The notes under the pieces are model-generated. The model worked only from the letters and a program-made list of their open reading frames with translations, did not search any database and was not told the DNA's origin. A program made the translations under genes and the position numbers. A DNA stretch of 64,000 nucleotides from Segetibacter koreensis DSM 18137 (lineage in GTDB: Bacteria; Bacteroidota; Bacteroidia; Chitinophagales; Chitinophagaceae), in the NCBI RefSeq assembly GCF_000374045.1, contig NZ_KB893326.1, positions 151,594 to 215,593 of the forward strand, given 5' to 3'. Positions 1 through 64,000 of the stretch are shown here, piece by piece. How positions within the stretch are numbered: position 1 is the stretch's first letter; each line of letters begins with the position of its first letter.

Positions 1-66
1 GTAAAAGGGTATGAAGCAATGATATTAAATAGAAGTTCTACTGGCGGGCTTATTGCCACACGGTAA
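1..66 (+). CDS. C-terminal tail of a gene cut by the window edge (uncertain)
   Basis: Frame 1 is open from the first base to a TAA at 64-66, giving about 21 residues that end in GGLIATR. The other two plus-strand frames hit stops almost at once. I do not recognise a family, and so short an open frame could arise by chance. The following 192 bases up to the ferredoxin gene hold no gene, only a weak 6-bp hairpin near 119-135. Confidence 0.25.
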   Translation, partial: VKGYEAMILNRSSTGGLIATR

Positions 67-258
67 GTTCATTTGGCATAATAACTACTATTTTTATTGA
101 GAGAGATGAGAATTGGGGCTTCCTGAAAAAGGAAGGTGTACTTATGTAAATAACCCTTTTTTATGCAGAAACGAGATCGGCAGTTTTGTTTCTTGTCAAA
201 TAAAATTAGGTTTTAGCGAACAAATAGGAACAAGCTTTTTTGAAGCACTTTAATAAGT

Positions 259-603
259 TTATAACAATGACTCTCCGCCAATAATTTCCACGTTTATGTT
301 CTTTAAGTTTTCATCCACTAATATCTGGCACGCAAGGCGAAGTTCAGATGATTGTATGCCCATTTTATAAAGTGTCCTTTCTTCATTTCTCTCCAGGGTA
401 TTCATTCCGGCAGGCAGCCCTTCAACTTTTACAACACATGTGCCACATCGGCCCATGCCTTTACATTCACCAAAATCTTCAATATAGATTTTATCGTACA
501 GTAAAACCATGAGGTTTCTATATTCGCCTTCGTAGGTTTGCAATTCATACTTTTCGCCTTGATAGTAGGCGGTGAAGTGAATGTACGTCTTATTTATTGC
601 CAT
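259..603 (-). CDS. 2Fe-2S ferredoxin
   Basis: A 114-residue protein with the plant-type 2Fe-2S pattern: C47, C53 and C56 in a GECKGMGRCGTC loop, and C92 in the RLACQI segment near the C-terminus. Such ferredoxins carry single electrons in the cytosol. No reductase is fused to it and the partner is not visible. It is the last gene of the minus-strand run that starts with the Rrf2 regulator, beginning 6 bp after the haemerythrin gene. That position suggests it supplies electrons to, or helps repair, the iron proteins encoded upstream. The family call is firm; the role is inferred. Confidence 0.88.
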   Translation of the reverse strand: MAINKTYIHFTAYYQGEKYELQTYEGEYRNLMVLLYDKIYIEDFGECKGMGRCGTCVVKVEGLPAGMNTLERNEERTLYKMGIQSSELRLACQILVDENLKNINVEIIGGESLL

Positions 604-609
604 CTGGAG

Positions 610-1098
610 TTAGTCCTTTTTCTTCAGCCAAAATTCATCTGCAAAGTCATCTTTTAACGTCGGATCATTTTGAGCTGCTATTTGTTTTCCAATGGTTTCC
701 AATTGCTCATTTGTCAATACCTTTTCCAGGTGAGGAAATAATTCTCTTTCTTCATACCGAACATGATTATCTACTGTACCGGCGAGAATTGATAATTGAT
801 CTGCCAGGTTATTTCCAGCAGAAGGCAAAGTGTTTATCTGTTGAGTAATTTGTGCATGTTCATCAAGGGCTTTTTGCACCGCGGCATCTTTCACCGGGGC
901 AAATAAAATAGTTTCTTCTTCCTTAAAATGCGGTTGAAGGTGGTGTTGCCAGAAGTATTGTACATACTTTTCTATTCTGCCGGGTTCTATTTCGAACTTT
1001 AATCCGTTTCTTATTTTCCAGCAAAACAACAAAGTGAAGTGGTGGTCTTTTGAGAGCTTAACAATATGCTCGTTTCGTTTGATAGGTTTTTTTTCCAT
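610..1098 (-). CDS. Haemerythrin-domain (HHE) protein
   Basis: A 162-residue helical protein with haemerythrin-like metal ligands: a DHH pair at residues 18-20, HFKEEE around 57-62, H81, HVRYEE around 112-117 and H123 in the FPHLEK segment. HHE proteins bind a diiron centre and are used for O2 or NO sensing, O2 storage or repair of damaged Fe-S centres. It lacks the N-terminal ScdA domain of full-length RIC/YtfE proteins. It sits between the DUF488 gene and the ferredoxin gene in the oxidase/globin operon, which favours a role in NO or oxygen stress. The domain is clear; the exact role is inferred. Confidence 0.85.
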   Translation of the reverse strand: MEKKPIKRNEHIVKLSKDHHFTLLFCWKIRNGLKFEIEPGRIEKYVQYFWQHHLQPHFKEEETILFAPVKDAAVQKALDEHAQITQQINTLPSAGNNLADQLSILAGTVDNHVRYEERELFPHLEKVLTNEQLETIGKQIAAQNDPTLKDDFADEFWLKKKD

Positions 1099-1172
1099 TT
1101 TAAATTATAGTGAATAGTGAATACCTATTGAAAGGAATTGAAAGTTTTTTACAAATCTGGTGTATAGTTTCC

Positions 1173-1544
1173 TTAATCAGTTTCCTTTGTATTCTTATTC
1201 TTTGCCAGCAAATCTTTTAAAACGACTGCCTGGTTATGTTGTTCGTCTTTAGCCCCGTAAATTAGTGTTACCGTTTTATGTTTATCTATAAACGATGACA
1301 GTTCTTTTAATGCATTCGATTGTTGTAGTTCCGTTTCGTACCTGTTTTTAAATTCTTCCCATTTTGCGGGATCATGGTTAAACCATTTTCGCAGTTCATT
1401 TGAAGGAGCAATTACTTTCATCCAAAGATCAAAATGAGCATTTTCTTTTTTTATACCGCGGGGCCATAACCTGTCAACCAGCACACGAAATCCATCAGAT
1501 TTTTCTGCAAAATCATAAACTCGTTTTATTTTTATTGCAGCCAT
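1173..1544 (-). CDS. DUF488 family protein
   Basis: A 123-residue protein with the conserved DUF488 features VLVDRLWPRGIKKE near the N-terminus, LRKWFNHDPAKWEEFKNRY in the middle and a VTLIYGAKDEQHNQAVVL segment near the C-terminus. The length is typical of the family, whose biochemical function is not established. DUF488 genes are often found near haem- and oxygen-related genes. Here it lies in the minus-strand run between a small membrane protein gene (27 bp upstream) and the haemerythrin gene (74 bp downstream). It is probably cytosolic, since no signal or membrane segment is seen. Confidence 0.85.
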   Translation of the reverse strand: MAAIKIKRVYDFAEKSDGFRVLVDRLWPRGIKKENAHFDLWMKVIAPSNELRKWFNHDPAKWEEFKNRYETELQQSNALKELSSFIDKHKTVTLIYGAKDEQHNQAVVLKDLLAKNKNTKETD

Positions 1545-1571
1545 ATTTCAAGTATAAAAAGCGACGTTTAG

Positions 1572-2012
1572 TTAACCTGTAACAAACCCTTTAAACAACT
1601 TAAAACCAAGCACAAAGAGCGTGCAAAGTTTAATAACCTCAGCACCCACAAAGTACCAATGTAATGAAGAAGGCATTAAAGTCTTTCCGCTAATAACTAT
1701 ATTAGCCCTGGCATCTAAAGCAGGTAACAGCCAAAATGTTTGCACAATCAGAAACCAAACAGCAATTCCAAATAACACGATGTTGCTGGAGACTACTTGC
1801 TGCTTATTAGAAATGTAACTAATGAAAATTATAGCTGCAAACAACCATTCAATTTTATTAAGAGCGCCGAAGACAAGTTTTCCAATACTTAAGCCTATAG
1901 GTACAGTAACGCCGGGCGCACGAAACTTTAGCCAAGATTCCATAAAGCTAATGGCAATGAGGCACCCTGACCATACTAACACTGACATAAGCATAACATA
2001 TTGCTTCCACAT
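1572..2012 (-). CDS. Small membrane protein with four predicted TM helices
   Basis: A 146-residue hydrophobic protein with helices at about residues 5-24, 55-66, 75-95 and 118-140. I do not recognise a named family with certainty; it resembles DUF4149-like or CopD-like small membrane proteins only in general layout. Its ATG overlaps the TAA of the upstream truncated haemoglobin gene (TAATG on the minus strand), which implies translational coupling. The context of oxidase, globin and haemerythrin suggests a role in the same stress or respiratory response, but nothing in the sequence proves this. Confidence 0.7.
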   Translation of the reverse strand: MWKQYVMLMSVLVWSGCLIAISFMESWLKFRAPGVTVPIGLSIGKLVFGALNKIEWLFAAIIFISYISNKQQVVSSNIVLFGIAVWFLIVQTFWLLPALDARANIVISGKTLMPSSLHWYFVGAEVIKLCTLFVLGFKLFKGFVTG

Positions 2013-2410
2013 TATACGAGGGTTTTGAATTTTTGATTTCTAAAATGTTCGATTTTCATTTCAAACATTTGTGCCATTTTATTTGCACGCCACAATGCTT
2101 CATTTGCTTTTTCGCCACAAAACAGTTCATCGATTGTCTTAGTAAATAGCGTTAGCCATTGTTCAAAATGTTGATGATCAACAGGAAGGTTTGCGTGAGG
2201 CGGAAACGGGGCGCCAAAATAAGTATGTTCTTCAAGCAACACTGTTTGCCAAAAAGTGTACATTTTTTCTAAATGTTGCGGCCATCGATCTTGGATTCGG
2301 GCATCGAAGACCGGCCCTAAAAAACTATCACTCCGCACTTTATCATAAAAAGTATCAACCAATAATTTTATATCATTCATCCCTTCTATATCCGTTCTCC
2401 CGTTCATCAT
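2012..2410 (-). CDS. Group III truncated haemoglobin
   Basis: About 132 residues with the group III truncated globin pattern: a VDTFYDKVRSDSFLGPVF start, a WPQHLEKMYTFWQTVLL core, a Y-G-P-F-P-H-L-P stretch and HFEQWLTLF with the likely proximal histidine. These globins bind O2 or NO. I place the start at 2410 instead of an upstream ATG at 2476, because ATG at 2410-2408 overlaps the TGA of the preceding gene (ATGA), and the extra 22 residues look like readthrough of the neighbour. It is coupled at both ends to its neighbours in the operon. Confidence 0.85.
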   Translation of the reverse strand: MMNGRTDIEGMNDIKLLVDTFYDKVRSDSFLGPVFDARIQDRWPQHLEKMYTFWQTVLLEEHTYFGAPFPPHANLPVDHQHFEQWLTLFTKTIDELFCGEKANEALWRANKMAQMFEMKIEHFRNQKFKTLV

Positions 2411-2811
2411 TTTTGAAACAATTGGGTGATTAAATAATAAATGGCCCAGCCTCCAAACAGTATGTGGGCTATCCAAACCCAGCCTGGAATACTGCGCGGA
2501 GTTTCACTTCCTTCAATTAAAAAAACTTTTTGGTCGCCTTTGCCATAAGCGCTGATCATTATAGGAATCACTCCATCTACCACTTCATTTTCTTTGAGGC
2601 CTTCTATTGAAATATCAGGTCCATTACGTACAGTAAAGGGAATTTTACGTATGCCTTCCGTGCCACTTGGGTCTTTGCTTACTATCCGTAAAAAATGTTC
2701 GCCGTCAACCAACTTACGCGTATCAAGTTCAAAATTAATCGGCGACTTAAATGAGCCGACGGGTTGTTGCTCGTCATCTATAAAAATTATAAGAGAGCTT
2801 TTGTCTTCCAT
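2407..2811 (-). CDS. Tail-anchored protein with Ig-like extracytoplasmic or cytosolic domain
   Basis: A 134-residue protein with no signal peptide, a beta-rich N-terminal 100 residues (GSFKSPINFELDT, LVDGEHFLRIVSKD, IPFTVRNGPDI) resembling an Ig-like fold, and one C-terminal membrane helix at about 109-130. I do not recognise a named family. It lies between a small CPAC membrane protein and the truncated haemoglobin, overlapping the latter by 4 bp. Because it follows the oxidase genes so closely it may be an accessory or assembly subunit of that enzyme, but this is inference from position only. Confidence 0.65.
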   Translation of the reverse strand: MEDKSSLIIFIDDEQQPVGSFKSPINFELDTRKLVDGEHFLRIVSKDPSGTEGIRKIPFTVRNGPDISIEGLKENEVVDGVIPIMISAYGKGDQKVFLIEGSETPRSIPGWVWIAHILFGGWAIYYLITQLFQK

Positions 2812-2817
2812 TTTAAA

Positions 2818-3072
2818 TCAATTTAGTACGGTTCTTTTAATATGGTTCAGGTTTTTTTCTTCAGGTTTTATCAGCCATTTTATAGTGTAGTAAAGTGTTA
2901 TCAATACAATAAAAATAGTTGCCCACACAATTACATAATCCCAACTGCTATCGGGGCCGGTGCCATGCGTGATACCCTGTAATATTTTTGGCTGCCTCTT
3001 TTCACATGCCGGGCATGCAATAGCTGCTATCCTTACAATTACCAGGCAGATGATTAATAGCATTTTTTTCAT
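2818..3072 (-). CDS. Small CPAC-motif membrane protein, oxidase-associated
   Basis: About 84 residues when started at the ATG at 3072, which gives a clean MKKMLLIICLVIV signal; an upstream ATG at 3108 would add 12 basic residues before it. After the signal comes CPACEKRQP, then a predicted membrane helix around residues 43-63 and a short basic tail. The cysteine pair directly after the signal could bind copper or haem or form a disulphide, as in small oxidase assembly factors. It follows the cytochrome c gene by 50 bp. I do not recognise the family; the link to the oxidase is positional. Confidence 0.65.
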   Translation of the reverse strand: MKKMLLIICLVIVRIAAIACPACEKRQPKILQGITHGTGPDSSWDYVIVWATIFIVLITLYYTIKWLIKPEEKNLNHIKRTVLN

Positions 3073-3122
3073 TGTAAGCTTTTTAAATTTTCTATTATAT
3101 TTTATCAATTTAAAAGGTTGAC

Positions 3123-4148
3123 CTATTTAGTTGCAGGTGTATCTTTTGACTTCAATTTCACTAGGTCCATTAATTTTTTTATATCTGCAGACGTTACTTT
3201 TTTTGCATTGTTTCCCCAGCTTGTTTTTTCATGGCTCATGATTGCTGCGATTTCCTCAGGAGTTAAATTATTATTGGTTCCAATTGCAGGCATTGGGGGA
3301 AACCCTTCCTGCACACGTCCGCTATAGCCATTCATAATTATATCTACCATTAGCTCAGGGTTTTCATCCAGTACTACTTTGCTTCCTTTTAAAGGGGGAA
3401 AAGCACCTTTTAATCCTTCACCGTTTTCCTGGTGGCAGCTTTGACAATTGGCTGCATACAATGCGGTTCCATCAAGCTGCTGTTCCTGGGGAGCGCCAGA
3501 CTCGTTTTTCTTTTCCCTTTTATATAAAAATTCGAGGTTCGGAGTGCCATCGGGCAATTTAATTTGTTTGAGGGTTTGCAGGTAGGCGACTAATTGCAAT
3601 GCTTCTTTCGTTGCTACCACTTTGCCTTCCTGCCCTTGTAAATATTCTTTGGGCACATTTACCACAACATCTCCTTTGGCAGGTACTTTTTTTACTTCAA
3701 ACATCCAGGGGTAAGCAGGCATAATGGATTGTTTTACCACAATTCTCGGGTTAAACATGTGCACGAGGTGCCAGTCAATGCTCGGCTGGCGTGTTCCAAT
3801 ACTTGCAAGGTCCGGTCCTGTACGCTCTGTACCCATTACGGTTGCTGTGTTACGCCACAAATCGGTACGGTGCAAAGAGGCATAATCAGCAGCAATGCTG
3901 GGACGTTCTCCCCACACTTTATCCATGTCTACATTTCTTACCTGTTGGGTATGGCAGGCAACGCAACCATTCGCTACATAAATTGCCTTACCCTGCAAGG
4001 CATCGCCGCTCAATGCCTCTGCCTGGGGTAGTGGTGCGTTATTTTTCTGATTATACAGGGCGGGCAGAATTGCTACAAGTATGGTTAAAAAAAGAAATAA
4101 GCCGAGAGCTGTTAAAAAGAGTTTTTTATGGTCGTTGAAATACTCCAT
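3123..4148 (-). CDS. CcoO-like monohaem cytochrome c subunit fused to a second cytochrome c domain
   Basis: A 341-residue membrane-anchored dihaem protein. One N-terminal helix (about 10-30) is followed by a CcoO/FixO-like domain with CVACH (C62, C65, H66), a GTERTGPDLASIG segment and SIMPAYPW with a likely methionine ligand at M143. From about residue 225 there is a separate class I cytochrome c domain with CQSCH (C235, C238, H239) and a GFPPMPAIG segment with a likely axial Met. In ordinary cbb3 oxidases CcoO and the dihaem CcoP are separate; here one fused protein may do both jobs. It lies 72 bp after the catalytic subunit gene and should pass electrons to it from periplasmic donors or quinol:cytochrome c reductase. 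Confidence 0.85.
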   Translation of the reverse strand: MEYFNDHKKLFLTALGLFLFLTILVAILPALYNQKNNAPLPQAEALSGDALQGKAIYVANGCVACHTQQVRNVDMDKVWGERPSIAADYASLHRTDLWRNTATVMGTERTGPDLASIGTRQPSIDWHLVHMFNPRIVVKQSIMPAYPWMFEVKKVPAKGDVVVNVPKEYLQGQEGKVVATKEALQLVAYLQTLKQIKLPDGTPNLEFLYKREKKNESGAPQEQQLDGTALYAANCQSCHQENGEGLKGAFPPLKGSKVVLDENPELMVDIIMNGYSGRVQEGFPPMPAIGTNNNLTPEEIAAIMSHEKTSWGNNAKKVTSADIKKLMDLVKLKSKDTPATK

Positions 4149-4220
4149 TTTATAATTTTTTTTGCTGGTTCAATCCGTAATAATTCTTCTTTTAGTTTTG
4201 ATAGAACAAAACCGTTTATA

Positions 4221-6383
4221 TTACTGTACATCTACTAATTCATGGCCTTCTAAAGTCAGTTTTTCTAAAGCTTCTTCGTTAATATTGACAACCTTTCTCG
4301 GATTGATCATTTTATACATATTGAAGGCAAAAACCAGGTGAGACGCCCACATTAATGTTCCGCCAATAGCTCGCCAAAGCCAGTAAGGAGCCATGAAGGA
4401 AACGCTGTCAATAAATGGTTTTCCATCCAGCCACATCATGCCTCTTAAAGTTCCCCCGATCATTAATGGAATAGTATAAAACAATAGCCCGATAAACGCC
4501 ATCCAAAAATGAATACCTACTGTTACCTGCGGAGGCTCCTGCCGTGTAAGCCTTGGAATAATGGCATAAATGCCACCCCAAAGAAAAAATGCGATAATGC
4601 CATACATGGTTAAATGAGAGTGCGCTACTGTAAAGTCGGTAAAGTGCCAGACAAGGTTAGTGAAACGAAATGCTTCTGCTGTACCCTGAAGGGATCCCGA
4701 AAAATAAAATATGGTTCCAATAATAAAGAAGGGGAGGGTATAACTACCTGAAACTTTATTCCATGAACCCTTGAAGGTCATTAAAAAATTGGTAGTACCG
4801 GAAACGACGGGTATCACCATTCCCACGCTTCCAACAATGGCAACTGTCTGCAAAGACCAGGGAATAGCACTGAAAACAAAGTGATGGGTACCTATAAGTG
4901 TATAAAAAAATATCTGCGACCAGAAAGCAAGTATGCCCAGGCTGTAGGAATAGATAGGTTTATTTAGCTGCTGGGGTAAATAATAATAAACAAGCCCCAG
5001 GGTAAACAACATAAACCACATACCTACCCCCTGGTGCATATAGTAACCCTGAGTAATTGTTTCACCTAAACCGTCTTGCCAAAATGGAAGATAAGCTACT
5101 ACTGAAATCGTGATAGCAAACATAACGGCGGCGATAATGTACCAGTTTGATACATATATTTCTTTGGTTTTACGAGTGGCAACTGTTTTAAGAAAGTTGG
5201 CTAATGTAAGAGCAAGGCCGATACCAAACAAAAGCTGAATAGGCCATACATATTCCCGGTATTCGCCGCCGCCGTTATTAATACCCGCCATTAGCAAAAT
5301 ACTGCCCAGCAGTACTGTAGCATTGATTAAATACAAAGTGTACCATCCCCATTTTAAACTATATATCTGTACGTTGCCAACGCGTGGTACTACATAATAT
5401 CCTAATCCTAACATAGCTAATGAAGACCAACCCCAGAAGACAGAATTAGTATGAACTGGTCTAAGCCTTCCAAAGCTGAGCCAGCTTAGATGATCTGCAT
5501 CAGGCGCTACAAACTTAATACCTGCATATTCTCCGATTGAAGTGCCAAACACCAGCCAAACGGTAGCAGTAATTAAAAACCAGATAATAAGTTTTGAAAG
5601 TTGGGGATCTACATCAGGCCGTTTAAGCGCTTTTCTCTTTTCAGCGATAAAACGAATATTCGCATGTTCATTTACATTAGTAATTATACCTTTATCATCA
5701 TTGGGTGGAAGTGATCCCGAAAGTTCATTTTGTCTAAGCTTGTAATCAAGCACTGCTTTGCGTTTTCTTAAAGCGTCCGATATTTCTTCTTCGGGTAAAG
5801 TTTTTAAATATTCGGTCAACCGCTCTACTTCTGCAAGATTCTGATTAAAGCGGTAGCGTTTTACAATATTTGACACTTTTAATGTCATAAGTATAATACC
5901 GGTAAGAATGGGAGTAAGAATTAAAATAAGCGTTATAACAATGCCGCCTTCGCTAAATAAGGAAAAAGGCTTTTCCGCTGTTGTTTGAGCAAATACATTT
6001 GTACTTAATAATGTTGCGCCAAGAAGCATAAAAAGCAGGAGAGGGAGATTTGTACCTGTCGCCTTCAGCTTCCTTGTTTGTTTGTATTTTAAAAAAGTAT
6101 CAATCTGTTTACTGTCAAATGCATTAAAATATTCCTCTACTTTTCCTGTATATTCACCCTTCATTTTTTTTCTCACCAGTTTCATCATCTCGTGTGTTTC
6201 GACCGAAAGAAATATTGCGGCCGCCAGTACTATCAATACCAGCAAACAAAGCACTATTATTTCCCCTATTCCGGGGGAGGCAGACGGCGGTACCGTTCTT
6301 TCAGATTGTGCTAATAAAGGAAAAGGGAATAATAAAGATACAATAGCAAACCACCGCGGAATGCCATACTTACTTGTGTTCAT
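4221..6383 (-). CDS. Divergent C-family (cbb3-like) haem-copper oxidase, catalytic subunit
   Basis: A 720-residue membrane protein. The last ~460 residues are a CcoN/FixN-type core. Spacing matches the known cbb3 active site exactly: H450 (CuB), Y494 (the tyrosine cross-linked to that histidine in cbb3 enzymes, 44 residues on), H500/H501 (CuB, 50 on), and H588 and H590 in AHSHL (haem b3 and haem b). H311 is the likely second haem b ligand. This argues for O2 reduction more than for NO reduction. Oddities: the motifs YYMHQGVG, GTHHF and AHSHL differ from the usual WYGHNAV, GPHHL and GHVHAG; Q566 stands where cbb3 enzymes have a conserved glutamate (TFEGP); and residues 1-250 are an extra N-terminal region with two similar units, each a signal-like helix ending in AQ followed by a second helix. 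No ccoP, ccoG, ccoS or ccoQ gene is nearby. Confidence 0.85.
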   Translation of the reverse strand: MNTSKYGIPRWFAIVSLLFPFPLLAQSERTVPPSASPGIGEIIVLCLLVLIVLAAAIFLSVETHEMMKLVRKKMKGEYTGKVEEYFNAFDSKQIDTFLKYKQTRKLKATGTNLPLLLFMLLGATLLSTNVFAQTTAEKPFSLFSEGGIVITLILILTPILTGIILMTLKVSNIVKRYRFNQNLAEVERLTEYLKTLPEEEISDALRKRKAVLDYKLRQNELSGSLPPNDDKGIITNVNEHANIRFIAEKRKALKRPDVDPQLSKLIIWFLITATVWLVFGTSIGEYAGIKFVAPDADHLSWLSFGRLRPVHTNSVFWGWSSLAMLGLGYYVVPRVGNVQIYSLKWGWYTLYLINATVLLGSILLMAGINNGGGEYREYVWPIQLLFGIGLALTLANFLKTVATRKTKEIYVSNWYIIAAVMFAITISVVAYLPFWQDGLGETITQGYYMHQGVGMWFMLFTLGLVYYYLPQQLNKPIYSYSLGILAFWSQIFFYTLIGTHHFVFSAIPWSLQTVAIVGSVGMVIPVVSGTTNFLMTFKGSWNKVSGSYTLPFFIIGTIFYFSGSLQGTAEAFRFTNLVWHFTDFTVAHSHLTMYGIIAFFLWGGIYAIIPRLTRQEPPQVTVGIHFWMAFIGLLFYTIPLMIGGTLRGMMWLDGKPFIDSVSFMAPYWLWRAIGGTLMWASHLVFAFNMYKMINPRKVVNINEEALEKLTLEGHELVDVQ

Positions 6384-6414
6384 AATAAAATAATTATTAT
6401 TTTTTCTATAAAAA

Positions 6415-6849
6415 CTATCGCTGCTTCAGGTAGGCCAGTTTGTTTTCCAGTTGTTCCTGCAACTCATCTAGCTTTACACTTTGCAGCATGTCATAAATAT
6501 CCTTTCGTACTTTTTTAAATTCATTATGAATCGGGCACGGCTTTATTTCTGAGCAATAATCGAGTCCTAAGCCGCAACCGGAAAAAATTTTATCTCCATC
6601 AATAGCTTTTACTATATCAGCTAAAGAACATTGTAGAGAATTTTTGTTAAGGTAAAATCCTCCGGTGGGACCTTTTAAAGATTGTAACAATTCCTTTTTT
6701 ATTAATTCCTGCAAAATTTTAGCAATGAAATGTTCCGGAGCATCAATTTCTTTAGCAATTTCCTTAATGCCTACTTTGCTTCCATCCTTTGTTCTTCTGG
6801 CTATAAAAATCATCGCCCTTATGGCGTACTCACATGTTTTCGAAAACAT
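6415..6849 (-). CDS. Rrf2-family Fe-S transcriptional regulator
   Basis: A 144-residue regulator with an N-terminal winged helix (MFSKTCEYAIRAMIFIA, then GIKEIAKEIDAPEHFIAKIL and GPTGGFYLN) and three cysteines, C92, C99 and C105, in the Rrf2 cluster-binding loop (C-X6-C-X5-C). This places it with the IscR/NsrR/RsrR group, which sense Fe-S status, NO or redox state through a cluster. It is the first gene of the minus-strand run and ends 31 bp before the oxidase gene, so it probably regulates itself and the operon. The near-palindrome at 6886-6913 is a likely target. Which signal it senses cannot be read from the sequence; NO is favoured by the globin and haemerythrin neighbours. Confidence 0.9.
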   Translation of the reverse strand: MFSKTCEYAIRAMIFIARRTKDGSKVGIKEIAKEIDAPEHFIAKILQELIKKELLQSLKGPTGGFYLNKNSLQCSLADIVKAIDGDKIFSGCGLGLDYCSEIKPCPIHNEFKKVRKDIYDMLQSVKLDELQEQLENKLAYLKQR

Positions 6850-6866
6850 TCATCATATTTATGGTG

Positions 6867-6874
6867 CAAATATA
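6867..6874 (-). promoter_or_regulatory. Candidate -7 box of the Rrf2/oxidase operon promoter
   Basis: On the minus strand this reads TATATTTG, matching the Bacteroidota TAnnTTTG element, with a TTTG at about 6899-6896 spaced some 21 bp upstream as the -33 part. It lies 17 bp before the Rrf2 start codon. Confidence 0.55.
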
Positions 6875-6885
6875 AGGTGTTTCAA

Positions 6886-6913
6886 TAATAGAGGACAAAT
6901 TTATCTTCTATTA
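6886..6913. promoter_or_regulatory. Near-palindromic operator candidate for the Rrf2 regulator
   Basis: A 28-bp inverted repeat centred between 6899 and 6900. Twelve of 14 base pairs match; the half-site is TAATAGAGGACAAA read inward. It overlaps the -33 region of the operon promoter, the position expected for a repressor. Its AAGAT..AAATTT..ATCTT character resembles NsrR-type sites in general form. Seen directly; binding is inferred. Confidence 0.6.
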
Positions 6914-7095
6914 AAAAATGTTTATAGGGTTATGGAAAAATTAGTCCTGAAAAATTAATAATAAGGGGAATGTTTATAAGAGAAGCTATCATAAAGGAAA
7001 GACGTTTTTTCTATCTCTTTATGACAACTAATACAGTATGTGAATGTAAGCAACAGGAATTTGTATAGGAAGATATTTGCGGCTTTTTGTTTCTC

Positions 7096-10000
7096 TTACC
7101 TCAATAATGTTATGTCACCTTTTTTCTCGTATTTCGAATTGTCTGAAAATTGAACAGCCAGCGAATAATGGTAAACTTCTTTTGGTTGAATACTCCCTTT
7201 AAAAGTTCCATCCCAGCCTTGTGTTTTGTCATTTGTTTCAAAGACCATTTGTCCCCAACGGTTATAAATTCGCCAGGTCATTTTACTTATTGCAAACCCA
7301 CGTACAAACACTTTGTCATTTATTCCATCTCCGTTTGGAGTAAAAGCGTTGGGAACATCAATCAGAGGAGTTATTCGTGCGACAATATGCTGGCAGGTGG
7401 TATCGGGGCAGCCGAAGTTATTTAAAGCAACCAGGCAGGTATTAAAAGTTCCGGTTTCGTTGTAAATGTGGGAAACAGGTTCCTGTGAGCGGGCGTTCAA
7501 TGAATCGCCATCGCCAAATTTCCAAACATAATGGGTTGCACCGATAGAATTATTTGAAAAATTAACGGCGGTGTTTTCTTGCGGAGGATTTGGGGTAAAC
7601 GTGTACGAAGCCGTTGGTTTATCACTGACTACTATTGTCATACCGGTTGTATCCATCATGTTGCATGTTCCGGAATCAACTGCTCTCAAAGTAATTGAGT
7701 AGGTGCCGGGAACAGTATATACATGGGTGGGACTAGCTTCAGTAGAAGTTTCTCCGTCTCCAAAGGCCCAAAAAAATTGCTGTCCTCCGGCAGATATGTT
7801 ATCAAATACGGCATTGTAGGGGGCGCAACCACCAGGAGGAGTCTCAAATTGCGCTTTCACGTTCGTAGCTATTCTTAAGGGAATTTCAACAGAATCCGGT
7901 GCATTACAAAAAGACGTGTCTGTCAATACCAGTTTTACTTTATAGACGCCCGGTCCCGGAAATGCATGTGTAACAAGGTTAAGGCCAGCGGTAACAGGGG
8001 GAGTGCTATCACCAAAATACCACGTAAAAGATGTATTTGTAAAGTTTCTGCCTGGCGTGTTTATAAGTGAAGTATTTGTAAACTGGTAATTAGCAGATTC
8101 GCACGGAAGTAACTTTTGTGATGCAAAGCCCAGGTTTACTTTGTCGCTTCTCACCTTTATGTGCGTATAGGCAGAATCTGCAATATTACATTTTGAGCTA
8201 TCAATTGAGATGAGTTTAACCTGGTAAGTGCCTGCGGCGTTGAAAGTATGACTTATAGTTGGGTCTGCAGTTGCAACATCTGCGGAGCCATCTCCAAAAT
8301 TCCAGACATATTTTTTAGCTGAGGCAAGGGTGTCAGTAAAATCGACCGTTAAAGGTACACAGCCGGAAGTGTCGCTTATGACTCCATTGATAGAAGCCCT
8401 CACACTGCTTGCCACACCTGCGAGATTAAAAGCTATTTTGACGGCTGCCAGGTTACACCGGGTAGAACCATTTGAGGGAGACCAAACGCCGGGAGTTGTA
8501 GGAAAAGGGACATCACGGCCACAATTGGCACACAAGGCCTGGTAAATGACCCCGTTTCGGTCAAAGCGGCTTGTTCCTCCATCTACGTGTTCGCCAAGTC
8601 CACCCACCTGACCAAAAAAACTGCCGTATAACTGACCTGCTGCGTTTCTTTCTAATACAAAAAAGTAAAAATCGCTATTATCAGTTTTTGATTGAATTGC
8701 GTCTGGGGTTACAGACAAACCTGATGTGCCTGCATTTGGATAATTCATATCAGAATTTGTCGTTCCACCCCAGCCTGAAACGTAAACATTTTCACACCTG
8801 TCGACCAGGAAGGCAATGGGTGAGATGTTCGGCGTTTTTGCACCGCTGCCAAAGACCGTTGAATATTCATAGGCAGACAAGTCCGGCTTCAGCTTCGCGA
8901 TAAACTGCTTGCCTTTGCTTTGGGAAAAAGCTGCATTTACTATCGGCCAAGTATCACTTGTTGTTGTGCCCATAATATAAGGGAAACCAAATTTGTCGAA
9001 TTGTATGCCATATAACATATCAATATCTGCAGTACCTATGAATGTTGTTTTTAATAAAGCACCTCCGTCAGGCGATACAATAGAGACAAATCCATCTGTT
9101 TCACCTCCCTGGTATGCAGGGTGTAAAGCATTTGTTTTATTGCCGGGAAAATCGGCACCATCAGTATTACCACCTACATAAATATTATTATCAGTAGGGT
9201 TTATGGCCAATACAAAAGCGGCATCATTTCCACTTCCGCCGATCAGGGTGCTGAAAAGAATATTACTAAGATTAGAAGTCAATTTTATAAGAACTCCATC
9301 CTGTTTTCCACCAGAAGTTTTTTGAAAAGCGCCCCCGGTAGTTGGAAAAAGCGCAGATTGTGTATTAGAGGCAAGTATTATATTTCCATCATTATCAAGT
9401 ATTACTTCACCTCTTGCATCATCACCATAATTTCTGCGAATGCTTGTAACGGGTGATTGAGGGTATTTCGGCCTAATGTTCACTCCATCTGACTCTTTTC
9501 CACCTATTTTTCTGGAACCTACAAGGGCCGAACCTGCTGCATTTAATTTGGTAACAATTATATCATAACCTCCGCCTCCATTGTCTGTAACTGTTGTAGG
9601 AAAGTTGGGCGAATTGGAGCGTCCGGCTAATACTAACTCGCCCTGACCATCAACTACAAGGCTATGGGGTTGTTCATTTCCACTTCCGCCAATATAAGTA
9701 GCATAAGTACGGTCCGAACCATTTGGGCTGAATTTTATAATGCCAATATCGTAAGGACCAATTCCTTCATCATCGATTCCTCCATTGAAAGAAGTGCTGA
9801 ACGCACCCGGACTTGTTGGGAAACCCTGATCAAATACAATTCCTCCGGCATAAAAACTCCCATCAGGACCATAAGTAGCAGTGTATCCCCAATTGTCTGC
9901 AGTGCTGCCCGTAAAAGTTGAAAAGACAAGTGTAGGATCTATAATTAATTCGGAAGATTTTGAATAATTGTTTACAGCAAATTGAACTGTTTTTCCGGCT

Positions 10001-10704
10001 ACTTTAAACCGGCAGCCTACTTCTTTTTTAACACCAGCTACTACCTGGTAGGCGTATGGCGCAAGTTCGCGTGTTTCACCTACAGATGTTTTGATAACCA
10101 ACTGTTCGTTTTTTACCTGCAAACCATCCACACCATCATACTTCATTGCCAGATGAGAAAGGTCTGCTCCTGCATGAACTACAATATCATACTTTAGTTT
10201 TCCATCATTTGTATAATACCTTATATCGATGCCCGGGTAAATATTCTGGTAAGTAATTGCCTGGTATATACGACAATTGCCTTTCCATTTAGAAGGATCA
10301 TTACCAATTATATAATTATTATAGGTATTTAAAGGCTTATCTCCGACAATTGCGGGAGTTTGTGCATTTATAAATTCTACATTATAGGCGTGTGAATGTA
10401 CAGTTATTCCATCTTCATCCTTTGGTGGAATAACAGATTTAGCAGCAATATTGTGAGCAGAAACATGAGAAAAACCATGAAAAAAATCAGACATTTTTTC
10501 AAGATCTTCAGCTTTACTTTGTAAAACACGAAAACCTTTTTCCGTAAGGAAAAAAGCCCCATTATTCATAACGCCCTTAAATTTTACGTTTTCATTCCAT
10601 TGGCCTTTATTTTCAATAAACTCAATATTTGCATATTGGCAATATGCTGATTTTATGCTAAAAAAGAAAGCAATTGCGATAGTAATTAAAATATTTGGTC
10701 TCAA
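7096..10704 (-). CDS. Large secreted beta-propeller/PKD protein with T9SS type B sorting domain
   Basis: A 1202-residue protein. A signal peptide (about 1-22, ending in AYCQ) leads to a conserved N-terminal domain with FIENKGQWNENVKF and DIRYYTNDGKLKYDIVVHAG. Residues ~280-760 hold SBBP-like beta-propeller repeats (GDDARGEVILDNDGNIILAS, IGGSGNDAAFVLAI). Four PKD domains follow, marked by WNFGDG, WYFGDS, WAFGDG and WKFGDG near residues 800, 895, 980 and 1063. From about 1118 there is a CHU_C/gliding-type C-terminal domain (PNAFTPNGDGIND, YNRWGQMVFE) that directs export by the type IX secretion system and surface attachment. Function is likely adhesion or surface binding; the ligand is unknown. 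It is transcribed alone. Confidence 0.9.
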   Translation of the reverse strand: MRPNILITIAIAFFFSIKSAYCQYANIEFIENKGQWNENVKFKGVMNNGAFFLTEKGFRVLQSKAEDLEKMSDFFHGFSHVSAHNIAAKSVIPPKDEDGITVHSHAYNVEFINAQTPAIVGDKPLNTYNNYIIGNDPSKWKGNCRIYQAITYQNIYPGIDIRYYTNDGKLKYDIVVHAGADLSHLAMKYDGVDGLQVKNEQLVIKTSVGETRELAPYAYQVVAGVKKEVGCRFKVAGKTVQFAVNNYSKSSELIIDPTLVFSTFTGSTADNWGYTATYGPDGSFYAGGIVFDQGFPTSPGAFSTSFNGGIDDEGIGPYDIGIIKFSPNGSDRTYATYIGGSGNEQPHSLVVDGQGELVLAGRSNSPNFPTTVTDNGGGGYDIIVTKLNAAGSALVGSRKIGGKESDGVNIRPKYPQSPVTSIRRNYGDDARGEVILDNDGNIILASNTQSALFPTTGGAFQKTSGGKQDGVLIKLTSNLSNILFSTLIGGSGNDAAFVLAINPTDNNIYVGGNTDGADFPGNKTNALHPAYQGGETDGFVSIVSPDGGALLKTTFIGTADIDMLYGIQFDKFGFPYIMGTTTSDTWPIVNAAFSQSKGKQFIAKLKPDLSAYEYSTVFGSGAKTPNISPIAFLVDRCENVYVSGWGGTTNSDMNYPNAGTSGLSVTPDAIQSKTDNSDFYFFVLERNAAGQLYGSFFGQVGGLGEHVDGGTSRFDRNGVIYQALCANCGRDVPFPTTPGVWSPSNGSTRCNLAAVKIAFNLAGVASSVRASINGVISDTSGCVPLTVDFTDTLASAKKYVWNFGDGSADVATADPTISHTFNAAGTYQVKLISIDSSKCNIADSAYTHIKVRSDKVNLGFASQKLLPCESANYQFTNTSLINTPGRNFTNTSFTWYFGDSTPPVTAGLNLVTHAFPGPGVYKVKLVLTDTSFCNAPDSVEIPLRIATNVKAQFETPPGGCAPYNAVFDNISAGGQQFFWAFGDGETSTEASPTHVYTVPGTYSITLRAVDSGTCNMMDTTGMTIVVSDKPTASYTFTPNPPQENTAVNFSNNSIGATHYVWKFGDGDSLNARSQEPVSHIYNETGTFNTCLVALNNFGCPDTTCQHIVARITPLIDVPNAFTPNGDGINDKVFVRGFAISKMTWRIYNRWGQMVFETNDKTQGWDGTFKGSIQPKEVYHYSLAVQFSDNSKYEKKGDITLLR

Positions 10705-11081
10705 TTTCCGTTCTGATTTTTTTTAATGTTACTGGTGATTCCGCATAAAGCTATTACACTGTTCAAATCAAATTTGTTAAAAATAGATGAACTAAAATGT
10801 AACATTAAATTACTTTCCTTTGGCTAATGGAGGTACAACAACTTTTTATTAAGTTAGATTGGTGCTAATATTTGCCTTTTTGCGGAAAAATGATTTGTTA
10901 TTTCTATGCACTTGATATTACAGCAGCCTGGAACAGAAGTGGAAAATTTTTACAAGAATTATAGATTATGGGTTTATGGGCAACGTTTTATCCCCTTTTA
11001 TAAAAATGAGTAAAAACTGGCATTGGTGGCACGTTTTCTGAAGTATCAGAAAAACGAAAAAGAAACCGACAAATTAAATCA
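10705..11081. other. Intergenic region between divergent genes
   Basis: AT-rich region between the secreted PKD protein (minus) and a small plus-strand ORF. No gene, structured RNA or convincing operator was recognised. Confidence 0.5.
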
Positions 11082-11294
11082 ATGACGCTACCGAAATATA
11101 CTTACTCTAAATTAATCGCCCATATATCAACAGCAGGTTTGGAAGAAATAAAAGAAATTCTTTCTACTGTAACGTCTGAACAAGAATTATACGAATCATC
11201 AACTTTTACAGAGATTCTGCTATTAATAAATAAAAGAGTCAATGATTTAATTAACTCCTTCTATTCTAAACCCTTCCATTCATTGCAACTGTAA
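11082..11294 (+). CDS. Small hypothetical protein (70 aa)
   Basis: Seventy residues, acidic and probably helical (GLEEIKEILSTVTSEQELYE), without signal or membrane helix. The family is not recognised. A similar IEEIK-II pattern occurs in the small protein at 61056, but this may be chance. It is isolated, with non-coding DNA on both sides, and could be a spurious ORF, although the amino-acid composition looks protein-like. Confidence 0.4.
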   Translation: MTLPKYTYSKLIAHISTAGLEEIKEILSTVTSEQELYESSTFTEILLLINKRVNDLINSFYSKPFHSLQL

Positions 11295-11690
11295 TGATGA
11301 AAAATAGACCTTAACATTGTTACTAATAAAGCTTTAAGCATCTAATCTAAAACTTACGAACCGTTCCTGGCCATTATGTGACTTCATCGGTCTTAAGAAC
11401 TGCTTACAAAGCGGAGACAGAAGATATACGATGTCGTGCGTTGTTCAGCTTCCCGTTTTTTTTTGCAATCTTCAGCAACATACTTCATTTTAATAGGTAA
11501 CCTCACTTTTTCCTTTAGCTGAAAGTGTTTGCAATTTTTTATACGAGTTATAAAAGTTGATCATCACTACTTTAAATAGATTCACTGTACAACCGATACA
11601 ATTTCAAAGTTTACTTGAAATCTACTTTTTGCTCCATTGTTCCCAGAAGTTATGGGCGAAAAACTATGAATGAAAAAAACCTATTTTTAT

Positions 11691-11702
11691 GAAATCGATT
11701 TC
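11691..11702. promoter_or_regulatory. LacI-type operator, copy 1 (GH29 fucosidase)
   Basis: Perfect 12-bp palindrome GAAATCGATTTC with a central CG, typical of LacI/CcpA-type sites. It lies 9 bp upstream of the TACTTTTG box and about 160 bp before the fucosidase start. The same word recurs at 19696 and, with two end mismatches, at 16846. Confidence 0.7.
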
Positions 11703-11711
11703 TAAAACTTT

Positions 11712-11719
11712 TACTTTTG
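11712..11719 (+). promoter_or_regulatory. Candidate -7 box, fucosidase promoter
   Basis: TACTTTTG matches TAnnTTTG. Spacing to the operator is almost the same as at 16866 and 19715, which supports it as a real promoter. Confidence 0.55.
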
Positions 11720-11860
11720 TTAAGGTTGCCTTTCGTAAAACCGGTTACTACCAGTTTTATGTAAATAAACAAGTAGATTAAAGTCAAATGATATAATCAA
11801 TAAGATATTTAATCAGATAAAAACGTAAATAGATAAATCACTAAATAATATATCTGCCAT

Positions 11861-13471
11861 ATGCCTATTTCAAGAAGAGACATTTTAAAAAGCCTCGCGT
11901 TAGGGGTTCCTGCTTTGCAACTAAATCCTGCTTCAGCTTTTAACAGTAATAATGCTGCTACTGAAGTACCACTTTTAGATAATATTGATAAAGGCCCTTT
12001 TGTTGGAACCAGGGCTTCTCTTAGAACTTATGAAATTCCAGATTGGTTCAGGGATGCTAAGTTTGGCATATGGGCGCACTGGGGACCACAATCGGCGGTA
12101 GAGGCGGGAGACTGGTATGCACGAAACATGTATATCGAGGGTCATAAACAATACGATTACCATGTAAAGACTTATGGACATCCATCGAAGTTTGGTTTCA
12201 AAGACACAATTCCTGCATGGAAAGCAGAAAAGTTGGATGCTGATTATTTGATGGGATTATACAAAAAAGCAGGTGCTAAGTATTTTATGACCATGGGGGT
12301 ACACCACGATAATTTTGATTTATGGAATTCTAAATATAATCGATGGAATTCTGTAAACATGGGTCCTAAAAAAGATATAGTAGGCATGTTTAAAACAGCG
12401 GCGCGAAAACATGGTTTAAGATTTGGGATAAGCGATCACTTGTGGATCACCTATAAATGGTTTTCGTCAAGCAAAGGGAGTGATAAAGAAGGTCAACTGG
12501 CAGGGGTTCCATATGATGGCGCCGATCCTAAAAACTTTGAATATTACGGCCGTTGTGAAGAAGTATTTAGTCCAAATTTAGACTGGAACGAGAACGGGAT
12601 TCCTGAAAGCTGGAAAAAGCATTGGTTTGACAGAATTAAAGATTTGGTAGACCAACACGAACCAGATCTTTTGTATTGTGACGGCCAAATGCCTTTTGAA
12701 GAACATGGACTTAACATGTTGGCGCACATGTATAATAAAAGTGCTGCAAAATACGGGGGGAAAACACAGGCGGTTTATACAAGTAAAAGATCTGAAGACT
12801 CAGCCCCAGGAACTGGGATTTGTGTGTTTGATGTAGAAAGGGGAGTAGTGGAAACCATCTGGCCTCTTGCATGGCAAACAGACACGTGCATTGGCGACTG
12901 GCATTACAACAGGGAAAGAGTGGGTAAATACAAAACAGCAAAAACAGTAGTAGATATGCTGGTAGATATTGTTAGCCGTAACGGTAATCTAATGCTGAAT
13001 TTTCCCCTGCCCGCGAGCGGCATGCTTGATAGCGACGAATTAAATGTATTGGATGGTATTACCAAATGGATGGCTGTAAACAGCGAAGGTATTTATGGCA
13101 CCCGTCCCTGGAAGATCTTTGGGGCCGGGCCACAAACAGAAATAACAAAAAACCCAAAAGAAGTAAATTCTGCGCAGCAATTCAATGAAAAAAACCGCAA
13201 AGATTTTTCTTATGAAGATGTACGGTTTACTACCAAAGGTAAAAATTTGTATGCTTTTTTTATGGGCTGGCCAGAAGGCGGCCAGGTAGTCATCAAACCC
13301 TTGGCTACAACCAGTGAACAAAAAGTTGGCAACATAGAAAATGTGGAATTATTAGGTGTTGGCAAGGTTCAGTTCACAAGGGACGGAGAAGGTCTGAAGG
13401 TAACACTTCCCTCTAAAAAGCCCGGAGAGCACGCTTATACTTTAAAAATTTCAGGTCAGGATCTAGTTTAG
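11861..13471 (+). CDS. Alpha-L-fucosidase, GH29
   Basis: A 536-residue GH29 hydrolase that removes alpha-linked fucose by a retaining mechanism. A Tat-like signal (SRRDILKSLALG, residues 4-15) suggests export. Family marks in order: KFGIWAHWG (67-75), MGVHHDNFDLWNSKY (145-159), DLLYCDGQ with the likely nucleophile D274, and a WQTDTCIGDWHYN segment around 340-352 found in one GH29 subgroup. A beta-sandwich domain fills the C-terminus. It is the first gene of the polysaccharide locus and carries its own operator. The general acid/base, which varies in GH29, cannot be assigned with confidence. Confidence 0.9.
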   Translation: MPISRRDILKSLALGVPALQLNPASAFNSNNAATEVPLLDNIDKGPFVGTRASLRTYEIPDWFRDAKFGIWAHWGPQSAVEAGDWYARNMYIEGHKQYDYHVKTYGHPSKFGFKDTIPAWKAEKLDADYLMGLYKKAGAKYFMTMGVHHDNFDLWNSKYNRWNSVNMGPKKDIVGMFKTAARKHGLRFGISDHLWITYKWFSSSKGSDKEGQLAGVPYDGADPKNFEYYGRCEEVFSPNLDWNENGIPESWKKHWFDRIKDLVDQHEPDLLYCDGQMPFEEHGLNMLAHMYNKSAAKYGGKTQAVYTSKRSEDSAPGTGICVFDVERGVVETIWPLAWQTDTCIGDWHYNRERVGKYKTAKTVVDMLVDIVSRNGNLMLNFPLPASGMLDSDELNVLDGITKWMAVNSEGIYGTRPWKIFGAGPQTEITKNPKEVNSAQQFNEKNRKDFSYEDVRFTTKGKNLYAFFMGWPEGGQVVIKPLATTSEQKVGNIENVELLGVGKVQFTRDGEGLKVTLPSKKPGEHAYTLKISGQDLV

Positions 13472-13535
13472 AACTACCAGTAAATAAATATTTAATTATC
13501 AATTCTGCTAAAAGAGAACAAGTTTAGACAGAACG

Positions 13536-13571
13536 GCAACAACACAATGTCATCTGGCATTGTGTTGTTGC
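13536..13571. terminator. Hairpin downstream of the fucosidase gene
   Basis: Perfect 14-bp arms (GCAACAACACAATG at 13536-13549 and its complement at 13558-13571) around an 8-base loop, 64 bp after the fucosidase stop. There is no T tract, so it may stabilise the 3' end instead of terminating. Confidence 0.55.
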
Positions 13572-13637
13572 ACAACGAGGAAAAGGAAATAAAATAGCTG
13601 CATTAAATTGATCTTTTTCTAATAGTTTTATCTATTA

Positions 13638-14441
13638 ATGACAAACGAAAAATTAATTAATAACCGAAGATGCTTCTTAAAAAATACAGCGGTATTAGGA
13701 GCTATGGCTATAGCGGTACCACAACTCTTACAGGCAAATCCATACATAAGAAGTGATGACAACAAAGAAGGCAATAATTTTACTTTTTTATTCCAGGGTG
13801 ATTCTATCACCGATGGGAACAGAAGTCGCAATAATGATTGGAATCACGTAATGGGAAACGGCTACCAATATATCATTGCAAGCAAATTATGGTACGATTT
13901 CCCTAAGAAAGGGTTTCATTTTTTTAATAGGGGCATCAGCGGTAACAAAGTAACCGACTTAACTGCACGTTGGCAACAGGATACGCTGGAATTGAAGCCA
14001 GACCTGTTAAGTATTTTGATTGGCATAAATGATACTTCAGCATTCATAAATGGTGATAAAAACTTTTCTGCTGAACAATATGAAAGTGGCTATCGTTCCT
14101 TACTGCAGCAAACAAAACAACAACTACCGAATGTGCAATTCGTTCTTTGCGAACCGTTCATTCTGCCCGTAGGTAAAGTGAAGGAAAAGTGGGACGATTA
14201 TTTAAGGGAAGTTGAAAAACGGCAGCAAGTAGTTAAAAAATTGTCGGTTGAATATAAGACTGCTTTTGTGCCATTTCAGAGTGCATTCAACGGAGCATTA
14301 TCAAAAGCTCCGGCGGAATATTGGATATGGGATGGCATTCATCCAATGCCCGCTGGTCACGAATTAATGGCAATAGAATGGCTTAAGCAGGTAAGTAAAA
14401 AATTAAAGTTTTTAAATAACAGGCCTGTCTTTAACCAGTAA
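13638..14441 (+). CDS. SGNH/GDSL-family esterase
   Basis: A 267-residue SGNH hydrolase. The start is Tat/Sec-like (NRRCFLKNTAVLGAMAIAV), followed by block I GDSITDG with nucleophile S56, block II NRGISGN near 98, block III GIND with N131, and block V WDGIHP with D232 and H235. This is a complete set of catalytic residues. Such enzymes in polysaccharide loci usually remove acetyl groups from sugars such as rhamnogalacturonan or xylan. It lies 166 bp after the fucosidase gene on the same strand, so deacetylation of the same glycan is the best guess. A second SGNH enzyme at 56184 is not part of the locus. Confidence 0.88.
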   Translation: MTNEKLINNRRCFLKNTAVLGAMAIAVPQLLQANPYIRSDDNKEGNNFTFLFQGDSITDGNRSRNNDWNHVMGNGYQYIIASKLWYDFPKKGFHFFNRGISGNKVTDLTARWQQDTLELKPDLLSILIGINDTSAFINGDKNFSAEQYESGYRSLLQQTKQQLPNVQFVLCEPFILPVGKVKEKWDDYLREVEKRQQVVKKLSVEYKTAFVPFQSAFNGALSKAPAEYWIWDGIHPMPAGHELMAIEWLKQVSKKLKFLNNRPVFNQ

Positions 14442-14569
14442 TGCGCTCAATCTTTTGCATCATACGAAATAAAGAAGTTGCCAGAGCTAAAATACTCTGT
14501 TTGATTTTACAAGGAATTGGATAAAAAGCAATAATAATTATTAATTCTGCAATAGAATTAAAGAAAAGG

Positions 14570-14600
14570 TTTACTAAAAGGATATTATCCTTTTAGTAAA
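14570..14600. repeat. 31-bp perfect inverted repeat before the dehydrogenase gene
   Basis: Arms of 14 bp (TTTACTAAAAGGAT and its complement) around the 3-base loop ATT, ending 30 bp before the dehydrogenase start codon. No T tract follows on the plus strand. It could be an operator, an attenuator, or the terminator of the esterase gene. Confidence 0.65.
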
Positions 14601-14630
14601 AACTGGTTATCTGTAATAAAAATATTAGAA

Positions 14631-15647
14631 ATGAAGACATTAGTATGTACTCAACCGGGGCAATTCGAATATATATCTGAAGAAAAACCTCAACTGGAAA
14701 AAGGTCACGCTATTATAAAAATAAAACGTATTGGAATTTGTGGAACTGATCTTCATGCCTTTGAAGGAACTCAACCTTTTTTTGAATATCCCCGTATTTT
14801 GGGTCACGAGTTAGCCGGGGAATTAATAGAGTTTGATGGAGCGCCGGGTTTCAGCGTTGGAGAAGCAGTTACGTTTGTTCCGTACTTCAACTGTGGTCAT
14901 TGCATTGCCTGCCGTTTAGGAAAACCTAATTGCTGCAGCAACATAAAGGTATGTGGTGTTCATTGCAATGGTGGCATGAGAGAATATCTTTCAGTTCCGT
15001 CTTATTCTCTTGTGCATGGAGAAGGATTAAGCTTTGACGAACTTGCACTTGTTGAACCGTTAGCCATCGGCGCTCATGGTATACGGAGAGCAGAAGTGAA
15101 GGAAGGAGAATTTGTATTAGTAGTAGGTGCGGGACCTATAGGACTGGGAACAATGGAATTTGCGCGCATTGCCGGGGCTAAAGTTATTGCCATTGATGTT
15201 AATGATAATCGGCTGCAGTTTTCTAAAGATAAATTGAAAGTAGAATATGTTATCAACGCATTAGCTTCTGATGTGTTGGAGCAATTGTCAGCCATTACAA
15301 ATGGAGATATGCCAACCGTAGTAATGGATGCAACAGGTAATTTGAAAGCTATCAATAACGCATTTCGGTATATGTCTCATGGAGGGCGGTATGTATTGAT
15401 TGGCCTTCAAAAAGGAGATATTTGTTTTAGTCATCCGGAATTTCATAAAAGAGAGGCGACATTAATGAGCAGTCGAAATGCAATAAGAGCAGATTTTGAA
15501 CATGTCATTGATGCTATGAAAAAGATGAAAGTAGATCCTACAACTTACATTACTCACCGTGTTGTATTTGAGAATGTAAAGGATGAATTTGAACAGTGGT
15601 TACATCCAGCTAATGGAGTGATTAAAGCAATGGTTGAAATTGCGTAA
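14631..15647 (+). CDS. Zinc-dependent alcohol/sugar-acid dehydrogenase (MDR family)
   Basis: A 338-residue medium-chain dehydrogenase. Catalytic zinc ligands are C37 (GICGTD) and H59 with E60 (GHE). The structural zinc site is C88, C91, C94 and C102. The Rossmann fold shows GAGPIGLG around 166-173. The layout resembles the L-galactonate oxidoreductase/RspB type, which oxidises sugar acids or polyols with NAD(P). In a fucose-releasing locus, oxidation of L-fucose or a derived fuconate is plausible, but the substrate cannot be read from the sequence. It is convergent with the LacI gene; only 58 bp separate their stops. Confidence 0.85.
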   Translation: MKTLVCTQPGQFEYISEEKPQLEKGHAIIKIKRIGICGTDLHAFEGTQPFFEYPRILGHELAGELIEFDGAPGFSVGEAVTFVPYFNCGHCIACRLGKPNCCSNIKVCGVHCNGGMREYLSVPSYSLVHGEGLSFDELALVEPLAIGAHGIRRAEVKEGEFVLVVGAGPIGLGTMEFARIAGAKVIAIDVNDNRLQFSKDKLKVEYVINALASDVLEQLSAITNGDMPTVVMDATGNLKAINNAFRYMSHGGRYVLIGLQKGDICFSHPEFHKREATLMSSRNAIRADFEHVIDAMKKMKVDPTTYITHRVVFENVKDEFEQWLHPANGVIKAMVEIA

Positions 15648-15688
15648 GTTGAGAGTAGCATGCATCTTTATTAGTAGGGTAGGGGTTG

Positions 15689-15713
15689 AAATTTAAAGTG
15701 AATGTTTAAATTT
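15689..15713. terminator. Weak convergent terminator between dehydrogenase and LacI genes
   Basis: Nine-bp perfect arms (AAATTTAAA and its complement TTTAAATTT) with a 7-base loop and a short T tract on the plus strand, overlapping the 3' end of the LacI gene. The stem is all A/T, so it is weak. Confidence 0.35.
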
Positions 15714-16749
15714 TTACTGCGGCCATTGATCTTAAAGAACTTTGCCTGACAATTATTTCACTGTTAATTATTTCTTTTTTATCTGTTTCTGTTGAAGCGA
15801 TTCTTTGTGCAATGGTTCTGAAATAAAGATTAGCAGCACACTTTCCCAATTCCTTACCTTTTTGGTCAACGGACGATAAAGCAGGCTTTATTAATTCGGT
15901 AAAAGCTTCATTTGCAAATCCAAAAATTCCTAATTTTTCTGGTACTTCAATACCCAAGGATTCCGCAACTTGCAACACCCCTAATGACTGATGGTCTGAT
16001 ACGGTAAAAAATGCATCGGGTGGTTGCTTTAGCTTTAACAACTCGGTTGATATGTTTACAGCTATTTCTTTTGATAAAGCATTATCAACAATAAAATGAC
16101 ACGGGATGCTTAGACAGGCCTCTCTGATGGCTTTTAAGTAACCCTCCTTGCGGTCTTTGAAAATAGTTAGATGTTCCGGCCCTCCAATGAAAGCAACCTG
16201 GCGATATCCTTCCTCAATCAGTTTTTTTACGGCCTCATACGAAGCCTCTTTGTTATTGTTTACAACTCTACTGCTATTTACTGTATCAAGATAACGATCA
16301 AATTGAATTAGTTGTATTTTGTGGCTAATTACTTCATTGAGGTAGTCCGGTGATTCTGTTTCAGCAGAAATAGAAATTAAAATACAATCAACATTTTGGT
16401 GTATTAATGTTTCTATAGCCGTACATTCTTGTTTATAGGACTCATGTGACTGGCAAATGATTAAACTGTGATTATTTGCAAAGCATACTTCTTCGATTCC
16501 TGCTATAGCTTCTGAGAAAAAGCTTTGATTAATATGTGGTACAATGACGCCGATTGTTTTAGACGAACCTTGTCGAAGATTGGCAGCATGAGAGTTATGC
16601 TTGTAATTTAATTCAATTGCTTTTTTCTTTACTGTCTCTACAATTTTTTTACTTACTAGCGGATGGCTGTTAAGTGCCCTTGAAACATACGATGCAGAGA
16701 TACCAAGCTCGGCTGCCAGATCATAAATAATTATTCTTTTGCCATTCAT
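15706..16749 (-). CDS. LacI-family transcriptional regulator
   Basis: A 347-residue LacI/GalR regulator. The N-terminal helix-turn-helix and hinge are clear (IYDLAAELGISASYVSRALN at about 9-28, then HAANLRQGSSKTIGVIVP), followed by a periplasmic-binding-protein-like effector domain (QLIQFDRYLD, AFIGGPEH, PDAFFTVSDHQSLG). It is read away from the beta-helix gene. Three CG-centred palindromes (11691, 16846, 19696) lie next to promoters of this locus and are its likely operators, including one in front of its own divergent promoter region. The inducer is probably a sugar released from the target glycan. Confidence 0.9.
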   Translation of the reverse strand: MNGKRIIIYDLAAELGISASYVSRALNSHPLVSKKIVETVKKKAIELNYKHNSHAANLRQGSSKTIGVIVPHINQSFFSEAIAGIEEVCFANNHSLIICQSHESYKQECTAIETLIHQNVDCILISISAETESPDYLNEVISHKIQLIQFDRYLDTVNSSRVVNNNKEASYEAVKKLIEEGYRQVAFIGGPEHLTIFKDRKEGYLKAIREACLSIPCHFIVDNALSKEIAVNISTELLKLKQPPDAFFTVSDHQSLGVLQVAESLGIEVPEKLGIFGFANEAFTELIKPALSSVDQKGKELGKCAANLYFRTIAQRIASTETDKKEIINSEIIVRQSSLRSMAAVKI

Positions 16750-16845
16750 TGCAATTCAAAAATACAATATTTGCCAACAGAATAACTTGTGCCCTTATGT
16801 TAGTAAGACGGATTTTATAAGGAGTGAAAAAGATTTTAATAAGTT

Positions 16846-16857
16846 GAAATCGATTGT
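16846..16857. promoter_or_regulatory. LacI-type operator, copy 3 (beta-helix gene / LacI)
   Basis: GAAATCGATTGT, ten of twelve bases as in the perfect copies and with the AATCGATT core intact. It lies 8 bp upstream of TAGTTTTG at 16866-16873, in the gap between the LacI gene and the beta-helix gene. Confidence 0.6.
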
Positions 16858-16865
16858 GAATGAAG

Positions 16866-16873
16866 TAGTTTTG
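16866..16873 (+). promoter_or_regulatory. Candidate -7 box, beta-helix gene promoter
   Basis: TAGTTTTG fits TAnnTTTG. The leader to the start codon at 17021 would be about 140 nt. Confidence 0.45.
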
Positions 16874-17020
16874 ATCAGTTGACTAAAGCCCGTTAATGCC
16901 AGATTGAAATTTAAAAAGATGATAATAACGGTTACCCTTAACGACCTACTTATCAATAAGTTTGTTTCATCGCAATGAGTCATTAGGGAATAGATAATAA
17001 ACTTTTACAACTAATTATTA

Positions 17021-19369
17021 ATGAAGCAAATTTTTTTATCGATTATTCTTTTTCAAACTTTTCTGTGTTGTACGGGCCAAACCAATTTTTATGTCGCTGT
17101 CAATGGAAACGATAATAATGCAGGAACTTTAAATAAACCTTTTAAAACAATTGAAACTGCATTAGATAAAGTAGGTATCGCAAAAGAAAATAAAGTGAGA
17201 ATATGGTTAAGGAGCGGCAGGTATGGTTTAAGTAAGACACTAGAGATTACAGCGGAATTACTGAAGGATCGTCAATTGCAAATTTTGCCTTATAATAATG
17301 AACAGGTAACAATTAGCGGCGCTGTAAAAATAAATCCGGAATGGAAAACGTATAAGGGGCAGATATTACAGGCATCAATTGACACGAGATTTTCTATTGA
17401 TCGCTTATTGTGTAATGGAACGCCTTTGAATATGGCTCGCTATCCCAATTTTGATAGCTCAATTCGTGTTTTTAATGGCTGGGCGGCGGACGCAATAAGT
17501 CCTCAGCGTGTTAAGAATTGGTCCCATCCTGAAGGTGGCTATCTACATGCTTTACACCAGGCTGAATGGGGTGATTTTCATTACAGGATTACGGGTAAAA
17601 CGGACAGGGATAGTTTATCGCTTGAAGGTGGCTGGCAAAATAACCGTCCGGCTCCTATGCACAAAGAGTATCGTTTTGTTGAAAATATTTTTGAAGAACT
17701 AGATGCGCCGGGAGAATGGTATTATAATGCATCATCCGGTATCTTATATTTATATCCACCGAGGGGAGTGAACTTACATACAGCATTGTTTGAACGTTCT
17801 GTGCTGGATAATATTATTCGAATAAAAGGTACTGAGCAAAAGCCAGTGTCAAATGTTACTATTAAAGGCATCACTTTTACGGGTACTAATCGCACGTTTA
17901 TGCTTACAAAAGAGCGGCTGCTTCGTACCGACTGGACCATTTATCGGGGTGGTGCTGTAATAACTGAAGGTGTAAAAAACATCAACATCAGCAATTGTAC
18001 TTTTAATGCTTTAGGTGGTCATGCAATCTTTGTCAGTAAATACAACCGAAACGTTTTAATCGAGCATAATTACATTCATAATATTGGTGGTAATGCAATA
18101 GCGTTTGTGGGAGATACTGCCGCGGTTCGGTCTCCGGCTTTTGGTTATGAATCCTTTGTTCCTCTTGATAAAATGGACATGACGCCCGGCCCTAAAACAA
18201 ATAATTATCCTGCAGCATGCAAAGCATATGATAACCTCATTCATACAATCGGCACCGTAGAAAAACAGGTAGCAGGAGTGGAAATAGACATGGCAATGAA
18301 TATAACTGTTAGCCATAATACGATATACCATGTTCCCCGGGCCGGCATTAACGTGGGCGATGGTTGCTGGGGTGGCCACATGATTGAGTTCAACGATGTT
18401 TTTAATACTGTACTCGAAACTGGCGATCATGGTGCTTATAATTCGTGGGGAAGGGACCGATACTGGTTGCCTTCTATAAGCGCTGTTGACAGCAATGTTG
18501 AGAAGTTTCCTGATCTTCCATTACTCGACGTTATTAAACCCATAACCCTTCGTAATAATCGTTTCTATTGTGCACATGGATGGGATATTGACCTCGATGA
18601 CGGCAGTAGCAACTACCGTATTTACAATAATCTATGTCTTAATGGTGGATTGAAACTTCGTGAAGGTTATTATCGTGTCGTAGAAAATAATATTGTTGTC
18701 AACAATACTTTTCATCCACATGTCTGGTATACCGGAAGCATGGATGTGTTTGCGCATAATATTGTTACTGCAGAATATGCCCCTATCAGGATTTCTGTCT
18801 GGGGAAAAGAGGTTGATCATAATTTTTTTATACAAAAGACAGCTCTTGCAGCAGCACAAAAAAAGGGAACAGATGAGCATAGTCTCCAGGGTAACCCCCA
18901 ATTTGTTGATGACGCAGGCGGTGATTTTAGGGTTATGCCAACATCAAAGGCATTATCGATTGGATTTAAAAATTTCCCGATGAATGACTTTGGTGTAGTA
19001 AGTTCTTCATTAAAGCAAAAGGCACAAAAGGCGCCGATAGCAGGTGTACGAACCTTAGCTGTTGAGAAGAAGGGATTGTCGACAGAATGGCTTGGGGCAA
19101 TAATTAAAAATGTCGAAACGCCAGGTGAACAATCTGCCTCTGGACTGCCCGATAAAGAAGGGGTCTTGATAGTAAAGGTAAGCCGGGGAAGCTTTGCTGA
19201 AAAAAGCGGATTGGAAGCCGGTGATGTGATAAGGGAAATTAATGGAAAGCCTGTGGCAAACGTGGCAGAAATGCTAAACAGTATTCAGGTTATTATGTGG
19301 CAGGGAGGAGCACAGGCAGCGGTTTTACATAACCAGCAAATGAAGAATGTACAATTGCATTTTAAATAA
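17021..19369 (+). CDS. Secreted right-handed beta-helix protein with C-terminal PDZ domain
   Basis: A 782-residue protein. A signal peptide ends near residue 20 (FLCCTGQ). Then comes the sequence FYVAVNGNDNNAGTLNKPFK, the usual opening of secreted parallel beta-helix proteins (PL/GH-like), and repeated N-rich turns through ~600 (ITFTGTN, NISNCTF, VLIEHNYIHNIGGNAI). From about 690 a PDZ domain is visible (GVLIVKVSRGSFAEKSGLEAGDVIREINGKP). The helix part may bind or cleave a polysaccharide, as in pectate lyases or related GH families, but I see no assignable catalytic residues. The PDZ fusion is uncommon and may bind a protein tail or help oligomerise. Confidence 0.8.
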   Translation: MKQIFLSIILFQTFLCCTGQTNFYVAVNGNDNNAGTLNKPFKTIETALDKVGIAKENKVRIWLRSGRYGLSKTLEITAELLKDRQLQILPYNNEQVTISGAVKINPEWKTYKGQILQASIDTRFSIDRLLCNGTPLNMARYPNFDSSIRVFNGWAADAISPQRVKNWSHPEGGYLHALHQAEWGDFHYRITGKTDRDSLSLEGGWQNNRPAPMHKEYRFVENIFEELDAPGEWYYNASSGILYLYPPRGVNLHTALFERSVLDNIIRIKGTEQKPVSNVTIKGITFTGTNRTFMLTKERLLRTDWTIYRGGAVITEGVKNINISNCTFNALGGHAIFVSKYNRNVLIEHNYIHNIGGNAIAFVGDTAAVRSPAFGYESFVPLDKMDMTPGPKTNNYPAACKAYDNLIHTIGTVEKQVAGVEIDMAMNITVSHNTIYHVPRAGINVGDGCWGGHMIEFNDVFNTVLETGDHGAYNSWGRDRYWLPSISAVDSNVEKFPDLPLLDVIKPITLRNNRFYCAHGWDIDLDDGSSNYRIYNNLCLNGGLKLREGYYRVVENNIVVNNTFHPHVWYTGSMDVFAHNIVTAEYAPIRISVWGKEVDHNFFIQKTALAAAQKKGTDEHSLQGNPQFVDDAGGDFRVMPTSKALSIGFKNFPMNDFGVVSSSLKQKAQKAPIAGVRTLAVEKKGLSTEWLGAIIKNVETPGEQSASGLPDKEGVLIVKVSRGSFAEKSGLEAGDVIREINGKPVANVAEMLNSIQVIMWQGGAQAAVLHNQQMKNVQLHFK

Positions 19370-19695
19370 TTTGAGAGTAATTATAACACAAGTATTAATT
19401 ATAAAACAAATGATCTACTCTGGAAATTTTTTTATTTTTGTGTTCTCCCCACACCAATAAAGACTGTTTTAACAGATGCTGAATCTGTTTCCGAAATATA
19501 ACATCTCAAAACGGTAATATTTTGACCAATAACAATTTGGCTAATGCAAATAAAAAGAGGTTACATTATTGGTAATTCCGTTTTACCTGACCATTAACCA
19601 TTACTGGTTTTCTTTTAATTTTTTCTACTCACATAAACGCAAAGGGTGAATTTGTAAAAAAGATAGTTAAATAATAAAAATTATCAAATTTTTAG

Positions 19696-19707
19696 GAAAT
19701 CGATTTC
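19696..19707. promoter_or_regulatory. LacI-type operator, copy 2 (susC promoter)
   Basis: Perfect palindrome GAAATCGATTTC, identical to the copy at 11691, 7 bp upstream of the TATTTTTG box. Confidence 0.7.
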
Positions 19708-19714
19708 GAAACTA

Positions 19715-19722
19715 TATTTTTG
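19715..19722 (+). promoter_or_regulatory. Candidate -7 box, susC promoter
   Basis: TATTTTTG fits TAnnTTTG and is 64 bp before the susC start codon. Confidence 0.55.
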
Positions 19723-19786
19723 ATTATTCGATTGCTGTTTAACAGGACAATCATATCCACTATTTTCCAAACCTCAAAGCATTGCT

Positions 19787-22700
19787 ATGACGAACTGCTC
19801 TCTGCGTGAAACCTGTTTTTCTTTTAAAGCGGGTATTAGGCCTAAAAGCCTTAAACTTCTTTTTCTTGTTATTTTCAGTATTTTTTCATCCGTTGTTTTT
19901 GCACAACACGTTATTACAGGCAGAGTCTCAGTTGGAGATACTGCTTTAACTGGTGCTACGGTGCAGGTAAAGGGATCGAATACCGCTACCCAGACCGATG
20001 CCAATGGAAGTTTTACAATCAATGCTCCATCTAATGCCACACTTGTGGTTAGCTCTGTTGGATACGTAACCCAGGAAGCAAAAGTAGGGGGGCGTTCTAC
20101 AATTAATATTTCATTACAATCTGCTACATCACTTATGAGTGAAGTTGTAGTTGTAGGATATGGAACACAGGCAAAAAGAAAGTTAACAAGTGCTGTAGTA
20201 ACGGTTTCAGGCGAGGAACTGAACAAACGAGTAGCAACAAATCCAACTACTTTACTGCAGGGCCAGATGCCGGGATTGCAGGTAATACAAGGATCAGGTG
20301 AGCCAGGCAATGAAGGCGTAAGTTTTCGGGTAAGGGGTATAAGCACATTTAGCGGAGCCGGAAATGACCCTCTTGTAATTATAGATGGTTTGCCAGGTAG
20401 TCTTACCGTTCTTAACCCCAATGATATTGAATCTGTGAGTCTTTTAAAAGACGCAGCCTCGGCAGCTATTTATGGCTCAAGAGGTGCCAACGGGGTAATC
20501 GTGGTAAAAACAAAAAAAGGAAAAGCAGGAGGATTTTCACTACAGTATAATTATAACCTGGGAATTTCCAACCCTACGAGCCTTCCCGATGTTGTCAGCA
20601 ATTCTGCAGAATATATGGAGTTGTCCAACGAAGCTTATACTAATTCTGGCCGCGCTCCTTTATATACCCAGGCTCAGATCGACTTATATAGAAATGCAAC
20701 CGACAGGGTTAAATATCCAAATCATAAGTGGCTCAATGATCTTTTTAAGACTGCTTATACCAATAACCATTATTTAAACCTTAGTGGTGGCAGGGAAAAT
20801 ACCAATTACAGCCTCGGTATCGGAATTACCGACCAACCAGGAACTATGATTGGTTTTGAATACAAAAAATACACAATGGACTTAGGTTTATCCTCTAAAG
20901 TAAATAAGCGAGTGACTATTGGCACAAATGTGCAGATGCGGTATGGAGATAGAAAATATCCGCCCCAGGGAGCTGGCGATATGTTCTTGTCTACCCTGGC
21001 TCAATCACCGCTTTATCCACCAAAGTCTCCTGATGGCCGATGGATAAAAAGGGCTTACCCTAATGAACAGGGAAATAAGAACACTGTAGCAATAGTGGGG
21101 GAAGATGTGAGGGTAAGATCCTACGATTATTACTTGCAGGGTAATCTCTCAATGGATATAGAAATTGTCAAGGGATTAACTTGGGAAAACAGGGCAGGAG
21201 CTAATTATGATTCCTATAAATCCAATGATTTCAGGCCGGTGGTACAGACCTATTATTATAATGACATGAGCTCTGCGGGGCTTCTGGATGTTGGAACGCC
21301 GGGCTTAAATGTTGGAAGAACTGATAATATTTACACAGTTTATTATAGCCAGTTAAACTTTAAAAGAACTTTTGGTGATCATACTCTTTCTGCATTTGGT
21401 GGCTATCAACAGGAGCATAACCAGGGAAGTAGCCTTAATGCAGGTCGGACCCAATTTACAACGAACTTATTGAGAGAACTGAACGCTGGTCCAAGTAATG
21501 GAATGACTAACAGCGGTACATCTTCAGAATGGGCAATCCGTTCATTTTACGGAAATCTTAATTACGATTTCCAGGATAAATACCTTTTTGGTACGAGTGT
21601 CCGTTATGATGGTACTTCGCGTTTACCTAAAGATACAAGATGGGGTTTGTTTTATTCGTTTTCCGGGGCATGGAGAATTTCAAAAGAAGCTTTTTTGCAG
21701 GATGTGCGCTGGCTGAATGATTTAAAAATAAGGGGATCATGGGGACAACTTGGTAATCAGAATATTGGTACTTATCCCTACCAGTCTACTTTGAATAACA
21801 GGGACTATGCATTTGGTGGTTCAGTGTCTCCAGGCTATTCTGCAAGCACATTAGTTGATCCTAGTTTAACATGGGAAACAACAAGAGTTTTAGATATAGG
21901 AATGGATCTTTCAGCTTTTAGCAACAAATTATCAATCACTGCCGATTGGTTCAACAAATACACTTTTGATATTCTTCGGGGTTCGCAAGTACCGCTGTGG
22001 TTGGGTTTAAACGCGCCGACAATTAATAATGGCGCTGTAAGAAACAAGGGATTAGAGATTAATGCGCAATACAGGGACAGAATTAGTAAGAATTTTTCTT
22101 ATAGCATCGGGGTTAATTTTCAGAAGTATAAAAATATACTCGAATCATATGGTAAAACCGAGATTGGTAATACAACCATACGGGAGGAAAGACACCCGCT
22201 TGATGAATATTACATGTACGTATGGGACGGTATTTTTCAAAGCCAGGAGGAAATTGACAAATCACCCAAACAACCGGTAACTCCAACACCGGGTGATTTG
22301 AAAATAAGAGACGTAAACGGCGATGGGAATATTGATGACAAAGACCGCAGTTATGTGGGTGGTAAATATCCTTCTTACCAGTATGCGGTCAACCTCTCTG
22401 CAGGCTGGAAAAACTTTGATTTCAGCGCACAATTATACGGTTCGCAAGGTCAAAAAATTTACGTCAATGGTTGGGGCATAGAACCATTCCGTCAAGGTTC
22501 TGTTCCCACAACTGATTGGAGAAATCGCTGGACTCCAACCAATCATACCAATACAATGCCTAAGATTTATGTTGCTGATAGTTATGCTCCGGTTCAAAAT
22601 TATGCGTCCACTTACTTTTTAAAAGATGCATCTTTTATGCGTCTGAAAAATGTTCAACTAGGTTATACACTGCGTTCCCACTACATTAATAAGGCAGGGA

Positions 22701-22849
22701 TAAAGTCTGTGAGGGTTTATTTTGCTACAGATAACGTAATAACCTTTAGCAAATTTCCTGGCCTCGATCCTGAGAGAACCAGCGACGGCAACTATGTGAC
22801 TTACCCTCAAATCAGGACTTTTACTTTTGGTGCAAACGTTCAATTTTAA
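19787..22849 (+). CDS. SusC/RagA-type TonB-linked outer membrane transporter
   Basis: A 1020-residue outer membrane protein. A signal peptide ends near residue 40 (SVVFAQ), preceded by an unusually long hydrophilic N-terminus (a later start is possible). Then a carboxypeptidase-D-like regulatory domain (ITGRVSVGDTALTGATV), a TonB-box region (EVVVVGYGTQ), the plug (RVRGISTF, PLVIIDGLPG, AAIYGSRGANGVIVV) and a C-terminal beta-barrel ending in F. It imports oligosaccharides using TonB energy together with the SusD partner 19 bp downstream. No anti-sigma-interacting STN domain is seen, which fits control by the LacI protein. Confidence 0.95.
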   Translation: MTNCSLRETCFSFKAGIRPKSLKLLFLVIFSIFSSVVFAQHVITGRVSVGDTALTGATVQVKGSNTATQTDANGSFTINAPSNATLVVSSVGYVTQEAKVGGRSTINISLQSATSLMSEVVVVGYGTQAKRKLTSAVVTVSGEELNKRVATNPTTLLQGQMPGLQVIQGSGEPGNEGVSFRVRGISTFSGAGNDPLVIIDGLPGSLTVLNPNDIESVSLLKDAASAAIYGSRGANGVIVVKTKKGKAGGFSLQYNYNLGISNPTSLPDVVSNSAEYMELSNEAYTNSGRAPLYTQAQIDLYRNATDRVKYPNHKWLNDLFKTAYTNNHYLNLSGGRENTNYSLGIGITDQPGTMIGFEYKKYTMDLGLSSKVNKRVTIGTNVQMRYGDRKYPPQGAGDMFLSTLAQSPLYPPKSPDGRWIKRAYPNEQGNKNTVAIVGEDVRVRSYDYYLQGNLSMDIEIVKGLTWENRAGANYDSYKSNDFRPVVQTYYYNDMSSAGLLDVGTPGLNVGRTDNIYTVYYSQLNFKRTFGDHTLSAFGGYQQEHNQGSSLNAGRTQFTTNLLRELNAGPSNGMTNSGTSSEWAIRSFYGNLNYDFQDKYLFGTSVRYDGTSRLPKDTRWGLFYSFSGAWRISKEAFLQDVRWLNDLKIRGSWGQLGNQNIGTYPYQSTLNNRDYAFGGSVSPGYSASTLVDPSLTWETTRVLDIGMDLSAFSNKLSITADWFNKYTFDILRGSQVPLWLGLNAPTINNGAVRNKGLEINAQYRDRISKNFSYSIGVNFQKYKNILESYGKTEIGNTTIREERHPLDEYYMYVWDGIFQSQEEIDKSPKQPVTPTPGDLKIRDVNGDGNIDDKDRSYVGGKYPSYQYAVNLSAGWKNFDFSAQLYGSQGQKIYVNGWGIEPFRQGSVPTTDWRNRWTPTNHTNTMPKIYVADSYAPVQNYASTYFLKDASFMRLKNVQLGYTLRSHYINKAGIKSVRVYFATDNVITFSKFPGLDPERTSDGNYVTYPQIRTFTFGANVQF

Positions 22850-22868
22850 CTATCAAAAATTGTAGAAT

Positions 22869-24368
22869 ATGAAATTCTCATTAAAATATATAATACTTTA
22901 TTCTTTAACATCCTCTATTCTTTTTGTTTCCTGTAAAAAGGACTTGTTAGATGTAAGCCCACCTGACCAGTTATCCACTTCTGTTTTCTGGAAAACAGAG
23001 GCAGACGCAGATCTGGCGCTAACTGGCCTTTACAATTATTTATATGCAAGTGGTGGAGGCTATGCTACTTCCCAGTATACAGTTATGGCATGGGACAATT
23101 TCAGCGATGACTCTTATGGCCAATATGATTATGGTGGAGGTACATCAGCTCTTACCTCAGGTCTCACACCGTTGTCCGGTGGTTTTGTAAATAGTTATTA
23201 TACTAATAATTACCGTGCTATAGCCGCCATCAATTCGTTTCTCGCAAATGTTGATAAAGTGCTCACAGGCGATAAGCTGTCGGTTTACAAAGGTGAAGCC
23301 TATTTCTTAAGAGCCTTCAACTACTTTTGGCTTGCACAGCTTTATGGCAATGTTCCCGTCGTTAAAGCTGATCCGTTTACGCTCGATTATAAAAAAGGAT
23401 TAGCAAAGTCTGAGAGAGCCGAGGTGCTTCAATTTATTGAGAGTGATTTGGATTCTGCTATTGCTGCATTGCCTAATATAACTTACAGCTCAGGTCATGC
23501 GGTAAAAGGTACTGCACAAGGTTATAAAGTAAGAGTATTGCTTTTTGAAAAAAAATATTCAGAAGCTGCCGCACTCGCAAAGCAAGTTATTGACGATAAT
23601 AACTATTCTTTGAACCCTAATTACGCTTCAAATTTTTATAAACCTGATCAAAACTCCAGTAAGGAAATTATGTTTTCGGTAAAATACCAGCTTCCCAACA
23701 TACAACACCAGGATGTCGCGTTAGCTGTACACCTTCAACGCTGGAAGGGGGAGTTGGGCACGCAGGATTTAATAAATGAATATGAAGCAGGAGACCCAAG
23801 AAAGACTATGACATTTTTCTTCGCGGGTGATACTAAAGCCCAGGGTTGGCCGTTTACCGGGGACCTCTCGGTGGCTATGATAGGAAAAGACAGTTGGTTA
23901 AATGGTTATTATACGGTTAAGAAATGGCTGACACCTTCTTTGACAAATCCTGATTATGGCGCTTTAGACGACAATGATTTTGTATTGTTACGTTTGGCGG
24001 ATGTGAAATTGATGTACGCCGAAGCGCAAAACGAAGCGGGAGGCGCAGACGCAACTGTATACCAGCAAGTAAATGAAGTGCGGGCACGTCCGGGAGTAAA
24101 TATGCCGTCTCTGCCTTCAGGGCTATCAAAAGAACAAATGAGAGATCGCATACGACATGAGCGCAGGGTGGAATTTGCAATGGAAGGATTGCGTTATTTT
24201 GATCTTAGACGTTGGGGGATAGCTACTCAAAAGTTAAATGGCTTTGTTCCAAATCCTTTGGTTCCGACTATTAAAACCAAATACGAGGACAAGTATGAGT
24301 TTTGGCCTATTCCTCAAACAGAAATTGATCGCAATGCCCCTGTTCTTGTTCAAAATCCTGGCTATTAA
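22869..24368 (+). CDS. SusD/RagB-type glycan-binding lipoprotein
   Basis: A 499-residue lipoprotein with the lipobox FVSC-KKDLL at about 18-22 and typical SusD segments: AYFLRAFNYFWLAQLYGNVPVV, LADVKLMYAEAQNE and IRHERRVEFAMEGLRYFDLRRWG. It binds the oligosaccharide on the cell surface and closes as a lid on the SusC barrel. It begins 19 bp after susC, and the two are surely one transcript. An attenuator-like hairpin follows at 24460-24505. Confidence 0.95.
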   Translation: MKFSLKYIILYSLTSSILFVSCKKDLLDVSPPDQLSTSVFWKTEADADLALTGLYNYLYASGGGYATSQYTVMAWDNFSDDSYGQYDYGGGTSALTSGLTPLSGGFVNSYYTNNYRAIAAINSFLANVDKVLTGDKLSVYKGEAYFLRAFNYFWLAQLYGNVPVVKADPFTLDYKKGLAKSERAEVLQFIESDLDSAIAALPNITYSSGHAVKGTAQGYKVRVLLFEKKYSEAAALAKQVIDDNNYSLNPNYASNFYKPDQNSSKEIMFSVKYQLPNIQHQDVALAVHLQRWKGELGTQDLINEYEAGDPRKTMTFFFAGDTKAQGWPFTGDLSVAMIGKDSWLNGYYTVKKWLTPSLTNPDYGALDDNDFVLLRLADVKLMYAEAQNEAGGADATVYQQVNEVRARPGVNMPSLPSGLSKEQMRDRIRHERRVEFAMEGLRYFDLRRWGIATQKLNGFVPNPLVPTIKTKYEDKYEFWPIPQTEIDRNAPVLVQNPGY

Positions 24369-24459
24369 ATTCTGCCAGGCGTACAACGCTGAAGAGTAGT
24401 AGAAAGTTATTTTAAAAAAACATTAATATTAGTAGCTCAATACGACAATAAGTAGACTT

Positions 24460-24505
24460 TGCCACGAAAATGAAGAAGCATTTTCTTTATTTCCGTGGCA
24501 TTTTT
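24460..24505 (+). terminator. Terminator or attenuator between susD and the GH95-like gene
   Basis: TGCCACG at 24460-24466 pairs with CGTGGCA at 24494-24500; flanking AAA/TTT and an inner ATG..CAT pairing extend the stem. Five T follow. It could limit readthrough from susCD into the hydrolase gene. Confidence 0.55.
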
Positions 24506-24557
24506 ACAAAAATTGAACTCTCTATCTCATTTTTCAATCCACTTTATCAATTACGAT

Positions 24558-26831
24558 ATGAGGCCAATAATCATCCTTTTAGCTTTAACTATAGCGAGCT
24601 GGTCAGCTTTTTGTCAATCTTCTTTTCATGACCTTCAATTTGACAAACTGGCGAGCCAATGGGATGAAGCTGTTCCTATGGGTAATGGAATGGTTGGCGC
24701 TCTTATCTGGCAAAAGGAAAATAACTTGCGTTTTTCATTAGACAGGGCTGACTTGTGGGATATGCGGCCAATGAAGGGCTTGCATAGAAAGGAGTTTTCT
24801 TATAAATGGATACAAAAGAAAGTACAAGAAAAAGATTACAAACCTGTTCAGAAATATTTTGATGAGCCGTATGATAAAGAACCTGCACCTTCTAAAATTC
24901 CCGGTGGCGCATTGGAGTTTGAAACAAAAAATTGGGGCGATGTTCAGTCCGTTCATCTGTACCTGCAGAATGCTTTATGCGAAGTGAAATGGGCAAATGA
25001 TATTCTTCTAAAAACATTTGTACATGCAACCAAGCCGGTAGGTTGGTTTCGATTTGAAAACGTTTCTACAAATTTTACACCTCAACTGATTGCGCCAAAA
25101 TACCAGGGAGAAGTAAAGGTATCTGGTGACCCGGTAGGTGGTGATGACCTTTCGAGGTTAGGTTATAAACAGGGTAGCATTGTTAAAAAGGACTATAGTA
25201 TTACTTATAACCAGGAGGGCTGGGGTGGGTTTACTTATCAAATAAATGTTCGATGGAAAAAAACGGGTTCTGTCATTGAGGGGGCATGGAGCATCTCTTC
25301 ACATTACCCCAAACAAAAAGCAACTCTTCCTGCATCGACAACTACTTTGCAAACATTACATAAAGGCTACAGCATTGACTTTTCTTCTCATACAAACTGG
25401 TGGAATAATTTCTGGAGCAAATCATCTATAACTGTTCCTGATACCAGCATAGAAAAGCAATGGTACCTGGAGCAGTATAAATTCGGCGCATCGGCAAGAA
25501 GGGGTGCGCCTCCTATTTCACTGCAGGCAGTCTGGACCGCAGATAACGGACGGCTTCCACCATGGAAAGGTGACTATCATCACGACCTCAACACACAACT
25601 AAGTTACTGGCCAGCTTATAGCGGGAATCACCTTAACGAGGCTCTGTCATACTTAGACCACCTCGATGAAAATAAGGCTAATTATAAACGTTATACAAAA
25701 TTGTTTTTTGGTACTGATGGCCTTGCCGTTCCTGGTGTGACCACTCTTGATGGTACTGAAATGGGTGGCTGGATTCAGTACTCCTTATCTCCAACGGTTT
25801 CATCATGGCTGGCGCAGCATTATTACCTGCAATGGCGATATAGTATGGATAGAAATTTTCTGCAGAAGAGGGCATATCCGTGGGTAAAGGATGTTGCAGT
25901 ATTTCTTGAAAAAATAACTACTGTTGACAATAACGGACACCGCAAATTGCCCATCAGTTCAAGTCCGGAAATAAATAATAATAGCCTGGAAGCATGGTTT
26001 GATAAGAATACCAATTACGACCTTTCTTTAATGAAATTTACTTTCCAGGCGGCAGCGGAACTTGCTTCTGAATTGGGATTAAATAATGAAGCAAAGCACT
26101 GGAAAGAAATATATGAACAATTTGAAGATTTTGCTTTAACAAAAAACAACGAGTTGATGTTTGCGCCGAGCTTGCCATACAATCAATCGCATCGCCATTT
26201 TTCACATGCAATGGCAATACATCCGCTGGGATTAATAAAATGGGAAGACGGCAAAAATGAACAAAATATCATAACAAACACTATTCACTTATTAGATAGC
26301 ATAGGTCCGGCTAATTGGTGTGGTTATTCCTATTCCTGGCTTGCAAATATGAAGGCACGAGCGAAAGACGGAGAGGGTGCTGCGAAAGATTTGCAGGTAT
26401 TTATAAAAGCGTTTTGTTCGATTAATAGTTTTCATCTTAATGGTGATCAAACGAAATCAGGATATTCAAACTTTACGTATCGCCCTTTTACACTTGAAGG
26501 GAATTTTGCTTTTGCTTCCGGTTTGCAGGAAATGCTGCTACAGAGCTATGCCGGTTTTATTGAAATTATGCCTGCTATTCCTGCTGAATGGAATAATGTT
26601 AATTTTGAAAATCTACGTGCAGAGGGAGCATTTTTAGTGTCAGTTAAAAAAGCATCGGGAGTAATCAACGAAGTGAAAGTTGTTGCAGAAAAAGGAGGAA
26701 GCACTAAACTCAAGATTCCTTTTACAACCTGGACTGTTACTACAAACAAAGGCATAGAGATAAAGAAGGCAGGAGACTTTTTAGAATTAACATGTAAGCC
26801 AAATGGTGTAATTATTTTAAAAGGGGGGTAA
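24558..26831 (+). CDS. GH95-like glycoside hydrolase with substituted catalytic residues
   Basis: About 757 residues from the ATG at 24558, which gives a signal peptide ending in FCQ; an upstream ATG at 24495 would put 21 odd residues before it. Layout follows GH95: N-terminal beta-sandwich (AVPMGNGMVGALIW at 38-51), an (alpha/alpha)6 barrel and a C-terminal beta domain. Counterparts of the GH95 catalytic set are D343 and N345 in HHDLNTQLSYW (usually N-x-N), E471 in SSSPE (general acid) and E647 in TLEGNF (usually DGNF with catalytic Asp). Two of four positions are thus changed. It may be an alpha-fucosidase/galactosidase with altered specificity or a separate GH95-like clan. Confidence 0.8.
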   Translation: MRPIIILLALTIASWSAFCQSSFHDLQFDKLASQWDEAVPMGNGMVGALIWQKENNLRFSLDRADLWDMRPMKGLHRKEFSYKWIQKKVQEKDYKPVQKYFDEPYDKEPAPSKIPGGALEFETKNWGDVQSVHLYLQNALCEVKWANDILLKTFVHATKPVGWFRFENVSTNFTPQLIAPKYQGEVKVSGDPVGGDDLSRLGYKQGSIVKKDYSITYNQEGWGGFTYQINVRWKKTGSVIEGAWSISSHYPKQKATLPASTTTLQTLHKGYSIDFSSHTNWWNNFWSKSSITVPDTSIEKQWYLEQYKFGASARRGAPPISLQAVWTADNGRLPPWKGDYHHDLNTQLSYWPAYSGNHLNEALSYLDHLDENKANYKRYTKLFFGTDGLAVPGVTTLDGTEMGGWIQYSLSPTVSSWLAQHYYLQWRYSMDRNFLQKRAYPWVKDVAVFLEKITTVDNNGHRKLPISSSPEINNNSLEAWFDKNTNYDLSLMKFTFQAAAELASELGLNNEAKHWKEIYEQFEDFALTKNNELMFAPSLPYNQSHRHFSHAMAIHPLGLIKWEDGKNEQNIITNTIHLLDSIGPANWCGYSYSWLANMKARAKDGEGAAKDLQVFIKAFCSINSFHLNGDQTKSGYSNFTYRPFTLEGNFAFASGLQEMLLQSYAGFIEIMPAIPAEWNNVNFENLRAEGAFLVSVKKASGVINEVKVVAEKGGSTKLKIPFTTWTVTTNKGIEIKKAGDFLELTCKPNGVIILKGG

Positions 26832-27006
26832 GTAAATTTAGTAATTACATCAAAGCTTGAATGGCAAGCAATTTTAACAAGCAGGAATAAAAGCCATAAG
26901 AATAGGTGTAGCACGTATCTTAAAATAAACTAGTTTTTAATCTTGTAAACTATTATTGCAGCACTTTACCGTCTTCAGCTCTTCGAAAAAAACTTATTCG
27001 AGTACC

Positions 27007-28041
27007 TTAAACACCGGTAATAATTGTTTTTGTTCTGCTTTTTAAAAATGCAATTTTGTCCTTCTCGGAAGTAAATTTATCTGAAAGAGAAACAAATTTT
27101 TTACTTAGAAACTTATAGTTTTTCGTCATCAGCAAAAACCATATTTGAAAATAGTCTAAGCCTGAAAAAATAACGACCTCGTTGTTTTTGTATTCTTCTA
27201 TATTCTGTAAAAAGTTGCTGGGCATCTCTGTCCAGTGTAGTGCAGGTCTGAGGTGATGTCCTATATGGTAGCCATCATTGAAGCATTTTTTATTATAAAT
27301 CGTATTAATGCAGGTAATGCTGTTTTTATAAATATTATCGGGGTTTTGAGGGTCGATAAATGCATGTTGCGCCCAATTTCCCGCCATCATAGCAAACCGG
27401 GTAAAGATTAAGGGAAGAATGTATACGACCAATGTGGCTTTGAAATTGTAAAAGGCTAATAGTATGACTAATGCAATGTAGGCACATTCACCTGCAAGTA
27501 CCTTCCAGGCAAATTTGTTTCTATCCTTCTTACTAAAGTAAAAAGAGAGATGAATGACCCCGAAGAAATAGAACGAAAGTAAGTATTGTAAAAAACCCCG
27601 TACACTATCCCTTCGGTATTTCATTGTAGAACTGAGGTCTTCTAAAAGATTATTTTCAGCATGGTGCATAGCAATATGATGATAAAAATAAGTTTCTGGA
27701 GTCTGACCAAAAAAACAACCTAAAAACCAATGGATATATTTAGTTAAATATGAATACTCCTTTTTAAAAAGCTTCCTGTGACAGGTGTTATGAAGCATCA
27801 ATATAAAAGGCCCAAGGAAAGAAATAAAGATCAGAGCAAGGTAAACCAAGTAGAAAGCCCAATGTACATTTTTATTAAGGAATAGGTACAAAGCGAAAGG
27901 TACAATTACAAATGTTATTTTAAGTGACAGGTATATAAAAGGGAGGTCGCGTTTATTATTAAGTAATTTTAAGAAAAATGCGTCAAAAAAATTAATCTTC
28001 TCTTTCTCCGAATAGGTAGGGTCAGTTAATGTTAAGTTCAT
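27007..28041 (-). CDS. Fatty acid desaturase family protein
   Basis: A 344-residue integral membrane enzyme with the histidine boxes of diiron desaturases/hydroxylases: HNTCH (about residue 86), HHIAMHH (about 123-129), WAQHAF and NDGYHIGHHLRP (about 255-265). Hydrophobic segments lie before and between the boxes. It would introduce a double bond or hydroxyl group into a lipid acyl chain, using a ferredoxin or cytochrome donor not seen nearby. It stands alone, convergent with the GH95-like gene and followed upstream by 706 non-coding bases. Substrate unknown. Confidence 0.85.
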   Translation of the reverse strand: MNLTLTDPTYSEKEKINFFDAFFLKLLNNKRDLPFIYLSLKITFVIVPFALYLFLNKNVHWAFYLVYLALIFISFLGPFILMLHNTCHRKLFKKEYSYLTKYIHWFLGCFFGQTPETYFYHHIAMHHAENNLLEDLSSTMKYRRDSVRGFLQYLLSFYFFGVIHLSFYFSKKDRNKFAWKVLAGECAYIALVILLAFYNFKATLVVYILPLIFTRFAMMAGNWAQHAFIDPQNPDNIYKNSITCINTIYNKKCFNDGYHIGHHLRPALHWTEMPSNFLQNIEEYKNNEVVIFSGLDYFQIWFLLMTKNYKFLSKKFVSLSDKFTSEKDKIAFLKSRTKTIITGV

Positions 28042-28747
28042 AGGAAAGAGTCAATTTTTTTAAAACTGTAGAAAAATAATTACAAGCTTTTGTCAAAGCT
28101 TATTGTTAATGTCGCAATATAGAGTCGCTTATTTGTTTTGCCAAAAATAAGTGAAGTGGTATTTATAATAGAAGATGTATCTGGTTGTATAAAAAATTCA
28201 CGTTAAAAGTTCAGGTTCAAGATTATTTTTCCCACGAATTTTAAGAGCTATATAACAATAAAACGCTAACGCAACTTTTTTGTAAAAGGAGATTTTCTAG
28301 AAGTCCATTAAAGCTAAGCCATGCAGATGTAGAAACAACTGATCAGTGGATTTAAATTGAAAGGTAGTTCAGTTCCTGCAGTCATTTTTCTTTACTGATT
28401 TTGTTTCTATTTTTTATTTAAACCTGATAAGTATAATATCATAACCGGTGGGTAACATTAGTGTGGGCGAGTTGAAAGGGCATTAATTTTCTATCGCCCC
28501 ATGCTAAAGAATTGAACGCTTTTCCCACCTACATGACCGTTTAAGTTGGCAGCCGAAACAAAATTTTTCCGGGCTCGACCCAGCTTTAATCTCCAAAATC
28601 AATATTACTGGCCAAACGTTTACCGCCTAACCAATCACATTGTGGGTCAGCCTAAACATAAGTGTAATGAAACGCAAACGATTATTACATACAGGACAAA
28701 TACAAAGACGTGTTTATCAAATAAAGATAACGACAGCAGCCTCCCAG
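28042..28747. other. 706-base region without a recognised gene
   Basis: Both strands contain many stops. I saw no RNA structure, repeat or operator I could defend. Its somewhat higher GC content in the right half (28450-28700) might be the remnant of a decayed gene, but I could not match it to anything. Confidence 0.4.
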
Positions 28748-29698
28748 TTATCCTACCGATATTTGGTTTCCATATTCCTCAAGCCACCTTGAAAACGATC
28801 TTATCTCGGGGTTTAATGCTTTAGAAAATGCTATGTCCCTTTTTCCATTAAAATCATCAGCAAAATCATGATTAAACTGGAACATGTTGCCGAGGTCATC
28901 TGCCCCGGGAAAGCCAAAGCTTCGAAAGATCGCAGGAGATATTTTGTTATATCCGATTTCTTGTCCAATTGCGGCGGTTAATGCTTTTGCCACCTCATTG
29001 CCACTTAAGTGATCACCTGCAATGCCTACTGTTTTCCCTATCAATTCTTCACCTCTTTTAAATATTCCGTAAGCGCATTTTCCAATATCCTCGGCTGCTA
29101 TCATGGCTAGTTTCCTATCGCCCATAGGTAAGGTTATTGTTAGTTTACCGTCTTCACCTTTTTTTGGTCCCATTCCAAAATAAATGAAGTTATCGTAGTA
29201 AAAAGAAGTTAACAGGAAGGTTGTTGGAACACCTGCTTCAGTAAAAAATTTATTTGATTCTCCTTTGGCATCAAAGTGTGGCACCTTATACTTTTCCATC
29301 AACGTAGGCATGCGGTCATCGTTAAGCGGTATATATTCGCGGGTATCTTCGAGCGTTGACCAGATAACATGTTTCAGGCCCGCTTCTTTAGCAGCCTGCG
29401 CCATAGCTTTTGCTTCAGCCATTTCTTTTTCAGGAGACATGTGGGCCCAGAAAAAAGTTACAAAATAAGCGCCGTATGCACCATCCAACGCTTTCTTCAA
29501 AGCATTGGGGTCATCTATATCAGCGGTAATAACATCAGCTCCTTTTTGGGCAAGCTGTTTGGCCTTGTCAGAATTTGCATCTCTTGTAATTGCCCTAACG
29601 GTAAATTCACTATTCTGGTCATTAAGAATAGCATGTGCTAACCCGCCGCCCTGGGCTCCGGTTGCTCCGAATACGGCAATAGTTTTCTTGTTTGGCAT
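28748..29698 (-). CDS. NmrA/HSCARG-like NAD(P)-binding protein
   Basis: A 316-residue protein of the atypical short-chain dehydrogenase superfamily. The dinucleotide fold opens with IAVFGATGAQGGGLAHAIL (GxxGxxG), then VRAITRDANSDKAKQLA, DVITADIDDPNALKKAL and AYFVTFFW. NmrA-like proteins bind NAD(P) and often act as redox sensors or isoflavone-reductase-like enzymes; the classic catalytic YxxxK is not evident. Single gene, with its promoter region between it and the minus-strand barrel gene upstream. Substrate or partner unknown. Confidence 0.88.
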   Translation of the reverse strand: MPNKKTIAVFGATGAQGGGLAHAILNDQNSEFTVRAITRDANSDKAKQLAQKGADVITADIDDPNALKKALDGAYGAYFVTFFWAHMSPEKEMAEAKAMAQAAKEAGLKHVIWSTLEDTREYIPLNDDRMPTLMEKYKVPHFDAKGESNKFFTEAGVPTTFLLTSFYYDNFIYFGMGPKKGEDGKLTITLPMGDRKLAMIAAEDIGKCAYGIFKRGEELIGKTVGIAGDHLSGNEVAKALTAAIGQEIGYNKISPAIFRSFGFPGADDLGNMFQFNHDFADDFNGKRDIAFSKALNPEIRSFSRWLEEYGNQISVG

Positions 29699-29859
29699 GA
29701 ACGTTAGTTTTTGGTTTTGGAAATTTGCGTGATCTTCTATTCAAGCATTAAGATAAATATAATCTTCAATGAAACAAAAGGCACTTCCAAATGTTTGAAA
29801 TGATACGTTATTACTTTGCCTGTTATTTGAAAAACTATTTGCTTGTTCTTTGTGCCCGC

Positions 29860-30483
29860 TTATTTAGATTTACACAATGTTGCCTGAAAATAAAGACCAA
29901 ACCTGTTGCTGTTCCAATGTTCTGTATAATTTACACCTTTATTTTTCAAAGTAGTTTTTGCATAAAATACTCCTCCGCCCAATCCCCATTTTTTGGAGAC
30001 CATCCACTCTTTACCTGCTTTAATATTAAATGAAAAACCCGCATCGGAGGTTGTTCCGTCTGAATGAGAGTTAGATGTTGATTCTGTTTGAATAAAATGC
30101 CCTACACCTACGTTTCCTGTAAGAAAAAAGTTATCAGATGTATATTTGGTAAGCCCTACACCATAAAAGTTTTCCTGAAAAGTATGATTGTTATCCAATT
30201 TTACTCCATTTATTTTAGGTCCAACTAATGTTTTATTTTGGGCTGAAGCATGTAATATAAGATTTGGTTTTATGGCTCCTCCGATTTGCAAATCAAAACC
30301 GAAGGCTTCTCCGTTAACTTTATATGTTGTTCCATTGTTATCATCTCCATGTATGTTTCCGAAAACAGGACCTGTTGCCATTGATAAATAAAATCCCTCG
30401 TGACTTACATTCGAAGATTTCCCCTGAGAAAAAACAGTGATAGAAGAAGTCATAACCATAATTGCTATAAATGTCTTTTTCAT
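29860..30483 (-). CDS. Small outer membrane beta-barrel protein
   Basis: A 207-residue protein with a signal peptide ending near residue 20 (ITVFSQG) and alternating beta-strand segments (GFYLSMATGPVFGNI, FGFDLQIGGAIKPNLILHA, FGLYFQATLCK). It resembles OmpW/OmpA-like or general porin-family 8-stranded barrels of Bacteroidota. The C-terminus ends in CKSK instead of an aromatic residue. Function unknown. Confidence 0.75.
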   Translation of the reverse strand: MKKTFIAIMVMTSSITVFSQGKSSNVSHEGFYLSMATGPVFGNIHGDDNNGTTYKVNGEAFGFDLQIGGAIKPNLILHASAQNKTLVGPKINGVKLDNNHTFQENFYGVGLTKYTSDNFFLTGNVGVGHFIQTESTSNSHSDGTTSDAGFSFNIKAGKEWMVSKKWGLGGGVFYAKTTLKNKGVNYTEHWNSNRFGLYFQATLCKSK

Positions 30484-30686
30484 AAAAATTGAGTTTACAG
30501 TTTATAATTAATTGTAATACAAACCTAAACTCTAAAAACAATTAGGGTAATGATATTAACGACTTTCAAATATGTTTATTGTCATATATTAATATACTGC
30601 ATCAAAATTTTCTCATCCTGCAACAGATATAGATAGCAGTAGAAACGGCGAAGAGTATTGAACTGAAGGTAGTTGGGTATTTAAAA

Positions 30687-30720
30687 ATGAGGGCATAGAA
30701 CCTCGCGTCTATGCCCTCAT
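30687..30720 (-). terminator. Terminator of the metallophosphoesterase gene
   Basis: Perfect 13-bp arms (ATGAGGGCATAGA and its complement) with an 8-base loop; on the minus strand a TTTTTAAA tract follows. It lies 20 bp after the phosphoesterase stop. Confidence 0.8.
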
Positions 30721-30740
30721 AAACCGTATTGAATTTTCTT

Positions 30741-32060
30741 TTATTGATTGCTTAACTTTATATGTAATACATTATCCTGAGGGTTTAGGTCTGTCCATAG
30801 GTCTAAAAGTGCTCTTTTTCCAAAAGGAGATATTTGGCCTACCGCGTCCACGTTTGCCTGATCTTCAGCGGTTATCTTTTCATCCCCAGCTAAATGGGCC
30901 AGGTATGCCTTTCCAAATATGGGCGCAGCAGCAGCAGCTTCTTCTTTTGAAAGTGAAAATCCCTCAACCAAACGGCTGGTAAAAACAGAGTCTCCATATT
31001 TCATGAAGAAATAATTTGAATAAGTCGGGAAATCTGAACCTGAAGGCAAAAAATTAGCAGGAAGATAGGTCACCCGGTTTGTATGGATGTCCATATCGTT
31101 ATTTTTAAGCGTTACAATTCTATAAGCACTAGGTGGCGTAACAAGTGAACCGGTTTCTATATCAAATAATTTCTTGCCATTTTTTGCGTCTCGTTCAGTA
31201 ATGTCAGTGGCATGGTAGTGGCCTGTAAACATTACCTCAAGCCCTTCATCCATCAGTTTGTCAGCAGTTGTTTCCCAATCGTCAGTTACATAACCCGGAT
31301 CTAATATGTTTTGGTCTGTAAAATGTTCCATAATACCGTGATGCATAAATGCTAATACAGTGATTTTTTTCTCTTTTGCCTCTGCCATCCGGTCCTGTAT
31401 CCATTTCATTGTTTCAGGTTTAATCTTTCCTGAAGACACCATATTATTTTTTGTATTCTCGTAGTATTTGCAATCATCTATTCCAAGTATCCATATTGCC
31501 GGGGAAGGTTGACACACATAACTTAAAGAATTGGGATCTTTAGATATGGCATTGTTGTAACCGAAATTTGCATAAATGGAGGCAAATTCTGCGGATGATA
31601 TAGAGGGAGTTGGGTAAGCGTTATCTCCATCAAAAAACATAGCATTCGGATTATTGATATCATGGTTTCCAGGTATAACATATACCCTGATATGTTCTCT
31701 CGCAAGTTCCTCAAACAAGGCAGATAGCGACTGATGGCTTATTTTTTCTCCATCCTTCGTAAGATCACCAGGCACCAGTATTATGTCTGGATGCTCAGCT
31801 TTCAGTTCTGAAACAACCTCTCTAAAAATAGGATCACTTAACTGCTCCATTTTAGCCTCAGTATAAAGATAATGCTGGAAGGCCTTTTTTGTTTCTGCAC
31901 CATTTTTGAGCAACCCCGGATCCATATAATGAATATCAGAAACAACAGCGATCTTAACATGGTCCTTAGTTATTTCACATTCGTTCCACGTATGTTCTTT
32001 TCGACAAGACGTGATAATAAAGAAAATCAAGGCGATTGGTAATAGTAACCTGTTTCTCAT
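30741..32060 (-). CDS. Metallophosphoesterase lipoprotein
   Basis: A 439-residue calcineurin-like phosphoesterase. A lipobox (IITSC at about residue 19) anchors it in a membrane. Metal-binding motifs run in order: VSDIHYMDPG (D-x-H, about 40), VPGDLTKDGE (GDxxxDG, about 97), IPGNHDIN (GNHD, about 130), FMHHGIM and TGHYHATD (GHxH, about 281). The C-terminal ~140 residues are extra and may bind substrate. It would hydrolyse phosphomono- or diesters outside the cytoplasm; the substrate is not evident. Single gene with its own terminator. Confidence 0.9.
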   Translation of the reverse strand: MRNRLLLPIALIFFIITSCRKEHTWNECEITKDHVKIAVVSDIHYMDPGLLKNGAETKKAFQHYLYTEAKMEQLSDPIFREVVSELKAEHPDIILVPGDLTKDGEKISHQSLSALFEELAREHIRVYVIPGNHDINNPNAMFFDGDNAYPTPSISSAEFASIYANFGYNNAISKDPNSLSYVCQPSPAIWILGIDDCKYYENTKNNMVSSGKIKPETMKWIQDRMAEAKEKKITVLAFMHHGIMEHFTDQNILDPGYVTDDWETTADKLMDEGLEVMFTGHYHATDITERDAKNGKKLFDIETGSLVTPPSAYRIVTLKNNDMDIHTNRVTYLPANFLPSGSDFPTYSNYFFMKYGDSVFTSRLVEGFSLSKEEAAAAAPIFGKAYLAHLAGDEKITAEDQANVDAVGQISPFGKRALLDLWTDLNPQDNVLHIKLSNQ

Positions 32061-32719
32061 TGTAACATTTTTTTTGTTATAGAATTTTGTTAGATAATAA
32101 AAAGTCCTGTTTATTATACTTCAGTTTACTTCTCTTGCTTCTATAATTTATGCTCCGATCATTAGTTTTTTAACCAGCCTAACCATATCAAATGATATCG
32201 ACACTTGGCACACCTGTGCTGGATCTTTTCATTTAAATTTTAAAAAAGTACTGTAATGAAATCAGAGGTTAGCGTAAAATTTTGCAAGCAGGAAAAGTGT
32301 TAAGTATAGTTTTAGTGCCTGTTTTAAGGGCAAATGTCTTTCCCTACACTAACACTTTAGTGTACAGCAACTAGCATTATGGGTTTAACCAGGGATTCTG
32401 CTACAACAAATAAAGTATTACAACCTTTTAAAATGATATAAGTAAAAGGTTCGTTTAACCAGCAACGGTAAAATAAAACTGGTTTTATGAATTATTAAAT
32501 TTAATAATTTAAAACCAATAAACAAATAGTATCAAATAGAATAAGCCAATTTTTTTTAAATAGCTCAAGTACTTGTACTACGCCGCCACTCGCAGTACAA
32601 TACTCATTTAACCGATTGATCGGGTATAATAATATATATCATTAGGAAGCTAAGCGAGTATTTTTATTTTTGTCGTGCTGCCGGTGCTTTAACATTTATT
32701 ACCTTAAAAACTATTATGC
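32061..32719. other. 659-base AT-rich intergenic region between divergent genes
   Basis: It contains an 8-bp-arm hairpin (TACACTAA..TTAGTGTA near 32345-32365) and a TATTTTTG box at 32665-32672 that may serve the acetyltransferase gene. No gene was recognised. Confidence 0.4.
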
Positions 32720-33031
32720 ATGGAAGAAGTCAAGCTACATCTTAACGAGAAAAATCACGGAGGCTTCTATATAACAGACGGTGTTGAACAATTGGGTGAA
32801 ATGGTGCTAAGCATCTCTGCCTCAAATCTTACCGTTTATCATACTGAGGTATCCCCCAAAGCCGAAGGAAAAGGCTACGCAAAAAAAATGCTGAATGCAA
32901 TGGTGGATCACGCAAGAAAGAATAAACTGAAAGTAATTCCGCTTTGTCCTTATGTACATGCTCAATTTAAAAGGCATCCTGAAGAGTATGCAGATGTATG
33001 GAATAACGCGCAGGAGAAAAAGGAAGACTAA
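32720..33031 (+). CDS. YjdJ-type GNAT N-acetyltransferase
   Basis: A 103-residue protein of the small GNAT-like family (N-acetyltransferase domain of the YidJ/YjdJ type). It shows LTVYHTEVSPKAEGKGYAKKML with the acetyl-CoA pyrophosphate loop (EGKGYAK) and a VIPLCPYVHAQFKRHPEEY C-terminal segment conserved in this group, where the cysteine-containing region is typical. Length is normal for the family. The acceptor substrate is unknown. Confidence 0.85.
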   Translation: MEEVKLHLNEKNHGGFYITDGVEQLGEMVLSISASNLTVYHTEVSPKAEGKGYAKKMLNAMVDHARKNKLKVIPLCPYVHAQFKRHPEEYADVWNNAQEKKED

Positions 33032-33179
33032 TAATAGTTGTTATAAAACCACAGATGATTATGCATAGAAAAACATAGTAACGGCAGCAGCTCGCATGTT
33101 CTCTGAAGCCCGCTTTCCCTGGCCAGTTGTCTCCAGTTGCTGGCGCAGAAACTGTTTTGGGAGAGAGTGTTAAGTCTAA

Positions 33180-33221
33180 CAAATTACTTGAAAGTGGCGA
33201 AAGCCACTTTCAAGTAATTTG
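33180..33221. terminator. Very strong convergent hairpin with GAAA tetraloop
   Basis: Nineteen perfect base pairs (arm AAATTACTTGAAAGTGGC at 33181-33198 plus one C-G pair) around GAAA at 33199-33202. It stands between the converging acetyltransferase and carboxylesterase genes and could serve both. There is no strong T tract. Confidence 0.7.
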
Positions 33222-33243
33222 CGGTTTTAAAGCTTTTTATGTT

Positions 33244-34875
33244 CTACTTAGAAGCTTTCTCCATAAAAAGATGACGCTGTTGATGATTGTCGGTTTGTAC
33301 AGTGGTATTGACATCAATATTTATAAACTGAGGCTCGTTGCCATTATTAAGTTGTGGCCATTTTGGTAAACCAGGTTTATTAGGATTAGAAGTTTTTATA
33401 AAGTTTGCAAAGTATTCCTGCATGATTTTCGAAACTTTGTAGTCATCGGGTGTCCAGTCATATACTTTGTTTGACGCGAGGTTTCCCATAGCATATTCAA
33501 TTTCAGCTGAGTGCACAGCGCCTTTGGGAGTTGGCATTCGCGGTGCTTGTTTTGCTGTTGTATCCTTAACTAAGCCTCCTGCTAAACCTGCGGTAACATT
33601 TTGCATAGCGGCTGACATTGCCGGCCTCGGGCGAGAAAACAAATAACGATATACGTTTTTACCACTGGTTTTAGCTTGTAAATCGGCCCATTTCCAGGTA
33701 CTAAAACTGATGAATTTATCGCTGGCCAGCTCTGTTGCAGCCTGCTCTACGTCTGCATCAATTGGTGCATTATATAACTTCAAAACTTCTTGTGCTTCCT
33801 CTCCATATAACTTTTGTACCGCCTTTATATAGTTTTCTTTAGTTGGTGTTTCATTTCCCATTATCATTCTATAATTCATTTCTTCAGAGTTCCAGCCAAC
33901 TAACAGCGGTACGTGTGCCTGTTCGCCATGTATATAAACTTGCATTGGATCTTTTGGAAAGAAATAACCATCAATGGTCATGGCAAAACGGAATGGTCCA
34001 AACTTAGATGCCGCATCTAACAGCTTATCAGCGGGCATAGCTCTTAGTTCCGCAAGTGAACTTGCACCTACGCTCTTAGCAAATTCAACTCCCGTTTGTT
34101 CGCCTTTTGATAATGGTGCAGCTGGTAAAGTGCCTAACAATGAGCCACTCTCACCTATTGCGCCTGCAATTAAATTCTTTGATAATGGAGAAGCCATTTG
34201 TGCGCTCACTGAGACAGAACCTGCTGATTCTCCTGCAATAGTAACGCGTTTAGGATCGCCGCCAAAAGCTGCAATATTTTGTTGCACCCATTTCAATGCG
34301 GCTGCCTGGTCTAATACACCATAATTTCCTGATGCATGATGAGGAGATTCTTTAGTGAGTTCGGGATGAGCCATAAATCCAAAAACGCCTAATCTATAGT
34401 TAAGTGTAACTGCTACTATCCCTTTTGTTGCCATGCTTTCTCCATCATATCTTGCCTCAGACCCATCACCAGCAACAAAACCGCCCCCATAAAAGTAAAC
34501 CAGCACCGGGAGGCCTTTTTTAGTAGCAGAAGGAGTCCAAACATTAAGATAAAGACAATCTTCACTCATACCTTTTGTACGAAAACCCATGTCGCCAAAG
34601 ACCTTTGTTTGCATCCCGTTTGATCCAAATTGTTTGGCGTCCAGTTTACCTTCCCAATTTTTTACAGGTTGCGGTTCCTTCCACCTTAGATTGCCTACCG
34701 GGGGTGCAGCAAAAGGAATTCCTTTAAATGAACTTATTCCGCTTTGTTCAAACGTTCCTTCTACCAGTCCATTTACTGTTTTCACAACAGGCGAAGAAGA
34801 GCCCGGCGTTGATTGTGCTACTGCAATTTGCAGCAGTTGAAACGCAAACACGGGAAGTAATAGAAGCTTTTTCAT
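33244..34875 (-). CDS. Carboxylesterase (type B family), exported
   Basis: About 543 residues from the ATG at 34875 (another ATG at 34884 adds three). A signal peptide ends in AVAQS. Type B carboxylesterase marks: EDCLYLNVWTP, oxyanion hole YGGGF (about 130), nucleophile elbow GESAGS with the serine near residue 217, and a C-terminal SAEIEYAMGN segment holding the likely catalytic histidine (AVHSAE). It hydrolyses carboxylic esters, probably in the periplasm. It is divergent from the NrtR-like regulator, with a strong palindrome between the two. Confidence 0.88.
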   Translation of the reverse strand: MKKLLLLPVFAFQLLQIAVAQSTPGSSSPVVKTVNGLVEGTFEQSGISSFKGIPFAAPPVGNLRWKEPQPVKNWEGKLDAKQFGSNGMQTKVFGDMGFRTKGMSEDCLYLNVWTPSATKKGLPVLVYFYGGGFVAGDGSEARYDGESMATKGIVAVTLNYRLGVFGFMAHPELTKESPHHASGNYGVLDQAAALKWVQQNIAAFGGDPKRVTIAGESAGSVSVSAQMASPLSKNLIAGAIGESGSLLGTLPAAPLSKGEQTGVEFAKSVGASSLAELRAMPADKLLDAASKFGPFRFAMTIDGYFFPKDPMQVYIHGEQAHVPLLVGWNSEEMNYRMIMGNETPTKENYIKAVQKLYGEEAQEVLKLYNAPIDADVEQAATELASDKFISFSTWKWADLQAKTSGKNVYRYLFSRPRPAMSAAMQNVTAGLAGGLVKDTTAKQAPRMPTPKGAVHSAEIEYAMGNLASNKVYDWTPDDYKVSKIMQEYFANFIKTSNPNKPGLPKWPQLNNGNEPQFINIDVNTTVQTDNHQQRHLFMEKASK

Positions 34876-34895
34876 ACTATACATTCAAAGATTAT

Positions 34896-34927
34896 TTATT
34901 ATTGTCTCAATTATGATACAATAATAA
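34896..34927. promoter_or_regulatory. Palindromic operator candidate between esterase and NrtR-like genes
   Basis: A 32-bp inverted repeat with 13 of 16 matched pairs: outer arms TTATTATTGT and ACAATAATAA, inner TCA and TGA, a 4-base centre. It lies in the 95-bp gap between the two divergent start codons, so it is a likely target of the adjacent regulator. Confidence 0.6.
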
Positions 34928-34970
34928 TATTAATTATCAGGTTGACAAATTATTTTTAGTTATTTGCTTA

Positions 34971-35723
34971 ATGTTGCGAAAAATGAATGATACCATGTCT
35001 GATAAAAAAAATATGCTACAGACAGATGATTTTGAAAAAATGTTTTTGCCAGGGTTGGCTATTGATGCGGTTATACTTGGATTTCACGAAAACAGCTTAA
35101 AAATATTATTGCTCGAGTATGAGAATACGAATTTGTTTGCCCTGCCCGGCGGTTTCATTAAAAAGGATGAAAATTTAAATGACGCCGCAATGAGGACATT
35201 GCAGGACAGAACAAGTCTTAAAAACATTTACCTCGAACAATTTTATGTTTTTGGAGACATTGAAAGGTATGATCCTAGGCCATTACAAACAATTATGGCG
35301 GGAAAAGGATTAACGTATGTAAAAGATCATTTTCTGTTGAAACGATTTTTAACTGTTGGTTACTATGCTCTTGTCGATTACACAAAGGCAACACCTATCC
35401 CCGATATGTTGTCAGACAAATGCGATTGGCATGATTTAGATAATTTACCTCCGCTGATGCTTGATCATAAGCAAATCATCGCGAAAGCTTTAGAAACGTT
35501 GAGAACCGATCTTGACCAAAAGTTAATAGGGTTTAACCTGATGCCTGAAAACTTTACAATGGCTGATCTGCAGAGCTTATATGAAACTGTATTGGGAGAA
35601 AAACTACTTCGAACAAGCTTTCAGCGTAAGATGTTGAATTTGAAAATTTTAAAAAGGGTTGATAAAAAGTACACAGGTGCAGCACATAAAGCGCCCTATT
35701 TATACACATTTATAAAAAAGTAA
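34971..35723 (+). CDS. NrtR-like regulator: Nudix domain plus winged helix
   Basis: A 250-residue protein with a Nudix fold (LPGLAIDAVILGFHENSLKILLLEY, ALPGGFIKKDE) and a C-terminal winged-helix region (ADLQSLYETVLGEKLLRTSFQRKMLNLKIL). The Nudix box lacks the catalytic REUxEE pattern (AMRTLQDRTSL), so it probably senses a ligand without hydrolysing it. This layout matches NrtR, and in Bacteroidota the related AraR regulators of sugar use. It probably controls the divergent carboxylesterase gene and itself. The start codon could be an ATG 4 or 8 residues in. Confidence 0.85.
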   Translation: MLRKMNDTMSDKKNMLQTDDFEKMFLPGLAIDAVILGFHENSLKILLLEYENTNLFALPGGFIKKDENLNDAAMRTLQDRTSLKNIYLEQFYVFGDIERYDPRPLQTIMAGKGLTYVKDHFLLKRFLTVGYYALVDYTKATPIPDMLSDKCDWHDLDNLPPLMLDHKQIIAKALETLRTDLDQKLIGFNLMPENFTMADLQSLYETVLGEKLLRTSFQRKMLNLKILKRVDKKYTGAAHKAPYLYTFIKK

Positions 35724-35831
35724 AAGAAGTTAAACAAACTCCATCAGGCACAAGCCCCCAATAGAAGATAAAGAGAGGTTTTTACTTTTTTATTAATATT
35801 TGCAAAAGCTATTTACGCAAGAGCAACAGAG

Positions 35832-36428
35832 ATGAACGACACAGATAATCGCTATTTTATTATTTACAAGCCGAGAGATATGGTTTCCCAGTTTGTTAGT
35901 TCTCACAAGGTAAATTTGTTAGGCGACCTGCTGTATACTTTTCCTGAAGGCACCCACGCTATAGGCAGATTGGATAATAATTCTGAAGGGTTGCTGTTAT
36001 TGACAACAAATAAAAAGGTTACCCGGCTGTTGTTTGAAAGTGATGTTCCCCATAAAAGGAGTTACCTGGTGCAGGTACGGCATGTAGTGACCGAAGAAAC
36101 AATACAGCAATTAAAAACAGGTGTCAGCATTCGTGTAAAGGGTGGAGGAGATTATATAACTGCTCCGTGTGAAGCATCAATTGTAAAAGACCCGACGATC
36201 TTCGTATCTATTAATAATGAAATAAAAGAATATTACCCTTCCAGTTGGATAATGATTACGTTAACTGAAGGGAAATTCAGACAGGTACGTAAAATGGTTG
36301 CAGCGGTAAGGCATCAATGTATAAGATTAATTCGTGTATCTATAGAAGATATGAAGTTGCAGGATTTACAACCCGGAGAAGTAAAGGAGATAAATGAAAA
36401 GCTTTTTTTTGAAAATTTGAAAATCTAG
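35832..36428 (+). CDS. RNA pseudouridine synthase (RsuA/RluB/RluE type)
   Basis: A 198-residue pseudouridine synthase without an S4 domain. Motifs: YFIIYKPRDMVSQF (residues 7-20), catalytic GRLDNNSEGLLLLT with the nucleophilic aspartate near residue 46, and EGKFRQVRKMVAAV near 148-161. The short length and KPRDMVSQF opening resemble RluE, which modifies 23S rRNA. It converts a uridine in rRNA to pseudouridine. It follows the regulator gene by 108 bp but need not be in its operon. Confidence 0.88.
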   Translation: MNDTDNRYFIIYKPRDMVSQFVSSHKVNLLGDLLYTFPEGTHAIGRLDNNSEGLLLLTTNKKVTRLLFESDVPHKRSYLVQVRHVVTEETIQQLKTGVSIRVKGGGDYITAPCEASIVKDPTIFVSINNEIKEYYPSSWIMITLTEGKFRQVRKMVAAVRHQCIRLIRVSIEDMKLQDLQPGEVKEINEKLFFENLKI

Positions 36429-36617
36429 ATAGTTAATAATAAAAGATTAATAATAAAAAAGCATATCTGCTATTTTTCCGATCGCGATTGTTGTAGAGAT
36501 ATTTAAAATAAGGGGAAAAAAAGTAACAGCTTGCGCCGTCGTATGCATCAAATGATTTTAAAAGTGTTTTATATCCCTTTAAAGAAAAATGGTATAATTC
36601 TTCGTTTGATTAATGAA

Positions 36618-36863
36618 ATGAAGGTTATGACAATAGAAGAGTTCAACAATCTGGATGAAGAAACCAAACGTGTAATAATATTTGAGGCTAATAAAATTTG
36701 TGAAAAGCAGAATGATTATACAAAATATGAATTATTCTACATTCCTGATGTCTTTATTGAAACAAAAACAAGCATGAGGTATAATTTTAAAAGAACCATT
36801 TCAACCTATACACTTTATACTTTACCCCTTGTGTATGTCGGTAATGTTCGCATGGCCGTTTGA
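36618..36863 (+). CDS. Small hypothetical protein
   Basis: 81 residues from the ATG at 36618 (MKVMTIEEFNNLDEETKR). An upstream ATG at 36531 in the same frame would add 29 residues of poor composition. No signal or membrane helix and no recognised family. The segment EANKICEKQNDYTKYELF looks helical and coding-like. Isolated; possible but unproven gene. Confidence 0.45.
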   Translation: MKVMTIEEFNNLDEETKRVIIFEANKICEKQNDYTKYELFYIPDVFIETKTSMRYNFKRTISTYTLYTLPLVYVGNVRMAV

Positions 36864-36938
36864 TCATATAAATAGTACCCGGTTAAAATCTACCACCAGT
36901 TTCATTACAAAAATTGAAGGGTACATGGTGATGTTACA

Positions 36939-37352
36939 TCATTCAGGAGTTTTACTCTTTTGCCAGTAATTAACAATATTAGTAAACGTATTTTTTATCT
37001 CTGTCATACTTTGTCCCTTAATAAAGAAACCATTACTTCCAAGGTCATACGACTTTTCAATTTGCTTATTTGTCGCAGTATTTGAGAAGAAAACAAAGGG
37101 AATGCTTTTATAACGGATTGAAGTATCATTCAATATTTTTTCCTTCAATTCAAATCCGTTCATTTTAGGAAGATTTACATCGCTAATAATCAGAAACGGG
37201 GATTCTTTTTCCTGTTTCAGGTAATTTAAAACCTCTTCAGCAGTTTTGAAAAATATCAATTTATTAGTAAAATCTAATTCTTTCCATGCTTCTTGTAAAA
37301 ATTCCTGGTCGTCTAAGTCGTCATCCACAATCAGTATAGGTGCAGTATTCAT
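36939..37352 (-). CDS. Single-domain response regulator (receiver only)
   Basis: A 137-residue CheY-like receiver: acidic pocket IVDDDLDDQEF at 9-19, phosphoacceptor D58 in ISDVNLPKMNG, the T/S in VFFSNTA and K near FFIKGQS. It has no output domain, so it works by protein contact. It is divergent from a close paralogue at 37437, 84 bp away. No histidine kinase lies nearby. Such orphan receivers are common in soil Bacteroidota. Confidence 0.9.
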   Translation of the reverse strand: MNTAPILIVDDDLDDQEFLQEAWKELDFTNKLIFFKTAEEVLNYLKQEKESPFLIISDVNLPKMNGFELKEKILNDTSIRYKSIPFVFFSNTATNKQIEKSYDLGSNGFFIKGQSMTEIKNTFTNIVNYWQKSKTPE

Positions 37353-37436
37353 TTATAAATATTCATAATTTAGTTAAAGCCTTTAGGTCGTCTGTCTATT
37401 CTTAATAAGATATTTACTTTTGCAGAAACCTTATCA

Positions 37437-37868
37437 ATGACAATTTCTGGACCAATCATATTTGTAGAGGATGATTTAGATGATCAGGAGGTATTTACAG
37501 AGGCTTTGCGAGAGCTGGGAATTACCGATAATTATAAATTTTTTGGAGATGGCAAAGAAGCTTTGGAATACCTGCAAACCACAACAGAACAACCTTTTGT
37601 AATATTTTGCGACGTAAATATGCCACGTTTAAATGGTATCGAATTACGAAATGAAATTAATAACAGTAACTACCTGAAGCAGAAAAGTATTCCATTCGTT
37701 TTTTTTACTACTGCTCTAAATAAGAAACTAGTTGATGAAGCTTTTTCTTTAAGTGTCCAGGGATTTTTCAAAAAACCAGAAGAATTTTCTCAGATTATGC
37801 ACATTATAAAACAGGTTTTAGATTACTGGTATAACAGCAAGCATCCTAATTCAATAAGGTTTTCCTAA
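37437..37868 (+). CDS. Single-domain response regulator (receiver only), paralogue
   Basis: A 143-residue receiver like its divergent neighbour: FVEDDLDDQEVF, phosphoacceptor D59 in FCDVNMPRLNG, VFFTTALNKK and FFKKPEEF. The two proteins share most of their conserved residues and probably arose by duplication. A TACTTTTG box at 37415-37422 lies 14 bp before the start codon and is a likely promoter element. No output domain; partner unknown. Confidence 0.9.
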   Translation: MTISGPIIFVEDDLDDQEVFTEALRELGITDNYKFFGDGKEALEYLQTTTEQPFVIFCDVNMPRLNGIELRNEINNSNYLKQKSIPFVFFTTALNKKLVDEAFSLSVQGFFKKPEEFSQIMHIIKQVLDYWYNSKHPNSIRFS

Positions 37869-38755
37869 CATTCTCATATAAATATAATTATCTCCAACTA
37901 AGCGAGGAGTTATTGTTCTCCTATTGATATTTTTGGGAACAATACAACTTAAAACCGTTTTCTTTTTTGCCCCTAAGCGTTGTAGTTAAGAAAGAACAAG
38001 GTTTAGCAGCTTTGTCCGAATATAAAGGTGATGGTTAATAGCGCTAAAGGAGCATTCCTCAAATCGGGGCATAAAAAAAGGCTTTTTCAAATTAAGAAAA
38101 AGCCTTTATTAGAATCCCCCTAAAATTCTTCTAAAATCTATGCAACATTAGGTAACAATTGTGAGACAAGCAATCGCATAAATATGTGATTGTATGCAAA
38201 ACGTTAAAGAACGCGATATAAAATGGCTTTCGTAACGGTAACCCTGTTTTAGTGGAAGGAGTGGAGGAAGATTGTTTGCTGTGGAGTACAATTTTCGCAT
38301 TGTTTCGGTCTGAGAAGAGGTTGCGTTTCAACAAACCTTATAAAAGAAACCATAAAACTTTTTGAAATTATATTTAAATCGGCTTTAATATGTTGCTTTC
38401 CATCTTGACTCGCCATTAGTTGTTCCGGTTCAGTAATATTTTTTACTATATTTACATTGGAATTACAGAAAATTCTATTGAAAATATCTTGAAAGTTAAT
38501 TTTAATGCATGTAAGTATGATATTTTAAATATTTATATTATTTTAGAATTTGTATGAAAAATCAATAAAAGAGAAACTTTATTCGGCGCAATAAAATCTT
38601 TTGTTTTCAGATGCATTTAGAATTTTAATAGGTGTTCAAAAAATTTATTTTGTATAATCAAGATGGGAGAGTCGGAACAACAAAATATATAAGAGGAAAG
38701 TTTTTTACCCGGAAAGGTGAATTAAGAACTCTTTTTCTTACCCTAAACTTAATGA
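37869..38755. other. 887-base non-coding region with an orphan terminator
   Basis: The only clear element is the terminator at 38077-38107. An apparent minus-strand ORF at 38131-38334 looks spurious. The sequence between 37900 and 38070 could be the 3' end of the response regulator transcript or a small RNA. No tRNA was seen. Confidence 0.4.
38077..38107. terminator. Strong bidirectional terminator
   Basis: Perfect 12-bp arms (AAAGGCTTTTTC and its complement) with a 7-base loop and A/T tracts on both sides. It lies 209 bp beyond the receiver gene at 37437-37868. Confidence 0.75.
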
Positions 38756-39004
38756 ATGAATCAAGCATTTGATATTCCTGTTTTTCACAAGGGGAAAAAA
38801 TTGTGTTTCAAAGCTAACCTTTTGATTTTGCAATATATTTACCAGGTACAGGTAGAGATCAATGGTCAGCAAATATATTTTGAACCTGATGAACAGAAAA
38901 ATTTTCGGGCAGTAATGAATCCCAAAATGTTGGAAGCAGGTAAGAAAATCGATGTGGATTTATTGATAGCTATTGCTGAGAGATTGGAAATTATTGTAAA
39001 ATAG
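38756..39004 (+). CDS. Small hypothetical protein (82 aa)
   Basis: 82 residues: FDIPVFHKGKKLCFKANLLI, then VEINGQQIYFEPDEQKNFRAV, a compact beta-rich start followed by a helical tail. No signal or membrane helix. The family is not recognised. The small protein at 45586 has a comparable plan (short N-terminus, F-x-V/I, a K/N-G turn, then a TYIVQ/IYQVQ strand), so the two may be distant relatives. The gene is convergent with thiH. Confidence 0.6.
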   Translation: MNQAFDIPVFHKGKKLCFKANLLILQYIYQVQVEINGQQIYFEPDEQKNFRAVMNPKMLEAGKKIDVDLLIAIAERLEIIVK

Positions 39005-39037
39005 AAAAATCAAAATTGTTATTTAGACCTGCAATAA

Positions 39038-40147
39038 TCAAAACACTTTGTCCCAATCTTTCCATACAGGTTGGTATCCATTTGCAGCAATAACCGCAGC
39101 TACCTCTTCAGCCGACCGGTCATCACTGATTTCAAATTGTTCCAGGCTATTTTCATCGACACTATAACCACCAGGGTTGGTCTTTGAACCTGCACTCATA
39201 GTAGTAGTTCCTAATTTGATTAAGTGATTTCTAAATGTTTCCGGCTCTCTTGTTGAGATGGATATTTCAACCTCTTCATTAAACAAACGATAAGCGCAAA
39301 TCAGTTGTACTAACTCTTTATCAGTAATATTAAATCCAGATATATCAACACCTTCGGCAGGACGAATACGTGGAAATGATATCGAGTATTTTGTTTGCCA
39401 ATATTTTTTTTGTAAATAATCCAAATGCAAAGCACAAAAAAATGTATCGGTACGCCAATCTTCCAATCCTAATAAAACACCTAAACCAATTTTATGCATA
39501 CCAGCCTTTCCAATGCGGTCAGGTGTTTCGAGCCGGTAATGAAAATTGGACTTTTTGCCTTTAGGATGATAATGCTTGTATTTATCCTTGTGATACGTTT
39601 CCTGGTACACTAAAACGGAATGCAAACCTGTGCGTTGCAGTTGCTCATATTCTTCCTGCTCTAACGGTTGAACCTCTATTGAGATATTTGAAAAATGTGG
39701 CTTGATAAGATGAATGGCATTAATAAAATAGTCAACATGTACCGTATGATTAGCTTCTCCTGTAACCAATAAGATATGATTAAAACCGTGTTGTTTAATA
39801 ACATTAATTTCCTGCAATATTTCTGCGGCCGACAATGTTTTTCGTTTTATTTTATGTTCAAGACTAAATCCACAATAGGTGCAAATGTTATTGCATTCAT
39901 TGCTCAAATACAGCGGCGCAAAAAGCTGTATCGTTTTGCCGAAACGCTTTTGAGTAAGTTGATGACTTAGCTGTGCCATTTGCTCAATGTAGGGAGCCGC
40001 AACTGGAGATATCAGTGCTTTAAAATCTTCCAGAGTTCTCCGCGATGCAGACAGCGCGGCTTCCACGTCTCTTGCAGTTTTACGGTGAATAGACTGCTGT
40101 ACATCATTCCAACTATATTGTTCGAAAATATCTTTAAAACTATGCAT
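39038..40147 (-). CDS. thiH: 2-iminoacetate synthase (tyrosine lyase)
   Basis: A 369-residue radical SAM enzyme. The 4Fe-4S motif is CNNICTYC (about residues 88-95, in [14 protein letters not shown]), and the downstream core has [11 protein letters not shown] and [13 protein letters not shown]. It cleaves tyrosine to p-cresol and 2-iminoacetate, the glycine-derived part of the thiazole ring. It is the last gene of the thiamin operon and overlaps thiG by 8 bp. Use of ThiH instead of the flavin oxidase ThiO points to an oxygen-sensitive route. Confidence 0.95.
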
Positions 40148-40910
40148 ATAGAAATTCAGTTAAAGGACTTGAAGCAATTGCGTTACTTACTTTATTTGCC
40201 AGTTTACTTTCAAAAGCCATTCTTCCTGCCTGAACAGCAAGTTTAAAAGCTTTACCCATTTGTATAGGATTACCGGCAACAGCAATGGCTGTATTTACCA
40301 ACACGGCATCTGCACCCATTTCCATAGCTAATGCTGCATCGGAAGGTGAGCCAATACCCGCATCAACAATAACTGCCACGTTACTCTGTTCGATTATGAT
40401 TTGTAAAAAGTCGAACGTTTTCAGTCCTTTATTGCTACCTATTGGCGAACCTAATGGCATTACTGCTGCTGTACCCGCATCTTCCAGTCGCTTACATAAA
40501 ACAGGGTCTGCGTGAATATACGGCAACACAACAAAATTCAGCTTTGCCAGTTCTTCTGTTGCTTTTAAAGTTTCAATTGGGTCTGGCATGAGGTATTTAG
40601 GATCAGGGTGAATTTCTAATTTGACCCAATTTGTTTCTAATGCTTCTCTTGCCAATTGTGCCGCCAGTATAGCTTCTTTAGCATTACGTGCTCCTGACGT
40701 GTTTGGCAATAAATTAATATGAGGATGTTGAAGATGCGATAACTGCAAATCTATGTCGGTTTCTAAGTCTACCCGCTTTAATGCGACTGTGACCAACTCT
40801 GTCTCAGAAGTCAATATCGCTTCTTCCATTTCTGCTGATGAACCAAACTTTCCTGTTCCTACAAATAATCTTGACTGAAATATTTTGCCAGCGATGCTAA
40901 ATTGTTTCAT
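40140..40910 (-). CDS. thiG: Thiazole synthase
   Basis: A 256-residue TIM-barrel protein with [21 protein letters not shown] at the start, the lysine-containing [29 protein letters not shown], and the phosphate-binding [30 protein letters not shown]. It joins deoxyxylulose phosphate, iminoacetate and the ThiS thiocarboxylate to form the thiazole. It overlaps thiE by 14 bp and thiH by 8 bp, implying coupled translation. Confidence 0.96.
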
Positions 40911-41526
40911 ATAACAAAGTATTAAGTTGTTGTATTAGTGTTTTTTTCATAGAATGATGAGTGATAATGCCTGAAGCAGCGACACCATATACACCTGTTT
41001 GTCTGATGTCAGCCACATCTTCCAATACAATGCCTCCGATAGCATAGATTGGAATTTTAATTTGAAGAATTGAAAGTTCATTCATGATACTTTTATATCC
41101 TTCTAAACCTAATATAGGACTTAGCTTTTCTTTTGTAGTTGTAAAGCGGAATGGACCTAAGCCAATGTAGCTGCAGCCTTCTTTTGAGCGTTGCAAAACA
41201 TCAGTCAATGTGTTAGCTGTGCCTCCGATTATCATATTCCCAACAACTTTTTTCGCTTCTGTAATACTCATATCCTGTAAACCGAGATGAATGCCATCTG
41301 CATCTATCTCTTTTGCAATCAGAACATGGTCGTTGATGATAAAGGTTGTTGCGTAATCCTCACATAATTTTTTCACTTGTTCGCTCAACGTAATGATGTC
41401 TTTGTAGGACGCATTTTTAAAACGCAACTGTACCCATTGGCAACCAGCATCTAAAGATTGTTGAATATTTTTGTACTGTTCCTTTGACGTTGTTCCTTGT
41501 GAGATGTATTGTAGCTTGCTAAACAT
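40897..41526 (-). CDS. thiE: Thiamin phosphate synthase
   Basis: A 209-residue protein with the ThiE pattern: [45 protein letters not shown]-type loop [21 protein letters not shown] and [11 protein letters not shown]. It couples HMP-pyrophosphate and thiazole phosphate to thiamin phosphate. A second ThiE/TenI-like gene lies upstream at 42256; this one keeps the pyrophosphate-binding residues better and is the likelier true synthase. It overlaps thiD by 8 bp. Confidence 0.9.
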
Positions 41527-42277
41527 AATGATAACCCAACTGGCTTTTATTACTTGATAAAAATTGTTCTATGTATTGTTTTGCCTTTTGGCATGAAGCA
41601 ATCAATTCAGTACCTGATGCAAGATTGGCTGTGATTGCCGCAGACAAAACGCAGCCCGAACCGTGTTTTGTATACATCTTGTTTGAACTGCCCTTCAGTT
41701 TATTGAAACTTTTTTTTGTGTAGAGATAGTCAACTCCTTTTTCTTCTTCATTATGCCCGCCTTTCAATAATACATTGCAATAAGGTGATAGCTCTTTCGC
41801 AGCCTCTTTTGCATCAAATGCAAATGGCACTAGTTGTACAGCTTCAAGATAATTCGGCGTTATTAGGTGGAGCATTGATAAGGTTTGACAGAGTTGGTCA
41901 TAGTCTGCTTCTTTATTCCAGAAGCAAAACCCACTGGTTGACCTTATAACTGTATCCCAAACAATTTTGATAGACTTGTTTTTTTGATGAAGCAGTGAAA
42001 CGATCTTTTGTAATACCCCAATGTTTTCTACAATGCCAATCTTTACTGCCTTTACATCATAAAACGACAGCATTGTGTCTATTGATTGTAATATATCTTT
42101 TTCCTGCTCCCATCTTATCGCGAAAAACTCATTTTCATTTTGCAGGGTTTGTGCAGAGCTAACTCCTAAACCGTATACTTTATGTTGTTCAAAAGTTTTT
42201 ATATCTGCCAATAGCCCTGCTCCGCTGCTGGGGTCTAAACCCGCAATGCTTAATACTATTTGCCTGTTTGCTTCCAT
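41519..42277 (-). CDS. thiD: Hydroxymethylpyrimidine / phosphomethylpyrimidine kinase
   Basis: A 252-residue ribokinase-fold kinase: SIAGLDPSSGAGLLADIKTF at the start, SAQTLQNENEF, WDTVIRSTSG, LITPNYLEAVQL, LLKGGH and the C-terminal KHGSGCVLSAAI with the anion-hole cysteine typical of ThiD. It phosphorylates HMP twice. It overlaps the upstream TenI/ThiE-like gene by 22 bp and thiE by 8 bp. Confidence 0.93.
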   Translation of the reverse strand: MEANRQIVLSIAGLDPSSGAGLLADIKTFEQHKVYGLGVSSAQTLQNENEFFAIRWEQEKDILQSIDTMLSFYDVKAVKIGIVENIGVLQKIVSLLHQKNKSIKIVWDTVIRSTSGFCFWNKEADYDQLCQTLSMLHLITPNYLEAVQLVPFAFDAKEAAKELSPYCNVLLKGGHNEEEKGVDYLYTKKSFNKLKGSSNKMYTKHGSGCVLSAAITANLASGTELIASCQKAKQYIEQFLSSNKSQLGYHYV

Positions 42278-42864
42278 GCCTTTTTAACCGCTTTAAATTG
42301 CTGAATGCTTTCGTTTGTCTTTAGCCATATTGTTCCTAATACCGCTACGCCATCAAATCTCATCTTTATTGCTTCCCCGATATTTCCAGCATTAATACCG
42401 CCTAATGCAATCACTTTCAAATGATTTTTTTCAACCGGGAATACAAATTCGTTGGGTAATGTTGAAATATATCCCTCTTTCGAAATGCTACTGAAAACTG
42501 GCCCGAAAAAGGTATAGGAAAAACAAGATGATAGCTTTTTGTACTCTTGTATTTTGTGAATAGAAGTTGATAATATAAAGTCTGATTTCTTTAATTGTAA
42601 CAACTCTTCTTCACTCATATGTTCTCTCTTCGCTTCTGTAAAATGACGTCTCTTCAATGAGTAATCTTCCGCTAGAGAATGATGTTGATGCAACGCAATT
42701 TGAGGATGGTAGCACTGTTTAATTTTATCTAATAACACCCTTAGTTCGTTTATAGAGGCACCAGGTTTTCTTAGATGAAATACTTCCATCCCCTCACCAA
42801 ATAAAGCATTAATCAGCCTTGCTTCATTGGCTATTGGTGTAGGATTGGAAATTACTGCTAACAT
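42256..42864 (-). CDS. tenI: TenI-like / second ThiE-like protein (probable thiazole tautomerase)
   Basis: A 202-residue TIM-barrel protein of the ThiE/TenI family: MEVFHLRKPGASINEL, HQHHSLAEDYSLKRRHFTE, FILSTSIHKIQEY, FFGPVFSSISK and VIALGGINAGNI. The residues that bind pyrophosphate in ThiE (QLR-K, ND-GVHLGQ) are altered to HLRK and LKRRHFT, which favours a TenI-type thiazole tautomerase over a second synthase. It sits between thiC and thiD, as in other Bacteroidota thiamin operons. Confidence 0.75.
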   Translation of the reverse strand: MLAVISNPTPIANEARLINALFGEGMEVFHLRKPGASINELRVLLDKIKQCYHPQIALHQHHSLAEDYSLKRRHFTEAKREHMSEEELLQLKKSDFILSTSIHKIQEYKKLSSCFSYTFFGPVFSSISKEGYISTLPNEFVFPVEKNHLKVIALGGINAGNIGEAIKMRFDGVAVLGTIWLKTNESIQQFKAVKKAWKQTGK

Positions 42865-42965
42865 CTTTTTATCATTCGCTTTTTGGTGAATAGAATTACA
42901 AATAGTACAAGAGTGCGACGCAACGGAAGTATCACACTTAATACCTCTGTTGGGTCATAAAAAAA

Positions 42966-44834
<1,869 letters not shown>

Positions 44835-44924
44835 TTATGGTGATATTATAAGGTGAGCAGTATATCTTCTATAGGCATTCTTGTGTCACTCACTTGTACC
44901 TTTATGCTAATTTCAGCAATACCC

Positions 44925-45128
44925 TTAGCCACCTTGTGCCGCTTTTATAACCAATATGTTGTCATGCTGCTGAAGTATAAAAGTTTCCCATTGTGCTTTA
45001 GGAATAATGTTTTGATTAACCGCTACGGCAATGCCTTGCAGCTTGTCGCCGAGTAGTTTTTGTAACAGATGCACGACAGAAGTGCTGTCTTCAATTTGCT
45101 GCGATGTGTTGTTGAAAGTGATTTCCAT
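44925..45128 (-). CDS. thiS: Sulphur carrier protein ThiS
   Basis: 67 residues when started at the ATG at 45128 (MEITFNNTSQQIED); an upstream ATG at 45164 lies close to the riboswitch and would add 12 unneeded residues. Beta-grasp fold with AVAVNQNIIPKAQWE in the middle and the essential C-terminal Gly-Gly. Its thiocarboxylate gives sulphur to ThiG. First gene of the thiamin operon. No thiF adenylating enzyme is seen in this window, so it must be encoded elsewhere or be shared with another pathway. Confidence 0.93.
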   Translation of the reverse strand: MEITFNNTSQQIEDSTSVVHLLQKLLGDKLQGIAVAVNQNIIPKAQWETFILQQHDNILVIKAAQGG

Positions 45129-45182
45129 TCCTATAAAAAGTTTTGGAAACTGCAGGAATGGCAATACATGAAAGTATGTGCT

Positions 45183-45255
45183 ACTTTTCCCTTCGGCAGC
45201 ATTATCTGCATCAGGTTCATAGGGTATAATCTCAGCCTACTGGCACCCCTAAAGT
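45183..45255 (-). promoter_or_regulatory. TPP riboswitch (THI element)
   Basis: Read on the minus strand it has all landmark segments: closing helix ACTTT..AAAGT, AGGGGTGCC, GGCTGAGATTATACCC, CCTGATGCAGATAATGC and CCGAAGGGAAAAG. The element lies 55 bp before the thiS start. It should lower expression of the thiamin genes when thiamin pyrophosphate is abundant. Confidence 0.95.
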
Positions 45256-45262
45256 TTCAAAA

Positions 45263-45270
45263 CAAATGTA
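45263..45270 (-). promoter_or_regulatory. Candidate -7 box of the thiamin operon
   Basis: TACATTTG on the minus strand, matching TAnnTTTG. Transcription would start about 7 bases later, at the first base of the riboswitch (45255), a good fit. Confidence 0.65.
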
Positions 45271-45525
45271 TGGATAAAATATTCACACAGCCATAAAATT
45301 TTTTACAGTGCATTTGAATACCGTAATTGTTGATGGTATGTATAGAGAAGAATCGTGTGAATTTCCTTTTAACGGGCTGTTAAGTTGTTTTTATAAGTTT
45401 TTATCTTAAAATGTGACTTTTTTAAATCAAATTTCATTGTTCGTTTTGCTTATGAAGTAAAGGTAAATTTGTAAAGATTGTGCCCTGATTTCTGCTATTG
45501 GTGATTTATTTATTATTATAAAAAA

Positions 45526-45547
45526 AGCCACCATAATAATGGTAGCT
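45526..45547 (-). terminator. Terminator of the small gene at 45586-45828
   Basis: On the minus strand AGCTACCAT pairs with ATGGTGGCT (one G-T pair) around TATT and is followed by seven T, 38 bp after the stop codon. Confidence 0.7.
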
Positions 45548-45585
45548 AGTAAATTAAGCAATTAAAAAGGCTGAATAAAAGAAAT

Positions 45586-45828
45586 TCAGTACTCACTCGG
45601 CTGTTTAACAGAATGAAGATGATCTGTTATCAATCTTCCCATTTCATTCGTTAGAAAAGTTTGAAGCTGAGTTTCAACTTCAACCCATTTTTCTGAACCG
45701 TCACTATTCTTTTTCAATTGAATCTGCTGAGGTTTATATGTTGCCTGTACAATGTAAGTATCATTATCCAACTTGGTAACGGCTACGGGGTGGCCATTGT
45801 ACAAGACTGTAAACTGAGGATTATTCAT
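45586..45828 (-). CDS. Small hypothetical protein (80 aa)
   Basis: 80 residues: FTVLYNGHPVAVTKLDNDTYIVQATYKPQQIQLKK, then a charged helical tail VETQLQTFLTNEMGRLI. No signal or membrane helix. Family not recognised, but the gene has its own terminator and a TATGTTTG box at 45891-45884 upstream on the minus strand, so it is probably real. A similar plan is seen in the protein at 38756. Confidence 0.65.
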   Translation of the reverse strand: MNNPQFTVLYNGHPVAVTKLDNDTYIVQATYKPQQIQLKKNSDGSEKWVEVETQLQTFLTNEMGRLITDHLHSVKQPSEY

Positions 45829-46244
45829 GATAATTATTTTAAGGTATTTGGTAATAAAAGTCTTTAGTTACAATAAAAAGAAGCAAACATAGTTTTTGTC
45901 CTGCCTACAATTCTTCAACAATCATGCAGTCTTTTCCCTGTTTCAACACTGATAATGTCCTTCCATTAATATGTTAATTTTAATTAATAAGTATATTGTT
46001 GATATTAATCCGATAAGTTTCTTTATTCATTATATTAAATAACAAAAAAATATTTTACCCCTTTACAATAAATAGAAAATATAAGAGGCGGGTGTTTAAG
46101 ATAAGTTTTTTATATCTAAAGCCTATAAAGGACTGAGGACTACTTTTATTTAAAATCCGTCTCTATCCGTTATTTTACCGCGACATAAAGAAATTTTTGT
46201 TTTTAGTTTTTCATTTAAAATAGCAAACAAGTTTTCTTCAAAAC
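45829..46244. other. 416-base divergent intergenic region
   Basis: Very AT-rich. The minus-strand box TATGTTTG (45884-45891) is the likely promoter of the small gene. No clear operator or RNA was found. Confidence 0.45.
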
Positions 46245-46268
46245 ATGCTATTTTTATTGGTTTTTACT

Positions 46269-48710
46269 ATGATAAATATATACCTGAAATTATTTTGTTG
46301 CAAGTCATATTTAATTCTTCTTTTCACTTTTATTTTCATCTCTTTTCAGGCGTCTACCCAAACGGCAGGAAGGGGAACTGTAAAAGGTAAAACGTCAGAT
46401 TCTTTGTCGTCTGCACCTTTGAGTTTTGCAGGAATAAGGATATTTAAAAGTGAGGATAAAAAATTAGAGAATGAAAGTGTAGCTAACGAAGCCGGAGAAT
46501 TTTCAGTTGAACTGAAGTATGGACGTTATTATGCCCAAATAGATTTTATGGGGTATAAATCATTCAAAACGGGTCATTTTACAGTTTCAAAGGAACATGC
46601 AACTCATCAGCTTGGAGTAATAAAATTGGTTCCTTCAACAAATACTTTAAAAGAAGTGGTTGTACAGGCAGAGAAGAGCTCAATGCAACTTTCGCTTGAT
46701 AAAAAAATATTTAATGTTGGAAAGGATCTTGCCAATGCGGGCGGTTCGGCTTCAGATATTTTAACCAACATTCCATCAGTATCTGTTGATCCCGAAGGAA
46801 ATGTAAAATTGCGGGGAAGTGACAATGTAAGGATTTTGGTTGACGGAAAACCGTCCGGTTTGGTAAGTTTTAAAGGTGGGAGCGGACTTCAACAACTGCA
46901 GGCCAGTATGATAGATAAGGTAGAAATAATAACAAATCCTTCGGCCCGGTATGAAGCAGAGGGAATGGCCGGAATAATCAATATTATTTTAAAAAAGGAT
47001 AAAAGGCAAGGCTTTAATGGTTCTTTCGAATTGACATCAGGCTATCCAACCAATTTTGGCGGCGCTGCAAACCTCAATTATCGTCATAAAAAGATCAACT
47101 TTTTTATTAATTATGGAATTGCTTACAGAAGGCAGCCAGGTGTAGGTTCATTGTACCAGGAAGTATATGGTAAGGACACAACTTTTATTTTGAGGCAGAA
47201 CAATAACGGTAAGCTTACCGGCTTTAATAATAATATCCGTGGAGGACTCGATTATTTTTTTAACGAGAACAGTATTCTTACAGCTTCCTATTTGTTTCGT
47301 CGCAGCGATGCTAAACGGATTACCGATATAAGATACCAGGACTATGTGAATAGTATCTCAAACTTAAGCAGCATTTCTACCAGGCGACAGGTTGAAGATG
47401 AAATAGAACCAAACTCAGAGTATGCAGTAAACTATAAAAGATCATTCGAGCAAAAAGGCCACGAATTGGTTGCTGAGGTAAAATATTTAGACAATTGGGA
47501 AAGCTCACGGCAGTTATTTACTCAGAATTTCTTTGCGCCAGACGGGTCAGAAAATTTTTCAAAAGCTATAGTGCAGAAATCGCCTAATGATGAATATGAA
47601 AAACAGTGGCTTTTCCAGGTGGACTACACAAAGCCAATTGGTAAAGAAGGAAAATTTGAAACGGGCCTGAGAAGTAGTTTTCGCAATATGGTAAATGATT
47701 ATTTAGTTACAGAAAAAAATACTTCAGGGGATTTTGTTCCTCTTGCCGGTCTAGATAATATATTTCTGTATGACGAAAAAATAAATGCAGCTTATGGAAT
47801 TCTTGGAAATAAAAGTAAAAAAGTATCTTACCAGGCAGGTTTACGTGCCGAATGGACAGACGTCAAAACTACACTTGAGGAAACACACCAGGTAAATCCC
47901 AGGAAGTATGTGAATCTCTTTCCAAGTGCACATTTCACTGTTGATCTTCCAAAGCAAAATGCGGTGCAGCTAAGTTATAGCCGACGGGTGAGAAGACCTG
48001 TTTATGACGATCTGAGCCCCTATATGACCTTTTCTGACAGTCGAAATTTTTTCAGCGGCAACCCTGATCTTAATCCTGAATTTAGCAACGTGTTTGAGAT
48101 AGGGCATATCAAGTATTTTGATAAAGGTTCGTTTTCATCTTCTGTTTATTACCGGAGTACGAAGGGTAAGATCGATCGTATAAGAACGGTAAACGCAGAA
48201 GGTAATTCTGCTACCAGACCTGAAAATCTCTTATCAGAAAAAGCATTTGGTACTGAGTTTACCAGTGGCTATTCACCTTATAAATGGTGGAAACTCGATT
48301 TTAATTTTAATCTCTTTCATGCTGATATAGATGGAAGTAATATTATTAAAAGTTACAAGGCATCTACCTATAGTTGGTTTGCGAGGCAGACTTCCCGTTT
48401 CATGTTTCCCAGGAATTTTGACATGCAAATGAGAGGAAATTATGAAGCGCGTCAAAAAACTGCCCAGGGAACAAGAAAGGGGCTCTATTATATTGATCTT
48501 TCAATAAGTAAAGATGTTTTCAACGGCAATGGAACAGTAACTTTTAATGTGCTGGATGTATTTAACTCCCGCCGGATGCGGTACATTACAACAGGCCCTA
48601 ATTTTTACACCGAAGGCGACTTCCAGTACAGGAGGCGACAAGTAAATCTTACTTTTAATTACCGCATAAGGCAATCAAAACAAGCTAAAAAGGCAGTTAG
48701 CGAAGAATAA
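46269..48710 (+). CDS. TonB-linked outer membrane beta-barrel receptor (OMP_b-brl_3 type)
   Basis: About 813 residues from the ATG at 46269; an ATG at 46245 in the same frame would add eight. Signal region ends near FQASTQ. Then a carboxypeptidase-D-like domain (GTVKGKTSDSLSSAPLSFAGIRI), a plug-like region (NAGGSASDILTNIPSVSVD, LRGSDNVRILVDGKPSG, SARYEAEGMAGIINIILKKD) and a long beta-barrel with conserved LSYSRRVRRPVYDDLSPY and SGNPDLNPEFSNVFEIGHI. This family is a group of TonB-dependent receptors without a SusD partner; the substrate is unknown. Confidence 0.88.
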   Translation: MINIYLKLFCCKSYLILLFTFIFISFQASTQTAGRGTVKGKTSDSLSSAPLSFAGIRIFKSEDKKLENESVANEAGEFSVELKYGRYYAQIDFMGYKSFKTGHFTVSKEHATHQLGVIKLVPSTNTLKEVVVQAEKSSMQLSLDKKIFNVGKDLANAGGSASDILTNIPSVSVDPEGNVKLRGSDNVRILVDGKPSGLVSFKGGSGLQQLQASMIDKVEIITNPSARYEAEGMAGIINIILKKDKRQGFNGSFELTSGYPTNFGGAANLNYRHKKINFFINYGIAYRRQPGVGSLYQEVYGKDTTFILRQNNNGKLTGFNNNIRGGLDYFFNENSILTASYLFRRSDAKRITDIRYQDYVNSISNLSSISTRRQVEDEIEPNSEYAVNYKRSFEQKGHELVAEVKYLDNWESSRQLFTQNFFAPDGSENFSKAIVQKSPNDEYEKQWLFQVDYTKPIGKEGKFETGLRSSFRNMVNDYLVTEKNTSGDFVPLAGLDNIFLYDEKINAAYGILGNKSKKVSYQAGLRAEWTDVKTTLEETHQVNPRKYVNLFPSAHFTVDLPKQNAVQLSYSRRVRRPVYDDLSPYMTFSDSRNFFSGNPDLNPEFSNVFEIGHIKYFDKGSFSSSVYYRSTKGKIDRIRTVNAEGNSATRPENLLSEKAFGTEFTSGYSPYKWWKLDFNFNLFHADIDGSNIIKSYKASTYSWFARQTSRFMFPRNFDMQMRGNYEARQKTAQGTRKGLYYIDLSISKDVFNGNGTVTFNVLDVFNSRRMRYITTGPNFYTEGDFQYRRRQVNLTFNYRIRQSKQAKKAVSEE

Positions 48711-48887
48711 TTGTGAGGAGAAAAAACATTAAGTTTTTTAATTAATAAATTCTTAGAAAGTAAAGAATTAAGAAAATTTGAAGACTCATTAAATTCCTAT
48801 TACCGCATCAACATTTTCAGACATTGAATTTGTTATACTCGGAAAGAGTTTTTTCATATAAAATTTAAAACACTAATAAAATAATTA

Positions 48888-49289
48888 TCAGCTATTTTGT
48901 CTGATTAAAGCAACAGTTAACGCTTTGCTTTTTTCTTTCGGGCGAACAATCAGGTAGTAATAGCCAATTATGACAATTCCTATTGTAAATGGTATTATTG
49001 TGTAATATCTAAGACTATCGTTGTGTGAATAGAATTCTGTAAGCATCCAATAGGCGTTGGCAACAATCCAGAAATCAACAGCAAGGTTATGAAGCAATTC
49101 ACTTTTGATATGCCTTGTCTGGTAAGTTATAAGTAAAGCCGCCGATATCGTTGGAATAATCATAATTAGTCCTAATGGTTTCCACAGCATTGCCCAGCTA
49201 AGATCTTTTAACAACCAAAATACAATATGAAGATTTTCTGTTTTTCTGTGTTTTGCCGGTATTGAATACATTTCTTCTTCAGAGCTCAT
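48888..49289 (-). CDS. Small membrane protein with four helices
   Basis: A 133-residue protein with four hydrophobic stretches at about 23-47, 66-84, 96-108 and 105-125 and a charged N-terminus (SSEEEMYSIPAKHRKTEN). I do not recognise a named family; the Trp-rich helices resemble conserved small Bacteroidota membrane proteins. It lies 40 bp downstream of the FAD oxidoreductase gene on the same strand and may be co-transcribed. Confidence 0.7.
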   Translation of the reverse strand: MSSEEEMYSIPAKHRKTENLHIVFWLLKDLSWAMLWKPLGLIMIIPTISAALLITYQTRHIKSELLHNLAVDFWIVANAYWMLTEFYSHNDSLRYYTIIPFTIGIVIIGYYYLIVRPKEKSKALTVALIRQNS

Positions 49290-49329
49290 TTTACATATTA
49301 ATTGAATTTCAAAAATAGGGATAGAAGGT

Positions 49330-50391
49330 TTAATTCAATTTCCTTGATAGTATTTTTTCAAAGCGCTTTACATCTGCATCTGCATATATTGGTTTCCCTT
49401 CGGTTAAATGGGAAGTAAGTTGTTTAGCAAAAAACGGAGCGAGCGAGCATCCCTTGGTTCCCATGCCATTTAATATTCCTACAGTCGAAAATCTTGGATG
49501 TAAGCCAACAAAAGGTCTTCGTTCCATATTTGCAGGTCTTACAGATGCTATATGGTCCACAATTTCAAAAGGCACTTTTAACCAGTACTTAAGTTGACTT
49601 GCCACCCTCTCTCTATAGGCAGATGTAGGTTGTACATTAGCAAAGTTCCATTCGTATGATGAGCCTATCCAGAAAAGGTCATCTCTCCATGGCACTATAC
49701 TTATTCCTTGTTTATAGATGTAATTTTGGGGAAGTCCAGGTATTTTTGCAATAATTGCTTCTCCCTTATTAGGGGCATAAGGCAGGTTTTTGAAAAAGGG
49801 ATTATCAGTCCCTGCAACACCATCACAGAAAATGATCTTTTTTGCCGTAATATTTTTGTAAGTGATAAAGTCATTATTCACCAAACAATTATCCCAACTA
49901 AATTCTTCATTAATTAACACTTTTTCTGATGTTAATTTCTCTCTCCAACAGTCGAGCATAACATTTATATCTGCAAGCAGGCAGGGATTAATTTCGCCTA
50001 TATCGAAGTGATAATTGAAATAACTTTTCCATTCAAAAGTTGCAGGTATATGCAGGTATTCACGCTCTTCACTCAAACGTTTGTCGAAGGCTTCTTTCAT
50101 TTGCAGACTTGGGTGAAAGTCAAGTACGCTGCTTTTTTTTACCAGGTTTTTACCAAATTCATTTCCCAGTTCTGTATATGCTTTTAATGCAAAAGGCAGT
50201 AATTCTTCAATTCTCCATGTTCTCACAATTCGTCTTCCGGTAACAGGATTGATAACCCCACTTGCCACTTTACTTGCTGTAAAAGGGGTTGACTTATCTA
50301 TTACAAATACTTTTTTTCCTGCTTGCAGTAAATAGTAGCTTAAAAAAGTGCCACTTAAGCCCTGGCCGATAATCAGGTAATCGATAGACAT
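49330..50391 (-). CDS. DAO-family FAD-dependent oxidoreductase
   Basis: A 353-residue flavoprotein with the FAD-binding YLIIGQGLSGTFLSYYLL near residues 5-22, a VIDKST segment, GVINPVTGRRIVRTW, and a C-terminal ILNGMGTKGCSLAPFFA. The D-amino-acid oxidase/glycine oxidase family oxidises amines or amino acids. Substrate is unclear. A ThiO role is unlikely because the thiamin operon already has ThiH and lies 4 kb away. Confidence 0.85.
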   Translation of the reverse strand: MSIDYLIIGQGLSGTFLSYYLLQAGKKVFVIDKSTPFTASKVASGVINPVTGRRIVRTWRIEELLPFALKAYTELGNEFGKNLVKKSSVLDFHPSLQMKEAFDKRLSEEREYLHIPATFEWKSYFNYHFDIGEINPCLLADINVMLDCWREKLTSEKVLINEEFSWDNCLVNNDFITYKNITAKKIIFCDGVAGTDNPFFKNLPYAPNKGEAIIAKIPGLPQNYIYKQGISIVPWRDDLFWIGSSYEWNFANVQPTSAYRERVASQLKYWLKVPFEIVDHIASVRPANMERRPFVGLHPRFSTVGILNGMGTKGCSLAPFFAKQLTSHLTEGKPIYADADVKRFEKILSRKLN

Positions 50392-50520
50392 CAGGAATAT
50401 TTGGAGATTAATATTACAATTTACTTTACACCTGCATTAGTTTTACAGGCTGTCATTTTTATTTTTAAGAATGTATTTTTTAATTGATGTGGAAGTGCAC
50501 TTTAACTACTTTGTTATAAT

Positions 50521-50556
50521 TAAAAAGACCTGCTTATTTGGAAAGCCAGGTCTTTT
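50521..50556 (-). terminator. Terminator of sucD
   Basis: Eleven-bp arms AAAAAGACCTG and CAGGTCTTTTT, with inner CTT/AAG pairing and T tracts on both strands. It lies 22 bp after the sucD stop. Confidence 0.8.
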
Positions 50557-50578
50557 TAATATTTTTTATACGTTTATT

Positions 50579-51451
50579 TTATTTTTTTAACGCTTCAGCC
50601 ATTGTTCTTCCAATATCTGCAGGGCTGTCAACTACATGAATTCCGCACTCTTTCATGATCTTCATTTTAGCAGCAGCTGTATCATCAGCACCACCAACTA
50701 TTGCTCCTGCATGACCCATACGCCTGCCGGGAGGAGCCGTTTGACCTGCTATGAATCCCACTACCGGTTTGGTTCCGTTTTCTTTTACCCAACGTGCAGC
50801 TTCGGCTTCCATTCCGCCACCAATTTCACCAATCATTATTATGCCTTCTGTTTCAGCGTCATTCATCAGTAATTCTACTGCTTCTTTAGTGGTAGTGCCA
50901 ATAATAGGGTCACCACCAATGCCAATGGCTGTAGATATACCTAACCCTGCTTTTACTGCCTGGTCAGCTGCTTCATATGTAAGTGTTCCTGATTTTGAAA
51001 CAATCCCGATTCTTCCAGCCTTGAAAATAAAACCTGGCATAATGCCTACTTTAGCTTCGTCTGCGGTTATAACACCAGGGCAGTTGGGACCAATTAAGCG
51101 TGTTGATTTACAAAGCAGGTAATTTTTTACTTTAACCATATCCTGCACAGGAATACCTTCTGTAATACAAACAACTAAGGCAATTCCTGCATCTGCCGCT
51201 TCCATGATAGCGTCTGCTGCAAAAGCAGGCGGAACGAAAATGATACTTACATCAGCGCCGGTGTTTTGAACGGCTTCTGCAACGGTGTTAAATACAGGCC
51301 TGTCTAAATGGGTAGAGCCGCCTTTTCCCGGAGTAACTCCACCAACTACATTAGTTCCATACTCTATCATTTGTGAAGCATGAAAAGTTCCTTCTGTTCC
51401 GGTAAAACCCTGTACAATTATTTTAGAATTTTTATTAACTAATACACTCAT
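50579..51451 (-). CDS. sucD: Succinyl-CoA synthetase, alpha subunit
   Basis: A 290-residue alpha subunit. CoA-binding Rossmann domain [31 protein letters not shown] and [15 protein letters not shown] near 121-126; C-terminal ligase domain with the phosphohistidine H247 in [10 protein letters not shown]. With the beta subunit (not in this window) it makes ATP or GTP from succinyl-CoA in the TCA cycle. Single gene here with its own terminator. Confidence 0.96.
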
Positions 51452-51799
51452 AGCAAACAGTTGATGTAGTTTTTAATGTTGCGCAAAAATAGGATATAAC
51501 AGTTATAAACAACATATTTAAATTTATAGCAAAGGAATAAATAATCTGCTTGTATAAATGAAACTTGTATTTAGTTTTACACTAAAGCAAGTACTTCGCT
51601 ATGGGCTTTTGATGGCGGTAGCAATTGTTTATATGGATGGAAGAATCGTGAACGATGATTTTGCAATAAATGCTCAAGATCAAAATATATTTATTAGATA
51701 CTTTGTGGTTGGATAAAAAATAGGAAATAGTAATAACTATGAAAAAAGTTTATGCGAAAGTTTGGGCAGTTTTACTAATCAACTTCTATAATTTAAACA
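51452..51799. other. 348-base region with a 52-residue small ORF
   Basis: Between sucD and the MlaF-like gene. It contains one plus-strand open frame (51558-51716) described separately; nothing else was recognised. Confidence 0.45.
51558..51716 (+). CDS. Possible small protein (52 aa)
   Basis: An ATG-to-TAA frame with 52 residues; begins MKLVFSFTLKQVLRYGLLMA and ends FIRYFVVG. It has a moderately hydrophobic first half and opposite orientation to both neighbours. No family recognised. It may be chance, but composition is protein-like. Confidence 0.25.
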   Translation: MKLVFSFTLKQVLRYGLLMAVAIVYMDGRIVNDDFAINAQDQNIFIRYFVVG

Positions 51800-52585
51800 T
51801 TAAACTCCTGCTTTTTCTTTTTCCGCTTCCATCATACGCATCTGTTTTGCATCTTGTAAAAATTCGGAAGCAAATATAAACTGGTTTAATTTTTCGTCCT
51901 TGCTGTGTATGATGTCTTTGTTCGATCCTTCCCACTGTTTGTGCCCCTGGTAAATGTAGAAAATGTGATCCCCGATTTCCATTACGCTATTCATATCATG
52001 CGTAACTACCACTGTAGTTATATTATACTCAAGTGTCAGGTCCTTTATAAGTTTATCTATAACGAGTGAAGTTTGCGGATCAAGGCCTGAATTAGGTTCA
52101 TCACAAAAAAGATATTTCGGATTAAGTACTATCGAACGGGCAATACCTACTCTTTTTTTCATTCCACCACTTATTTCAGATGGAAATTTTTTATTTGCAC
52201 CTTCCATATTTACCCTTGCCAAAACTTCATTTACTTTTTTTATCTTGTCTTTATGCTTCAGGTCTGTAAACATATCAAGCGGAAACTTTATGTTTTGTTC
52301 TACAGTCATGCTGTCAAACAAAGCTGATCCCTGGAAGAGCATTCCTATTTGCTGACGCAATTCTTTTCTATCCTGTACTGAAAGCTCAGTCATGCTCTGA
52401 CCGTCGTAAATAACGTGTCCCTCATCAGGGGTAAACAAACCAACTATACATTTCAATAAAACTGTTTTTCCGCTGCCGCTGGATCCTATAATAAGATTGC
52501 ATTTACCCGTTTCCATAACCAGGCTTACATCGTTTAAAATAGTCTTTTCTCCGAAGCTTTTTTTTATGTGTTGTATCTCAATCAT
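51800..52585 (-). CDS. mlaF: MlaF-type ABC transporter ATPase
   Basis: A 261-residue ATPase with Walker A GSSGSGKT (about 34-41), Q-loop GMLFQGSALFDSMTV, signature ISGGMKKRVGIARSIV (about 138-153), Walker B YLFCDEPNSGLDP and a switch histidine in VVTHDM. The ISGGMKKR signature is characteristic of the phospholipid/sterol (Mla/Mkl) importers. It works with the MlaE permease 11 bp upstream in the inner membrane. Confidence 0.92.
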   Translation of the reverse strand: MIEIQHIKKSFGEKTILNDVSLVMETGKCNLIIGSSGSGKTVLLKCIVGLFTPDEGHVIYDGQSMTELSVQDRKELRQQIGMLFQGSALFDSMTVEQNIKFPLDMFTDLKHKDKIKKVNEVLARVNMEGANKKFPSEISGGMKKRVGIARSIVLNPKYLFCDEPNSGLDPQTSLVIDKLIKDLTLEYNITTVVVTHDMNSVMEIGDHIFYIYQGHKQWEGSNKDIIHSKDEKLNQFIFASEFLQDAKQMRMMEAEKEKAGV

Positions 52586-52596
52586 GCTTGTAAAAT

Positions 52597-53334
52597 TTAA
52601 AGTAACAGGGCAGCAAGAGCATAGTCAGCGATAAGAACTAATATACAGCTAACTACAACAGAGGTAGTGCTGCTGCGTCCTATTTCCAGCGAACCTCCTG
52701 TTACATAATAACCATAATAGGCCGGAACACTGCTGACAATAAAAGCAAATGTATACGCTTTGCTTAAGGCAAAACCAACATTAAAAGGAGAAAAGTGAGT
52801 TCGTAAACCGATGTCAAAAATGTCTGCTGCAACAATATTTGAAAGATCTGCAGCAGTCCTTCCGCCCCAGATGCCCAGGAAAGCAGACAGAGTAATAAGA
52901 CAGGGAATCATTAACAATGCAGCAGCGATCTTTGGTAAAACGAGATATGCTTTGGTATTGATGCCCATAATTTCCAGCGCATCAATTTGCTCACTTATGC
53001 GCATATTGCCCAACTCACTCGCTATTTTGCTTCCTACCACTCCTGCAAGTACGATGCTGACAACAGTAGGTGCAAGTTCCAGTATCATACTATCTCTCAC
53101 CACTTGTCCAATAGTGCTCAGCGGAACCAGTGGACTTACTAACTGGTATGCGGTCTGAACAGTTGTAACAGCACCAAGAAACAGAGAAATTATAACAACG
53201 ATCGGCAAAGAGCCTATGCCAATTTCAACACATTGGTGCATAAACTCTTTCCAGTAGATCTTTGGATTCTCCGGTCTTGTAAACATGCCCTTCAGCAACA
53301 GAAGATACTGTCCGAATTTTGTAAAAAATCTCAT
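52597..53334 (-). CDS. mlaE: MlaE-type ABC transporter permease
   Basis: A 245-residue membrane protein with the MlaE pattern: MHQCVEIGIGSLPIVVIISLFLGAVTTVQT, VVSIVLAGVVGSKIASELGNMRISEQIDALEIMG and LPKIAAALLMIPCL. It forms the channel for lipid movement between inner membrane and periplasmic MCE partners. No MCE/MlaD gene follows the ATPase in this window, so the partner is elsewhere. It begins 31 bp after the malic enzyme gene ends. Confidence 0.92.
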   Translation of the reverse strand: MRFFTKFGQYLLLLKGMFTRPENPKIYWKEFMHQCVEIGIGSLPIVVIISLFLGAVTTVQTAYQLVSPLVPLSTIGQVVRDSMILELAPTVVSIVLAGVVGSKIASELGNMRISEQIDALEIMGINTKAYLVLPKIAAALLMIPCLITLSAFLGIWGGRTAADLSNIVAADIFDIGLRTHFSPFNVGFALSKAYTFAFIVSSVPAYYGYYVTGGSLEIGRSSTTSVVVSCILVLIADYALAALLL

Positions 53335-53365
53335 TGAGAATGGGTAACCTTGGTTTTAATTTTTT

Positions 53366-55702
53366 CTAAGATTTGTTGCGTTTCCACCAGCTGCTTTTGT
53401 TAATCTCTTTTTCTGTATCGTTTTTAGACTTCATTTGTGCATCTATTACAGCAATAACTGTCATATTTGTAATACTTCTTACACTGCTTCCAAGTTGCAA
53501 CACATGAACCGGCTTTTTCAATCCTAACAAAATCGGGCCAATTATTTCTGCGCCACCAACTTCTTTCAGCAGGTTGTACGCAATATTGCCTGCAGCAAGA
53601 TTTGGAAAAATCAGCGTATTAACCTCGTGATCAACAAGATCACTAAAAGGATAATTTTCTTTTAAAACTTCTTTATTAAAAGCCATACTAACCTGCATTT
53701 CTCCGTCCACTATAAGATCTGGCCTTCTTTGCTTTACAATTGCTGTTGCTGTAGCCATCAGCTCTGCCTCGGGAGAATTGCTGCTTCCAAAGTTTGAGTA
53801 ACTGAGCATTGCAATACGAGGAGTGATGTTAAATTGTTTTACTTCTCCTGCCACCATTATAGCTATGTCTGCCACCTCTTCTGCTGTTGGATTAAAGTTT
53901 ATGGTTGTATCTGCAAGAAACAGAGGGCCTTTTTTGGTTATGACAATGTACATTCCCGCTATTTTCTGTACCTGCTCATCTTTGCCGATTATTTGTAATG
54001 CCGGTCTTATGGTTTCGGGATAATTTTTTGAAAGTCCTGATATCATTGCGTCGGCATCGCCGGTTTCAACCATCATGCTTCCATAATAGTTGCGGTCCTT
54101 CATTATTTTTTTACTTTCATAATAGTTGTAGCCTTTTCTTTTTCTTTTCTCAAAAAATAATTTACTGTATTCGTTGCGTTTTGCTTCAGACTCTGGAGCC
54201 GACGGATCGATTATAGGAAAACCCGCTACATCTATATTGTTAGCTGCTGCTATAGCAGTAATATTTTTAACATCGCCTAATAAAATGGGATAAGCTACTC
54301 CTTCGTCAAAAACAATTTGTGCGGCTTTTAGAATTTTAATATTATCAGCATCTGCAAAAACCACCCTTTTAGGTTCTCTTCTTGCTTTTGCTCCTATCAC
54401 CCTCAACAGCTGGTTATCCAGCCCTAATCGTCTATTAAGTTCTACGGCATAAGCACCCCAGTCATCAACAGGCTTTTGCGCCACTCCGCTTTCCATAGCT
54501 GCTTTTGCAACTGCCGGCGCCACCGTGATTAATAATCTTGGATCGAGCGGCTTGGGAATAATATAGTCAGGACCGAAAACGATTGTTTTTTCGTTGTAAG
54601 CCATATTTACAATATCGGGAACCGCTGACTTAGCCAATTCTGCCAGTGCCTTAACGGCTGCCAGTTTCATGGCTTCATTTATTTGAGTAGCTCTTACATC
54701 CAATGCTCCACGAAAAATGTAAGGAAAGCCAAGAACATTGTTTACCTGGTTGGGATAATCAGAACGACCTGTGGCCATAATAATATCTTTTCGTGCTTCT
54801 ACAGCTATATTATATGGTATCTCAGGGTCGGGATTAGCCATGGCAAAAACAATGGGATTTTTTGCCATGCTTTTTATCATATCTGCCGTAAGTACGTTGC
54901 CTACGCTTAACCCAAGAAAAACATCTGCGTCTTTCATCGCTTTTTCCAGCGTCCAGTCGGTGCGGCTTACTGCAAATTTTTGTTTTTCCTCATCCAGGTC
55001 AGTGCGTCCTTTGTGCAGTACGCCGTCTTTATCAAACATGATGAAATTTTCATAACGGGCACCAAGCGATACGTATAATCTAACGCAAGCCATAGCAGCT
55101 GCTCCTGCTCCGTTTACTACAAATTCTACTTTTTCAATTTTTTTACGCTGTAACTCAAGCGCATTGAGCAGAGCAGCACTGCTTATGATAGCAGTACCAT
55201 GCTGATCATCGTGCATTACCGGTATCTTGAGTCTTTCACGAAGCGATGTTTCAATTTCAAAACATTCCGGTGCTTTAATGTCCTCCAGGTTTATTCCACC
55301 GAAAGTAGGCTCAAGGGAAGCTACGATATCCACAAACTTTTTTGGGTCTTTTTCATTTATTTCTATATCAAAAACGTCTATGTCGGCAAATATTTTAAAT
55401 AATACCCCTTTTCCCTCCATTACCGGTTTGCTCGCTTCGGGGCCAATGTCGCCAAGACCCAGCACGGCAGTGCCGTTTGTTATTACGGCTACAAGATTGC
55501 CTTTAGCTGTATATTTATATGCATCTTCTTTATTTGCAGCAATTTCTTTGCAAGGCTCTGCCACACCAGGGCTGTAAGCCAGAGAAAGGTCTCTTTGTGT
55601 TTTGGCTTCTTTAGTAGGCACTACTTCTATTTTTCCCGGCTTTCCTTCTGAGTGATATGCCAAAGCTTGATCACGCCTTACATTTTTTTGCATATTTTCC
55701 AT
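53366..55702 (-). CDS. maeB: NADP-dependent malic enzyme with phosphotransacetylase-like domain
   Basis: A 778-residue hybrid. N-terminal malic enzyme domain (residues ~1-430) has [52 protein letters not shown] and [17 protein letters not shown]. From ~440 a phosphate-acetyltransferase-like domain ([54 protein letters not shown]) serves in allosteric control, often by acetyl-CoA. It decarboxylates malate to pyruvate. Co-directional with mlaE/mlaF but functionally unrelated. Confidence 0.95.
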
Positions 55703-56183
55703 AACTAAAGCAAATTACGACAATTGGCAGGAAGCCAGGTTTACTATTCTTTTATTAACCATACTTGTAAAATATTTTTTTAAGGCTTTATTACAATCGG
55801 AACGTTCGTTATTAAAAAAGATCAATATCTTTTTTGAGGTGAAATATCTTTTTACGACTGTTCGCATTTTCCAGGATTTTCTTCTAAGGAAAAAGCAATG
55901 ATTTAAATGCTTGAAAAAGGTTCTAATTCTTTTTGGCTTGCATTCGAATTTAAACATAAAAAAATTCTCAATATTCATCTTAGACTTACTAGTTTTATAA
56001 ATTTAAAAGTTATTATTTACTTGTTCGTTTAAAACCATACTCATCGGAAAGAAGAACGGTTAGTTCGCATCATATGACCAAAGATGTGTAGCCAGCCAGT
56101 GACACAGAATATGAAGTAAAATAAATAAAGGTTGCGGTAGCAAAATATGTAATCAATTAAAATCACATAGAAATAATACAACA
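55703..56183. other. 481-base divergent intergenic region
   Basis: AT-rich. Contains a 9-bp-arm hairpin (AAAAAAGAT..ATCTTTTTT at 55814-55835) that could be a weak bidirectional terminator. An apparent minus-strand ORF (55715-55978) is K/F/N-rich and looks spurious. Confidence 0.45.
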
Positions 56184-57008
56184 ATGAAAAAGCTTTTGGT
56201 AACGACTGCCCTTGTTTGTCTGATTTGTTCTTTTTCTTCAAAAGAAATTACATGGGTTGCCATTGGCGATTCCATTACTTATTTAAATGATCACAAAGAC
56301 GAAACAGGGGATAGGGTTACAAAGGGATATATGACAAGGGTGGTAGAAAAACTAGGCAACATACATTACATCAACCAGGGGCATAACGGATGGACATCAG
56401 GCGGTATAGCTAATGATATTGAAAAACTAGGGTTGGTAAAAGCTGATGTATATTCTGTTTTTCTTGGTACGAATGATTGGTGGGGAGGGCGGCCAATAGG
56501 AAAATTCACAGATTATAAAAACAATACGGGTAATAGCACCTTGTACGGCTCTTACCGTATTATTATCAATAAACTTCGCAGCCTCAATAATGATGCTAAA
56601 ATAATTCTTATTACGCCTATGCAGCGAGCAGATTTTGTTTATATAGCTGATATGAAAAACAATGCGTATGGTTCCTATAAAAAGAAAAATCAACAATCGC
56701 TTGCGCAGTTTGTAGATGCAATAAATACGATTGGAAAATATGAACATTTTGAAGTAGTGGACCTTTACAACAATAGCGGTATGACGCTCGATAAACTGGT
56801 AAAGTACAAACGATTAAAAGATCCTAAAACAGGTGCTTATAAAAATTACCGGTATCCGGCTTTTCTTGATGTTCCTTTTAACCCTGAAACGGATGATTAT
56901 CCTTATCCTACCGATGCAATTGGAATGACTTATGATGGCCTTCATCCATCAGACAAAGGGAACGAAATCATTGCCAATATGCTCGTAAAAATTATGAAAA
57001 GATATTAA
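56184..57008 (+). CDS. SGNH/GDSL hydrolase family protein, exported
   Basis: A 274-residue protein with a short signal (MKKLLVTTALVCLIC). SGNH blocks: AIGDSITYL with S30, GHNGWTSGG around 75, LGTNDWWG with the block III Asn near 101, and YDGLHPSD with D251 and H254. Hence a complete SGNH set. Substrate unknown; probably a glycan or lipid ester. It is a single gene, unrelated by position to the esterase at 13638. Confidence 0.85.
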   Translation: MKKLLVTTALVCLICSFSSKEITWVAIGDSITYLNDHKDETGDRVTKGYMTRVVEKLGNIHYINQGHNGWTSGGIANDIEKLGLVKADVYSVFLGTNDWWGGRPIGKFTDYKNNTGNSTLYGSYRIIINKLRSLNNDAKIILITPMQRADFVYIADMKNNAYGSYKKKNQQSLAQFVDAINTIGKYEHFEVVDLYNNSGMTLDKLVKYKRLKDPKTGAYKNYRYPAFLDVPFNPETDDYPYPTDAIGMTYDGLHPSDKGNEIIANMLVKIMKRY

Positions 57009-57134
57009 TGAATATTAGTGGATATTTTAATCCGGTTATCATTATACAGCCAACCTGATTTATTGAAATGCCGGTAGAGGAAATTGCAGGCAGCAACAGT
57101 TTCAGAAAAGACGGTAGTTAGAATTGTTCAGGTA

Positions 57135-58187
57135 CTATTGTCTTTTTAAATATAGTTCCTGCACTACTACCATAATTATAACCATCAATGGAGTTGCTAA
57201 AACAAGGCCCCATCCACCGGTAAGAGGTGATATTAAAAGTTGAGCAATTATAATAAGTGCCGGGGGAATATTAATGAGCCTTTTCTGAACCATAGGAGTA
57301 ATGAAATTACTTTCTGCTACCTGTACTGCAATGTATAAACCTGCCACCAATGCAGCTGTTGAAGGGCCCTGCATCAGACCTACCAGTACTGCCGGAATCA
57401 TTGCAATCAGGGGGCCGAAGTTGGGTATAAAATTTAATATTCCTGCTATTAATGCAAGTACAAGCCACATTGGTACTCCTAAGATAACAAGGCCAATGGC
57501 AGTCAAAATAAAAACAACAAACATGGCAAATATTTTTCCTTTCAGCCATTTCTTTAAATTATCGCCGATTTTATTTAAAACATTTTCTGCCTTTGGTTGC
57601 CCTTTTTTAGGTATAAGTTTTACAAATCCATTTTTATAAAGTTGCGGGGCAACTGTAAAAAAAATCCCTATAAATATTACTACATATACATCTCCAAATA
57701 CCCCAAATGTGGTTTTGAAAAATGTTTGAATAACACCCTGTGCTTTTTTTTGGGCCTTTGGTGAGGATATTTTTTGTACAATTTTTTGACCTAAAGGATT
57801 TTGATTAAGTTGCTCTTTTGCATTTTGAACTGTGGAAGGAAGGGTATCACTTAACTCAGCGATTTGAGATTGAACTTTTGCGCCTATTAGCCAAAAAAGC
57901 AAAACGATAAGCAGTACGCTACCAAGAGTGGAAATGCTTAAACAAATGCCTTGCTTCCATTTTGTTTTGCGTTCTATCAAATCGCTTAACCCTCGGAAAA
58001 ACAACGCGATCAAGGATCCGGCAAGTATTAGAAGTAATACGTTGAAGGTGGCTTTCAGAAATAAAAGAAGTACAGCAATTAACCCAAATATTCCGCCGGT
58101 TATCCATACCTTTTGAGGAAAAGTGTACTTGTGTTCAGATTTGGCCTGTAATGTTTCGTTTTGCTCCATAAATAAAGTTTTTGACAC
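57135..58187 (-). CDS. AI-2E family transporter-like membrane protein (paralogue 1)
   Basis: A 350-residue membrane protein with the family pattern: paired helices near 30-70 (LILAGSLIALFFRGLSDLIE), a central amphipathic segment (QSQIAELSDTLPSTVQNAKEQL) and the conserved GILNFIPNFGPLIAMIPAVL. The family includes TqsA and Na+(Li+)/H+ antiporters; AI-2 export is not established for most members. Last gene on the minus strand behind the two-component system. A close paralogue begins at 63240 on the other strand. Confidence 0.9.
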   Translation of the reverse strand: MSKTLFMEQNETLQAKSEHKYTFPQKVWITGGIFGLIAVLLLFLKATFNVLLLILAGSLIALFFRGLSDLIERKTKWKQGICLSISTLGSVLLIVLLFWLIGAKVQSQIAELSDTLPSTVQNAKEQLNQNPLGQKIVQKISSPKAQKKAQGVIQTFFKTTFGVFGDVYVVIFIGIFFTVAPQLYKNGFVKLIPKKGQPKAENVLNKIGDNLKKWLKGKIFAMFVVFILTAIGLVILGVPMWLVLALIAGILNFIPNFGPLIAMIPAVLVGLMQGPSTAALVAGLYIAVQVAESNFITPMVQKRLINIPPALIIIAQLLISPLTGGWGLVLATPLMVIIMVVVQELYLKRQ

Positions 58188-58282
58188 CTTTAGTACGCTT
58201 GATTCCTCTACCCCTTTTTACGTTGTATTGCTTTCTAGCCTAAAATATATTATTACCACGTTGGTTGAATTGCTACAATTTA

Positions 58283-58525
58283 TTACTGTTTTTCTTGGCT
58301 ACTTATATTGTCAGATGTTCTGCTGCTCTTATTAAAAACGTGACTGGTTATACTATCAACGCTGTCTTTAATTTCAATATTAACAGACATGATTGAATCA
58401 TTTTGGAGAAGTAGCTTCCTGTTTTCATTTTTATAAGTCCTGTTTTGTACAAGCAGAAATGCAATAGTAAAAAGTAAAATGCAAACAGTTGAAATAACTA
58501 AAACCAAAAAAGACCTGCTTTTCAT
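58283..58525 (-). CDS. Small single-pass membrane protein
   Basis: 80 residues: MKSRSFLVLVISTVCILLFTIAFLLVQ forms one N-terminal membrane helix, followed by a charged coil-like tail (NENRKLLLQNDSIMSVN). The family is not recognised. It starts 57 bp after the histidine kinase stop, and one of the three GATTAGAATG motifs lies between. This placement suggests co-regulation with, or action on, the two-component system. Confidence 0.6.
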   Translation of the reverse strand: MKSRSFLVLVISTVCILLFTIAFLLVQNRTYKNENRKLLLQNDSIMSVNIEIKDSVDSITSHVFNKSSRTSDNISSQEKQ

Positions 58526-58580
58526 TCTGCCGATTTAAAAGGCAAGATGCATTATATAGATTAATAATTTGTGATAAATG

Positions 58581-58600
58581 GATTAGAATGTGGTTAGAAT
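58581..58600 (+). promoter_or_regulatory. Response regulator box A
   Basis: GATTAGAATGTGGTTAGAAT, two direct TTAGAA half-sites 11 bp apart, typical OmpR-family spacing. It overlaps the last codons of the histidine kinase gene and lies 56-75 bp before the small membrane protein gene. Two near-identical copies occur at 60734 and 60973. Confidence 0.6.
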
Positions 58601-59998
58601 TTTATCTTTTGCGCAGTTTGCGGCAGGTAGATGAATGGTAAACAAACTTCCCTGCTCCGGCTGGGATACAACTCGTATTTCTCCGTTATGAAGTTTAATA
58701 ATTCTCGAAGCCAATGATAAACCTAAACCAAATCCTTCCCTTATTCTATCATCATTTACCCGGTAAAAAGGCTGAAATATATGGGCAAGTTCAGCTTCGG
58801 GTATTCCAACGCCATTATCTTGTACCGAGATGACTATTTTTTCGTTTTGGATGCTCAACCTAACAATTGCTTCGCGGTTCGGAGAATATTTACAACTATT
58901 GATAACTATATTTTTGATTGCGGTAAACAATAATTCTTCGTTGCCAAATACCAGCAGTTTTTCCTGCTCCTCGGGCATATCATCAAATTCAAACAGAACA
59001 GAATAACCTCTATTTGTTTTTGCCATTTCATATGGAAGTCGAAACAGTACTTCATCTATTCTCACCAACGCTATTTCCAGGCCTCCAGCAGAACCAGAAG
59101 CTTTTGCAAATTCCAACAAGGTTTGCGTTAGTTTGCTCATATGCAACACGTCTTGCCAAACCGATTTCAATACCTTTCGATATTCATCTTCCGTTCTTTC
59201 ACGCTGTAGGCAAACTTCTATCTGGCTTGAGACAGATGTCAACGGAGTAGAAAGTTCGTGTGACGCATTTGCAATAAAACGCTTCTGCAAATCGAAGCTT
59301 TCCTGTAAACGGTTTAACAACGAATTTAAAGTATCGGATAAATAAGCCCATTCGTCTTTCACTTTGCCGCTTTTTATGCGCCTCGACAAATTTTGAGCAG
59401 ATATATCATTTACATCATCCGCAATTTTTTTAATAGGGTTTAGCAAACCTTTTGAAAAAAAGTAACCGCCGGTAAAAGCAACTAAAAGTCCCCCGCAAAA
59501 ACTTACAAGTAAAATTTTTGATAAACGATACAGGTTTTGCCTGCCTTCCACATCCTCGCCTGCAGCAATCACAACCATGCGTGATTTATTATCTGCATAA
59601 TGATAAGCAATAACCTCTTTTTTGCCTATTGTAAAGTATATTTCTCCTTTTATCCTTGCATTATTCAGCAACTCCTTATCTATCTGAAGAGAGTCTCCCC
59701 GACGACTGCTATATTCATATATTCTGTTGTTTTTATAATCGTAAGCTTCAATAATTTTATTTTGGTAAGCCATTGATGTTGCTGAATCAATACTTTTTAT
59801 TAATTGATTAGAAAAAACATCAGATAAGCTAAGCAGCCTGCCAAAAGTAATAGCACGATTGGTAAGTCTTATCTTGACAGTATTAATTCTTGAAATATTA
59901 AAAAAATAATAAGCGGATAAACAAACTAAGCCTAAAATCACAAATACAAGCGAAGTAAAAAGCAGCGTAATTCTTATTCTTGCGGGCATTGTTTTCAT
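58583..59998 (-). CDS. Membrane histidine kinase of a two-component system
   Basis: A 471-residue sensor kinase. Helices at about 9-33 and 160-183 frame a short extracytoplasmic sensor. A HAMP domain (KGLLNPIKKIADDVNDIS, 184-235) leads to the HisKA domain with phospho-acceptor H247 in FIANASHELSTPLT and the HATPase domain with N-box NSCKYSPN, VQDNGVGIPEAE and FGLGLSLA. It overlaps the response regulator gene by 4 bp (ATGA), so the pair is translationally coupled. The signal sensed is not evident. Confidence 0.94.
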   Translation of the reverse strand: MKTMPARIRITLLFTSLVFVILGLVCLSAYYFFNISRINTVKIRLTNRAITFGRLLSLSDVFSNQLIKSIDSATSMAYQNKIIEAYDYKNNRIYEYSSRRGDSLQIDKELLNNARIKGEIYFTIGKKEVIAYHYADNKSRMVVIAAGEDVEGRQNLYRLSKILLVSFCGGLLVAFTGGYFFSKGLLNPIKKIADDVNDISAQNLSRRIKSGKVKDEWAYLSDTLNSLLNRLQESFDLQKRFIANASHELSTPLTSVSSQIEVCLQRERTEDEYRKVLKSVWQDVLHMSKLTQTLLEFAKASGSAGGLEIALVRIDEVLFRLPYEMAKTNRGYSVLFEFDDMPEEQEKLLVFGNEELLFTAIKNIVINSCKYSPNREAIVRLSIQNEKIVISVQDNGVGIPEAELAHIFQPFYRVNDDRIREGFGLGLSLASRIIKLHNGEIRVVSQPEQGSLFTIHLPAANCAKDKILTTF

Positions 59999-60684
59999 TT
60001 TTCTTTTAAAATATATCCCATGCCTACCTGTGTTTGAATAAGTTTCTTCTCGAAAGGTTTATCTACCTTGTTTCGCACGTAGTTGATATACACATCAATT
60101 ACATTGGTATTAGTGTCAAAATCTATATCCCATACATTTATGGCAATATCAGCACGCGAAACCAACCTGTTTTTATTGCGCAGCAGATATTCAAGCAGTT
60201 GAAATTCTTTTGACGTTAAATTAATTATGGTATCACCGCGTTTTACTTCTTTGGTGTCAAGGTTCATTTCTAAATCAGACGCTTTTAAAATAGTTCCAAC
60301 CGGCACATTTTGATTCATAGTACGCTTTAGCAGAACTCTTATTTTCATCAACAGCTCTTTAAACTCAAACGGTTTTACGATGTAATCGTCTGCACCCGCG
60401 TCGTAGCCTTCTATTTTATTATCTAAAGTATTAAGGGCAGTTAGCATTATAACAGGTATGTAAGTGTTTTGCGATCTGACTATTTTACAAAACTCATAAC
60501 CATTGATACCAGGCAGGTTTATGTCGAGAATAATGAGATTGTAGCTGTGCGATTGAAAAAGTTTGTACCCAATATTTCCGTCATAGGCAGCTTCTGCATA
60601 AAAACCATTTTCTGATAAACCTAATTGTAAAGTATCAGCAATCTTTTTTTCGTCTTCTACAATCAATATTTTTCTCTCTTCCAT
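59995..60684 (-). CDS. OmpR-family response regulator
   Basis: A 229-residue regulator: receiver with acidic residues in IVEDEKK and phosphoacceptor D54 in ILDINLPGINGYEF, T in VIMLTALN and K in DDYIVKPFEF; then an OmpR/PhoB winged helix (LEMNLDTKEVKRGDTIINLTSKEFQLLEYLLR, IDVYINYVRNKVDK). It probably binds the repeated GATTAGAATG motif; one copy lies in its own promoter, 21 bp upstream of a TATATTTG box, which fits autoregulation. Confidence 0.95.
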   Translation of the reverse strand: MEERKILIVEDEKKIADTLQLGLSENGFYAEAAYDGNIGYKLFQSHSYNLIILDINLPGINGYEFCKIVRSQNTYIPVIMLTALNTLDNKIEGYDAGADDYIVKPFEFKELLMKIRVLLKRTMNQNVPVGTILKASDLEMNLDTKEVKRGDTIINLTSKEFQLLEYLLRNKNRLVSRADIAINVWDIDFDTNTNVIDVYINYVRNKVDKPFEKKLIQTQVGMGYILKEK

Positions 60685-60705
60685 ACCTGGGCTTTATCTG
60701 TTCAC

Positions 60706-60713
60706 AAATATAA
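60706..60713 (-). promoter_or_regulatory. Candidate -7 box, response regulator promoter
   Basis: TATATTTG on the minus strand fits TAnnTTTG, 21 bp downstream of box B and 22 bp before the start codon. Confidence 0.6.
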
Positions 60714-60733
60714 CTTTTACGCTTAAATACTTA

Positions 60734-60753
60734 TTTCTAATCACATTCTAATC
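60734..60753 (-). promoter_or_regulatory. Response regulator box B
   Basis: On the minus strand GATTAGAATGTGATTAGAAA, differing from the copies at 58581 and 60973 by two bases each. Its place just upstream of the promoter box fits activation by an OmpR-type regulator. Confidence 0.65.
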
Positions 60754-60798
60754 TGTTACTTACCACTTGCTGATAATAGTAGGGTAATTTTGCTTATT

Positions 60799-60911
60799 GC
60801 AAAAAATTATTTTGACGCTGTTAGGAAAAAATAATTCACATCTTTTTGTGTTTTTTCATTGTTTTTGATTTTTTCATAAGGAAAAAGCCCTTGCTTCTGC
60901 AGGGGCTTTTT
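60799..60911 (+). ncRNA. Candidate small RNA ending in an intrinsic terminator
   Basis: A TAATTTTG box at 60785-60792 would give a transcript of about 113 nt that ends at the terminator 60882-60911, with no ORF of note inside. A CACATC..TGTG mini-hairpin lies before the terminator. Purely a structural prediction. Confidence 0.3.
60882..60911. terminator. Strong orphan terminator
   Basis: Thirteen-bp stem (AAAAAGCCCTTGC and GCAGGGGCTTTTT, one G-T pair) with a TTCT loop, and a T tract in both directions. No protein gene ends near it on either strand. Confidence 0.8.
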
Positions 60912-60972
60912 AAAACAAAATGAAAAAAGCAATTTTTCGTAAACAAATGTAGAAAGCTTATTAATAGCAAGG

Positions 60973-60992
60973 GATTAGAATGTAATTAGAAT
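60973..60992 (+). promoter_or_regulatory. Response regulator box C
   Basis: GATTAGAATGTAATTAGAAT with the same two direct half-sites 11 bp apart, 64 bp before the small gene at 61056. Confidence 0.65.
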
Positions 60993-61055
60993 TAAAGAGT
61001 TTGAAGATAACCGCCTTCTTTCTTATAATTTTCTTAATTAAAAGAAATAAACAGC

Positions 61056-61292
61056 ATGCATTATCAAGACGAAACCATAGATGATATTTTAGAAACATTA
61101 CTTTTCTCCAATTCCGAAATCAGAAGGTTTTTAATGGAGAAAAATATTGAAGAAATAAAAATTATATTAAGTGAATATGAGTCAAAAGATTTACATACCC
61201 TTTGTGAAGCAGCGATTAAATATGAAGAGTACGAGATATGTTGTGCGGTAAGAGATATTATACAAGAAAGAAACAATAGAAGTGTTAGGTGA
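61056..61292 (+). CDS. Small hypothetical protein (78 aa)
   Basis: 78 residues, acidic and helical: MHYQDETIDDILETLLFSNS, then IEEIKIILSEYESKDLHTLCEAAIKYEEYEICCAVRDII. It ends in a helix-turn-helix-repeat-like segment also seen in small Bacteroidota proteins, but no named family is recognised. Box C stands upstream, so it is likely under control of the two-component system. Confidence 0.65.
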   Translation: MHYQDETIDDILETLLFSNSEIRRFLMEKNIEEIKIILSEYESKDLHTLCEAAIKYEEYEICCAVRDIIQERNNRSVR

Positions 61293-61529
61293 TCCCATTT
61301 GTAAAAAATGATTAAAAAATAACTGAAGGCCCTACAAGCTGTAAAACTGTATGGGAAAACCAAATAAAAGCCGGTCTTTTATCAATTTTAATAATAGGCT
61401 ATTATAAATCAAAAGTTTATAAATTTATATAAGAATTTCTTAAAAAGAGGTTTAAGGAGATAATAAAGAGATTATTGGATACTCTTTTGCATTGAAATAG
61501 GCATCGATAATAAGTTTAATTCTTACAAT

Positions 61530-62918
61530 ATGAAATATTTTATAAACGCTTTTATAATTGTTTCTTTCTCTATGGCAGGCTGTTACTCACCCGGCCAGGT
61601 TTCTCAGAGTGACAATTATAACTATTCCGACAACTATAGCAATTCTGACGTCAGTTACCAAACTTTTTATAACCAGCTACAGCCTTATGGCAACTGGATC
61701 AATTATCCTGATTATGGTTATGTTTGGCAACCCAATGCGCGTGAAGGATTCAGGCCTTACGAAACAGGCGGACACTGGGTGTCAACTGTTGATGGATGGG
61801 CATGGGCTTCCGATTATAACTGGGGTTGGGCACCTTTTCATTACGGACGTTGGTTTTTTGATCAATCAATAGGATGGGCATGGGTGCCAGGATACGAATG
61901 GGCTCCGGCATGGGTGACATGGGGGCAATATAATGATTATTATGCGTGGGCTCCTTTAGCTCCTGGAATTAATATAAGTGTTGGTAATACGTGGCGGGCT
62001 CCGGGCAACTATTGGTCTTTTGTGCCTCGTAACTGTATCAATTATTCCAATTTAAACAGGTACGCTTCGTATGGTAATTATAGCACTAATGTCAACAACA
62101 TAACTATCATAAACAACTATAACAGTTATAATCAAAAAGATTATTATCATAGAGGGCCTGATTACCAGGACGTGGAACAATTCACTCATCAACAAATTAC
62201 TCCTGTCGCCATTGCATCCACTAATAAACCCGGGTTATCGCGGGTAGTAAACAGGCAGTTGCAGATATACAGACCAATTAAAGTAGCAAATGTAGTAAAC
62301 AATAATACATCAACCAGGGATATTAAATTGCCAAACAATACAAGAACTTACCAGGACGCTGTTAACGGTAATGATCATCCTGAAACAAGTATAAATGGCA
62401 ATACGAACAGGAACGTAAGAAACCCGAACTTAAGTAATCTTCCCACAAGAAGCAGGGTAGATGGGCGTACAAATGACGTAAATAGTGGAAATTCAAATGT
62501 TACCCCTCAAGATATTGATAATACCAACAGGCAGTTGCAACAACAGCAAATGGAAAATGTCAGAAGAATGAGAACACAGACGATGTCAAATAATCGTAGT
62601 GAGTCGCCACAACTTTCAGCTCCATCTCAACAATCGCCGCAAAATAATCAGCAGCAAAGTCAGCAAAAGATAATAAGGCGACCAGATATGCCAAATTATC
62701 CTCCTGCCGGTAATGTACCACCATCACGACCCCAACCCCGGTTGCAGGATGAACGCATAATGCAAAGACCGCCTTTACCTCAACAAAGTGAAAGAATTAT
62801 GAGACCACCCCAGGCGCCAAATATGCCTCAAAGAATGGAAAACAGGGAGCCTAACCCGGTAAGAAATACGCAAAGTGAAAGACGGCCAAATATGATGCAA
62901 AGGCCACAGCGGTTTTAA
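61530..62918 (+). CDS. DUF6600-like tryptophan-rich lipoprotein with proline/glutamine-rich tail
   Basis: A 462-residue exported protein. The lipobox is SMAGC at residues 14-18. Residues ~40-170 form a tyrosine/tryptophan-rich domain with repeated Y-x-W-x-P units (GNWINYPDYGYVWQPN, GHWVSTVDGWAWASDYNWGW, GWAWVPGYEWAPAWVTWG) as in DUF6600 proteins. The rest is disordered, rich in N, Q, P and R (RPDMPNYPPAGNVPPSRPQP). It is likely periplasmic or surface-located. Function unknown; it may bind cell-wall or glycan material. It lies downstream of the two-component regulon genes. Confidence 0.85.
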   Translation: MKYFINAFIIVSFSMAGCYSPGQVSQSDNYNYSDNYSNSDVSYQTFYNQLQPYGNWINYPDYGYVWQPNAREGFRPYETGGHWVSTVDGWAWASDYNWGWAPFHYGRWFFDQSIGWAWVPGYEWAPAWVTWGQYNDYYAWAPLAPGINISVGNTWRAPGNYWSFVPRNCINYSNLNRYASYGNYSTNVNNITIINNYNSYNQKDYYHRGPDYQDVEQFTHQQITPVAIASTNKPGLSRVVNRQLQIYRPIKVANVVNNNTSTRDIKLPNNTRTYQDAVNGNDHPETSINGNTNRNVRNPNLSNLPTRSRVDGRTNDVNSGNSNVTPQDIDNTNRQLQQQQMENVRRMRTQTMSNNRSESPQLSAPSQQSPQNNQQQSQQKIIRRPDMPNYPPAGNVPPSRPQPRLQDERIMQRPPLPQQSERIMRPPQAPNMPQRMENREPNPVRNTQSERRPNMMQRPQRF

Positions 62919-63239
62919 TTGCTAAGAGCAGCAAGAGGAATTGAAAGCGTTAGCTCCTGTATCTGTTCCCTAACAAATTTTTTTAAAGCCTTTACTTCAG
63001 TTGTAAATATTTTGAAGTAAAGGCTTTTTTTTCCTATAATAAAAGAACATACAAATCTTTATTTAACAGCAAATAAAAAATACCACGCTTATTTTAAACT
63101 TTTACGGCTATTTGTTTGTCTGCTCAGAAGTTATGCTTACGAAATATTTTGTATTAGTTCAAGCAGGCAACAAAAAAAGAGTAACTTCATTTATTGCTTA
63201 AATGCTTAACAAAAGCAGTTAAAACTAATAGAAATAAAA
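62919..63239. other. Intergenic region between the DUF6600-like and second AI-2E genes
   Basis: 321 bases. It holds the terminator at 62985-63032 and otherwise AT-rich DNA with no recognised element. Confidence 0.5.
62985..63032 (+). terminator. Terminator of the DUF6600-like gene
   Basis: Perfect 15-bp arms (AAAGCCTTTACTTCA at 62985-62999 and its complement at 63013-63027), 13-base loop, and a run of eight T in total at 63025-63032. Confidence 0.88.
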
Positions 63240-64000
63240 ATGAACGAACAATCACCGGAGGCGGATGATACATCATTAGGCTTTCAAAAAAAGGTGTGGA
63301 TCGTTTGTAGTATCACTGCGTTGTTCGTCGCTTTAATATGGTTTTTTAAGGTTACGTTTAGTGTGTTTTTACTTATTCTCGCCGGAGCCTTAATCGCCTT
63401 GTTCTTTCACGGATTTGCCGAATGGATTCAAAGAAAGCTACTAATATCACAAAAAGCATCTTTAATAACATCCGTTATTTTAACATTTGTAATAATTATA
63501 TTGCTGTTTTGGTTTATGGGCGCCACGATTCAACAACAAATCACCGAATTAGCTAAAACGTTGCCCTCAACTGTTAACACTGCAAAACGACAATTGGAGA
63601 ATACGACTTTAGGTAAAAAATTTCTGGAAAGAACATCTTCAGATGAAGTTTCTAATGAAGTTTATGCATTTTTCAGCAGGTTTTTCAACAGTACTTTTGG
63701 TGTATTTACAGATATTTATGTGGTTTTGTTTTTGGGTCTTTTCTTTACAGCTGCCCCGAAAACTTATTTAAATGGCTTCATGTTATTGATACCTTTTAAG
63801 GCCAAATCAAAGACAAAGTACACTCTCGAAAAAATAGGTTTTACTTTAACGAAATGGTTAAAAGGACAAATTTTAGCGATGGTGGCAATTGCCTTGCTAA
63901 AAGGAATTGCGCTTGAAATTTTAGGAGTGCCTATGGCAATTGCTCTGGCATTGATAGCGGGAGTTTTAAACTTTATCCCCAATTTCGGACCTTTAATTTC
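63240..64000 (+). CDS. AI-2E family transporter-like membrane protein (paralogue 2), cut by window end
   Basis: Opens at ATG 63240 (MNEQSPEADDTSLGFQKK) and stays open to the window end, 253 residues. The helices and motifs match the family and the paralogue at 57135: LILAGALIALFFHGFAEWIQ, ITELAKTLPSTVNTAKRQLE and GVLNFIPNFGPLIS. The C-terminal ~100 residues lie beyond the window. It is the outer gene on the plus side of the two-component cluster, mirroring the paralogue on the minus side. Confidence 0.9.
   Translation, partial: MNEQSPEADDTSLGFQKKVWIVCSITALFVALIWFFKVTFSVFLLILAGALIALFFHGFAEWIQRKLLISQKASLITSVILTFVIIILLFWFMGATIQQQITELAKTLPSTVNTAKRQLENTTLGKKFLERTSSDEVSNEVYAFFSRFFNSTFGVFTDIYVVLFLGLFFTAAPKTYLNGFMLLIPFKAKSKTKYTLEKIGFTLTKWLKGQILAMVAIALLKGIALEILGVPMAIALALIAGVLNFIPNFGPLI

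Follow-up and report, generated by a model that had tools for sequence, protein, structure and literature searches.

Nitric oxide (NO) reductases of the cNOR and qNOR types belong to the haem-copper superfamily, in which they stand out by the absence of the active-site tyrosine and by a glutamate, placed four residues beyond the first histidine, that ligates FeB. The cbb3 oxidases share the COX1 family with the enzyme described here, and that of P. stutzeri (3mk7) is reported to reduce both NO and nitrite to N2O (PMC8780969). Regulons of the Rrf2-type repressor NsrR comprise hmp, dnrN (ytfE), nnrS and sometimes nor, and the NsrR operator is given as gATGyAT-(N5)-ATrCATc, both according to PMC1274295.

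Ten minus-strand open reading frames between positions 259 and 6849 of the window (the whole 64,000-nucleotide stretch of DNA that was analysed) resemble each of these systems in part, and we consider it fairly probable that they form a respiratory module that is repressed by Rrf2 and serves under nitrosative conditions. Among open-licence papers, no title treating this operon was found. Its features are given below, with counts among 80 named Bacteroidota loci.

6889..6910, minus strand: operator palindrome TAGAAGATAAATTTGTCCTCTA, upstream of Rrf2 and covering the -33 region of the promoter
6867..6874, minus strand: -7-like element TATATTTG (TAnnTTTG), 14 nt after the operator
6415..6849, minus strand: regulator of the Rrf2 family with CX6CX5C, probably an autorepressor that senses through an Fe-S cluster
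4221..6383, minus strand: CcoN-like catalytic subunit from a C-family clade of its own; carries a ~250-aa membrane extension at the N-terminus
3123..4148, minus strand: CcoO, in which a further cytochrome c domain is fused to the FixO domain; two CxxCH motifs
2818..3072, minus strand: p7, small membrane protein with a CPxCE motif, without known family; 79/80 loci
2407..2811, minus strand: p6, Ig-like domain and one C-terminal transmembrane (TM) helix resembling FixP_N; 78/80 loci
2012..2410, minus strand: truncated haemoglobin (Bac_globin, 1.4e-7); 56/80 loci
1572..2012, minus strand: p4, four-helix membrane protein, family not known; 17/80 loci
1173..1544, minus strand: DUF488 protein (Pfam); 12/80 loci
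610..1098, minus strand: haemerythrin (HHE) protein without ScdA_N (Pfam); 27/80 loci
259..603, minus strand: 2Fe-2S ferredoxin (Fer2, Pfam); 31/80 loci

Operon layout and conserved core

The ten genes are confirmed and, judged by the sequence, form a predicted operon. All lie where the first-pass annotation had placed them, and the short gaps and start-stop overlaps that it described agree with the coordinates: 31 bp separate Rrf2 from CcoN, 72 CcoN from CcoO, 50 CcoO from p7, 6 p7 from p6, 27 p4 from DUF488, 74 DUF488 from HHE and 6 HHE from Fer2, while p6 overlaps the haemoglobin gene in ATGA at 2410-2407 and the latter overlaps p4 in TAATG at 2012. The p7 start codon is the ATG at 3072. 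Seven of the ten products exceed the cut-off of a Pfam family (Rrf2, COX1, FixO with cytochrome c, Bac_globin, DUF488, Hemerythrin and Fer2); for p7, p6 and p4 no Pfam family did so. In the window's genome, genes for RIC, DUF2249, an NnrS-like protein, an FeS_assembly_P protein and a second Rrf2 continue on the same strand past the left end of the window, with a gap of ~0.36-0.39 kb between the operon and these adjoining NO-related genes, and thus the gene set may extend beyond position 259.

The 80 named loci were compared with 11 clade loci from a phylum sample and with 21 loci of other C-family oxidases. CcoN, dihaem CcoO, p7 and p6 were found in 78-80 of the 80 named loci and Rrf2 in 64 (3 of 11 in the phylum sample); the other genes vary, and all ten occur together in four loci (L032, L040, L056 and L100). 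The synteny expected across Bacteroidota is therefore kept for the core and largely for the regulator, whereas the view of ten genes as a fixed unit has to be given up in favor of a fixed part, CcoN-CcoO-p7-p6. Genes of five NO-related families (globin, haemerythrin, RIC, DUF2249 and NnrS-like) were present in 65/80 named and 9/11 phylum-sample loci as opposed to 0/21 loci of other C-family oxidases, a control with queries from the window's genome at E 1e-5 and half coverage, so that distant homologues may have escaped. None of the five families was detected in 15 of the 80 loci (9 of 59 among loci of at least 19 kb). These counts bear out the earlier proposal that a special C-family oxidase is joined to O2- and NO-binding proteins; the module may also, as proposed there, be induced by stress and scavenge these molecules.

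Regulator, operator and promoter

The regulator has the Rrf2 fold (PF02082, 8.5e-29) together with the three cysteines remarked on in the first-pass annotation, spaced CX6CX5C and kept in a 66-row alignment, which is the combination required of the NsrR type. The NCBIfam NsrR model scored 38.9 bits against a cut-off of 182, and the IscR and RirA profiles scored above NsrR, all of them below their own cut-offs. As in NsrR regulons, a three-cysteine Rrf2 adjoins NO-handling genes, here including RIC and the NnrS-like gene; the difference is that this regulator leads an oxidase operon with no hmp among its ten genes. It is probably an Fe-S sensor and autorepressor.

The conserved palindrome, TARARGAY-N6-RTCYTYTA, is set apart from the NsrR consensus of PMC1274295. 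Allowing at most one mismatch, the operator pattern matched once in the window against 0.06 expected. With at most two mismatches, 49 of 64 upstream regions contain it, compared with 0.5 for shuffled sequence. The site lies 56-69 nt before Rrf2 in 45 of these 49, and TAnnTTTG follows at 11-18 nt in 41 of the 49 (3.5% in shuffles). Five Pontibacter-type loci (L034, L035, L038, L048 and L055) carry the exact operator before CcoN, with Rrf2 downstream; in 15/80 loci, one of which (L092) has hardly any upstream sequence, no operator within two mismatches was found before Rrf2 or CcoN.

The element TATATTTG in the window we take to be of the Bacteroidota -7 type, with the consensus TAnnTTTG. A sigma-70 scan returned 28 hits against 27.2 in shuffles, which is chance level, and the single promoter proposed for the operon consequently draws nothing from that scan but gains from the conserved operator followed by TATATTTG upstream of Rrf2. 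The window's own genome holds two exact operator sites, at this operon and inside a coding frame, and at one mismatch a reversed control pattern gave 16 matches per strand versus 10 for the operator pattern. A wider operator regulon in this genome was rejected on these results.

The catalytic subunit and its partners

CcoN forms its own clade within the C family (100/100 support). Across 395 genomes it has, besides the window's own, 12 relatives at 56-69% identity, with the next best at 35-37%, and the other C-family matches listed share 30-37%. Six histidines and the cross-link tyrosine (positions 60, 207, 251, 257, 258, 345 and 347) are kept in 93/93 clade sequences, a set that probably counts at least one genome (L003/L076) twice; with the site intact, the complex likely retains O2 chemistry. 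Residues that we presume to be of K-channel type are kept as well (Y223 in 93, Y237 in 92, N289 in 93 and T293 in 92 of 93; P. stutzeri numbering). The surroundings of the site are altered, with W203G and S240G in 93, L247Q in 92, N208Q in 89 and T215M in 86 of 93. A glycine occupies the +4 position, where NOR carries the FeB glutamate, and this residue, the tyrosine in 93/93 and the distant position in the tree reject a canonical cNOR or qNOR identity for CcoN. E323Q was discarded as a mark of the clade because Q also occurs in 14 of 17 other rows. The N-terminal extension aligned to the CcoP N-terminus with an hhalign probability of 1.4% and weak hmmsearch scores.

With cbb3 the complex shares the COX1 family, the histidines and tyrosine, and a FixO-type CcoO (PF02433, 2.1e-27), yet this CcoO bears a second c domain, p7 is new, and the clade differs by S240G, mostly T215M, and NO-related neighbors. 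Neither FixG nor a P-type ATPase is among the ten window genes, whereas the ordinary cbb3 cluster of the same genome (on C73) encodes both of these along with CcoP and a CcoNO fusion. Pfam named none of the cbb3 assembly proteins (ccoG, ccoH, ccoI, ccoS) among the ten window proteins, in agreement with the earlier statement that ccoG, ccoS and ccoH are missing. The accompanying statement that ccoP is missing is only half right: p6 has no haem c, and thus is not a dihaem CcoP, but it resembles an altered CcoP.

The TM helix of p6, next to its Ig-like domain, keeps the E-x5-P-x-W of FixP_N/CcoP, and in 7/11 phylum-sample loci p6 is fused to a cytochrome c (one haem c). FixP_N matched at the TM helix of all three fused p6 proteins tested, at E values under the cut-off strength (0.006, 0.018 and 2.1); Pfam did not report it in the p6 of the window or of L164. 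In hhalign, p6 and FixP_N aligned in register (p 0.021 and 0.002; control 0.57) at low probabilities (13% and 2%). The profile evidence for the helix is thus faint, and p6 is probably a degenerate CcoP derivative, in the window without cytochrome c. It occurs in 12/13 clade genomes versus 2/382 others, one of the two being G134, whose 735-aa protein aligns with the Ig-like part only and was rejected as a true p6. AlphaFold gave a poor model for p6 (mean pLDDT 67), and Foldseek returned no match for it at E 0.001.

Nitrogen oxides and competing readings

NosZ is encoded in 30/41 operon genomes, and in 11/13 clade genomes versus 117/382 others (raw counts that ignore common descent); within the window's own family the figures are 3/3 versus 6/11. 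Neither qNOR nor cNOR was found in 13 of the 30 NosZ-positive operon genomes, absences that concern these two types in draft genomes, with bNOR, eNOR, sNOR, gNOR and nNOR outside the search. NirK exceeds its cut-off in three of the 13 (G408, G412 and G425). Hcp was not found in the 13, nor was a convincing flavodiiron protein; weak ODP matches occur in six, three of them counted over the cut-off, and the frames shown measure 216-326 aa. In Agriterribacter humi (G412) only two COX1-family proteins were found (E up to 0.01), namely the clade CcoN and an A-family type, assigned by its HPEV motif and an adjoining subunit II with C-x3-C; nosZ lies ~6 kb from the operon.

These observations may be accommodated as follows. 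Rrf2, as an Fe-S sensor of NO, would occupy the palindrome in the promoter of its own operon, across the -33 region, until NO damaged its cluster and the operon was released. CcoN, CcoO, p7 and p6 would then assemble into a haem-copper terminal reductase that receives electrons from a periplasmic cytochrome c and converts NO to N2O, continues to reduce O2 in the presence of NO, or both. Globin, haemerythrin, ferredoxin and the adjoining RIC, DUF2249 and NnrS-like proteins would contribute NO or O2 binding and repair of iron centres.

What the terminal reductase would do in the cell can be read in more than one way. An O2 reductase that tolerates NO and low O2 while NO blocks aa3 and ordinary cbb3, with globin and other proteins removing NO, is a serious possibility, if somewhat short of probable. 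Respiration is maintained under NO by bd oxidases elsewhere, and the invariant histidines and tyrosine, the K-channel-type residues kept in 92-93 of 93, and the E-x5-P-x-W of p6 all suit an oxidase; the loss of S240 in 93/93 and of T215 in 86/93 does not, and plain O2 respiration has no need of a link to NosZ and RIC. NO reductase activity is plausible, and in some bacteria without a known NO reductase the complex may be an NO-removing enzyme that has gone unnoticed. That it is primarily a physiological NO reductase, with an oxidase-type site retained, closing the gap in Bacteroidota that carry nirK and nosZ and lack a known nor, is a more tentative proposal. It is favored by the 13 genomes in which neither qNOR nor cNOR was found, NirK in three of them, the lack of Hcp and of a convincing flavodiiron protein in the searches, the gene content of A. 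humi and the changed surroundings of the site, but it must contend with the tyrosine and glycine noted above, with an extra ordinary C-family protein in each of G408 and G425, and with the limits of the NOR search. Moreover, 21/41 operon genomes already own a known NOR (qNOR in 17, cNOR in 7, three with both), so the complex is no simple NOR replacement. The broader generalization, that a C-family lineage with degenerate CcoP, intact His-Tyr site, Rrf2 repressor and own operator serves as physiological NO reductase in many Bacteroidota and explains some nir- and nosZ-bearing genomes without nor, is put forward with similar caution.

It is unlikely that the regulator responds to O2 or to the Fe-S or iron status in place of NO, the operon then being a low-O2 or iron-stress respiratory set; the ranking of IscR and RirA over NsrR and the unlike operator would fit, while the RIC, NnrS-like and DUF2249 partners and the NosZ association indicate nitrogen oxides. 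Least credible, and very improbable, is an ordinary cbb3 variant amid loose stress genes of no common role: accessory genes do differ between loci, but the operator is conserved, p6 co-occurs with CcoN, and the 0/21 control rejects a plain cbb3 cluster with chance neighbors.

In the samples examined the clade is a concrete candidate, usually near NO genes and in NosZ genomes, and in A. humi its CcoN is the sole C-family haem-copper protein found alongside NirK and NosZ. Should the clade turn over NO, estimates of N2O that are based on nor genes overlook one step, and an oxidase-type tyrosine site would be at work in cellular NO reduction; as an NO-tolerant oxidase, on the other hand, it would be a haem-copper counterpart of the bd strategy. 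On either reading the operator and the subunit p6 are well defined, and cultured hosts exist, among them Chitinophaga pinensis, a Pedobacter and A. humi.

Among the accessory proteins, p4 has eight invariant residues in 16 sequences (W14, S22, E25, K29, N52, E55, R102 and H118) and a confident four-helix model, for which the PDB gave no match at E 0.001. The best Pfam match of the DUF488 protein is the N3 subclade, labelled inactive by Pfam. The HHE protein was rejected as RIC/YtfE, having the haemerythrin domain alone without ScdA_N; the true RIC lies downstream, outside the window. A relative of this HHE protein adjoins cNOR genes (norCB) in L138, followed by Rrf2-like and NnrS-like genes, and also norB in L141, as read from the sequence.

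The operon, its CcoN clade and p6

The open reading frames of the window bear out the ten minus-strand genes that the first-pass annotation had read at 259–6849, and both claimed start–stop overlaps are present in the sequence. A Pfam scan of the ten proteins named a family over the cut-off for seven and none for the following three:

2818–3072, minus strand: p7, a small membrane protein with a CPxCE motif and one transmembrane segment following a signal-like segment
2407–2811, minus strand: p6, an Ig-like part plus one transmembrane segment
1572–2012, minus strand: p4, a membrane protein of four helices

Strong CcoN matches in 395 Bacteroidota genomes (the phylum sample) numbered 13, the window's own and 12 at 56–69% identity, below which identity falls to 35–37%. 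A maximum-likelihood tree (21 sequences from the clade, 15 from elsewhere in the C family and 4 cNOR NorB) gave the clade 100/100 support and split the other C-family members into two groups; an ordinary cbb3 cluster (CcoNO fusion, CcoP with FixP_N, FixG, P-type ATPase) also lies on another contig of the window's genome. An alignment of 93 clade sequences, drawn from the window, 80 named loci and 12 loci of the phylum sample (with one genome probably present twice), retains all six His and the cross-link Tyr in every row, and the changes lie around these residues: W203G, L259F and S240G in 93/93, L247Q in 92/93, N208Q and G349T in 89/93 each, and T215M in 86/93, T215 being kept in seven phylum-sample loci (L007–L011, L013, L014). 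Positions 215 and 240 have roles in the K-channel. Position 327 is E in 92/93 clade rows; of the 17 other rows, which include one out of frame, 12 carry Q. An N-terminal extension of ∼250 aa with several hydrophobic segments (5634–6383) is shorter in Pontibacter-type loci (frames of ∼620–640 aa) and missing from several members in the phylum sample (∼450–480 aa).

The small protein p6, which is strikingly well conserved (57–93% identical to the window's copy in 37 others), is probably a remnant of CcoP. In 7 of the 11 phylum-sample loci its frame extends into a cytochrome c domain; in the three fused proteins scanned, the terminal cytochrome c was over the Pfam cut-off, and FixP_N at the transmembrane segment (E 0.006, 0.018 and 2.1) and, in two of the three, Big_7 or Big_13 at the N-terminus were under theirs. 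In an hhalign alignment the p6 motif E-T-P-x-x-I/V-P-x-W falls in register with E-L/F-D-N-x-L/M-P-x-W-W of genuine CcoP (n = 7, phylum sample), at p 0.002 and 0.021 (probabilities 13% and 2%) against 0.57 for an unrelated control; the FixP_N and hhalign scores are weak singly and stronger together. The p6 profile matches 14 of the 395 genomes, namely 12 of the 13 clade genomes and two others, G296 and G134, the last through a 735-aa protein that matches in its Ig-like part alone.

In the tree, CcoN of the window falls with Ilyomonas, Pontibacter and Adhaeribacter and apart from L003 and L004, which belong to its own family, and the window's p6 is 85–86% identical to that of Pontibacter/Telluribacter (L034, L049) and mostly 57–73% to other loci; lateral transfer is possible. 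Upstream of the operon (7096–10704, minus strand), a 1202-aa protein, in which repeated PKD-like segments can be seen by eye, is a putative secreted surface protein.

Gene linkage and the operator

One genome per species was scanned, and the best 80 of 330 places encoding relatives were retained as loci of up to 10 kb each side, 59 measuring 19 kb or more. The proposal that the ten families are kept together holds in these best 80 of 330 for a core of CcoO and p7 (79/80 each) and p6 (78/80), and not for the complete set (4/80); Rrf2 occurs in 64, globin in 56, Fer2 in 31, HHE in 27, RIC in 26, p4 in 17, DUF488 in 12, DUF2249 in 8, MIP18-type in 7 and NnrS-like in 6. One or more of the five families globin, HHE, RIC, DUF2249 and NnrS-like occur in 65/80 (50/59 among loci of at least 19 kb) and in 9/11 phylum-sample clade loci, versus 0/21 loci of other C-family oxidases under identical queries and thresholds. 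These queries came from the window's genome and distant homologues may escape them; the 9/11 phylum-sample loci, several from other families, argue against this as the sole cause of the 0/21. All 11 phylum-sample clade loci encode CcoO with two CxxCH, 10 have p6, 7 have p7 and 3 have Rrf2. At L173 (G296:C6), an Rrf2-like gene, p6, globin, RIC, HHE and Fer2, as identified from sequence, lie side by side, ∼650 bp separating Rrf2 from p6, and CcoN, CcoO and p7 were not seen there.

On the single promoter proposed earlier, a sigma-70 promoter scan was uninformative, and a 22-bp palindrome at 6889–6910 was informative (1 seen, 0.06 expected in shuffles). The operator motif TARARGAY-N6-RTCYTYTA occurs with at most 2 mismatches in 49 of 64 Rrf2 upstream sequences (63 loci and the window; shuffle mean 0.5, maximum 2), 56–69 nt from the start codon, as placed in this analysis, in 45 of the 49. 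In Pontibacter-type loci, where the oxidase genes precede Rrf2, the site stands before CcoN instead, exact in L034, L035, L038, L048 and L055, with 1 mismatch in L039 and with 3 in L049, L054 and L071. In 15 of the best 80 of 330 loci no operator was seen within 2 mismatches before Rrf2 or CcoN; the sole other exact match in the window's genome sits within a gene. TAnnTTTG follows 11–18 nt past the operator in 41/49 (3.5% in shuffles; in the window TATATTTG, 14 nt past), so the site overlies the −33 region, where a repressor would be expected to bind; regulation may be by repression, with NO as the putative signal. The operator is unlike the NsrR box of PMC1274295, whereas the partners resemble those of the NsrR regulon, being of dnrN/ytfE and nnrS type.

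Nitrogen-oxide genes and the reaction of the complex

The operon is, as had been surmised, no textbook system, being neither a textbook cbb3 nor a known NOR. The favoured reading is a module that would deal with NO while electrons keep flowing. The clade, the gene linkage, the operator, the residues and the p6 fusions are results of computation, whereas the NO signal, repression, subunit assembly and the reaction are inferred; NO reductase and NO-tolerant oxidase appear about equally likely as the main job. The P. stutzeri cbb3 is described as reducing NO and nitrite to N2O (PMC8780969), so C-family chemistry permits the former; the retained cross-link Tyr speaks for O2 chemistry having been kept.

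Among 41 operon genomes (40 chosen by us and the window's own), matches over the cut-off were found for NosZ in 30, qNOR (PF22085) in 17, cNOR NorB in 7 and NirK in 11, with qNOR and/or cNOR in 21. Of the 30 NosZ-positive genomes, 13, the window's included, have neither enzyme; the other 17 have qNOR or cNOR, which argues against the clade being a simple replacement for NOR. NirK is present in three of the 13, Ginsengibacter hankyongi (L058), Agriterribacter humi (L070) and Albibacterium bauzanense (L091), and in a fourth, Ilyomonas limi (L032), a NirK-like protein scores 171 bits, which is below the cut-off. A search for Hcp gave nothing in these 13 genomes. Six of them have weak ODP-domain matches (20.6–26.7 bits, or as much as 30.3 when neighbours are included), three of which counted as passing the cut-off; the frames measure 216–326 aa, which is short for flavodiiron proteins. 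Just two COX1 proteins occur in A. humi (E up to 0.01), the clade CcoN and an A-family-type CtaD that, as read from sequence, adjoins a CuA-type subunit II, and its nosZ cluster adjoins the operon; the other two of these three NirK genomes, G408 and G425, have an ordinary C-family protein as well as the clade CcoN. In the phylum sample NosZ (E up to 1e-100) occurs in 11/13 clade genomes versus 117/382 others (Fisher p 1e-4, uncorrected for descent), and in the window's own family in 3/3 versus 6/11.

Genes beside the window and NnrS-like proteins

A second gene set lies just left of the window, downstream of the operon and on its strand, at L113:6383–11494 (G000:C13, the window's own genome):

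operon strand: RIC (DUF2249-ScdA_N-haemerythrin)
operon strand: DUF1858/DUF2249 protein
L113:7903–9186, operon strand: NnrS-like protein, 427 aa, in which COX1 matches weakly (6.1e-5), below the cut-off
operon strand: MIP18-type (FeS_assembly_P) protein
operon strand: second three-Cys Rrf2
operon strand: 103-aa protein without a Pfam match
operon strand: cupin-like protein

The label NnrS-like rests on motifs and context, with no Pfam NnrS match for this protein. Membrane proteins of this kind with HAH(S/M) motifs, at L113:7903–9186, L140:5181–6482 and L070:4521–5774 (the last two without any Pfam match), adjoin nosZ or the operon and may be unrecognised haem or copper proteins. At L138:4662–9647 and L141:4723–9718, norC-norB-HHE-Rrf2-NnrS-like-RIC-like clusters adjoin nos-type genes, the Pfam scan here covering norB and HHE of L138. 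The HHE proteins of these two clusters carry LLLCWKI near their start, versus LLFCWKI in the window's HHE.
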